Source: Bacteroidota bacterium
Lineage (GTDB): Bacteria > Bacteroidota > Bacteroidia > Flavobacteriales > Schleiferiaceae
Direction: 5' to 3'
Assembly: GCA_016868755.1 (NCBI GenBank)
Contig: VGFU01000001.1
Coordinates: 1 to 37,500, forward strand
DNA: 37,500 bases
Shown here: piece by piece, positions 1 through 37,500 of the stretch
How positions within the stretch are numbered: the first letter of the stretch is position 1
Layout: the number at the start of each line of letters is the position of its first letter
Made by a program: the position numbers and the translations under genes
The notes under the pieces: model-generated
Database searches by the model: none
Told to the model about the DNA's origin: nothing
Seen by the model: only the letters and a program-made list of their open reading frames with translations

Positions 1-23
1 CCGAGACGCAGCCTGAAGCCTAA
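1..23 (+). CDS. Possible C-terminal end of FtsH (partial)
   Basis: The first 20 bases read ETQPEA before a TAA at 21-23. Bacteroidota FtsH proteases often end in an acidic, Pro/Gln/Glu-rich tail, and ftsH commonly precedes the LUD-domain gene and cdsA in this phylum. Only six residues are visible, so this is a context-based guess. Another frame is open from 1 to a TAA at 70-72, but its composition is less tail-like. Confidence 0.35.
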
Positions 24-72
24 TTTGGTGGACGCGCGCCGCGAAGCATTTATGTGTTATTTTCGCCTGTAA

Positions 73-702
73 ATGGCGGGTTGGATCGGCAAATTCCTCA
101 CGGTGCTCAGCGGAGCTCCCCAAGTGGGTAGCGACGAGGTTTCTGAACCCAATTTGGGCAAGTTCTCTGCGCTCGAAGACCCCGTAGACCTGGCCTTTGT
201 ACGCCGCTTTACCCAGTCGGGTGGCCTCTTTTTGTACTGCGGCAGCATCGACGAAGTGGTAGACAACCTCAAAGCGGTGGGCTCCGAGACCGGCCAATCC
301 CAGTTTTTTGTTCCCGAAAAACACCTGCACGCTTGGTTTCAGCAAGCCGGATTGCAGGTTGTCCACGACAATCCGCTCGAAGCCGACGCCATGGCAACTA
401 CGTGCCATGCGGCCGTCGCCCAGACCGGAGGAATCATGATCACCGATGCCCAAACCCAAGGGTTGAAGTTTGCGCAGCTCCCCGCCGTGCACCTCGTGGT
501 GGCCCGCGTGTCGCAGGTCGTCAACAGCCTTTCAGACGGAATGGCCGCCATCAACAAATTTCACCGCGAGCAGCGCCCCCTGAGCATTATTACCCTCAAA
601 GGCAAGCGCGACGAAGCCGTTCTTCAGGCCAAAGTCGACCCCAACAAGGGACGCGAGCTGTACTTCTTCCTCGTCGAAGACCACCTTTTTGCCGACCTAT
701 GA
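73..702 (+). CDS. LUD-domain protein (LutC/YkgG-like)
   Basis: The 209-residue protein resembles single-domain LUD (lactate utilisation) proteins. The recognisable part runs from about residue 90 to 205 and includes an ATTCHAAVAQTGGIMI-like stretch and the segment HLVVARVSQVV. No ferredoxin-type cysteine motif is present, unlike LutB. Family members in Bacteroidota sit between ftsH and cdsA, as here, and their biochemical role is unclear; LutC itself belongs to a lactate oxidation complex. The ATG at 73 gives the full domain. The stop codon overlaps the cdsA start (ATGA at 699-702), implying translational coupling. A cytoplasmic location is inferred from the absence of a signal peptide. Confidence 0.75.
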   Translation: MAGWIGKFLTVLSGAPQVGSDEVSEPNLGKFSALEDPVDLAFVRRFTQSGGLFLYCGSIDEVVDNLKAVGSETGQSQFFVPEKHLHAWFQQAGLQVVHDNPLEADAMATTCHAAVAQTGGIMITDAQTQGLKFAQLPAVHLVVARVSQVVNSLSDGMAAINKFHREQRPLSIITLKGKRDEAVLQAKVDPNKGRELYFFLVEDHLFADL

Positions 703-1319
703 TGCTGCGCAGCATCTGGGGCCTCGTGTATGCCCTGGTCGTCGCGTTTTTGTGCCTCGGTTTTCCGTGGACACCCGCCCTGCTGTTCCTGCTTTTGGCC
801 GGAGTCGCCTACGAATTCACCCGGCTCCCTGAGCTGAGTCCAAAACTTCGCTCGGCCGGCATCCTTTACACCTTTGCGAGCGCCATCGCAACCGGTTGGC
901 TTTGGGGCGTTGGCGGAGGCCAGTCCATCTTAGCGGTCTTTGTGCTCATTTGGCTTTCGGACTCCATGGCCTATGTGGGCGGACGCCTTTGGGGACGCAC
1001 CCCCATGGCGCCCGTGCTTTCGCCCAAAAAGACGTGGGAGGGCCTAATTATCGGCGGAATCTTCACCGTGGGCGTGGGCCATGCCCTACTCCACCTGCTT
1101 TTGCACACGTCGATGACCCTGTCCATTCTGCTTCCGGTAACCGTGGCGGTGTCCGCGCCGCTGGGCGATTTGGTTGGCTCCTACTTCAAGCGCGTGGCCG
1201 GCGTCAAAGATTCAGGAGTATTCTTGCCGGGCCATGGCGGATTTATCGACCGACTGGACAGCTACCTCCTCTCGAGCATTGTACTCGTCCTCGTCTTAAT
1301 CGCCGTTCAAACGTTTTAA
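699..1319 (+). CDS. cdsA: Phosphatidate cytidylyltransferase (compact form)
   Basis: CdsA makes CDP-diacylglycerol from phosphatidate and CTP in the inner membrane, the precursor of phosphatidylethanolamine and other phospholipids. The signature region is clear: WLSDSMAYVGGR, SPKKTWEG, then GDLVGSYFKR, KDSG and PGHGGFIDRLDS near the C-terminus, carrying the conserved acidic metal-binding residues. Several hydrophobic segments are present. The protein is only 206 residues, against roughly 260-280 in most family members; the shortfall lies between the N-terminal helices and the WLSDS motif. The start is the ATG overlapping the LUD stop; the same frame is open upstream to 333 but that part is a shadow of the LUD gene. 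psd follows 11 nt downstream, so the two likely form a lipid-synthesis operon. Confidence 0.9.
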   Translation: MMLRSIWGLVYALVVAFLCLGFPWTPALLFLLLAGVAYEFTRLPELSPKLRSAGILYTFASAIATGWLWGVGGGQSILAVFVLIWLSDSMAYVGGRLWGRTPMAPVLSPKKTWEGLIIGGIFTVGVGHALLHLLLHTSMTLSILLPVTVAVSAPLGDLVGSYFKRVAGVKDSGVFLPGHGGFIDRLDSYLLSSIVLVLVLIAVQTF

Positions 1320-1330
1320 CTGCCGCAATC

Positions 1331-1996
1331 ATGCTCCACCGCGAAGGAACCAAAACCATTTTTGTCAGCCTCCTAATCTTGGCCTTGCCCTACGTGCTCC
1401 TGACCCAGTTGGGTGCCCCAGAATGGGCCGTGAGCGCCTACCTCGCCGTGGGCTTGGTCCTTTTGGGCCTCGTGCTTCAGTTCTTTCGCAACCCAACGCG
1501 AACTACCGTTGCCCAAGCCGGCGAGGTGATTGCGCCCGCCGACGGCACCGTGGTGGTGATTGAAGAGGCCGAAGAACCGGAGTACTTCAACGGCAAGCGC
1601 AAGCAGATTAGCATTTTCATGTCTCCGCTCAACGTGCACGTCAACCGCGCGCCGGTCAGCGGTAAAACGGTGTTTGCCAAGTACCACAAAGGCAAATACC
1701 TCATGGCCTGGCACCCCAAATCAAGTACCGAAAACGAGCGTACGACCTTGGTTTTTGACACCCTCAACCACGGAGAAGTGATGATTCGCCAAATTGCCGG
1801 AGCCGTTGCGCGCCGCATCGCCGTGTACGTAAAACCCGGCCAGCCCGTTTCAGTGGGCGAAGACGTGGGCTTCATTCGCTTCGGTTCGCGGGTCGACATC
1901 TTTTTGCCGCTCGACGCCGAAGTGCTATGCAAAATCGGCGACAAGCCCCTTGGGGGCGAAACCGTGATTGCCCGGCTCAAGGCCGTTGGCCAGTAA
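1331..1996 (+). CDS. psd: Phosphatidylserine decarboxylase proenzyme
   Basis: Psd converts phosphatidylserine to phosphatidylethanolamine using a pyruvoyl group made by self-cleavage. The 221-residue protein has two N-terminal hydrophobic segments (about residues 9-50), the APADG motif with Asp71, the NVHVNR motif with His103, and the cleavage site FGSR with Gly185-Ser186, from which Ser would become the pyruvoyl group of the alpha chain. The length matches the short PSD-A subclass common in Bacteroidota. It follows cdsA at 11 nt and ends 6 nt before the convergent cmk stop, so the two operons meet here with no room for an intrinsic terminator. Confidence 0.93.
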   Translation: MLHREGTKTIFVSLLILALPYVLLTQLGAPEWAVSAYLAVGLVLLGLVLQFFRNPTRTTVAQAGEVIAPADGTVVVIEEAEEPEYFNGKRKQISIFMSPLNVHVNRAPVSGKTVFAKYHKGKYLMAWHPKSSTENERTTLVFDTLNHGEVMIRQIAGAVARRIAVYVKPGQPVSVGEDVGFIRFGSRVDIFLPLDAEVLCKIGDKPLGGETVIARLKAVGQ

Positions 1997-2002
1997 TCCA
2001 AA

Positions 2003-2689
2003 TCACGAATTCACGGAAGCCACGAGCTTCATCGCCGCGTCGAACAGCTCGTCGGGCGAAACCTGAGAGTTGTCAAGCACCACAGCATCGTCCGCAAGCA
2101 GCAGCGGACTATCGAGCCGCTCGCGGTCCTCTTTGTCGCGCTGAAGCAGGTTGGCCTTGACCTCGGCAAGGCTCACCGCTCCGGGTTGGGCGGCGTCCAT
2201 TTCGGCAAATCTGCGCTGCGCCCGCACGTCGGCGTCGGCGGTCACAAAGAGCTTGAGTTCCGCGTCGGGAAAAACTACGGTACCAATGTCGCGGCCGTCC
2301 ATGACCACGCTGTGGCTTCGGCCCATGGCTTGCTGCTGGGCAACGAGCCTCCGGCGCACGGGAACCAGGGACGACACCGCACTGACCACGCGGCTCACCT
2401 CCATGCTCCGAATCGCGTCTTCGACGTCTTCGCCGTTAAGGATGGCCCGATTGCGCCCCTGGGTGTCGCGCGCGAAGCCCAGATGGAGCTGCTCCAAGGA
2501 AGCATTGATGGCCACGGCGTTGATGCCCGTGGGCGAAGCCCATCCGTGGCGAATGGCGTGAAGGGCCACCATGCGGTACATGGCACCAGTGTCGATGTAC
2601 AAAAATCCGAGGGCGGCCGCCAAGCGCTTGGCCAACGTGGACTTTCCGGTCGAGGCGTAGCCATCTACGGCGATGCGAATCGGGATCAT
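2003..2689 (-). CDS. cmk: Cytidylate kinase
   Basis: Cmk phosphorylates CMP and dCMP with ATP for nucleic acid and phospholipid precursors. The 228-residue product begins MIPIRIAVDG and has the P-loop GYASTGKST at 10-18, followed by YIDTGAMYR and VMDGRDIGTVVFP, all typical of bacterial CMP kinases. The frame is open for 21 further codons upstream, but those lie in porQ. The ATG at 2689 overlaps the porQ stop (ATGA), the usual sign of coupled translation. It is the last gene of the minus-strand run rpmE2, nucleotidyltransferase, lon, porQ, cmk. Confidence 0.95.
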   Translation of the reverse strand: MIPIRIAVDGYASTGKSTLAKRLAAALGFLYIDTGAMYRMVALHAIRHGWASPTGINAVAINASLEQLHLGFARDTQGRNRAILNGEDVEDAIRSMEVSRVVSAVSSLVPVRRRLVAQQQAMGRSHSVVMDGRDIGTVVFPDAELKLFVTADADVRAQRRFAEMDAAQPGAVSLAEVKANLLQRDKEDRERLDSPLLLADDAVVLDNSQVSPDELFDAAMKLVASVNS

Positions 2690-3696
2690 AGCGAACGGGT
2701 GTAGGAGAACTGGGTGAATCGGCCCGCCACGTGGTAGACCGACTGCGACCACTGAAACTGGCTTTTGCCCGCCTTAAGCCCAAAACCCAGACTGAGTCCG
2801 GAGTTGGTGCGGCGCGTGGGCAGCTGCATTTCGAGCTGCCGGCGAAAATCGTAGCCAATTTGGGCGTGGAGGCGTCCGCCCAGCTCGGCCTCCACGGCCA
2901 CGGCCACGTGGCGCAAGGCTAGGTTGGCCCACGACGGCGCACTGTAGGTCGATTGCCCGGTCAACGGGTCGCGCACGTCGCGCAACGGCTCGTAGCCCGC
3001 AAGGTTCCAGCGCTGAAGGTCGCGGGCCGCCAAATGCACCCGGAACGGTGCGTAGCGAAACTTGCGGCTGAGGGCGGCGTGCAGCGCCGTAGGAAGGGGT
3101 TCAGCGGTGGCCCCCAATGGGTCGAGGCTCAGGCCCGCATGCTGAAGTACAAGCGCCGCATGCACGCGTCCACTGTCCGCCACCAAGGTCGCGCCCCAGT
3201 CGGTGCTGAGGGCCTGGGCGACGAGGTTCGAGGCTGTCTGCAGGGTCCAGCGCAGCGAAGTTCCCACCAGCAGCTGTGCTCCCCGGTCGCCCACGGCCCA
3301 GGACCGGGCTACGGTCACCCTGGGACGGGATTCCTGAAAACGAAAGCTGCCAATCACGGCGCCCAGTTCGTTGGTTTCGGGCATGGCGCCGGTGTTGAGG
3401 TAATCTGCGCCAACCGCTGCATACCAGGCTTTGCGGCGAAACGCAGCGCTCATGTGGCCCAAGCGGAGTCCGCTCGGAAGTCGCCCCGTGCTCAGCACAA
3501 CTTGGCTGCGGTCCAACCCTGCCGCCAACGACGGATTGAACGTGGACGCCGCCGCATCGGCCGGAAAAGCCCAAGCTGCCCCCGCCAACGCGTTCCAGCG
3601 AGCCGAGCCCGCCGTGTTCAGCGTCGACCACGAACCTGTTTGGGCGGCTCCGTTCACCGCGACCGACAACAAAATTCCAATCAGGCCCGTGCGCAC
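2686..3696 (-). CDS. porQ: Type IX secretion system protein PorQ
   Basis: PorQ is an outer-membrane barrel protein of the type IX secretion system, linked to attachment of cargo to the cell surface together with PorU, PorV and PorZ. The 336-residue product has a signal peptide (about residues 1-18, ending NGAAQ), then SARWNALAG and STFNPSLAAG, which match the N-terminal pattern of PorQ and related PorV/FadL-like proteins, and alternating amphipathic strands to the end. The start is a GTG 9 nt after the lon stop. The order lon-porQ-cmk is found in many Bacteroidota and supports the name. The rest of the secretion machinery is not in this window. Confidence 0.82.
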   Translation of the reverse strand: MRTGLIGILLSVAVNGAAQTGSWSTLNTAGSARWNALAGAAWAFPADAAASTFNPSLAAGLDRSQVVLSTGRLPSGLRLGHMSAAFRRKAWYAAVGADYLNTGAMPETNELGAVIGSFRFQESRPRVTVARSWAVGDRGAQLLVGTSLRWTLQTASNLVAQALSTDWGATLVADSGRVHAALVLQHAGLSLDPLGATAEPLPTALHAALSRKFRYAPFRVHLAARDLQRWNLAGYEPLRDVRDPLTGQSTYSAPSWANLALRHVAVAVEAELGGRLHAQIGYDFRRQLEMQLPTRRTNSGLSLGFGLKAGKSQFQWSQSVYHVAGRFTQFSYTRSL

Positions 3697-3705
3697 CGCA
3701 GCAAG

Positions 3706-6189
3706 TTACGCTTTAGCCGTGGACGTTGCTGAGCCCTCAGCGGGCTGCGCGGGTTTGCGCACGCTAAGCACCTTGGCGTTTTTAACATTTTTGTCGGTGA
3801 CGGCGTACTCAAGAACCTCGCGCATCGACCTCACGTAGCGCACCTCAAGACCTTTGAGGTAGTTCTCAGGAATCTCGCGCACGTCGCGCTCGTTGTCGGC
3901 GCAGAGGAGCACGGTTTTGATTCCGGCCCGCTTGGCAGCGAGGAGCTTTTCGCGGATTCCGCCCACGGGCAGCACTTTGCCACGAAGCGTGATTTCTCCG
4001 CTCAAAGCCAGGGCGTTGCGCACCCGGCGCTGGGTGTAGAGCGAGGTCAATGCCGTTAGCAGGGCGATTCCGGCTGAGGGTCCGTCTTTGGGCACCGCGC
4101 CCTCCGGCACGTGAAGGTGCACGTCGTACTGGCTAAAGTGCTCGGGTTCAAGACCAAATTCCGCGGCGTTGGACTTTAAAAAGGTCATGGCCAAGGTGGC
4201 GGACTCCTTCATCACGTCGCCCAGGTTGCCGGTGATGCTGAGGCGGCCGCTGCCCGGAGCAATGCTGGATTCCAGGTACAAAATGTCGCCGCCCACCGGG
4301 GTCCAGGCGAGACCGGTGGCCACGCCCGCCACGCCGTCGTTGGCGTAGTCGTCTTTGCGGAACCGCGCCACGCCCAAAATTTCAGTTAGGTCGGCCGCGG
4401 TGGGTTTGGTGGGGAAGTCCTTGCCTTCGGCGCGAGCCAAGGCAGCTTTGCGGGCCAGCTTGGCCAGCTGCTGGTCTAGGCGCCGCACGCCCGACTCCCG
4501 GGTGTATCCTTCGATCAATGCCGAAGCAGTGGTCGACTCGAGTTTGAGCGCCTTGGGCTCGAGTCCGTGTTCGCGCAGCTGCTTGGGCATCAAGTGGTTT
4601 TGGGCAATCTTCACCTTCTCTTCGCGGGTGTAGCCCGTGACTTCGATCAGCTCCATGCGGTCGCGCAGGGCGGGCTGGATTCCGCCCAAATTGTTGGCCG
4701 TGGCGATGAACAGCACCTTAGACAGGTCGTAGCCCATTTCGAGAAAGTGGTCGTGGAAGGCGTGGTTCTGCTCGGGATCCAGCACCTCGAGCAGCGCACT
4801 TGACGGGTCGCCTTGGGCACCCATGCCGAGCTTATCGATTTCGTCGAGCACAAGCACGGGATTGGACGCGCCTGCCTTTTTGATTTGCTGCAGGATGCGG
4901 CCGGGCATGGCACCAATGTAGGTTTTGCGGTGGCCGCGAATCTCGGCCTCGTCGCGCATTCCGCCCAGCGACATGCGCACGTAGGGGCGGCCAAGGGACT
5001 CCGCAATCGAGCGACCCAGCGAAGTTTTGCCCACCCCCGGAGGGCCGTACAGGCACAAAATCGGACTTTTCAGGTCGCCTTTGAGGGCCAGCACCGCAAG
5101 GTGCTCGAGGATGCGCTCCTTCACTTTTTCGAGGCCAAAGTGGTCGCGATCGAGGATTTTACGGGCCTTCTTCAGGTCGTGGCGGTCCTTAACAAGGTGG
5201 TCCCAGGGCAGGTCGAGCATCAGCTCGAGGTAGTTGCGCTGGATCCCAAAATCGGGTACCTGCGGATTCAGCCGCTGCAGGCGCGCCAGCTCCTTGTCAA
5301 ACTGCTGGGCCGCTTCGGCGGGCCACTTTTTGGCGGCCGCTCGCTGGCGGAACGACTCAAATTCCGCCTCAAAGCTGTTGCCGCCCAGCTCCTCTTGAAT
5401 GGTGCGCATTTGCTGCTGCAAAAAGTACTCGCGCTGCTGCTGGTCGAACTCCACGCGCACTTTGTTGGCGATGTCGTTCTTGACCTCGAGCAAGTGCTTC
5501 TCGTGACTCAAATGCTTGAGGACCTGCTGGGCGCGTACCTTCAGGTCGTGCTCCTCGAGCAGGAGCTGCTTGGCCTCGACCTCAAGGTTGGTATTGCTTG
5601 CGATAAAGTGCAGCAAAAACGTGTCGGACTCGATGTTTTTGACCGCAATCTGTGCCTCAGTCGGAATGTTGGGGCTCTCCTGAATGATTTCGAGCGAAAG
5701 CTCGCGGATGGTCGACATTAAGGCGGTAAACTCCGTATCGTTTTCGGCCGGAACCACGTCGTCCAGGTACTCAACCCGGGCGCGGTGGTAGGGCTCGTCG
5801 GTGATCAGTTCGACGATGCGAAACCGACGCTTGCCCTGCAAAATGGCCGTGATGTTGCCGTCGGGCATGCGAAAGGACTTGACCATCTGCACAAGCGTAC
5901 CGACCGGATGCAGATCGTCGGCCGAAGGGGTCTCGGTGTCGGCGTTGCGCTGCGCCACGACGCCAAAAAGCTTTTTGCCCTTCTGGGCCTCCTGAATTAG
6001 TCGAATTGACTTGTCGCGTCCGGCCGTGATCGGGCTGACGACGCCCGGAAACTGCACCGTGTTGCGCAGCGGGAGCAGGGCCAACTCCGGAGCCAAATCA
6101 GCCTCGGGGACCGAGTTGTCTTCTTCGTTGGTGATGAGCGGAATAAGGTCGGTGTCCTCGGAGAGGAGCGAAAAGCGGGGTACGTCCAT
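3706..6189 (-). CDS. lon: Lon ATP-dependent protease
   Basis: Lon degrades misfolded and regulatory proteins in the cytoplasm. The 827-residue protein has the N-terminal substrate-binding domain (about 33-240, starting [14 protein letters not shown]), a coiled region, the AAA+ module with Walker [10 protein letters not shown] at 382-390 and Walker [10 protein letters not shown] around 443-451, and the protease domain with Ser705 in KDGPSAG and Lys748 in REKLL, spaced exactly as in the Ser-Lys dyad of the family. The C-terminal tail is Ala/Pro-rich. The frame is open to 6333, but the ATG at 6189 ([10 protein letters not shown]) fits Bacteroidota Lon and clears the upstream gene, whose stop is 7 nt away. 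Confidence 0.97.
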
Positions 6190-6196
6190 GGACCGA

Positions 6197-7372
6197 CTAG
6201 GGGGCAATGGCCGTGCCACCGCGGAGCGGCGCCGTTTGCGCAAAAATTTCGGACAAAATGTCGGTAGTCCCCGCGTCCAACGGCAGATTTCGGCGCGCCA
6301 GCACCCGCTCGGCCGTGGCGAGGGCCTTGTCAAGACGGTATTCGGTCATGCCCTGGGGTCCGCCCCAGCTGAAGTCCGGAATAAAGTTGCGCGGAAACCC
6401 CGCGCCAAACACGTTGCATGCCACGCCCACCACGGTTCCGGTGTTGAACATGCAGTTGATGCCCGCTTTGCTGTGGTCGCCCATCACCAGCCCGCAGAAC
6501 TGAAGGCCGGTGGGCTCAAATCGGCCGCTCGGGTAGCTCCACAGCTTGACCTCGCTGTAGTCGTTTTTGAGGTTCGAATTGTTGGTGTCGGCGCCCAGGT
6601 TGCACCACTCGCCCAAGACGGCATTGCCCAAAAATCCGTCGTGGCCCTTGTTGCTGTTGCCCCAAAGCACCGCGTTGTTGACCTCGCCTCCTACTTTGCT
6701 TCCCGGGCCAATGGTCGTGGCGCCGTAGATTTTGGACCCAAGCTTGAGTTGCGAACCTTCGCCCAGCGCGAGGGCGCCGCGCACGAGGCTGCCTTCCATG
6801 ATTTCGCTGCCAGCCGCCAAGTAAATGGCGCCGGTTCGGCTATTGAGCACGCTGGCCTCCACGGCCGCGCCTTCTTCGACAAAAATGCGGTCCCCGATCA
6901 GGGTATTGGTGCTGCTAATCACCGCAGAACGGCGTCCTGCCGTCAGCAGGTCAAAGTCAGCCTCGATGGCCTCGGCATTGGCCGAAAACACGTCAAAGGG
7001 CCGGCGAATCAGCCGCACGGGGTCCGAAAAAACCTGCGTTTCGGTATCCCCAGATCCGCAGCTCGCCAACCATTCTCCGTGGGCATCAACCAAGGACTGG
7101 CCCGGCTTGAGTGCCTCCACGGCCGCCACGAGGGCCGAAGTTGCGACCGCTGCGCCGCGCACGTGGCGCACCAAATCGCCTTCGGGCTCTGCAAGGTCAA
7201 AGCGTCCGCCCAAGTACGGCTGCGAATGGAACGAAAACGAGGAACCCGGGCTGCGGAGCGACCATTTTTCGCGAAGGGTAGTGATACCCACGCGCAGGTC
7301 GGCCACAGGCCGGGTCCAAGTAAGGGGCTTGAGCGTCTCGCGCTCACCGCGGTCGTGGAAGATGTAGTGCAT
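6197..7372 (-). CDS. GlmU-like putative sugar nucleotidyltransferase
   Basis: This protein of about 391 residues belongs to the Bacteroidota group annotated as GlmU-family sugar nucleotidyltransferase. The N-terminus carries the nucleotidyltransferase-like signature PLTWTRPVADLRVGI. From about residue 195 a left-handed beta-helix of hexapeptide repeats is recognisable (ALALGEGSQLKLGSKIYGATTIGPGS and onward), ending near NFIPDFSWGG. It probably transfers a nucleotide to a sugar phosphate or acts as an acyltransferase; the substrate cannot be read from sequence. The ATG at 7372 is chosen; a GTG two codons earlier (7378) is possible. It lies 18 nt after rpmE2, a pairing seen widely in the phylum, so the two are probably cotranscribed. 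Confidence 0.8.
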   Translation of the reverse strand: MHYIFHDRGERETLKPLTWTRPVADLRVGITTLREKWSLRSPGSSFSFHSQPYLGGRFDLAEPEGDLVRHVRGAAVATSALVAAVEALKPGQSLVDAHGEWLASCGSGDTETQVFSDPVRLIRRPFDVFSANAEAIEADFDLLTAGRRSAVISSTNTLIGDRIFVEEGAAVEASVLNSRTGAIYLAAGSEIMEGSLVRGALALGEGSQLKLGSKIYGATTIGPGSKVGGEVNNAVLWGNSNKGHDGFLGNAVLGEWCNLGADTNNSNLKNDYSEVKLWSYPSGRFEPTGLQFCGLVMGDHSKAGINCMFNTGTVVGVACNVFGAGFPRNFIPDFSWGGPQGMTEYRLDKALATAERVLARRNLPLDAGTTDILSEIFAQTAPLRGGTAIAP

Positions 7373-7390
7373 CCCCACGAAGGTAGCGGC

Positions 7391-7642
7391 TTACTTCGAG
7401 AATTTCGCGTAGCGGTTGCGGAACTTGTCCACACGTCCCGCCGTATCGAGAAGCTTCTGCTTGCCCGTGTAGAAGGGGTGCGAGTAGCTCGACACTTCCA
7501 TCTTCACGAGGGGGTATGCTACGCCGTCAACCTCGAGGGTTTCTTTGGCGTTCGCGCAGCTGCGAATAAGGGTTACGTCGCCGGTGCCCATGTCTTTGAA
7601 GGCGCACACGCGGTAGTTGGTGGGGTGCAGATTTTCTTTCAT
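7391..7642 (-). CDS. rpmE2: 50S ribosomal protein L31 type B
   Basis: The 83-residue protein matches type B L31: MKENLHPTNYRVCAFKD at the start, SYSHPFYTGKQ in the middle and VDKFRNRYAK at the end. The type A zinc motif (CxxC pair) is absent, which is characteristic of the zinc-independent paralogue. It is the first gene of a minus-strand run, with a TAnnTTTG-type promoter box 53 nt upstream. There is no Shine-Dalgarno sequence; the leader before the ATG is A-rich (ACAACAAAG). Confidence 0.96.
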   Translation of the reverse strand: MKENLHPTNYRVCAFKDMGTGDVTLIRSCANAKETLEVDGVAYPLVKMEVSSYSHPFYTGKQKLLDTAGRVDKFRNRYAKFSK

Positions 7643-7695
7643 CGCTTTGTTGTTTTAGATCGAGTTTTGGCCCGATCCCCATTTTTTGCGGACGG

Positions 7696-7703
7696 CAAAT
7701 GTA
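7696..7703 (-). promoter_or_regulatory. -7 promoter box TACATTTG for rpmE2
   Basis: On the minus strand the sequence reads TACATTTG, a full match to the Bacteroidota -7 consensus TAnnTTTG, 53 nt before the rpmE2 start. No clear TTG -33 element is at the usual 17-23 nt distance, so the match rests on the -7 box alone. Confidence 0.5.
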
Positions 7704-7787
7704 CGAAATACTTTGCACACGAGTTAGGTACGAGTGATTTATTGCACCGATCCCTGCCCAACCGCCCCAGGCATGCGCCCGGTTTGC

Positions 7788-7795
7788 GACCTTTG
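7788..7795 (+). promoter_or_regulatory. Possible -7 box GACCTTTG for the lipoprotein gene
   Basis: GACCTTTG matches TAnnTTTG at all but the first of the fixed positions and ends 8 nt before the ATG at 7804. No -33 TTG is evident. The 7643-7803 gap otherwise holds only the oppositely oriented rpmE2 box. Confidence 0.35.
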
Positions 7796-7803
7796 CCTCT
7801 GAA

Positions 7804-9279
7804 ATGAAGCGCCTGATTGCCCTTTTGATCGCCCTATCGGCCCTCGTCGCCTGCCGGCCCGAGTACCGGTTTGCGCCGCAGCCCGTGGCGTTGACGCGCA
7901 GCCAAGACACCGTGTTCCTCGACACGGTCTTTGCTACGGTGGGCAGCTCGACGCGCAGCGTGCGCTTGGTCAATCCCAGCGCCTACGACGTCAACTTAAG
8001 CCGGGTACATTTGGGTCGGGGTGCCGAATCCCCGTTCCGCTTTAACGCCAACGGGCAGCCGGGGCCTGACCTCAACGACGTGGTGATTCCGGCGGGCGAC
8101 AGCATCTGGGTTTTTGTGGAAACGACGGCCCCGCGGGGCGACGGCGAAATGCTTTGGGAAGACTCGCTGCTCGTGGAGCAAGGAAGCTTTCGCCAAAGCA
8201 TCCACCTCGTGGCCCTCGCCTGGGACGCGCATTTTCACTACCCGAACCGGGTACTCACCATCGATCAGCCCGAGCCTTTTGCCGACCTGCTCATTCCGTA
8301 TGTGGTGCTCGGCGCCCAAGAAGTATGGAGCGACGACAAGCCCCACGTGGTTTACGGTTATGCGGTGGTCGACAGCGGCGCCACCTTGACGATTTCGGCC
8401 GGGGCGCGCGTGCATTTTCACAGCGGTTCGGGGCTTTGGGTGGCCTCGGGCGGAACCTTGCTCGTCGACCCCGCCAACACCGGTTCTTTTGACGCCCCCG
8501 CCGTGCTTGAAGGCGATCGCCTGGAGCCCTTTTACCGGCACATCGCCGGCCAGTGGGGCGGACTTTTGGGCGGAATTTTTATTCAGCGCGGCGCCCGGGC
8601 GGTGATTCAAAACGCCTGGATTCGCAACGGAACCTTGGGCCTTCGCTGCGACAGCGTGGCCGACGGCGAACCCCACAACCTCATCGTGCGGCGCAGCCGA
8701 ATCACCGACTTTAGCCGGGCCGCCGTGTACAGCGGATTTGGCCGCGTCCGCCTCGAAAACAGCGTCGTGAGCAATTCAGGCCTGTACAACGTCTATACGT
8801 TAGGCGGACAGCTTGAGGCCGACCACTGCACGTTTGCCAACGCGTTCCCCGGCGCCCGGTCCACCCCGTCGATTGGCCTGTTTAACCGCTACGACGACGG
8901 AACCGGAACCTACCGCTACCGCGCCCTACTGCAGGCCGACGTGCGCAACTGCATCGTCGACGGAAGCCAAGAGTCCGAGGTGGGTTTTGGCTACGGGCCC
9001 CAGGCGGCGTTCAACTACCGATTTGAAGGCTCGCTGATCAAGCTCAACCGGTTTCCGAGTCCGGCGATTTATGACGTGACCGATCCGCAGCGCTTTGGCG
9101 GCTGCGTGTTCAATGCCCCGGCCCTTTTTGAATCCGCTGGGGAGTACGATTACCGCCTCAAGTTGGGTTCGGCTGCCTTAGGTATTGGGTTGCCGGGTGC
9201 TACCAGCCAAGTCCCCGTTGACGCCTTGGGGAATGCCCGACCGCAGCCCGCAGACGCCGGCGCGGTGGAAACGTTGTAG
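7804..9279 (+). CDS. Lipoprotein with predicted right-handed beta-helix
   Basis: The 491-residue product starts with a lipoprotein signal peptide and lipobox (SALVAC, Cys17), so it is probably anchored in the outer membrane. Residues about 25-140 form a beta-rich region (VFLDTVFATVGSSTRSVRLVNPS, then IPAGDSIWVFVETT) resembling Ig-like segments found in a conserved Bacteroidota family. From about 170 to 440 there are repeated short beta segments (AVIQNAWIRNG, GFGRVRLENSVVSNSGLYNVY, LEADHCTFANA) typical of pectate-lyase-like parallel beta-helices. The C-terminal PVDALGNARPQPADAGAVE resembles the closing segment of such proteins. No catalytic site could be identified; surface carbohydrate binding or a structural role are both possible. 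No type IX sorting domain is seen. Confidence 0.75.
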   Translation: MKRLIALLIALSALVACRPEYRFAPQPVALTRSQDTVFLDTVFATVGSSTRSVRLVNPSAYDVNLSRVHLGRGAESPFRFNANGQPGPDLNDVVIPAGDSIWVFVETTAPRGDGEMLWEDSLLVEQGSFRQSIHLVALAWDAHFHYPNRVLTIDQPEPFADLLIPYVVLGAQEVWSDDKPHVVYGYAVVDSGATLTISAGARVHFHSGSGLWVASGGTLLVDPANTGSFDAPAVLEGDRLEPFYRHIAGQWGGLLGGIFIQRGARAVIQNAWIRNGTLGLRCDSVADGEPHNLIVRRSRITDFSRAAVYSGFGRVRLENSVVSNSGLYNVYTLGGQLEADHCTFANAFPGARSTPSIGLFNRYDDGTGTYRYRALLQADVRNCIVDGSQESEVGFGYGPQAAFNYRFEGSLIKLNRFPSPAIYDVTDPQRFGGCVFNAPALFESAGEYDYRLKLGSAALGIGLPGATSQVPVDALGNARPQPADAGAVETL

Positions 9280-9302
9280 AAGATCGGGTTTAACCGCCCC
9301 GT

Positions 9303-10301
9303 TCAGCGCAACTGCGCCAAAAACGCTGGTGTGTCCACGCCGTCTGCGTAGTCCCACAACGCGGGAAACTGGCTTTGGCCAAATGGAGTCCGCCCACGAC
9401 CCACCACCGTTTGAAGCTGGTCCGACTGGGCGTCCAACCACGATTCCGCGGCAGCCGCATCCTTGTGCCAGGTGACATGGACCACCGAAAGAGGCGGTTT
9501 CAAGCTGTCGTGCTCGCGCAGCACCACCCAGTTGTTTTCGAGGAACGGCTCGCGGTTGAGCATAAACAGTGCGCGGTGGTAGTCGTAGTTCGATCCATAG
9601 CGGGCGTGCTCGGCAATCCGGCTCCACTTCATCCACGAGGCAAAAAGGCGCTGCACGTCAAATCCACGCTCCAACGCGAGGTGGGTGACGCTTCGGCAGC
9701 CCCGGCCGAAGTAGCGAAAGAGGTCGTCTGATAGGGCATCGAGCTCTTGGTCGGTGGCGTTGGTCGGAACCACCGCCGCCGAGGTGCGCGCCCCCCGCAA
9801 AATGCGCGGAACCGCCGAAAAGTACTGATCAAAATGGGCAACGGCTTGGTCGCCCCCGGTCGCAATTAAGGCCTCAACGCCGTTGAGCCGCTCTACCACC
9901 TCAAGGTCGGCCGAGGGATCCCGCTGCCGCAACCGCTTCAGAACCGCCGTGGTGAGCAGCGAATCCTCCGACGCAGGCTTAAAGCGCACGCGGTGCCCCG
10001 CGAGGTAGCCGCACAGCACGTCGTGCAGGGCCACCAGAGGAAGGTTTCCAGCCCCCACAATGCCCAGGGTGCGCGGGGCTCCCCACGCTTCGGGCCATCG
10101 GGTCCGCCAAGCGCGCAGCGATTCCGGTCGAAGGGCGTCAGCCCACGCGCGCAGGGCGTCTACCGAAAATTCGGGGGTAAACCAAGAATTCCGCGCCGAA
10201 ACCTGCGCCAAAAGGTCCGAATCAGCCGCGAGCTGACGCAGGTCGTCGGCGAGTTCCGCGAGGACCAAAAAACGAGCGTCAAGGGGGGCTAAATCGAGCA
10301 T
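9303..10301 (-). CDS. Acyl-CoA reductase, LuxC family
   Basis: The 332-residue protein resembles LuxC-family acyl-CoA/fatty acid reductases, which reduce activated acyl groups to aldehydes with NAD(P)H. Visible features are [18 protein letters not shown] (about 78-95), an aldehyde-dehydrogenase-like core with [16 protein letters not shown] (about 146-161), and [12 protein letters not shown] with Cys202 as the expected acyl-accepting residue. No other lux genes are present, and homologues are common next to a ferredoxin in non-luminous Bacteroidota, so bioluminescence is not implied. The ATG at 10301 is chosen; a TTG at 10310 is possible. It is divergent from the ferredoxin gene with only 51 bp between starts. 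Confidence 0.82.
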
Positions 10302-10320
10302 GAACGGCAAAAAAAGGGCG

Positions 10321-10328
10321 TATCTTTA
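10321..10328 (+). promoter_or_regulatory. Possible -7 box TATCTTTA for the ferredoxin gene
   Basis: TATCTTTA differs from TAnnTTTG only at the last base and lies 24 nt before the ferredoxin ATG. It faces the minus-strand box at 10335-10342 across 6 nt. Confidence 0.35.
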
Positions 10329-10334
10329 GGGCCA

Positions 10335-10342
10335 CAAAAGTA
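10335..10342 (-). promoter_or_regulatory. -7 promoter box TACTTTTG for the LuxC-like gene
   Basis: The minus strand reads TACTTTTG, a full TAnnTTTG match, 33 nt before the acyl-CoA reductase ATG. No TTG -33 element is evident. Initiation here would run across the ferredoxin-side box. Confidence 0.5.
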
Positions 10343-10352
10343 CGCTTCAACG

Positions 10353-10703
10353 ATGGCCATTAAGATTACCGACGAGTGCATTAACTGCGGCGCCTGCGAG
10401 CCCGAATGCCCCAACAACGCGATCTACGAAGGCGGCATGGAATGGCGGTTTGCCGACGGAACCAAGCTCCAGGGCGACCTGGTGAGCAAGAGCGGTCTCA
10501 AAACCGAGGCCGGCAGCGCGCAAGAGCCGGTGAGTTTCGATTACTACTACATCGTCACCGACAAGTGCACCGAGTGCGTCGGTTTTCACGAGACCCCGCA
10601 GTGCGCCGAGGTTTGCCCGGTGGATTGCTGCGTTCCCGACGAGGACCACGTCGAAACGCGCGAAGAGCTGGAATCCAAGAAGTCGTTTCTGCACCTGGAT
10701 TAA
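10353..10703 (+). CDS. 2[4Fe-4S] ferredoxin (Alvin type)
   Basis: This 116-residue protein has two cluster motifs: Cys9, Cys12, Cys15, Cys19 followed by Pro, and Cys72, Cys75, then an eight-residue insertion, Cys84 and Cys88 followed by Pro. The longer gap in the second motif ([21 protein letters not shown]) is the mark of the Allochromatium vinosum type, which carries very low-potential clusters. A loop of about 45 residues (25-70) separates the motifs, longer than in the archetype. It probably donates electrons in the cytoplasm; the partner is unknown, although the divergent acyl-CoA reductase is a conserved neighbour. Its TAA overlaps the next gene's ATG by one base (TAATG). Confidence 0.93.
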
Positions 10704-11449
10704 TGAAGCGCTTTGCCCTGATTCTGTTTGCGCTGGCCGCCGGAACAGGGAGTACGTGGGCCCAAACGGCGGACTGGGCACGGCTGGTGGCGGTTACGCG
10801 CGACCGAAGCCTGAACGACGGCGCCCGCCTTGCTGCCCTCGACAGTTTGGCGGCAAGCACGCTGGACGCGCTGCGCCAGGGCGAATCCGCACTGCCCGAA
10901 AGCGCCCTTCGCGCAGAAAGCCCTGACGGAAGTTTTGCCCTTGTTTCGCTCAACGCCCCGCTTCACGACGGCAGCTACGCCTACCGCGGCCTCGTGGGGC
11001 GCCCGCTTCGGCGCGGCGAATGGTCCTGGTCCGCGCTCACCGAAGGACAGTGGCCCGAGGCCATCGTGTACCGGGTGGTGCACACGCGCTACCGCCGACG
11101 CAGTACCTACCTGGCCCTTTGGTACAAGCCGCACCTGAACGGCGTGCAAGAAAAGGGCATAGAGCCCGTCATCGCGACCCGGAGTCGGCTGGTGTTTGGT
11201 GCCCGCATATTTGCGGTAAAAAAATTCAACGACGAAGTCTTTCGCAAGCCGCCCGAACGGCTGGTGCTGCGCTTCGGCCCCAACGCCACGGCCGGAATCA
11301 GGCCCGAGAAGGCCGGAGTTATCCTCATCGACGAGGTGGCTCCGGTGCGCGATGCCCCCAAGGGCGCCTACCGCTACTACGGCCCGACGGCCGTGCAAAA
11401 TCGACTCGTTTTTCGCGACGGAAAATGGTATTTCGAAACCTTGCCCTAA
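10703..11449 (+). CDS. Secreted protein of unknown function
   Basis: The 248-residue protein has a signal peptide ([14 protein letters not shown], cleavage probably after TWAQ), so it should be periplasmic or surface-located. Mature features include an N-terminal helical stretch with RLAALDSLAAST, then a beta-rich part (SFALVSLNAPLHDGSYAYRGLV, TYLALWYKPHLNG) and a C-terminal LVFRDGKWYFETLP. I recognise it only as a conserved Bacteroidota unknown found downstream of the ferredoxin gene. The one-base overlap with the ferredoxin stop argues for an operon. No enzyme motif or lipobox is visible. Confidence 0.8.
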   Translation: MKRFALILFALAAGTGSTWAQTADWARLVAVTRDRSLNDGARLAALDSLAASTLDALRQGESALPESALRAESPDGSFALVSLNAPLHDGSYAYRGLVGRPLRRGEWSWSALTEGQWPEAIVYRVVHTRYRRRSTYLALWYKPHLNGVQEKGIEPVIATRSRLVFGARIFAVKKFNDEVFRKPPERLVLRFGPNATAGIRPEKAGVILIDEVAPVRDAPKGAYRYYGPTAVQNRLVFRDGKWYFETLP

Positions 11450-11468
11450 CCTAAGCCCCCTACCTTTG
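11441..11468 (+). promoter_or_regulatory. serC promoter (TTG-N17-TACCTTTG)
   Basis: This is the best promoter in the window: TTG at 11441-11443, a 17-nt spacer and TACCTTTG at 11461-11468, matching the Bacteroidota -33/-7 pattern in full. The TTTG ends only 5 nt before the serC ATG, so the transcript would have almost no leader. The -33 TTG overlaps the last codons of the upstream gene. Confidence 0.65.
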
Positions 11469-11473
11469 CTCTT

Positions 11474-12550
11474 ATGAAAAAGCACAACTTTACCGCCGGA
11501 CCGTGCATCTTAGCACCCGAGGTTTTTGAAGGCGCTGCCGCCGCCGTTCGCGAATTCGAAGGAATGGGCCTGTCGCTCCTCGAAATCAGCCACCGCGACA
11601 AAAAGGTCGTGGCGGTGATGGAAGAGGCCCAGCAGCGGGTTTTGTCGACCCTAGGACTGGGCAACGACTACTCGGTGCTTTTTTTGCAGGGCGGAGCCAG
11701 CAGCCAGTTTGCCATGGTTCCGTTCAACCTTTTGACGCGGAGCGGCCGCGCCGGATACCTCAACACGGGAACCTGGGCGAGCAAAGCCCTCGAAGAGGCC
11801 GAGAAACTTGCGCCAGGCCAAGCAATGGAACTCGCTTCGAGCAAGGACCGCAACTTCAGCTACATCCCTAAAGGCTTCGCGATTCCGAGCGGACTCGACT
11901 ACGTGCACTACACCTCAAACAACACCATTTTTGGCACGCAAATGAAGGCCTTCCCCAAGGCCGACAGCCTGATGGTCTGCGACATGTCGTCAGATATCTT
12001 CAGCCGCCAACTGGACTATTCGGCGTTTGACCTAATTTATGCCGGCGCCCAGAAAAACCTCGGCCCTGCGGGCGCAACCTTGGTCGTCGTGCGGAACGAA
12101 ATCCTCGGCAAGTCGGGCCGCGTGATTCCCACGATGTTTGACTACCCGGTGCACATCAAGGGCGAATCGATGTACAACACGCCGCCCGTGTTTTCGCTCT
12201 ACGTCAGCCTGCTTACGCTTCGCTGGATGGACGCCCAAGGTGGCCTCGCCGAGATGGAGCGCCGCGCCAACGACCGCGCCGCCGCACTGTATGGCGAAAT
12301 CGACCGCAATCCGCTCTTTACCGGAACCGCCGCTGCCGAAGACCGCTCGCCCATGAACGCCTGCTTTTTACTGAACGACGAGTCCGCCCACAAAGACGTG
12401 TTTGACGCGTTAGCCAAAGAGGCCGGCCTTGTCGGGCTGGCGGGCCACCGGAGCGTTGGAGGCTACCGCGCCTCGATGTACAACGCGCTGGAGCTGTCGA
12501 GCGTCGAGGTCCTTGTCGAAGTAATGCGCGAAGTCGAGCGCCGCGCCTAA
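11474..12550 (+). CDS. serC: Phosphoserine aminotransferase
   Basis: SerC converts 3-phosphohydroxypyruvate and glutamate to phosphoserine, the second step of serine synthesis, and also acts in pyridoxal phosphate synthesis in some bacteria. The 358-residue protein has HNFTAGPCILAPEV at the start, LQGGASSQFAMVP (71-83) for phosphate binding, and the PLP lysine Lys194 in YAGAQKNLGPAG. The C-terminus has GHRSVGGYRASMYNA, which contacts the substrate phosphate in the family. serA follows 18 nt later, so these two consecutive pathway steps are probably one transcription unit. Confidence 0.97.
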   Translation: MKKHNFTAGPCILAPEVFEGAAAAVREFEGMGLSLLEISHRDKKVVAVMEEAQQRVLSTLGLGNDYSVLFLQGGASSQFAMVPFNLLTRSGRAGYLNTGTWASKALEEAEKLAPGQAMELASSKDRNFSYIPKGFAIPSGLDYVHYTSNNTIFGTQMKAFPKADSLMVCDMSSDIFSRQLDYSAFDLIYAGAQKNLGPAGATLVVVRNEILGKSGRVIPTMFDYPVHIKGESMYNTPPVFSLYVSLLTLRWMDAQGGLAEMERRANDRAAALYGEIDRNPLFTGTAAAEDRSPMNACFLLNDESAHKDVFDALAKEAGLVGLAGHRSVGGYRASMYNALELSSVEVLVEVMREVERRA

Positions 12551-12568
12551 CCGTTTAATTCGTTTACC

Positions 12569-13513
12569 ATGATTGTACTCGCCAACGACGGCATCGCCCC
12601 TTCGGGCCAAGCCAAACTCGAGGCCGCCGGCCACACCGTACTCACCACCAAAGTGGCTCAGGAGCAGCTTGCCGACTTCATCAACGCCGAACAGGTTGAC
12701 GTGCTGCTGGTGCGCTCGGCCACCACAGCCCGCGCGGCCTTAATCGACGCCTGCCCCGGCCTTAAAATGATTGGGCGCGGTGGAGTCGGCATGGACAACA
12801 TCGACGTCGACTACGCCAAGAGCAAAGGCTTGGCGGTATTCAACACTCCGGCCGCCAGCTCCGAAAGCGTGGCTGAGCTCGTGTTTGCGCATTTGAGCGG
12901 ACTTCTTCGCTTTCTGCCCGACAGCAACCGCCGGATGCCCCTCGAAGGCGAATCAGCGTTTGACGGCCTGAAAAAAGCCTACGGCAAAGGCCTAGAACTG
13001 CGCGGCAAAACCCTCGGAATCATTGGATTTGGCCGCATCGGCCGCGCCGTGGCCCGCCAAGGCTACGGCCTCGGCATGAAGGTGGTCGCCCACGATCCTT
13101 TTGTGACCGACGGCAGCTTTGAGGTCGCGTTTGCCGACGGGCAAACGCTCCGCACGTCAGCTACTATGCTCAGCATGAGCGAATTGCTCGCCTCAGCTGA
13201 CGCCGTGAGCGTCCACATCGCCGGCAAGGCCGAAGTCCTCGGGGCAGCCGAGATCGCCCAAATGAAAAAGGGCGCCTTCTTGGTCAATGCCGCCCGCGGC
13301 GGAGTGGTCAACGAAGAAGCCCTGCTCAACGCACTCGACCACGGACATTTGGCAGGCGCCGCCCTCGACGTGTTCACCAACGAACCGACGCCGCACGTGA
13401 ACCTGCTGATGCACGACAAGCTCTCGCTGACCCCCCACATTGGTGCGGCCACCGAAGAAGCGCAGGACCGCATCAGTGCCGAACTGGCCGACACGATCAT
13501 CGCAAACGCCTAA
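12569..13513 (+). CDS. serA: D-3-phosphoglycerate dehydrogenase, short form
   Basis: This NAD-dependent 2-hydroxyacid dehydrogenase catalyses the first step of serine synthesis; the name rests on homology plus its position after serC. The Rossmann motif is GIIGFGRIGRA (150-160), and the catalytic triad is Arg243 in NAARGGVVNEE, Glu272 in NEPTP and His290 in TPHIGAATEEAQ. At 314 residues it lacks the C-terminal ACT domain that gives serine feedback inhibition in the E. coli type, so control must lie elsewhere. A related 2-hydroxyacid substrate cannot be ruled out by sequence alone. The DUF1015 gene begins 4 nt after its stop. Confidence 0.93.
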   Translation: MIVLANDGIAPSGQAKLEAAGHTVLTTKVAQEQLADFINAEQVDVLLVRSATTARAALIDACPGLKMIGRGGVGMDNIDVDYAKSKGLAVFNTPAASSESVAELVFAHLSGLLRFLPDSNRRMPLEGESAFDGLKKAYGKGLELRGKTLGIIGFGRIGRAVARQGYGLGMKVVAHDPFVTDGSFEVAFADGQTLRTSATMLSMSELLASADAVSVHIAGKAEVLGAAEIAQMKKGAFLVNAARGGVVNEEALLNALDHGHLAGAALDVFTNEPTPHVNLLMHDKLSLTPHIGAATEEAQDRISAELADTIIANA

Positions 13514-13517
13514 ACGG

Positions 13518-14636
13518 GTGGCGCGCTTCGAGGCTTTTGCGGCAGTGCGTCCGCCCCGAGCGCTCGCCGGATTGGTGAGCACGCGTTCCTATGTGACCTA
13601 CAGCGAAGAAGAGTTGGTGCACAAGCTGGGCACCAACCCCTATTCGTTTCTGCACGTGCTTCAGCGACGCTCGCCTGAGGCCGACGCCCGATTTAGCGGC
13701 GTGCGCAAAGGCTACGAGGATTTTCTGGCCAACGGCTACCTTGTGGCGGACGCCGAGCCGCACATCTACCTGTACCGCCAGCAGTGGGCGGGCCAAACCT
13801 TTGTGGGCTACCTCGGACTCGTTTCGCTCGACGACTACCGCGCCGGTCGCATTATCAAGCACGAACACACCCTCGAAGCGCGCGAAGCGCTTTTTGCCCG
13901 ATACCTCGAGACCGTTGGCTTTCACGCCGAGCCGGTGCTGCTCACGCATCCCCCCGTGCCCGAACTCCGCGCGACGGCCGCGCAGGTTCAGCGCTCAGAA
14001 CCCCTCCTCGACTTTGCGACCACCGACGGAGCGGTGCACAGCCTGTGGACCGTGCCTGATCCCCAACCCGTGCAAGCGGCACTGGCGCAGCTCGGCCGGC
14101 TGTACATCGCTGACGGCCACCACCGCATGGCCTCTTCGGAACGCTTGGGCGAAAACGCGTTCGTCATGGCCTACCTCGTCGACAGCAGCCAGATTTCGCT
14201 CTCTTCGTTCCACCGCCACATTGCGGGGCCGGCGATCGGTGACTGGGTTTCAGCCTTGGGTGCGGAGCCCGTGGCCCAACGACCCGACGGCTTACCCGAA
14301 AAGGGCTTTTTTGCCCTTGACCACCGCGGTTGGTGGAAGTTTGAGCCCGACAACCTCGCCTTCCCCGAAAGTTCTTGGTTGTTTGAGCAGGTTTTGGCGC
14401 CGTTCTGGAACGTTACCGACGAACGGCACGACGCCCGGGTACGCTACGAACCCGGCGTGGTTGACCTGGCAAGAGTGGAGGCCGGACGCCGAGACCAAGA
14501 GACCATTTTTGTGCTTCCGCATCCGCACTGGGACGACGTGGAGCGCTGGGCCGACCAGGGCAAATCGGTGCCCCCTAAGTCAACCTACATTGAACCCAAG
14601 CTCCGCTCTGGGGTAACCATGTACGCCTGGAAATGA
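13518..14636 (+). CDS. DUF1015 family protein
   Basis: The 372-residue product matches the DUF1015 family: AVRPPRALAGLVSTRSYV near the start, NPYSFLHVLQR, then LYIADGHHRMASSERL in the middle and KSTYIEPKLRSG at the end. The DGHHR motif is the strongest signature and resembles ParB-like or kinase-like phosphate-binding sites. Biochemical function is not established to my knowledge. It is frequently next to serA and serC in Bacteroidota, which hints at a link with serine or phosphoserine metabolism. GTG at 13518 is chosen because it clears serA by 4 nt and gives the family N-terminus; the frame is open further upstream inside serA. Confidence 0.88.
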   Translation: MARFEAFAAVRPPRALAGLVSTRSYVTYSEEELVHKLGTNPYSFLHVLQRRSPEADARFSGVRKGYEDFLANGYLVADAEPHIYLYRQQWAGQTFVGYLGLVSLDDYRAGRIIKHEHTLEAREALFARYLETVGFHAEPVLLTHPPVPELRATAAQVQRSEPLLDFATTDGAVHSLWTVPDPQPVQAALAQLGRLYIADGHHRMASSERLGENAFVMAYLVDSSQISLSSFHRHIAGPAIGDWVSALGAEPVAQRPDGLPEKGFFALDHRGWWKFEPDNLAFPESSWLFEQVLAPFWNVTDERHDARVRYEPGVVDLARVEAGRRDQETIFVLPHPHWDDVERWADQGKSVPPKSTYIEPKLRSGVTMYAWK

Positions 14637-15301
14637 GCGCCAACCTGTTTGCCTACCGCGGCCTCCGCGACGCCCTGCCCGCCGACTGCACCTTAGTAGC
14701 GGTCAGCAAGTTCCAACCCGTTGAGGCCATCGAGGCCCTTTATGCCGCGGGCCACCGGGACTTTGGCGAAAACCGGGTGCAAGAACTCGCCGCGAAGGCC
14801 GCGGCGCTCCCGAAGGACATTCGTTGGCACATGATCGGCCGCATCCAAACGAACAAGATTCGGGAATTTGCGCCCTTTGTGCACCTCGTGCACAGTGTCG
14901 ACCGCCTCGAAGTGCTTCGGGTGCTGCAAAATGAAGCCCTACGCGCGGGTCGCCGCATCGACGTCTTGCTCCAAGTTCACATTGCTCGCGAAGAAACCAA
15001 GGCGGGTTTTAGCCCCGACGAAGTACTCGGACTTTGCGCGGTAAACGTGCTCAACGAATACCCCAACCTTCGGGTCGTAGGACTCATGGGCATGGCGAGC
15101 TTCACCGAAGACCGCGACCTCGTTCGCGCGGAATTCGCCCTTCTTTCGAGCCTCTTTCGCGCTGCCCGGGAACAGCTGGGCGTCGGCCAAGTCACGGTGC
15201 TGAGCATGGGAATGAGCGGCGACTACGAACTGGCGTTGACCGAAGGCGCCAACCACATTCGCGTGGGCTCTCTACTGTTCGGGGCGCGAAGCGGCCAGTA
15301 A
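14633..15301 (+). CDS. YggS-type PLP homeostasis protein
   Basis: The 222-residue protein belongs to the YggS/PLPBP (COG0325) family, single-domain PLP-binding proteins that control cellular pyridoxal phosphate rather than act as enzymes. Lys26 in [12 protein letters not shown] is the PLP lysine. Other signatures are [42 protein letters not shown] and [12 protein letters not shown]. It overlaps the DUF1015 gene by 4 nt (ATGA). Its position after the PLP enzyme SerC fits a shared theme of PLP-dependent serine synthesis, though this is inference. Confidence 0.95.
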
Positions 15302-15322
15302 CTAGCAACCACAAACTAGTTA
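15299..15322 (+). repeat. Heptamer repeat island / 7-bp inverted repeat
   Basis: From the YggS-type stop codon to the next ATG the sequence is TAACTAG, a 10-nt spacer, then CTAGTTA: a perfect 7-bp inverted repeat. It can also be parsed as three tandem 7-mers (CTAGCAA, CCACAAA, CTAGTTA, 15302-15322) of the family seen at 27591-27660. The last A is the first base of the nuclease start codon, so the repeat occupies its whole 5' intergenic region. Confidence 0.6.
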
Positions 15323-16674
15323 TGTACGCCGTAATTGATCTCGAAGCCACCGGAGGCAAACCCGGTTCGGAACGCATCATTGAGGTGGCCATCTTTATGT
15401 TTGACGGACGCCGCATTGTTGACCAGTTCATTACGTTGGTGCGTCCAGAGGTTCCGATTCCGCCCTTTGTCCAAAAACTGACGGGCATTCGGGAGCACGA
15501 CGTGCGCACGGCTCCGCGATTCCACGAAATCGCCAAGCGCATCGTGCAAATGACCGAAGGGGCGGTCTTTGTCGCCCACAACGCGCCGTTTGACTACCGC
15601 ATTTTGCGCGAAGAATTTGCCCGCCTCGGGTACGATTACGAGCGCGTGGTACTTGACACGATTCCGCTTGCCGAGCGGTTTTTGCCCGGAATGCCCGCCT
15701 ACGGACTCAGCACCTTGTGCACCGAGCTGAACATCGCCCATACCCGCAAGCACCGCGCCGACGGCGACGCCCGCGCCACCGTGCAGCTGCTGCAGCTCCT
15801 ACTCGAAAAGGACCGCGACAAGTACATCGAAGGCGTGTACCTCAAGCAACCGGCCGCCACGGGAAAGCACAAATTCAGCGACCAAATTGCGCGATACGTC
15901 AAGACGGTAGGGATTTACTACTTGTTTAATTCCGACGGGCGCGTGCTCTACGTGGGCAAGTCGGACCAACTGCGGGTGCGCATTGATCGGCACTTTTTGT
16001 CGACCAGCGAAAAAGCCTTGGCGCTCCAGGCCGAGGTGGCGAGCATTCGCGTAGAAGAAACCGGCAGCCTGCTGCTGGCCGATATTTTGGAGCACGTGGA
16101 ACTTAAGAAGCTCAAGCCTCCCTACAATCAGGCCAAGGACAAGTTTCGGTTGCGCTTCGGACTTTTTCCGATCGAAACCGAAGAGGGGGTGCTTTGGGAC
16201 GTGCGCGGAATTCGCCGCGAGCCCCCCGTGCTTCAGGTCGACTCGGTGGCCGACGGAGTAGCGCTGCTGAGCGGAATGGCCGAGGCACGCCAGTGGTCGC
16301 TCCGCGACGTGTTGCTGCCGCGGCTTGTACCCGACCGCGCAGACGAAGCGTCGCAAACAGCTGACCTGCCGCGCACCCTGAGCGAAGCGGCAGAAGCCCT
16401 TGAAGCGTTTTTGTGGCCCGAGGGCGTGGTCGTGTACCTCGACCGCGGACGCGAGCCCGGCGAAAAAACCGCCTTCTGGGTGGACGGCGGACGCTTCGTG
16501 GGCTACGCCTACGTGCGGCTGGAGCAAGAAGTCCACGACGAAGCCCGACTCAAAAACCGACTCACGCTGCTCCCGCAGCAGCCCTACCTGCGCAGCCTTC
16601 TTGCGGAATACGTGCATTCTGGGCGCCTGCAGCAGGTACGACCGGGAATTTTTCCTACCTTAGAAGAAGATTAA
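15322..16674 (+). CDS. DEDDh exonuclease fused to GIY-YIG nuclease domain
   Basis: The 450-residue protein joins two nuclease domains. Residues 1-165 are a DnaQ/epsilon-type 3'-5' exonuclease with Asp6 and Glu8 (VIDLEATGG), Asp91 (AHNAPFDY), His144 and Asp149 (HRADGDA), so all DEDDh residues are present. Residues about 196-280 are a UvrC-like GIY-YIG domain with GIYYLFNSDGRVLYVGKS, RIDRH and LKKLKPPYN. Residues 290-450 have no domain I recognise. Similar exonuclease/GIY-YIG proteins, sometimes annotated as DNA polymerase III epsilon or Cho/UvrC homologues, occur in many bacteria and probably act in DNA repair. It is preceded by a heptamer repeat island and followed by a small secreted protein gene. 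Confidence 0.9.
   Translation: MYAVIDLEATGGKPGSERIIEVAIFMFDGRRIVDQFITLVRPEVPIPPFVQKLTGIREHDVRTAPRFHEIAKRIVQMTEGAVFVAHNAPFDYRILREEFARLGYDYERVVLDTIPLAERFLPGMPAYGLSTLCTELNIAHTRKHRADGDARATVQLLQLLLEKDRDKYIEGVYLKQPAATGKHKFSDQIARYVKTVGIYYLFNSDGRVLYVGKSDQLRVRIDRHFLSTSEKALALQAEVASIRVEETGSLLLADILEHVELKKLKPPYNQAKDKFRLRFGLFPIETEEGVLWDVRGIRREPPVLQVDSVADGVALLSGMAEARQWSLRDVLLPRLVPDRADEASQTADLPRTLSEAAEALEAFLWPEGVVVYLDRGREPGEKTAFWVDGGRFVGYAYVRLEQEVHDEARLKNRLTLLPQQPYLRSLLAEYVHSGRLQQVRPGIFPTLEED
16656..16663 (+). promoter_or_regulatory. Weak -7 box TACCTTAG before the small secreted protein
   Basis: TACCTTAG differs from TAnnTTTG at one fixed base and ends 23 nt before the ATG at 16687. It lies within the last codons of the nuclease gene, and no -33 element is clear. 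Confidence 0.25.
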
Positions 16675-16686
16675 ACCATTCGAATC

Positions 16687-16941
16687 ATGAAAAAGATTGC
16701 TGCCCTCGCACTTGCTGCGCTGTTTACGGTCGGAACTTTTGCTGCGGCCCACGCCGGCACGGACCCGAAAAAACCCGAGACGACGGTAACGTCGACCAAG
16801 AAGAAAAAGAACAGCGGCAAGGATGCGGCCCATTGCGCTCCGGCAACCGCCGGCAAGATGCAGGGTTGTGCCTCTGCCCCGACCGGCGGATCGTGCTGCT
16901 CAAAGCCCGCCGCGGCGACAACCGGCGGAAGCGGCAAGTAA
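16687..16941 (+). CDS. Small secreted Cys/Lys-rich protein, unknown
   Basis: This 84-residue protein has a clear signal peptide with likely cleavage after AHA (residue 23), leaving about 60 residues. The mature part is a lysine-rich segment (TSTKKKKNSGKD, 35-46) followed by a Cys-containing segment with His49, Cys50, Met58, Cys61 and the pair Cys70-Cys71, embedded in Gly/Ala/Ser/Pro. It looks disordered. Periplasmic metal or thiol chemistry is possible but unproven. Comparable tiny Lys/Cys-rich exported proteins occur in other Bacteroidota. It ends at a strong intrinsic terminator 25 nt downstream, consistent with high expression. Confidence 0.8.
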   Translation: MKKIAALALAALFTVGTFAAAHAGTDPKKPETTVTSTKKKKNSGKDAAHCAPATAGKMQGCASAPTGGSCCSKPAAATTGGSGK

Positions 16942-16964
16942 CGCACCGAACCCCCTGAACGAAG

Positions 16965-16996
16965 AAAGCCGGCGCTAAGCAGCGCCGGCTTTTTTT
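16965..16996 (+). terminator. Strong intrinsic terminator
   Basis: AGCCGGCGCT (16967-16976), the loop AAGC and AGCGCCGGCT (16981-16990) form a perfect 10-bp GC-rich stem followed by six further T. On the minus strand the stem is followed by TTTCTTC, so it could also help end the convergent barrel gene, which stops 21 nt away. Confidence 0.93.
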
Positions 16997-17017
16997 ATGA
17001 ATCCGCTCGACACCGCC

Positions 17018-17614
17018 TCAGAGTTTGAGGGCGGCCGACGCGATGAATTGGTTGATTCGGTTGTCGGTTTCAAAGTCGACACCGCCGAGGCTCAACGTCT
17101 GCCCAAATGCCGAGAGCGAACCTTCGTACCGAGCGCTCACCTGAAGTCCGCCCAGCTTGACACCCACACCCACCTGACCTCCCCAACTTCCCGCGCCGGG
17201 GGTGGCGAGGTTGAGTCCGCCCGTTTCAGCCAAAGCAAGCGAATACACGGGGGCCACAAAGGCCAACAGCGGTCCGAGCTTGACGCCCACTTCAACCGGA
17301 ACGTCCACGCGGATCAGGGACCAGTCGATGACTTCGGGGCTGAAGCTTCCGTCTTCAATAACAAAGCGTTGGTTGAGGCCCGTGAGCCAAATTTGGGGCT
17401 GCACGTACACCAATCCAGCGGAAGCTCGGTAAAAACCGCCAGCGTGGTAGCCCGCACGACCCGTCGCCACGGGGGTGAATGTAGGGTCGATTAGCGGATT
17501 AAACGAGATGCGCACGTCGGCGAGGTGGTAGCCCGCCGTGAGGCCGCGCGTGATTTGGGCTTGGGCACCCAAAGCCATAAGCCCAAGGCAAGCAGCTAAA
17601 AAAAGTCGATTCAT
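17018..17614 (-). CDS. Small outer-membrane beta-barrel protein
   Basis: The 198-residue protein has a signal peptide ([20 protein letters not shown]) and a mature part of alternating amphipathic strands ([60 protein letters not shown]), resembling the OMP_b-brl / PorT-like families of Bacteroidota. I do not assign it to PorT itself, since it is short and the context differs. The [19 protein letters not shown] segment fits the conserved strand of this superfamily. Its ATG overlaps the purC stop (ATGA), so it is coupled to phoH-purC. Confidence 0.78.
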
Positions 17615-18564
17615 GCGGGATTTGCTGCCAAAAAACGTTCCACGTTGGCGTGGATGCGTGCTTCGGGGTCGCCGGCAGCCGCCGGTTCAAAGGCTTTACC
17701 GGTGACTAATTCGTAGAGCTGAATGTAGCGCTTCGACACGTCGGCCGCCCATTCGTCGGTGAGTTCGGGTATGGCTTGTCCTTCTTTGCCCTGAAATCCG
17801 TTGGCAATCAGAAACTGGCGAACAAACTCTTTGGACAGCTGGATTTGGGGTTCCCCCGAGGCTTGGCGCGCCTCGTACCCCTCTGCGATGAAGTAGCGCG
17901 ATGAATCGGGCGTGTGAATTTCGTCGATCAGCACGATGCGGCCGTCGGGAAGCAGTCCGAATTCGTACTTGGTGTCCACCAAAATGAGTCCGCGCTCGCG
18001 GGCCATCTGCTGGCCGCGGGCAAAGAGCGCCCGGGTGTAGTCCTCGAGCTGGGTGTAGTGGGCTTCGCTGACGATGCCGCGCGCCAAAATCTCTTCGCGG
18101 CTGATGTCTTCGTCGTGGGTACCTATGGCCTCCTTGGTGGTCGGCGTGATGATGGGTTCCGGCAACGGGTCGGACTCGCGAAGGCCCTCTGCCATGGCCA
18201 CGCCACAAAGCGTGCGACCGCCGGCGGCGTAGGTGCGCCACGCGTGCCCGCTCAGGTATCCGCGAATGACCATTTCCACTTTAAACGCTTCAGCCGTGTA
18301 GCCCACGCTTACCACCGGATCAGGGCTGGCCACGCGCCAGTTGGGGACCACGTCGGCCGTTGATTCGAGAAAATGCGCTGCCATTTGGTTCAATACCTGG
18401 CCTTTGTGCGGAATTCCCTTCGGAAGCACCACGTCAAACGCCGAAATCCGGTCAGAGGCCACCATGACCATGCGGCCGCCCCGAAGGCGGTACACGTCGC
18501 GCACTTTGCCGTGGTAAACCGACTCCTGGCCGGTGAAATGGAATTCAGAATGGGTCAGCGCCAT
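17611..18564 (-). CDS. purC: SAICAR synthase (phosphoribosylaminoimidazole-succinocarboxamide synthase)
   Basis: PurC joins CAIR and aspartate with ATP in purine synthesis. The 317-residue product is the longer form typical of Bacteroidota and yeast-like enzymes. Signatures include [11 protein letters not shown] (nucleotide-binding N-terminus), [35 protein letters not shown] and [13 protein letters not shown]. It lies 3 nt after the phoH stop and overlaps the following barrel gene, giving a three-gene minus-strand unit. No PurR-type operator or purine riboswitch is visible ahead of phoH. Confidence 0.97.
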
Positions 18565-18567
18565 GAT

Positions 18568-19566
18568 TTAGTTTTTGGGGGGTTCGTGATCGGCTTCGCG
18601 GGCAGTTCGGGCCGCCATGTTTTTTTGGCCTTCGGCGTCGTAGGCCGCAATGATCTTGCGCACCAGCGGGTGGCGCACCACGTCGCGTCCGTCGAGCTCG
18701 ATGTGACCGATGCCCTTCATTCCGCCCAGCAAGCGAAGGGCGTGCGGAAGCCCCGAAGCGGTGCGCGGCGGCAAATCGGTCTGCGACGGGTCGCCGGTGA
18801 CGATGAATTTCGACGACGGCCCCATGCGGGTCAAAAACATCTTCATCTGCGACACCGTGGTGTTTTGGGCCTCGTCGAGAATGACAAACGCTCGGTCCAG
18901 CGTGCGTCCGCGCATGAAGGCCAGCGGCGCGATTTCGATGGTGCCGTTTTCGAGGTACTGCACCAAGCGCTCAGCTGGAATCATGTCGCGCAATGCGTCG
19001 TACAACGGTTGCATGTAGGGGTCCAGCTTCTCCTTCATGTCGCCCGGCAAAAAACCAAGGGATTCGCCCGCTTCCACGGCAGGTCGGGTAAGGACCAAGC
19101 GGCGAACCTCTTTGTTTTTAAGTGAGCGCACCGCTAGGGCCACCGCGGTGTAGGTCTTTCCGGTGCCGGCGGGGCCCATGGCAAAGGTCAGGTCGTTGGT
19201 TCCGACCGCGTTGACCATGCGTTGCTGGTTAGCGGTACGCGCCTTGATCTCGTGGCCGTTGACGCCGTGCACGATGACTTCGTCGCCCTCGCTCAAGCTC
19301 TTGAGGATCGACGGGCTGTCGTCGAGCATAATCCGCTCCATTTGGGCCGCCGTGAGCACGTTGAACTTGCGAATGTGGCGAAGGAGCAGGTCGAGCTTCT
19401 CCTCAAATGCGGCGACGTCTTCGGGGGCGCCCGTGAACTTGATCACCTCGCCGCGGGCCACAAATTTGAGTTTGGGAAAATACGATTCCAGCTGGCGCAT
19501 TAGGGAATTATGCTCCCCGTACAAAACTCGGGGGTCGACGTCTTCGAGGTGGACGATGCGCTCCAT
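18568..19566 (-). CDS. PhoH-like ATPase
   Basis: The 332-residue protein is a PhoH family P-loop ATPase. Residues about 30-110 form an N-terminal KH-like region, followed by Walker A GPAGTGKTYTAV (131 onward), LTRPAVEAGESLGFLPGD, Walker B FVILDEAQN and GDPSQTDLP. PhoH proteins are linked to RNA metabolism and phosphate stress, but the precise job is not established. The frame is open for 78 further codons; the ATG at 19566 (MERIVHLEDVDPR) is chosen because it matches the family start and sits 14 nt after a TACCTTTG box. The pairing phoH-purC is common in Bacteroidota. Confidence 0.93.
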   Translation of the reverse strand: MERIVHLEDVDPRVLYGEHNSLMRQLESYFPKLKFVARGEVIKFTGAPEDVAAFEEKLDLLLRHIRKFNVLTAAQMERIMLDDSPSILKSLSEGDEVIVHGVNGHEIKARTANQQRMVNAVGTNDLTFAMGPAGTGKTYTAVALAVRSLKNKEVRRLVLTRPAVEAGESLGFLPGDMKEKLDPYMQPLYDALRDMIPAERLVQYLENGTIEIAPLAFMRGRTLDRAFVILDEAQNTTVSQMKMFLTRMGPSSKFIVTGDPSQTDLPPRTASGLPHALRLLGGMKGIGHIELDGRDVVRHPLVRKIIAAYDAEGQKNMAARTAREADHEPPKN

Positions 19567-19574
19567 TACTTTTA
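19567..19574 (+). promoter_or_regulatory. Possible -7 box TACTTTTA for the SAM hydrolase gene
   Basis: TACTTTTA matches TAnnTTTG except at the last base and ends 19 nt before the GTG at 19594. It faces the phoH box across 6 nt. Confidence 0.35.
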
Positions 19575-19580
19575 CAGCTT

Positions 19581-19588
19581 CAAAGGTA
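19581..19588 (-). promoter_or_regulatory. -7 promoter box TACCTTTG for phoH
   Basis: The minus strand reads TACCTTTG, a full consensus match, ending 14 nt before the phoH ATG. No TTG is at the usual -33 distance. The box is shared territory with the divergent gene. Confidence 0.55.
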
Positions 19589-19593
19589 CACCT

Positions 19594-20394
19594 GTGGCCG
19601 TCATCACCCTCACCACCGACTATGGTTGGCGCGACCCCGATTCGGCAGGCCTGCGCGGGCGGGTCTATGCCGAGATGCTCCGCACCGGTAGCGTGGCACC
19701 GGTCGTCGACCTCACCCACAGCGTGCAGTCGCGCAACCTCAACGAGGCCGCCTACATACTGCGCGGAGCGTACCGCGACTTTCCAGAAGGTAGCATTCAC
19801 GTGGTGCTGGTCGACAGCATCTACTGGCCCGACACCCCCCTACTGGCCTGTTCCCTGGACGGTCACTTTTTTCTCGGTCTGGACAACGGTCTCTTGGCGA
19901 TGATCCGGCCAGATCTGCAGCCTGCGCAGCGCATCCAGCTCGACCTTAAAAACCGCCTGGACTGCACCACCGCCGAGGCCCTACTCGCCGCCGCCGCCGC
20001 GCACGTGCTCGACGGGGGGAGCCTGAGCGTGCTGGGGCCGGTGCGCGAAGACTGGCAGCAGCGCGCTGTCCTCAAGCCCGAGGTACGCGGCGAGCAGTCC
20101 GCCCTTGTGCACATTCAGTTCGTCGACCAGTACGGCCAGCTCGTGACCGATGCCGACCAAGCGTGGTTGCAGCGTTGGGCGCAAGGACGTCCGTTTGAAA
20201 CGAGTGTTCGCGGTCAAAAAGTCCGCAAGTGGTGGAGCGCCCATGGCCTCACGCCTGGCGACCTTTACTTTAGGACCAACCGCTTCGGCTACCTCGAAAT
20301 CGGGCTCCACGACGGCGGGGGAGATAGCGCCAACCGAGCCTCGCGGCTGCTGGGCGTGCGTCCGGGCGACTCCCTAGAACTTCGCATCGCGTGA
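19594..20394 (+). CDS. SAM hydroxide adenosyltransferase / SAM hydrolase (DUF62 family)
   Basis: The 266-residue protein belongs to the fluorinase/chlorinase/DUF62 family, whose ordinary bacterial members cleave S-adenosylmethionine with water to adenosine and methionine. Signatures are VITLTTDYGWRD at the N-terminus, VVDLTHSVQSRNLNEAAYIL, IHVVLVDSIYW and FLGLDNGLLAM. Halogenation is unlikely, as such genes are the water-using type outside a few actinomycetes, but the halide pocket was not checked. The GTG at 19594 is chosen because MAVITLTTDYG is the family start. Divergence from phoH is conserved in the phylum. Its stop overlaps the next start by 4 nt (GTGA). Confidence 0.88.
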   Translation: MAVITLTTDYGWRDPDSAGLRGRVYAEMLRTGSVAPVVDLTHSVQSRNLNEAAYILRGAYRDFPEGSIHVVLVDSIYWPDTPLLACSLDGHFFLGLDNGLLAMIRPDLQPAQRIQLDLKNRLDCTTAEALLAAAAAHVLDGGSLSVLGPVREDWQQRAVLKPEVRGEQSALVHIQFVDQYGQLVTDADQAWLQRWAQGRPFETSVRGQKVRKWWSAHGLTPGDLYFRTNRFGYLEIGLHDGGGDSANRASRLLGVRPGDSLELRIA

Positions 20395-20681
20395 GCACTC
20401 CGCTGATCCGCATCGTTCACCTGCAGGTCGCCCCCGCCCATCGTGCGGCGTTTGAAGCATACGTCGCCACCAAAATCAAGGTGGTCGCCAACCAGCCCGG
20501 ATGCCTCCGTGCGACCTGGCTTCGAGCTCACGACGGCAGCTACTTCACCTACAGCGAGTGGCGCAGCGAAGAGTTTCTTCAGCAGTACCGTGAGTCCGCC
20601 ACTTTTGCCGAAATTTGGCCCACGTTAAAGGCCTGGTTCGACACCCCCGCGCGAGCTTGGTCCTGCGACCTCCTTACGTAA
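20391..20681 (+). CDS. Antibiotic biosynthesis monooxygenase (ABM) domain protein
   Basis: This 96-residue protein resembles the dimeric alpha-beta ABM domain: an opening IRIVHLQVAPAHRAAFEAYV, a central GCLRATWLRAHDGSYFTYSEWRSEEFLQQYR and a C-terminal helix with EIWPTLKAWFD. ABM proteins include heme-degrading and quinol-oxidising enzymes, but many are uncharacterised, and no cofactor residue can be assigned. GTG start overlapping the SAM hydrolase stop by 4 nt; gldFG begins 5 nt after its stop. It lies in a plus-strand run from 19594 to 25921, most of which is probably cotranscribed. Confidence 0.8.
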   Translation: MSTPLIRIVHLQVAPAHRAAFEAYVATKIKVVANQPGCLRATWLRAHDGSYFTYSEWRSEEFLQQYRESATFAEIWPTLKAWFDTPARAWSCDLLT

Positions 20682-20686
20682 CCTCC

Positions 20687-23119
20687 ATGCTCAGTCTAGC
20701 CCGCCGCGAATTCGCATCCTTCTTTCAGTCCGCCACGGGCGTACTCGTTTTAAGCGTTTACCTCGGACTGAATGCCGTGTTTCTCTGGCTCATGCCCGGC
20801 AGCTTTCACCTGCTCGACAGCGGGTACGCGCAGCTCGACGGGTTGTTTATGCTGTCCCCGTGGGTCTTTTTGTTCCTGGTTCCCGCCCTCGCCATGCGCA
20901 TGCTCGCCGAGGAACGCCGCGCCGGCACCCTCGATTGGCTTCGCGCCAAGCCCTTGACTACTTGGAACATTGTCACCGGAAAATGGCTGGCCGGCATGGC
21001 CCTTTTGGGGCTCGCCCTACTCCCGACGCTCCTTTATGCGGCCTCGCTTTACGTGCTGGGCAACCCGGTGGGCAACCTCGACCTGGGCAGTACCGCGGGC
21101 TCCTACCTGGGTTTGTTTGTCTTGGGCGGGTCCTACCTCGCCATTTCGTTGCTTTTCAGCGCCGGCACCGACAACTCCATCGTGGCTTTTGTTGGCGGAG
21201 CGGCGGGCAGCTTAGCCATGTACGCGGGCTTTGATGCGTTTGTCGACCTTCCGAGCGTGGCCACCCGCGGACTCTACCTCGTTCAGTGGGGCATCGGCGA
21301 GCACTACACGTCGATGAGCCGGGGCGTTATTGACGCCAACGACGTGCTTTATTTTGGCGGACTCACCTTTGCCTTTTTGGCCGGCGCCCGGCTGCTGCTG
21401 GAGCCCCGAAAGGACCTGCGCCGCATGGCTCCGCTCGCGGCAGCCCTGGCTGTGGTCGCGCTGTCGACCCTTCGCCCCGTGTTTCTGCGCTTGGACCTCA
21501 CCGCCGACCAGCGCTTCAGCCTGAGCGACGCCACCGAGGCGCTCCTTGAGCAGGTCGAGGAGCCCATGCTCGTCACCATTTACCTGGAGGGCGAATTCCC
21601 CGCCGGATTCCAGCGCCTACAGGCCGAAACCGTTCGGCTGCTCGACGAATTCCGCGCCCGCAACCGCAACATCCGGTACGAGCTCGTCAACCCATCAGAA
21701 AACGCCGACCCGCAGGTGCGCCGCGACACCTACACCCAGCTTCAAAACCTCGGCCTCGGCGCCATTCAGCTCGAAATCCAGGAGGCCGACGGCGTGAAAA
21801 CCCAGCAAGTTTTCCCCGGGGCCGTCGTGAGCTACAACGAGCGCCAATGGCCCGTTTCGCTGCTCCTCGAGCAGTTTGCCCAAGCCCCGGAGGCCCAGAT
21901 CAACGCCAGCATCCAAAACCTGGAGTACGCCCTAGCGGCCTCCCTTCGCGGACTGCTGCAGACGGAGCGCAAGCGCGTCGCCTTCATCGACGGCCACGGT
22001 GAACTTGCGCCGATTCAAACCGCGGCCCTGGAACTGAATTTGCGCAAGAGCTACGACGTGTTCCGCTTCAACCTCCGGGAGTTTCCCGTCGACAGCACCA
22101 CCGGCGAACCTTCGCTCACCGAGCAGGTGCGCCGACTCAACAGCTTTGACGGCATCATCTTGGCGAAATCCCGCGAGTCGTTCACCGAACTTGACCGCTG
22201 GCTGCTCGACCAGTACCTCATGAACAACGGCCGCGCCATTTGGATGGTCGAAGCGGTGCACGCCGAGATGGATTCGCTGAGCTATGCCTCAGAATTTTTG
22301 GCGTACCCGCAGCTCGACTTCATCGGGCTCGACGGGCTGCTGTTCACCTACGGAGCCCGCGTGAACACCTCGCTGGCCACCGACCTCGTCTGCGCCGGGG
22401 TGAACGACCAGCGCTCCGTGCGGCCGTGGATCTACTTTCCGCTGATGCTCCCGCAGTCCGAACACCCGATCGTGAAAAACCTCAATGCCGTGCGCTACGA
22501 GTTCGGAACCACCCTCGACACGATTCGCGTACCGGGCGTCACCAAAACGGTACTGCTGCAGACCTCGCCCTACGCGCGCCGCCGTCCGGCCCCGACCCAA
22601 GTGAGCTTGGCCGAGCTCTACAACGAGCCCGTGCGCGGCCACTACACCGAAGGTCCGCTCGCTACCGCGGTGCTCCTGGAAGGCGAGCTCCCCTCCTACT
22701 ACGCCAACCGCATGGTGCCCAAAACCGAGCTGCCCGCGCCACCCGCCGCGGCAAAAGACGCCAAGCTGCTCGTCGTGGGCGACGGAGACTTGGGCAAAAA
22801 CCAGCGCAACATCGTGCGAAGCGACATTCCGCGGGGCGCGCCCCTGCCGCTCGGCTACGACCAGTATACGGGCCAGCAGTTCGGCAATTCTGACTTTCTG
22901 CTGAACGCGATGGACTACCTGCTCGAGGGCAGTGGACTCATTTCGGTGCGCGGACGCGACGTCAGCTTGCGCTTGCTGGACCGCCCTAAAGTGGACGCCC
23001 GCGCCGTCTTCTTTCAAACCCTGAATACGGTCGCACCGATTGCGCTCGTCCTCGTACTGCACGCCCTTTACCGCCGTCTGCGCAAGCGCCGGTTCGGCCG
23101 TCCCCAATTTGAATTATGA
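20687..23119 (+). CDS. GldF-GldG fusion, gliding-type ABC transporter permease and auxiliary subunit
   Basis: The 810-residue protein joins two proteins that are separate in Flavobacterium johnsoniae. Residues 1-245 match GldF, an ABC-2-type permease: MLSLARREFASFFQS, LAMRMLAEERRAGTLDWL, then about six membrane segments. Residues about 247-810 match GldG: a membrane anchor (249-265), RLDLTADQRFSLSDAT, VTIYLEGEFPAGFQRLQAET, the large periplasmic domain with FIDGHGEL, and a C-terminal membrane helix (about 780-798) with a basic tail. The GldG part alone is about 565 residues, the usual full length, so neither half is reduced. An in-frame ATG at 21425 (Met247) marks the likely ancestral GldG start. 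The ATPase GldA is not in the window. DUF4340 and dnaN follow, as in other flavobacteria. Confidence 0.88.
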   Translation: MLSLARREFASFFQSATGVLVLSVYLGLNAVFLWLMPGSFHLLDSGYAQLDGLFMLSPWVFLFLVPALAMRMLAEERRAGTLDWLRAKPLTTWNIVTGKWLAGMALLGLALLPTLLYAASLYVLGNPVGNLDLGSTAGSYLGLFVLGGSYLAISLLFSAGTDNSIVAFVGGAAGSLAMYAGFDAFVDLPSVATRGLYLVQWGIGEHYTSMSRGVIDANDVLYFGGLTFAFLAGARLLLEPRKDLRRMAPLAAALAVVALSTLRPVFLRLDLTADQRFSLSDATEALLEQVEEPMLVTIYLEGEFPAGFQRLQAETVRLLDEFRARNRNIRYELVNPSENADPQVRRDTYTQLQNLGLGAIQLEIQEADGVKTQQVFPGAVVSYNERQWPVSLLLEQFAQAPEAQINASIQNLEYALAASLRGLLQTERKRVAFIDGHGELAPIQTAALELNLRKSYDVFRFNLREFPVDSTTGEPSLTEQVRRLNSFDGIILAKSRESFTELDRWLLDQYLMNNGRAIWMVEAVHAEMDSLSYASEFLAYPQLDFIGLDGLLFTYGARVNTSLATDLVCAGVNDQRSVRPWIYFPLMLPQSEHPIVKNLNAVRYEFGTTLDTIRVPGVTKTVLLQTSPYARRRPAPTQVSLAELYNEPVRGHYTEGPLATAVLLEGELPSYYANRMVPKTELPAPPAAAKDAKLLVVGDGDLGKNQRNIVRSDIPRGAPLPLGYDQYTGQQFGNSDFLLNAMDYLLEGSGLISVRGRDVSLRLLDRPKVDARAVFFQTLNTVAPIALVLVLHALYRRLRKRRFGRPQFEL

Positions 23120-24132
23120 AGCAATCCAAACTTCCCGCCCTGCGCTGGTCTGTGATTTTGGGCCTCGCCTTGGTAAGCCTGGTCGTCTTTTTAGTCCTTC
23201 GCGAGTCGCAAAGCCACGACGACTTGAGTCCCGAAGCCTACGACTTTGCCGTCGCCGACACCGCGGCCATTGACCGCATTGTCCTGTGGAACCGCAGTCC
23301 CGACACCGCCTTACTCACCCGCGAGTCTGGCGTATGGCTCATTAACGGCGCCCATCCCGTGCGCCCCGACGCCATTGAGGTGCTGCTCGAAACCCTCTAC
23401 CGCGTGCGCCTTCGCGGATTTGCGCCCGACGCCGCAACGGCCAACATCCTATCGGCCATGTCGACCTACGGCACCCACGTCGACGTCTTTGCGGGCGACC
23501 AAAACCTTAAATCGTTTACCGTCGGAACCGAAACGCCCGACATGCTTGGCACCTACTTTTTGCGCGACGGATTCGGCCGTCCTGTGGCCGTGCACATTCC
23601 GGGATTCAACGGCTTCTTGAGCAGCCGATTCTTTTTGCGCGAGGACCTTTGGCGCCACCGCATCCTCTGGTCGAGCAACGAGCCCGTAACCTCCATCCAG
23701 CTGCGTTTTGCCGACTCGACTGCAGCGAGTTTTTCGCTTCGCGAGCAGGGCGGAAGCTGGACGCTCGAACAAAACGGTAAAAAATCGCCGGCCGACGGAA
23801 TGGCCGTTCAAGCCCTGCTGAAGGCCGTGGCCTCAAGCCAGTACGAGGGCGTGGTAATCCCAAGCGACCTTGCCTATGCCAAGCAAGACAGCCTTAAAGC
23901 CTTGGAGCCGCGCATTCGCGTCGACGTCCTTCGCGCCGACGGGAGCCGCAACCACCTAGAACTGTACCATGTTCCGCCCGACCCCGAGGCGATGACTGAA
24001 GACGGCACTCCGTTGGAATTCGACCCCAACCGTTTTTATGGGCTTTTAGATGACGGACGCATGGTGCTCGTTCAGCGGTTCGGTCTTCAACACCTGTTGA
24101 AAAGTTCTCGCGCATTGAGTGCCTCGAGGTAA
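23116..24132 (+). CDS. DUF4340-type membrane-anchored protein
   Basis: The 338-residue protein has one N-terminal membrane helix (about 12-30) and a large extracytoplasmic part with repeated beta-rich units such as VWLINGAHPVRPDAIEVLLETL and SWTLEQNGKKSPADGMAVQALLKAV, each a short strand pair followed by a helix. This pattern is the DUF4340 type, commonly encoded next to GldG-like auxiliary subunits of ABC transporters. It probably works with GldFG in the envelope; the mechanism is unknown. Its ATG overlaps the gldFG stop (ATGA), so translation is coupled. dnaN starts 12 nt after its TAA. Confidence 0.85.
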   Translation: MKQSKLPALRWSVILGLALVSLVVFLVLRESQSHDDLSPEAYDFAVADTAAIDRIVLWNRSPDTALLTRESGVWLINGAHPVRPDAIEVLLETLYRVRLRGFAPDAATANILSAMSTYGTHVDVFAGDQNLKSFTVGTETPDMLGTYFLRDGFGRPVAVHIPGFNGFLSSRFFLREDLWRHRILWSSNEPVTSIQLRFADSTAASFSLREQGGSWTLEQNGKKSPADGMAVQALLKAVASSQYEGVVIPSDLAYAKQDSLKALEPRIRVDVLRADGSRNHLELYHVPPDPEAMTEDGTPLEFDPNRFYGLLDDGRMVLVQRFGLQHLLKSSRALSASR

Positions 24133-24140
24133 TTACTTTG
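24133..24140 (+). promoter_or_regulatory. Possible -7 box TTACTTTG for dnaN
   Basis: TTACTTTG matches TAnnTTTG at five of six fixed bases and ends 4 nt before the dnaN ATG. A TTG lies 15 nt upstream (24115-24117), slightly closer than usual. It would give dnaN its own near-leaderless transcript in addition to readthrough from gldFG. Confidence 0.35.
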
Positions 24141-24144
24141 CAGC

Positions 24145-25266
24145 ATGAAGTTCATCGTTTCCAGCGGACACTTGCTCCGCGCCCTGCAGACCGTTTCTGG
24201 CGTTATTCAATCCAACCATACGCTCCCAATTTTGGACCATTTTCTGGTGGTCCTCGAGCCCAATAAGCTCACCCTCACCGCTTCAGATCTGGAGACCACG
24301 ATGACCACGACGCTCGACGTGTCGTCTGAAAGCAGCGCCACCGCGGCCATTCCCGCGCGAATGCTGTTGGACACGGTCAAGAGCTTTCCCGAGCAACCGC
24401 TAACGTTTACGTTCAACCCGAGCGCCCACAGCCTCGAAGTGAGCAGCGACTTTGGTAAGTACGCCATTTCGTATGTCGACGCGGCCGAATACCCCAAGGC
24501 GCCTGAGGTAGCGGCCACCGTGACGGTAGAGCTCCCCGCGCACGTGCTGGGTACGGCAATCGGAAAAACACTTTTTGCCGCCGGCAACGACGACCTTCGC
24601 CCGGTAATGAGCGGCGTATTTTTTCAGCTGACTCCCGAAAGCCTGACGTTTGTGGCCACCGACGCCCACAAGCTCGTGCGCTACCGACGCAGCAACTTCG
24701 CGGCCCCCCAAACCGCCGAATTCATCATGCCCAAAAAGCCATTGAATTTGCTGAAGGCCACCCTGGGGAGCAACGACGACCTCGTCGAAATTCGCTACAC
24801 CGAGCAAAATGCGCAGTTTACCTACGACGGCGTCACGCTTGTTTGCCGACTTATTGACGGCAAATACCCCAACTTCGAGGGCGTAATCCCCAAGAACAAC
24901 CCGAACCGCATGACGGTCGACCGCGGCGCCTTCACCGGAAGCGTGAAGCGCGTGAGCCTGTTCGCAAATAAGACCACCCACCAGATTCGCCTTAAAATGG
25001 CGGGCAACGAACTTTTCATCAGTGCTGAAGACCCCGATTTTGCCAACAAGGCCCACGAGCGCCTCGCGTGCAGCTACGAAGGCGGCGATCTTGAAATCGG
25101 ATTCAACAGCCGGTTTATCGTCGAGATGCTCGGCAACGTCGACAGCTCGTCGGTGGTTTGGGAGTTTTCGGCGCCCAACCGCGCCGGCCTCTTGTTCCCC
25201 GATCGACCGGGCGAAGACGGCGAAGACCTGCTCATGCTGGTCATGCCGGTGATGCTGAATTCCTAA
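24145..25266 (+). CDS. dnaN: DNA polymerase III sliding clamp (beta subunit)
   Basis: DnaN forms the dimeric ring that tethers the replicative polymerase. The 373-residue protein has the family length, starting MKFIVSSGHLLRALQTVSGVI and containing TLPILDHFLV, the domain 2 segment DDLRPVMSGVFFQ, FVATDAHKLVRYRR, and the C-terminal LMLVMPVMLNS, which corresponds to the peptide-binding end (VMPMRL type). There is no dnaA beside it; in this phylum dnaN often sits after gldG/DUF4340 rather than at the origin. A metallophosphatase follows at 10 nt. Confidence 0.97.
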   Translation: MKFIVSSGHLLRALQTVSGVIQSNHTLPILDHFLVVLEPNKLTLTASDLETTMTTTLDVSSESSATAAIPARMLLDTVKSFPEQPLTFTFNPSAHSLEVSSDFGKYAISYVDAAEYPKAPEVAATVTVELPAHVLGTAIGKTLFAAGNDDLRPVMSGVFFQLTPESLTFVATDAHKLVRYRRSNFAAPQTAEFIMPKKPLNLLKATLGSNDDLVEIRYTEQNAQFTYDGVTLVCRLIDGKYPNFEGVIPKNNPNRMTVDRGAFTGSVKRVSLFANKTTHQIRLKMAGNELFISAEDPDFANKAHERLACSYEGGDLEIGFNSRFIVEMLGNVDSSSVVWEFSAPNRAGLLFPDRPGEDGEDLLMLVMPVMLNS

Positions 25267-25276
25267 AACGTTTGCC

Positions 25277-25921
25277 GTGAACCTTTTGGTCGTTGCCGAC
25301 GTGCACGGGTGTTCCAAAACCCTGAAGACGTTGGTGCGCGAGCGGTGGAATCCCCACGACGAGTTCCTCATTTTTGTTGGCGACCTCGTCAACAAGGGGC
25401 CCAAATCGGCTAAGGTGATTGAGTACGTGCGCGGACTTCAAACGGAGTACCCCTACAGCGTGTTTGTCGTGCGCGGAAACCACGAACAGCTCCTGGTCGA
25501 TGCCTTCGACGAAGCCGCACCCAAGCTCGGGTTTTACGACAAGTTCAAGAAGGACCTGCTAAAGCGCGGAATTCCGCTCAAAAAAACCATTGAATGGATG
25601 CGGCGCCTGCCGCTGAAGTGGGAAAACCGGTACGTGCTGGTCACCCACGCCGGGGTGGCCCTGCACGCCCGCGACCCGTTTGTCGCCGGCAATCTTCGGT
25701 CCGTGCTCCACAACCGATCTGCCCTCAAAAACGTCGGAAAGCTGCAGCTCTTTGGCCACGTGATTCAAGAATCGGGAATTCCGCGCTTTTACCCTTCGGC
25801 CAACGCTTGGGGTCTGGACACCGGATGCTGGCGCGGCGGCGGACTTCACGCGGTGCGCCTCACTCGGACCGGAGAAATTTTAGAATTCCTTCGCGAACCG
25901 ACCCACAGTTCCGACCTTTGA
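25277..25921 (+). CDS. Metallophosphatase of the PPP/ApaH-like type
   Basis: The 214-residue protein has the full metallophosphoesterase motif set: ADVHG (Asp8, His10), VGDLVNKGPKS (34-44), RGNHE (66-70), THAG and FGHV. The order and spacing match PPP-type phosphatases, which in bacteria include Ser/Thr protein phosphatases and diadenosine tetraphosphatases; the substrate cannot be assigned. It is short and lacks extra domains. GTG at 25277 is the start, giving MNLLVVADVHG directly. It sits 10 nt after dnaN. A GACCTTTG sequence within its last codons (25913-25920) might serve pruA. Confidence 0.87.
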   Translation: MNLLVVADVHGCSKTLKTLVRERWNPHDEFLIFVGDLVNKGPKSAKVIEYVRGLQTEYPYSVFVVRGNHEQLLVDAFDEAAPKLGFYDKFKKDLLKRGIPLKKTIEWMRRLPLKWENRYVLVTHAGVALHARDPFVAGNLRSVLHNRSALKNVGKLQLFGHVIQESGIPRFYPSANAWGLDTGCWRGGGLHAVRLTRTGEILEFLREPTHSSDL

Positions 25922-25964
25922 CCTGAATTAACGCCGTCCGCGGCTGCACAACCCAATTTTAGCC

Positions 25965-27590
25965 ATGCCCAACGCCTTGTTTTCTGTTCCCCAAGCGGTA
26001 AATGAACCCGTTTACAGCTACGCCCCAGGTACCCCGGAGCGCGAGCGCCTTCTGAGCACCTACGAGCGCATGCTGGGCGAGCGCATCGATATTCCCATGT
26101 TCATTGGCGGCCGCGAAGTGCGCACCGGCGAACTCCGCGACTGCCGTCCGCCGCACGATCACCAACGCGTGATCGGCCAGTACCACTGGGGCAGCGCCAT
26201 TCATGTGCAGCAAGCCGTCGATGCCGCCTTAGCCGCCCACGCCACCTGGTCATCGATGCCCTGGTTTGAGCGCGCCGGAATCTTTTTGCGCGCCGCCGAC
26301 CTCGTAAGCGGCCCCTACCGCGCCACGATCAATGCGGCGACGATGCTGGCCCAGTCCAAGACGGTGCACCAAGCTGAAATCGATGCCGCCTGCGAATTCG
26401 CTGACTTCTTGCGCTTTAACGTGCAGTTCATGACCGAGATCTACGCCCAGCAGCCGCAGAGCTCACCTGGGGTGTGGAACCGCATGGAGTACCGCGCCCT
26501 CGAAGGATTCATTTTGGCAATCACCCCATTTAACTTCACGGCCATCGCCGGAAACTTGCCGTCGGCCCCGGCCTTAATGGGCAACGTCGCGGTGTGGAAG
26601 CCCGCCGACACCCAGATTTACTCGGCGTGGGTGATCATGGAAATCTTTCGCAAAGCGGGGCTCCCTGACGGCGTAATCAACTTGGTGTACGCCGACGGTC
26701 CTGCCGTGGGCGACGTGGTCTTTAAGCACCCCGACTTTGCCGGACTGCACTTCACCGGGTCGACGGGCGTATTCAAGCACCTCTGGAACGAGATCGGAAC
26801 CAACATCGACCGCTACAAAGCCTACCCCCGCATTGTGGGCGAGACCGGAGGTAAGGACTTTGTCCTCGCCCACCCCTCGGCCGACGCACTTGAAGTGGCC
26901 ACGTCACTCAGCCGCGGTGCCTTTGAATTCCAAGGTCAAAAGTGCTCAGCTGCTTCGCGCGCCTACGTTCCGGCTAGCCTGTGGCCCGCCGTTAAGGCCA
27001 AGCTCGTCGAAGACGTCAAGAGCTTCAAGATGGGCAGCCCCGGCGACCCCGCTAATTTTATTACCGCAGTCATTGACGAGCGTTCGTTCGACAAAACCGT
27101 CTCCTTCATCGACTACGCCAAGGGCCGCGAGGACGTTGAACTGCTCGTCGGCGGCGGCCACAACAAGTCCAAAGGCTACTTCATAGAACCCACGGTAGTG
27201 GTGACCACCAATCCGCACTTCCGCACCATGTGCGAAGAAATCTTCGGGCCGTTCTTGACCATCTTCGTATACGAGGACGCGGCGTGGAGCGACACCCTCG
27301 ACCTAGTCAACCGCACGTCGGAATACGCGCTGACCGGGGCTGTTTTTGCACGCGACCGATACGCTGTTGACGAAGCCACCCGCCGCCTTGCCTTTGCCGC
27401 CGGCAACTTCTACATTAACGACAAGCCAACCGGAGCAGTAGTGGGCCAGCAGCCCTTTGGCGGAGCGCGCGGATCGGGAACCAACGACAAGGCGGGTTCG
27501 GTCCTGAACCTGCTTCGCTGGGTTTCGCCGCGCACGATCAAGGAAACCTTGGTTCCCCCGACCGACTACCGCTACCCGTTTTTGGGGTAA
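25965..27590 (+). CDS. pruA: 1-pyrroline-5-carboxylate dehydrogenase
   Basis: PruA oxidises glutamate-gamma-semialdehyde to glutamate with NAD, the second step of proline catabolism. The 541-residue protein is of the length usual for stand-alone Bacteroidota and eukaryotic-type enzymes. Visible motifs are ITPFNFTAIAGNLPSAPALMGN (cofactor binding), FTGSTGVFKHLW, Glu293 in ETGGKDF, catalytic Cys327 in FQGQKCSAASRAYV, EIFGPFLTIFVY and the C-terminal QQPFGGARGSGTNDKAG. The partner proline dehydrogenase is not in the window. The ATG at 25965 follows a 43-nt gap. The gene ends directly against a heptamer repeat array. Confidence 0.96.
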   Translation: MPNALFSVPQAVNEPVYSYAPGTPERERLLSTYERMLGERIDIPMFIGGREVRTGELRDCRPPHDHQRVIGQYHWGSAIHVQQAVDAALAAHATWSSMPWFERAGIFLRAADLVSGPYRATINAATMLAQSKTVHQAEIDAACEFADFLRFNVQFMTEIYAQQPQSSPGVWNRMEYRALEGFILAITPFNFTAIAGNLPSAPALMGNVAVWKPADTQIYSAWVIMEIFRKAGLPDGVINLVYADGPAVGDVVFKHPDFAGLHFTGSTGVFKHLWNEIGTNIDRYKAYPRIVGETGGKDFVLAHPSADALEVATSLSRGAFEFQGQKCSAASRAYVPASLWPAVKAKLVEDVKSFKMGSPGDPANFITAVIDERSFDKTVSFIDYAKGREDVELLVGGGHNKSKGYFIEPTVVVTTNPHFRTMCEEIFGPFLTIFVYEDAAWSDTLDLVNRTSEYALTGAVFARDRYAVDEATRRLAFAAGNFYINDKPTGAVVGQQPFGGARGSGTNDKAGSVLNLLRWVSPRTIKETLVPPTDYRYPFLG

Positions 27591-27660
27591 CTGGCTGCTG
27601 GTTACTGGCTGCTGGTTACTGGCAACTAGTTACTAACAACAAGAAACAAGAAACTTGATT
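27591..27660 (+). repeat. Degenerate 7-bp tandem repeat array (10 units)
   Basis: Immediately after the pruA stop codon the sequence divides into ten consecutive 7-mers: CTGGCTG, CTGGTTA, CTGGCTG, CTGGTTA, CTGGCAA, CTAGTTA, CTAACAA, CAAGAAA, CAAGAAA, CTTGATT. The first four form an exact 14-bp duplication. The array fills the whole convergent gap and its last two bases belong to the rsmG stop codon. The unit CTAGTTA also occurs at 15316-15322. No T-run hairpin terminator is visible here. Confidence 0.8.
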
Positions 27661-28255
27661 AGGCCGGTAGCTCCACGATGACCTTGGTCTCGTAGAATTC
27701 CCCAGGAAGCCACTGCGGCAAGGGGTGAATTCGGTGGCGGATACCGCGTAATTCTTCGCTGAGGTCTCCACCTTTGAGGGCGTAGAGCGCCGTGTTGGGC
27801 TTAGACGACCAGTGGCCTTTCATCCAGTGCTTGAGGTCGGCTGCAGGTGCCACGGCGCGGGTCACGGCGAGGTCAAACGGACCCTTAACGGACTCCATTC
27901 GGCCCCATACTGCGCGCACATTGGTCAATTCCAACGCGTCGGCCACCGCCTGCACCACCTTGATTTTTTTGGCAATCGAATCCACGAGCACCCATTCCAC
28001 CTCGGGAAAGGCGATGGCCAATGGAATGCCCGGAAAACCTCCGCCGGTACCGATGTCGGCTACGCGAAGCCCGGGAGCCAACGGGAGCACGTACCCCAGT
28101 ACGAGGGAATGCGCGATGTGGCGCTCCCATAAGTTGTCAAGATCTTTGCGAGACACCACATTGATCTGGGCGTTCCATTCGCGGTACAGCTCAGGCAGGG
28201 CAGCGAGCTTGCGCGGTGCTTCCTCACGTAAAAACGGAAAAAGGTCTAAGTCCAT
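27659..28255 (-). CDS. rsmG: 16S rRNA (guanine527-N7)-methyltransferase
   Basis: RsmG methylates G527 of 16S rRNA using SAM. The 198-residue protein has NVVSRKD and WERHIAHSL near the N-terminus, the SAM-binding VADIGTGGGFPGIPLAIAFP, VDSIAKKIKVVQ, and VTRAVAP, all family landmarks. The frame is open for 55 codons upstream, inside the glycosyltransferase; the ATG at 28255 (MDLDLFPFL) is chosen from the usual family length and its one-base overlap with the upstream stop (TGATG). The stop lies in the edge of the heptamer repeat array. Confidence 0.95.
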   Translation of the reverse strand: MDLDLFPFLREEAPRKLAALPELYREWNAQINVVSRKDLDNLWERHIAHSLVLGYVLPLAPGLRVADIGTGGGFPGIPLAIAFPEVEWVLVDSIAKKIKVVQAVADALELTNVRAVWGRMESVKGPFDLAVTRAVAPAADLKHWMKGHWSSKPNTALYALKGGDLSEELRGIRHRIHPLPQWLPGEFYETKVIVELPA

Positions 28256-29439
28256 CAGCCCTTCCAGAAGGGTTTGCTCATGGGATCGCGCTGCGGAATT
28301 CGGCGGCGAATCGCGTCCCAACGCACCCAGAAGGGCATGCGAAGCGCGTCGGTCCAGTGCCCAAATCGCGCGGCATGAACCACCAGCAGACTGCCCACCA
28401 CCGCGTGGAGGAGCAGCCAACTTCCGGCCGCAAAAAACGCTTGGTCGCGGTAAAAATCTCGAAGCGGATTAAGGCCTTCGGCCTGAACCAACCACAGGTG
28501 CCCCCCGAGGCCCAGCGCCGCAACAAGCCCAGCGAGGTCGCTGATCCAAAGTCCCGCAAACCCCAGCATCAACGCCGTCTGTTCGCCCGATGGACGAACC
28601 TCGCGCAGCTTGGGGTCGCGCTGAATTCCGCCACGGCGCGTGACCACTGCATGGTCCACCAGTTCAATTCGACCCTTTTGCTTAAGAACGGCAAGGAGCA
28701 ATTCGCCTTCGCCGCCGTCTACGTGCATACTGTCTTGAAATCCCTTGAGCTCCATGAAATCGGTGGTGCGAAACGCCAAATTCACGGGAATTACCGAAGT
28801 AGGAAGTCCGCCCATATTCTGGCGCATCCAGGCCCACAGTTGACCCGCGTGCATCGGAACGCGCGTCACCGGCTTGCCGTCCAGCACCTGCACCGGCCCC
28901 CAAACGCCAGCTACTGCGCGGTCCTCGAGCGGACGGCACAGCGCACCCATCCAGCCGGCGAGATCCGAGGGAGGAATTGTTGCCGCGTCGACCCAAATCG
29001 CATTTGTACGCTTAGTAGCCTTAATACCCAGGGTCATGGCCAACTTGCGCGTGCGCCAAAACCTATCGCTATGAGGAACCGTTACCACAACCAGCCACTG
29101 GTACTTAAGGCGAAGCTGCTCCACGCGATGAGCCGTATCGTCCTCACTTTGATTATCAACAACGACTAATTCCACCACTTGGGTGAGTCCGCTCGCGGCA
29201 AAAGCCTCAATCCATTCTTCAAAGCGGCCCGCGGCGTTGCGGCCTACCACCATCAATGCTGTATCGCGAAGTGCTTTCACTGGCGCTCCCTCAATATGGG
29301 GTTTGAGCGACCAAATTCCGCGCGAGGCAAATGCCACCAACCCTAACGCACTTAACGAAGCAAGTGCCGAGCCAACCCATAAGGCCGAAGCTATTGGACT
29401 GGTTAACCAGGGAATTACTGTTTCAAACCACGCATTCAT
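28255..29439 (-). CDS. Membrane-associated family 2 glycosyltransferase
   Basis: The 394-residue protein has an N-terminal membrane segment (about 15-42), a GT-A nucleotide-sugar region with ALMVVGRNAAGRFEEWI, ELVVVDNQSEDDTAHRV and NAIWVDAATIPP, an acceptor-side MELKGFQDSMHVDGGEGEL, and at least two C-terminal membrane helices (about 300-370). The usual DxD is seen only as VDA, so the metal site may be altered. It probably adds a sugar to a lipid or surface polymer; donor and acceptor are unknown. The ATG at 29439 is chosen after a TACTTTTG box; the frame is open 23 codons further upstream into the tgt promoter. rsmG is coupled downstream. Confidence 0.85.
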   Translation of the reverse strand: MNAWFETVIPWLTSPIASALWVGSALASLSALGLVAFASRGIWSLKPHIEGAPVKALRDTALMVVGRNAAGRFEEWIEAFAASGLTQVVELVVVDNQSEDDTAHRVEQLRLKYQWLVVVTVPHSDRFWRTRKLAMTLGIKATKRTNAIWVDAATIPPSDLAGWMGALCRPLEDRAVAGVWGPVQVLDGKPVTRVPMHAGQLWAWMRQNMGGLPTSVIPVNLAFRTTDFMELKGFQDSMHVDGGEGELLLAVLKQKGRIELVDHAVVTRRGGIQRDPKLREVRPSGEQTALMLGFAGLWISDLAGLVAALGLGGHLWLVQAEGLNPLRDFYRDQAFFAAGSWLLLHAVVGSLLVVHAARFGHWTDALRMPFWVRWDAIRRRIPQRDPMSKPFWKG

Positions 29440-29447
29440 AATGGAGG

Positions 29448-29455
29448 CAAAAGTA
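29448..29455 (-). promoter_or_regulatory. -7 promoter box TACTTTTG for the glycosyltransferase gene
   Basis: The minus strand reads TACTTTTG, a full TAnnTTTG match, ending 8 nt before the ATG at 29439. It lies back-to-back with the tgt box at 29474-29481. Confidence 0.5.
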
Positions 29456-29473
29456 GTCCAAGAACCCAAGCCG

Positions 29474-29481
29474 TACCTTTG
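29474..29481 (+). promoter_or_regulatory. -7 promoter box TACCTTTG for tgt
   Basis: TACCTTTG is a full consensus match ending 4 nt before the GTG start of tgt, implying a leaderless or nearly leaderless mRNA. No -33 TTG is at the expected distance. Confidence 0.55.
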
Positions 29482-29485
29482 CCGC

Positions 29486-30616
29486 GTGCAATTCGAAATC
29501 CAAGCCAAAGACCCCCATTCTGCCGCACGGGCAGGCGCCCTTCATACGGCACACGGCGTGGTTCCGACGCCCATTTTTATGCCCGTGGGCACCCAGGGGA
29601 CCGTCAAGGCCGTGGGGCCCGATTTGCTGGAGCATGACGTTCGCGCGCATTTGGTGCTGGGCAACACCTACCACCTTTACCTGAGGCCGGGCACTGAGGT
29701 GCTGGAGCAGGCGGGCGGGCTGCACGGCTTCACCACCTGGAGCGGGCCGATGCTGACCGACAGCGGAGGATTCCAGGTATACAGCCTAGAGGATCGACGC
29801 AAAATCCGCGAAGAAGGCGTGAAATTTCAATCGCACATCGACGGCAGCACCCACCTCTTCTCCCCCGAATCGGTCATGGACGTGCAGCGGAGCATTGGCG
29901 CCGACATCGCCATGGCTTTTGACGAATGCACCTCGTACCCCATCGAAAAAAAGTACGCCCGCGAGGCCATGGAGCGCACGCACCGATGGCTGGACCGATG
30001 CCTCGTTCGGTGGAACGCCACCGAGCCCAAATACGGCTTTGAGCAGGCGCTTTTTCCAATCGTGCAGGGTTCGACGTTTTCAGACCTTCGCGCGGAATCT
30101 GCCGAATTCGTGGCGGCCAAAAACGCCTGGGGCAACGCCATTGGCGGCTTGAGCGTGGGCGAACCCCACGACGAGATGTACGCCATGACCGCCGAGGTTT
30201 GCGCCATTCTTCCGGCCGACCGTCCGCGCTACCTCATGGGCGTCGGCACCCCCGCCAACATTCTGGAGTCCATTGCGTTGGGCGTAGACATGTTTGACTG
30301 CGTTATGCCCACCCGAAACGGGCGGAACGGCCAAATCTTCACCCGCCAAGGCACGGTAAACCTGCGCAACGCCAAATGGGCGCGCGATTTTAGTCCGCTG
30401 GACCCCGACGGCGACTCCGCCGTAGACGCGCGCTACACCAAGGCCTACGTGCACCATTTGTTCCGCGCCGACGAAGCCCTCGGTCGCCAAATTGCCTCGC
30501 AGCACAATTTGCGCTTTTACCTGGCGTTGGTCGAAGAGGCCCGCGCGCGGATTGCCAACGGGAGCTTTCGCAGCTGGAAGGACGCCCTGGTCCCCAAGCT
30601 CACGCAGCGCCTGTAG
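29486..30616 (+). CDS. tgt: tRNA-guanine transglycosylase (queuine/preQ1 type)
   Basis: Tgt exchanges guanine 34 of certain tRNAs for a queuosine precursor. The 376-residue protein has IFMPVGTQGTVKAV, the catalytic Asp region LTDSGGFQVYSL, AFDECTSYP, GGLSVGEPHDEMY, YLMGVGTP and the second catalytic Asp in FDCVMPTRNGRNGQIFT. The zinc site is unusual: where the family normally has CxCxxC before a YSRAYLHHL-like stretch, this protein has DPDGDSAVDARYTKAYVHHL, with Gly, Ser and Asp replacing the three cysteines. The GTG at 29486 is chosen because it gives the family N-terminus VQFEIQAKDPHSAARAG and follows the promoter box directly. An LptF/G permease gene follows at 16 nt. Confidence 0.95.
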   Translation: MQFEIQAKDPHSAARAGALHTAHGVVPTPIFMPVGTQGTVKAVGPDLLEHDVRAHLVLGNTYHLYLRPGTEVLEQAGGLHGFTTWSGPMLTDSGGFQVYSLEDRRKIREEGVKFQSHIDGSTHLFSPESVMDVQRSIGADIAMAFDECTSYPIEKKYAREAMERTHRWLDRCLVRWNATEPKYGFEQALFPIVQGSTFSDLRAESAEFVAAKNAWGNAIGGLSVGEPHDEMYAMTAEVCAILPADRPRYLMGVGTPANILESIALGVDMFDCVMPTRNGRNGQIFTRQGTVNLRNAKWARDFSPLDPDGDSAVDARYTKAYVHHLFRADEALGRQIASQHNLRFYLALVEEARARIANGSFRSWKDALVPKLTQRL

Positions 30617-30632
30617 CCCTTAGCCCGATTTC

Positions 30633-31724
30633 ATGACCCGCATGTTCCTTCGCATCGATCGCTACCTGCTCGGGCAATTTTTGGGAACCTTTGCCCTGTT
30701 CATGTCCCTGATCATGGCGATTGCGGTGGTCTTCGACATTTCCCAAAAAATTGACAACTTTCTAAACCAGGGCATCACCGTAGGTTTTGCGCTGCAGCAC
30801 TACTACGGTCACTTTTTGCTGTACTACGGCTCGACCTTCAGCGCCTTGATTTTGTTTCTATCGACCGTGTTTACCACGGCCCGGCTGGCCAACCGCTCGG
30901 AACTCATGGCCGTTCTCGCCGGAGGCATGCCGTTTCGCCGGTTGATGCGCCCGGCCCTTGCAAGTGCGGGCGTCGTCTTTCTCATCATGATGCTGCTCGC
31001 GCACTTTGTGGTTCCGCACAGCAACATCGCGCGCCTTGAATTCGAAGACCGCTACGTGCAAGACGTCGCGCCGAAGCGCCCCATTAACATTCACCGCCAA
31101 ATATTGCCGGGTCACTACATCTACCTCGAAACCTGGAGCCCTGAACGCCAAGCCGGCTACCACTTTAGCTACGAAGTCTTTGACGGCAGCCGACTGGTGA
31201 GCAAGCTGCGCGGCGACTACCTGCGCTACGACAGCATTGCCCAGACGTGGAAGCTCGACAACTGGAACCGCCGTCAGTTCAACGCCCGCGGCATCAGCCG
31301 AGTAGCGCAAGGGCGCACGCTCGATTCCAACTTTGCCTTCAAGCCCGCATTGCTCAACCCCGACCAGCGGCGCACCGAAACCATGACGTCGCCGCAGCTG
31401 CGTCGTTTTTTGGCCCAAGAACGTCTCAGCGGTTCTGAAGCCGTGGTTTGGCACGAAGCCGAATGGTACCGCCGCACTGCCTACCCCTTCTCGATGTTCA
31501 TCTTGGTTGTCATGGGATTTGCCCTTTCGTCGGCCAAACGCCGCGGGGGCCTTGGCGCGCCCATTGCCCTCGGCCTGCTGTTTGTCGTCATCTACATCTT
31601 TTTCATGCAGCTCGGCAGCATCAGCATGATGGCCCTCAACGTGCCCCCATTTTGGGCGGTCTGGCTCCCCAACCTACTTTTTGGCGGAATCACCACCTAC
31701 CTCTACCTCAAAGCACCGAAATAA
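30633..31724 (+). CDS. LptF/LptG-family lipopolysaccharide export permease
   Basis: LptF and LptG are the inner-membrane permease subunits that, with LptB, extract lipopolysaccharide for transport to the outer membrane. The 363-residue protein has the YjgP/YjgQ layout: IDRYLLGQFLGTFALFMSLIMAIAVVFDI as first helix, ALILFLSTVFTTARLANRSELMAVLAGG with the second and third helices, a periplasmic beta domain (about 130-270), and three C-terminal helices starting TAYPFSMFILVVMGFALSSAKRRGG. Which of the two subunits it represents is not clear from sequence; Bacteroidota often place this gene after tgt, where it is named LptG. Confidence 0.92.
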   Translation: MTRMFLRIDRYLLGQFLGTFALFMSLIMAIAVVFDISQKIDNFLNQGITVGFALQHYYGHFLLYYGSTFSALILFLSTVFTTARLANRSELMAVLAGGMPFRRLMRPALASAGVVFLIMMLLAHFVVPHSNIARLEFEDRYVQDVAPKRPINIHRQILPGHYIYLETWSPERQAGYHFSYEVFDGSRLVSKLRGDYLRYDSIAQTWKLDNWNRRQFNARGISRVAQGRTLDSNFAFKPALLNPDQRRTETMTSPQLRRFLAQERLSGSEAVVWHEAEWYRRTAYPFSMFILVVMGFALSSAKRRGGLGAPIALGLLFVVIYIFFMQLGSISMMALNVPPFWAVWLPNLLFGGITTYLYLKAPK

Positions 31725-31737
31725 CGGCACACCAAGC

Positions 31738-32655
31738 ATGTCCCTGCTTCGACCCAACGACCACGACCCCGTCGGAATTCACCACGCCTGGATGCACTTT
31801 ATCGTGCTCATCTGGGGGTTCACCGGGGTGCTTGGGCGCTTGATCAGCGTCAATGCCCTCGACCTGGTTTGGCACCGCATTGTGCTCGCCGTAGTTTTTT
31901 TGTGGGCCTACCAACGCCTCCTTGGCGGGCGGCTGCAGCGCCTCCCCAACCGCCGCCTTTCCACCACGCTGGTCCTCAACGGCCTAGTCCTCATGTTGCA
32001 CTGGGTTACCTTTTATGCCGCCATTAAGCTTTCCAACATTTCGTTGACCCTGGCTTGCTTGTCGACCGGCCCGCTCTTTACCGCCTTCCTTGAGCCCCTG
32101 TTCTTTCAGCGCAAGTTGGCCTGGAGCGAAGTCGCCGTGAGCTTTGGCGTCGTCGTCGGACTCCTCATGGTCGTCGGCTCAGTGCAGGGCCAGGGCCTCG
32201 CCATCGCCGTGGGTCTGGTCAGCTCGGCGCTGTCCGCCCTTTTTTCAGTACTCAATGGGCGGATCGTGCGCGACATGGACGCCGCCTCCATTTCGTTTTG
32301 GGAACTTCTTGCCGGACTCGCGGGCCTCAGCATATACCTCGCGATCGCGGGCGACCTCAGCACGACGCTGCGCGCTCCCAGCGCTTCCGACTCGGCCTAC
32401 CTAGCCCTACTCGCCAGCTTTTGTACCGCATTTGCCTTTGTGCAGTCCGTGCGAATTATGCGCTACCTCAGCCCCTTTACCGTGGTTCTCACGATTTCCA
32501 TGGAACCCATTTATGGCATCCTGCTCGCCCTCCTCGTTTTCGGGGCGGACGAAGCCATGCCGCCGCTCTTCTACGCTGGTTTTGCCGTCGTCCTCTTTAT
32601 GCTCCTAGCCAACGCCTGGGTGCAGCGCCGCAGCCGAGCGAAGTTATCCACATAA
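31738..32655 (+). CDS. EamA/DMT-family transporter
   Basis: The 305-residue protein consists of about ten hydrophobic helices in two EamA repeats (about 15-140 and 155-295), the drug/metabolite transporter layout. Landmarks are FIVLIWGFTGVLGRLISV at the first helix, LVWHRIVLAVVFLWAY, and LSPFTVVLTISMEPIYGILLALLVFG in the second repeat. Members export amino acids, nucleobases or other small molecules; the substrate cannot be inferred. The ATG at 31738 starts 13 nt after the LptF/G stop; the frame is open 19 codons upstream. accA has its own promoter box downstream. Confidence 0.9.
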   Translation: MSLLRPNDHDPVGIHHAWMHFIVLIWGFTGVLGRLISVNALDLVWHRIVLAVVFLWAYQRLLGGRLQRLPNRRLSTTLVLNGLVLMLHWVTFYAAIKLSNISLTLACLSTGPLFTAFLEPLFFQRKLAWSEVAVSFGVVVGLLMVVGSVQGQGLAIAVGLVSSALSALFSVLNGRIVRDMDAASISFWELLAGLAGLSIYLAIAGDLSTTLRAPSASDSAYLALLASFCTAFAFVQSVRIMRYLSPFTVVLTISMEPIYGILLALLVFGADEAMPPLFYAGFAVVLFMLLANAWVQRRSRAKLST

Positions 32656-32679
32656 GCCCGCCAAGGCAGCAAAAAGTTG

Positions 32680-32687
32680 TAGGTTTG
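32680..32687 (+). promoter_or_regulatory. -7 promoter box TAGGTTTG for accA
   Basis: TAGGTTTG is a full TAnnTTTG match in the 51-nt gap before accA and ends 19 nt before its ATG. No matching -33 TTG is visible. Confidence 0.45.
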
Positions 32688-32706
32688 AGGCCCTGAGATC
32701 ATCTGC

Positions 32707-33663
32707 ATGGAATACCTAGATTTTGAAGCCCCGATTCGCGAACTGGACGAGCAAATCGCCAAAGCCGAAGCCCTTGAACAGGAGACCGGCGTTTCGATGA
32801 AGCAGTCCATCGACGAGCTCACTGAAAAACGCGACGCGACCTTTCACGAGCTCGCGAGTTCGCTCACGGCATGGCAGCGCGTTCAGCTCAGCCGCCATCC
32901 AGACCGCCCCTACACCTTAGCCTACATCAACGCGATGACCAACGGGCAGTTCAGCGAGCTTCACGGCGACCGCTACGTCAAAGACGACAAGGCCATGGTC
33001 GGCGGTTGGGGCTGGCTCGACGGCGAATCCTTTATGTTTGTCGGCCAGCAAAAAGGCATTAATACCAAAATGCGCCAGCTGCGCAACTTTGGAATGGCCA
33101 ATCCCGACGGATACCGCAAGGCCCTGCGCCTCTTCAAGCAGGCCGAGAAGTTTGGTCGCCCCATCGTAACACTCATCGATACTCCAGGCGCCTTTCCCGG
33201 CCTCGAGGCCGAAGAACGCGGACAAGGCGAAGCGATTGCCCGCAACATCATGGAAATGACGCGCCTCAAGGTGCCCGTAATCTGCGTGATTATTGGCGAA
33301 GGTGCTTCGGGTGGAGCTTTGGGCATCGGCGTAGGCGACCGGGTACTCATGCTCGAAAATACTTGGTACTCGGTCATCAGCCCGGAATCCTGCTCGTCCA
33401 TCTTGTGGCGCAGCTGGGACTACAAAACCACTGCCGCTGAGGCGCTCAAGCTCACCGCCAAAGACATGCTGGCCAACGGCCTGATCGACGGCATCGTTCC
33501 CGAACCCCTCGGAGGCGTGCACCGCAACCCCGAGGCGATGTTTGCCACGCTGAAGTCCGAAATTTTATCGCACTACCGCGAACTCGCGAAGCTCGACCCG
33601 CTAGAACGCGTGGCGCTCCGCATGGACAAGTTCAGCAACATGGGCGTCTACGAAAACGCCTAA
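32707..33663 (+). CDS. accA: Acetyl-CoA carboxylase carboxyltransferase subunit alpha
   Basis: AccA with AccD transfers the carboxyl group from biotin to acetyl-CoA, giving malonyl-CoA for fatty acid synthesis. The 318-residue protein has an N-terminal helical part ([23 protein letters not shown]), [50 protein letters not shown], the oxyanion-hole region [17 protein letters not shown], and the typical [13 protein letters not shown] and [12 protein letters not shown]. All match bacterial AccA at full length. dnaB starts 6 nt after its stop, so accA and dnaB are probably cotranscribed. Confidence 0.97.
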
Positions 33664-33669
33664 TTTCCC

Positions 33670-35187
33670 GTGGAAGCCAATCAGCCCCTGCCCCGCACCA
33701 GTCCCCGCCGCCCCGCGTCGGGGAGCATTTCGTTGCCTTCCGCAGCCGGCAAGCTTCCGCCCCAAGCCATTGAACTTGAAGAAGCCGTACTCGGTTCGCT
33801 GCTGATTGACCGCAATGCCCTCTCCAAGGTCATCGACATCCTGACGCCTGAAACGTTTTATGCCGAGTCGCATCAAGCCATTTTTTCAGCCGTCAAAGAC
33901 CTTTTTTCAGACTCCCAACCGGTCGACATTTTGACTGTGGCGCAGCTGCTGCGCAAGAACGGCAACCTCGAGCGAGTGGGCGGAGAAGCCAAGCTCATCA
34001 ACTTGAGCACTCGGGTTTCGTCTTCAGCACACATTGAGTACCACGCCCGAATCGTGGTGCAAAAGCACATCCAGCGCGAACTCATTCGCATCTCCAACGA
34101 GCTAATTGAAAAGGCCTACGACGAGACCAGCGACGTGCTTGACCTGCTCGACAGCGCCGAGCAATCGTTGTTTAGCGTTTCGCAAGGCAACCTCAAGCGC
34201 AACTACGAAACCTCGCTCAACCTCGTCAAGCAGGCGTTGGACCGCATCTCTGCCATTTCGCAGCGCGAAGGCCTTTCGGGCGTTCCCAGCGGATTCCGCG
34301 AAGTGGACCGCGTGACGTCAGGGTGGCAGCGCTCGGACCTGGTCATTTTGGCAGCCCGACCTGGTATGGGTAAAACCGCCTTCGTGCTCAGCATGGCGCG
34401 CAACATGGCGGTGGGACACAAAGTGCCGGTCGCCGTGTTCAGCCTAGAAATGTCGTCGGTTCAGCTCATCACCCGCATGATTTCGTCAGAAACGGGCATT
34501 GGTGCTGAAAAACTTCGCCGCGGAAACCTCGATCCTACCGAGTGGGCGCAGCTCACGTCCAAGGTCAAGGCCCTTCAGGAGGCGCCGATTTTCATCGATG
34601 ACACTCCGGGATTGAGCATCTTTGACCTTCGGGCCAAGTGCCGCCGTCTGGCTTCTCAGCACCAAATTGGCGTTATCGTGATCGACTACCTTCAGCTGAT
34701 GACCGCCGGAAACTCCAAGGCCGGTGGCAACCGCGAACAAGAAATTTCATCCATCTCGCGGGCACTAAAATCGATCGCCAAGGAACTTGACATTCCCGTA
34801 ATCGCTCTTTCGCAGCTTTCCCGTGCCGTTGAAACGCGCGGAGGCTCCAAACGCCCGCTGCTTTCTGACTTGCGCGAATCGGGAGCCATTGAGCAAGACG
34901 CCGACATCGTGTCGTTCATCTACCGTCCCGAATACTATGGAATTCATGAATGGGACGACGACCAAACCCCTTCTGACGGACAAGCAGAACTCATCATTGC
35001 CAAGCACCGTAACGGATCACTTGAAAATGTTCGCTTGAGGTTTGAAGGTGCAATGGCCCGCTTCTCTGACCTTAAAACCGGCTACAGCGCCCGAGGTTCG
35101 GTTACCGACGACCGTTCTGATTCAGTGTTTGAATCTAAAATGAACCGGGTTGAGCCGGGCGACGGCGACGACTACCCGTCGTTCTAA
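33670..35187 (+). CDS. dnaB: Replicative DNA helicase DnaB
   Basis: DnaB is the hexameric fork helicase. The 505-residue protein has a low-complexity N-terminus (1-30), the helicase N-terminal domain (PPQAIELEEAVLGSLLID from about 30), a linker, and the RecA-like motor with Walker A AARPGMGKT (228-236), FSLEMSSVQL, the Walker B VIVIDYLQLM, ALSQLSRAVE and DLRESGAIEQDADIV. There is no intein. GTG at 33670 is 6 nt after accA, and no better start is available before the conserved domain. The C-terminal tail is acidic (DGDDYPSF). The following 32 nt contain no convincing hairpin terminator before the convergent porin gene. Confidence 0.97.
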   Translation: MEANQPLPRTSPRRPASGSISLPSAAGKLPPQAIELEEAVLGSLLIDRNALSKVIDILTPETFYAESHQAIFSAVKDLFSDSQPVDILTVAQLLRKNGNLERVGGEAKLINLSTRVSSSAHIEYHARIVVQKHIQRELIRISNELIEKAYDETSDVLDLLDSAEQSLFSVSQGNLKRNYETSLNLVKQALDRISAISQREGLSGVPSGFREVDRVTSGWQRSDLVILAARPGMGKTAFVLSMARNMAVGHKVPVAVFSLEMSSVQLITRMISSETGIGAEKLRRGNLDPTEWAQLTSKVKALQEAPIFIDDTPGLSIFDLRAKCRRLASQHQIGVIVIDYLQLMTAGNSKAGGNREQEISSISRALKSIAKELDIPVIALSQLSRAVETRGGSKRPLLSDLRESGAIEQDADIVSFIYRPEYYGIHEWDDDQTPSDGQAELIIAKHRNGSLENVRLRFEGAMARFSDLKTGYSARGSVTDDRSDSVFESKMNRVEPGDGDDYPSF

Positions 35188-35219
35188 GGCAGGCCCCGTC
35201 TCTACGCCATTCGCTGAGC

Positions 35220-37061
35220 CTATTCGAACATGCGCCAGCGCAAAAACCAGCGCACACTCGCGGGAGTCACCGGATAGTGCTGGGCCATGAATACCGTGTT
35301 GGGCACCCAACCCTGGTTGGCGTTTTGGCACAGCACCCCCAGTTGCGCCTCGCCCAGATACACCGTCAGGGCCGCATGGATCAAGCCGCCGGCAGGCATT
35401 GGGTCTGACTCGTCTGAATAGCCAAAAAGTCCGCGCTCGGCGACCCATACCGGCCGCTGCCAGCCGCCCGACCAGCCTTGGCCCTGCAGCTCGAGCTTAA
35501 CGCTCATCCCCGGGTACAGTCCCGCAACGGACCGCGCATAAACCAGCTTAAGCGTTCCGTTGGCCGGCGCAAGTCCAAGCTCCGGAGAAGACGCCCAGCG
35601 CCCTTGCGCGCTCAGGTCAAAGGTCCAGAACCGGCTCAGGCGGACCGCTGAGTTCCAATCCACTCCCGCAACCGTCCACGCTGGACGTGCCTCCCATCGG
35701 GCCACCGAAGCATACCAGCGCTCCAAGCGAAGAACCGGATCCGAAGAACTGACCGTCGCGTGCAGCGTCAACGACCGCCAAGGCTGCACCCATAGGGTAG
35801 CGCGGCGCACCTGGTCTACGACCTGTCCCTCCCAGGGCATCGTCCATCGCTGCACTACCTTCACCTGCGCCATGGGCTCGTTCTCGATCAGCCGAGCGTA
35901 CGAAGCCTCCGCCGCTGCGCGCAGCACATCCCATTCCGCGTTCAGTACATTGCGTCGACCTGGGTAGGCCCAGCGAAGCACCGGAGACCATTGGGGCCCC
36001 ACGTTCCTCTCGGTCCACACTCCTGAATTCCATGACTGGACTTGAACTCCTCGCACCCCCATGCTCCATTCCGCCCGGATGCGCGGCAGGAGAAGGATGC
36101 TGGAAATTCCACGCATGGCCGGCTCCGACCAGTACGCTTGGCTGAATCGCCCCACACGGAGTTCCAACGAAGAATACTCGAGCGAGTCTGCCGTGGTCGG
36201 TGCCCCTCCAAATCCGTGCGTGCTGCGGCTCCAATCGACCTGAAAGCCGAGCTTGCTGCTGGCATGGACCATAGCGGCCTGCGCGGTCACCGTCCCTCCG
36301 CTGCGCTGCGCCGTCGTCCAGCGGGTGGGCACTAAATTTCGGTTGGGCTGCCACGACGACGCTTGGGTTAACGGATCTAAATTCGGAACGCCACCCGACT
36401 CGCCGTCGACGTTTCGGTGCAGGCCCAACTGCACTCGGTACCGCCATGTGTGCGCGGAATCTCGGCCCCAAAATGCCGTTTTGAGCCGGTCCGCAAAATG
36501 GTCCTCCGGGAGCAAGCCTCCGGCCATCTGCAGGCGACGGTAGTCCACCCAAAAATGCTGGTAGTATTGGGGCGACGCACTGGCCACGATCCCAAATTCC
36601 TGTCCGCGCCCTTGCGCCGACTGCCCCACCCAATCCACGACGGGTAGGGGCCCTTTGCGAAGTGCCCAATGCTCTGGAAGCTCTTGTACGGAATTAGTCC
36701 AAAAGCCCAAGCGGATCGCGTCGACTGAGCCCGCGTACTGCAGTCCTCGCCCAAAAATCCAATCCGGACCGCCCAAAGCGCTCACGGGCACTCTGTCTGG
36801 TTCTAAAGGAACTCGGGCGGACTGGTCTTCCTTGGAACTGCGTTGAAATTGCCAACCCCTCCACACCTGCGTATTCCAGGGAACCGGACGCAGGGTGTCC
36901 TCCATACGCAGCGCAGGGGAGGACACAGTCGTATCCGCGGAGCCCCCAGCGGCCACGAGCGACGCGGTGCCCGGACCAGGCTGGACTTGGGCCCAAGCAA
37001 CGGGGCATAAAAAAACCGCCCAAGCGATTAACGTGCAGAGGCGGTGTAAACCTGCGTTCAT
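35220..37061 (-). CDS. Putative porin (Bacteroidota outer-membrane barrel)
   Basis: The 613-residue protein has a signal peptide (MNAGLHRLCTLIAWAVFLCPVAWAQ), a Ser/Thr/Gly-rich linker to about residue 60, and then long alternating strands rich in Trp, Tyr, Arg and Gln (WRYRVQLGLHRNVDGE, YSSLELRVGRFSQAYW, TLHATVSSSDPVLRLERWYA), ending with VRWFLRWRMFE, an aromatic C-terminus typical of outer-membrane barrels. This fits the putative porin family of Bacteroidota, of unknown substrate. The ATG at 37061 is chosen; a GTG one codon earlier is also in frame. The gene begins only 22 nt after the rRNA terminator, on the same strand. Confidence 0.8.
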   Translation of the reverse strand: MNAGLHRLCTLIAWAVFLCPVAWAQVQPGPGTASLVAAGGSADTTVSSPALRMEDTLRPVPWNTQVWRGWQFQRSSKEDQSARVPLEPDRVPVSALGGPDWIFGRGLQYAGSVDAIRLGFWTNSVQELPEHWALRKGPLPVVDWVGQSAQGRGQEFGIVASASPQYYQHFWVDYRRLQMAGGLLPEDHFADRLKTAFWGRDSAHTWRYRVQLGLHRNVDGESGGVPNLDPLTQASSWQPNRNLVPTRWTTAQRSGGTVTAQAAMVHASSKLGFQVDWSRSTHGFGGAPTTADSLEYSSLELRVGRFSQAYWSEPAMRGISSILLLPRIRAEWSMGVRGVQVQSWNSGVWTERNVGPQWSPVLRWAYPGRRNVLNAEWDVLRAAAEASYARLIENEPMAQVKVVQRWTMPWEGQVVDQVRRATLWVQPWRSLTLHATVSSSDPVLRLERWYASVARWEARPAWTVAGVDWNSAVRLSRFWTFDLSAQGRWASSPELGLAPANGTLKLVYARSVAGLYPGMSVKLELQGQGWSGGWQRPVWVAERGLFGYSDESDPMPAGGLIHAALTVYLGEAQLGVLCQNANQGWVPNTVFMAQHYPVTPASVRWFLRWRMFE

Positions 37062-37066
37062 CACTA

Positions 37067-37074
37067 CAAATATG
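37067..37074 (-). promoter_or_regulatory. Weak -7 box CATATTTG for the porin gene
   Basis: On the minus strand CATATTTG misses TAnnTTTG only at the first base and ends 5 nt before the ATG. It lies just past the T-tract of the rRNA terminator, where a separate porin promoter would be needed. No -33 TTG is at 17-23 nt. Confidence 0.3.
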
Positions 37075-37082
37075 ATGCGAAT

Positions 37083-37115
37083 AAAAACAAAAAACCCCCG
37101 CCTAAGCGAGGGTTT
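37083..37115 (-). terminator. rRNA operon intrinsic terminator
   Basis: Read on the minus strand, AAACCCTCGC, the loop TTAG and GCGGGGGTTT form a 10-bp stem with one G-T wobble, followed by a run of T and the T-rich TTTTTTGTTTTTA. It lies just 3' of the 5S gene and should end the rRNA transcript before the porin gene. Confidence 0.88.
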
Positions 37116-37123
37116 CTGTATAA

Positions 37124-37232
37124 GTATGGCGGCGACCTACTCTCCCAGCGTACTAGTACCATCGGCGCAAACGGGCTTAACGACTCTGTTCGGAATGGGA
37201 AGAGGTGATCCCCGTTGCAATAACCACCATGT
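37124..37232 (-). rRNA. 5S ribosomal RNA
   Basis: The minus strand contains the 5S landmarks ATCACCTCTTCCCATTCC, GAACAGAG and GTACGCTGGGAGAGTAGGTC. The terminal helix pairs ATGGTGG at the 5' end (37224-37230) with CCGCCAT at the 3' end (37126-37132). The exact ends are uncertain by a few bases. It follows the 23S gene with a spacer of roughly 50 nt and precedes a terminator. Confidence 0.95.
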
Positions 37233-37285
37233 TTTTACAAAGCTTTTTCATTGACACATTGGAAGCAACATAAAACATATCCTGG

Positions 37286-37500
37286 TCCGAATCCACGGGT
37301 AATTAGTACTACTCGGCTATGACATTGCTGCCTTTACACCTGTAGCCTATCAACGTCCTAGTCTTGAACGACCCTTAAGAGAAATCTCATCTTGGGGTGG
37401 GCTTCGCGCTTATATGCTTTCAGCGCTTATCCCATCCGCACATAGCTACCCTGCGATGCAGCTGGCGCCACAACAGGTACACTAGAGGTGCGTCCGACTC
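37286..37500 (-). rRNA. 23S ribosomal RNA, 3' end (partial)
   Basis: The sequence from about 37286 to the window end, read on the minus strand, is the 3' domain VI of 23S rRNA: it includes the complement of TAATTAGTACTACTCGGCTATG, the TCTTGAACGACCCTTAAGAGA segment and GCTTTCAGCGCTTATCCC, all familiar near 23S 3' ends. The gene continues beyond 37500. The 3' boundary is approximate. No tRNA lies in the 23S-5S spacer (about 37233-37285). Confidence 0.93.

Follow-up and report, generated by a model that had tools for sequence, protein, structure and literature searches.

The locus described here raises a question: is a long reading frame which carries both GldF and GldG a genuine gene, and what would the union of the two proteins mean for the transporter of gliding bacteria? 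It lies in a window of 37,500 nucleotides, the whole stretch of Bacteroidota DNA which we have analysed. Very probably the gene gives one working polypeptide, in which GldF is permanently joined to GldG within an otherwise ordinary GldAFG transporter, and the two genes were fused by an indel at their overlap.

The fused gene and its neighbours

The features of the locus are the following:

20687..23119, + strand: gldFG fusion gene, 810 amino acids plus stop, uninterrupted from ATG to TGA
20687..21400, + strand: GldF permease part (ABC-2 type), residues 1–238; TIGR03518 260 bits, NosY fold
21401..21415, + strand: linker EPRKD, residues 239–243, from AlphaFold secondary structure and the codon pattern of the junction
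21416..23116, + strand: GldG part, from TIGR03521 (502 bits), Pfam, a match to the IFT52 GIFT domain and the model; it comprises the anchor helix (244–262), DUF7088, ABC_transp_aux with the GIFT fold (428–741) and a C-terminal membrane helix (773–803)
21425..21427, + strand: internal ATG (Met247) between the two halves; not conserved, probably not used
23116..24132, + strand: DUF4340 protein, with an ATGA overlap with the gldFG stop; PF14238 28 bits, cut-off 25
24145..25266, + strand: dnaN, a syntenic marker of the gldFG locus

A first-pass annotation of the sequence had proposed that full-length GldF and GldG are fused in frame in the locus of the gliding ABC transporter. The open frame, the domain matches and eight further species confirm it. 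The Pfam domains come in the order expected for GldF plus GldG: ABC2_membrane_2, DUF7088 and ABC_transp_aux. The GldG model TIGR03521 matches residues 256–803 (model positions 12–551 of 552) with 501.6 bits, above its curated equivalog cut-off of 389.85. The GldF model TIGR03518 matches residues 1–238 (positions 1–237 of 240) with 260.4 bits, below its curated equivalog cut-off of 288.5; residues 1–246 scored alone reach 264.7 bits, still below it. This cut-off is passed by two congeners in which both genes are split, L014 (312.9) and L010 (291.3), and by the fused relatives L013, L020 and L023; L158 is the exception among the proteins tried. The GldF half of the fusion is thus not a member by the NCBIfam threshold. 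It covers nearly the full model, it has an orthologous position in the tree and it keeps the synteny gldF-gldG-dnaN; we consider it a diverged GldF orthologue from tree and synteny only. The fused gene has a single copy in the source genome.

Fused and split relatives share the gene order purC-phoH / SAM-hydrolase / gldFG / DUF4340 / dnaN / phosphoesterase. In Flavobacterium psychrophilum gldG is likewise found upstream of dnaN (PMC5682007). The DUF4340 gene keeps its position after gldG in fused and split relatives alike, and its product is a probable partner of the transporter. A 7.2 Mb genome has a contiguous operon ATPase – GldF-like – GldG-like – DUF4340 (L241 316–4629), in which the permease and GldG are in the same frame with only one stop and 9 nt between them. 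The contiguity of DUF4340 with ATPase, permease and GldG in this operon suggests that it is a partner of this type of transporter. Elsewhere in the window, at 2686–3696 (- strand), there is a diverged homologue of the T9SS protein PorQ (163 bits, cut-off 220), which overlaps a cmk-like ORF (2003–2752) by 67 nt.

Reality of the joint

The same unbroken frame, with 810–812 codons, is found in eight other assemblies, which correspond to eight other species of the genus. Their proteins are 88–98% identical to the fusion of the window and the GC content of the locus is 56–63%. The length of the linker is constant among the fused congeners. At the junction (codons 225–262) these species have pN 0.22 and pS 0.54, dN 0.26 and dS 0.94, with dN/dS about 0.28; the ratio is about 0.04 in GldF and 0.075 in GldG. 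The junction changes faster than the core, yet it is under purifying selection, and its substitutions fall mostly in third codon positions. Because of this selection we conclude that the joint is translated as protein in this frame.

The assembly of the window's genome is fragmented, with 70 contigs, and one might think of an assembly or sequencing error. The chance of this is negligible, given the same architecture in eight independent assemblies in the GC range just mentioned, the constant linker and the bias of substitutions towards certain codon positions. An assembly artefact is ruled out by the agreement of nine assemblies, by a junction which evolves as coding sequence and by the conserved order of the flanking genes. 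The joint is genuine and not a sequencing error.

Over the whole genus (L001–L024) the GC content of the gldFG locus goes from 34% to 63%, with the fused species at the high end. The names of some of their assemblies, such as Baikal and Loclat, suggest a freshwater origin; the split ones include BACL7, which is probably marine or brackish.

The internal ATG

The ATG at 21425 had been described as lying exactly where GldG would begin and as a start from which separate GldG could still be made. Comparison with split congeners does not bear out this position: it places the ancestral gldG start about 8–10 codons upstream. Among the fused congeners only L002, the 98% relative, has the same ATG. L003 (94% identical) has CTG at codon 247 and no ATG there, L004, L008 and L009 have ATG one codon later (248), and in L005–L007 codon 247 is not ATG, and ATGs occur instead eleven and ten codons before it (236/237). 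The 20 nt upstream of 21425 contain 25% AT, as compared with 45–65% at 13 of 14 further gene starts which were examined in the window; the remaining one, at 10406, is also low in AT and may be misplaced.

Separate GldG might also, or even mainly, be produced by initiation at 21425 or by proteolysis of the linker, but we find this unlikely. It is true that an ATG is present between the halves, that an SD-like AAAGGA is found 10 nt upstream of it and that eight of the nine fused congeners have an in-frame ATG somewhere near the joint. However, the codon occupied by this ATG varies (247, 248 or 236/237) and in L003 it is absent, the upstream region is poor in AT, AAAGGA is missing in L002 and L003, and the junction is under selection as coding sequence. 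Flavobacteriia rarely use Shine-Dalgarno sites. Internal initiation at 21425 is not supported by these comparisons, and the full-length chain would be the product of the gene.

Distribution of the fusion

Nine species of the genus are fused and twelve are split, among those with a readable junction. In the family the fusion is present in 35 of the 84 genomes which gave a match: genera g6, g9 and g12 have it in every readable member, and g1, the genus of the window, in part. The proportion is 13 of 111 in the sample of the order (families f1, f2, f3, f4 and f10) and 11 of 186 in that of the class, where further families appear (f19, f23, f50, f55 and f65). Three of the fused Flavobacteriales assemblies, G158, G172 and G208, consist of one contig each and probably come from isolates. 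The fused state in these surveys corresponds to the length of the open frame, with confirmation at the sequence level for those genomes which were fetched; two genomes, G234 and G343, seemed to be fused by frame length but are split in frame on the sequence. Taken together, the three surveys find the fusion in ten or more families of the class. A comparison with relatives on a tree had been suggested as a check, and its outcome is mixed: the fusion is found again and again, but most relatives do not carry it. Among related bacteria the GldF-GldG fusion recurs as a variant of a known machine; it is neither a one-off nor an error. We found no description of it in the literature searched, which did not extend to subscription journals or database annotations; sequence databases may well contain such fused proteins already.

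Origin of the fusion

In most split relatives the gldG start overlaps the end of gldF by 1–8 nt, in the +2 frame. Split gldF genes across the class commonly end in ...SRKW-stop, with the gldG start within the end of gldF, for example AAATGGTAATG. A stop/start overlap of this kind is typical of translational coupling. The same nucleotides encode the GldF tail, SRKW or SRNW-stop, and the gldG start (ATGGTAATG or GTGA) in split relatives such as L026, L029 and L014; this C-terminal tail, common across the class, may be conserved owing to the overlap with gldG.

Loss of the gldF stop had been put forward as the way in which the fusion arose. The distance from a GldF anchor to the GldG motif DLT is 123 nt in the fusion of the window, while the nearest split congeners have 140 nt. 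Because of this difference and of the +2-frame overlap, a net deletion of 17 nt (or an equivalent change) with a change of frame fits better, and plain stop loss is rejected as the likely path in the genus. Three low-GC split congeners (L010–L012) have the gldF stop in frame with gldG, which leaves stop loss alone possible in principle. The fused proteins of g9 still show ...QSRKWDKKSR... at the joint, which is what a small indel in the former overlap would leave.

The number of events was estimated on three trees, whose counts of fused/split changes do not distinguish gain from loss. The largest one has 137 rows and covers the GldF and GldG parts without the linker; it was made quickly and contains several long branches, and it needs at least ten changes, nine of them forced by well-supported branches. 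A tree of 63 rows, calculated with a mixture model for fewer lineages, needs eight changes, and a careful tree of the family, with 32 rows, needs three. A single clade of all fused sequences of the family is ruled out by the AU test (p about 5e-86).

The history of the family could still be one old fusion before the separation of g9, g6, g12 and g1, followed by fission in the part of g1 which is now split. This would compete with repeated fusion and has no bearing on the functional reading. These four groups nest together on the large tree, and within the family one gain and one loss is the most parsimonious course; we give it a fair share of the probability, although clearly the minor one. 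Against it, the split species of g1 retain the GldF tail SRNW-stop, and six of the twelve share the GTGA overlap with other split genera, an overlap which is lost in fused g1, g12 and g6. The four fused groups also have four different distances between anchors (123, 132, 129 and 144 nt, the groups other than g9 having 123, 129 and 132), and the tree of 32 rows, with its three changes, does not resolve g9 and g6 with g1/g12. These features appear to favour repeated fusion in the family over one old fusion and later fission.

Structure and proposed function

An AlphaFold model of the fusion, built with 116 sequences from the surveyed genomes, gives a single chain with a mean pLDDT of 94.5 and pTM 0.88. 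The last helix of GldF (217–238) is followed by a loop (239–243) and by the anchor helix of GldG (244–262); another anchoring helix is found at the C-terminus (773–803). The prediction around the joint, which had been recommended, shows with high confidence a five-residue turn, and agrees with the earlier suggestion that the GldG anchor comes directly after the last permease helix. By homology the linker should be cytoplasmic. From what is known of the family, both ends of GldF and the N-terminus of GldG are expected to be cytoplasmic, so that direct joining would leave the topology unchanged.

Structure searches with the model relate residues 1–241 to NosY (PDB 7o0y, 7o12 and 7qba; Z about 20, rmsd 2.7–2.9, about 18% identity). 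The GldG domain 428–756 has a GIFT-type fold (Z 16.6–21.6), with matches to IFT52 (Z 21.6) and OST48/Wbp1 (Z 17–20). These matches agree with the published relationship of the GIFT domain, which is named after GldG and IFT (PMC10191852, PMC7226087). A sequence search of the PDB gave no relative of the fusion protein among solved structures.

As for the partners, the best GldA candidate in the source genome (G000:C11:5544–6185; L244 1491–2522, - strand) has 330 bits with TIGR03522, below the cut-off of 402.6; it covers model positions 1–218 of 301 and lacks about 80 C-terminal positions. This shortening is common to fused and split congeners, and a full-length GldA is found in family member G022. 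The same genome has GldJ (520 bits) and the T9SS motor component GldL (184 bits), both above their cut-offs. In F. johnsoniae both GldF and GldG are needed for the membrane localization of GldA and for gliding, and the stability of GldK needs functional GldA and GldF (PMC9127263). Some gliding species have neither GldF nor GldG (PMC7440613).

We propose that an indel at the tight stop-start overlap of gldF and gldG would have created a single chain with both proteins permanently joined. Two such chains would pair with two separately encoded GldA ATPases to form the ABC transporter associated with gliding and T9SS. The GldF half would be its NosY-type ABC-2 membrane domain and the GldG half a doubly anchored periplasmic arm with the GIFT fold. 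Fusion would fix a 1:1 ratio of GldF to GldG, a ratio to which translation coupled by the overlap in split species is probably already close; covalent coupling would replace translational coupling and the function of the transporter would otherwise be unchanged. Two points stand against this explanation: the GldF half, with 260–265 bits, is below its cut-off of 288.5, and the assumed partner GldA is itself unusual in missing its C-terminal part.

A broader proposal is tentative, and we would put it at somewhat less than even. About ten or more independent fusions may have taken place in Bacteroidota since GldF and GldG form an obligate 1:1 unit with overlapping frames. Their short linkers would then reveal the intact architecture, in split species too: the N-terminal anchor helix of GldG beside the last helix of GldF, in a GldA2(GldFG)2 complex built from a NosFY-like core and a pair of GIFT arms. 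This could perhaps be an assembly or mechanical device for gliding lipoproteins, and not an importer that works with a soluble binding protein. Naturally occurring fusions of this kind, whose linkers are short, constrain the architecture, both in the 1:1 ratio and in placing helix next to helix. The fused protein is also a single-chain construct for structural work, and the presence of fused and separate orthologues in one genus makes a direct comparison possible.

Comparison with known systems

NosDFY shares the NosY fold with the GldF half, but its periplasmic partner NosD is different from GldG and is encoded as a separate subunit. A literature search for NosDFY together with mechanotransmission found no paper. 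IFT52 and OST48/Wbp1 have the GIFT fold of GldG, but they are eukaryotic and do not belong to any ABC transporter.

A second diverged operon is found in G038, from another family of the order (L240 1205–4466, - strand), with a GldA-like ATPase and a single-chain permease-ABC_transp_aux protein of about 753–777 amino acids. This paralogue (L240 1205–3538, Flavobacteriaceae-type) also has a permease followed by a GIFT-like ABC_transp_aux domain in one chain. Unlike the fusion of the window, it belongs to a different subfamily, has 86 bits with GldF and lies next to its own ATPase; the GldG model TIGR03521 is absent among its matches listed. Its occurrence indicates that a permease-GldG architecture in a single chain is not alien to the superfamily.

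Another close system is that of F. johnsoniae, whose GldF and GldG (Fjoh_2722 and Fjoh_2721) belong to the same families, with the same order and, in Flavobacteriia, the same synteny on the dnaN side. There they are two genes, whereas here they form one polypeptide of 810 amino acids, for which the same partners, GldA, GldJ and GldK, are expected.
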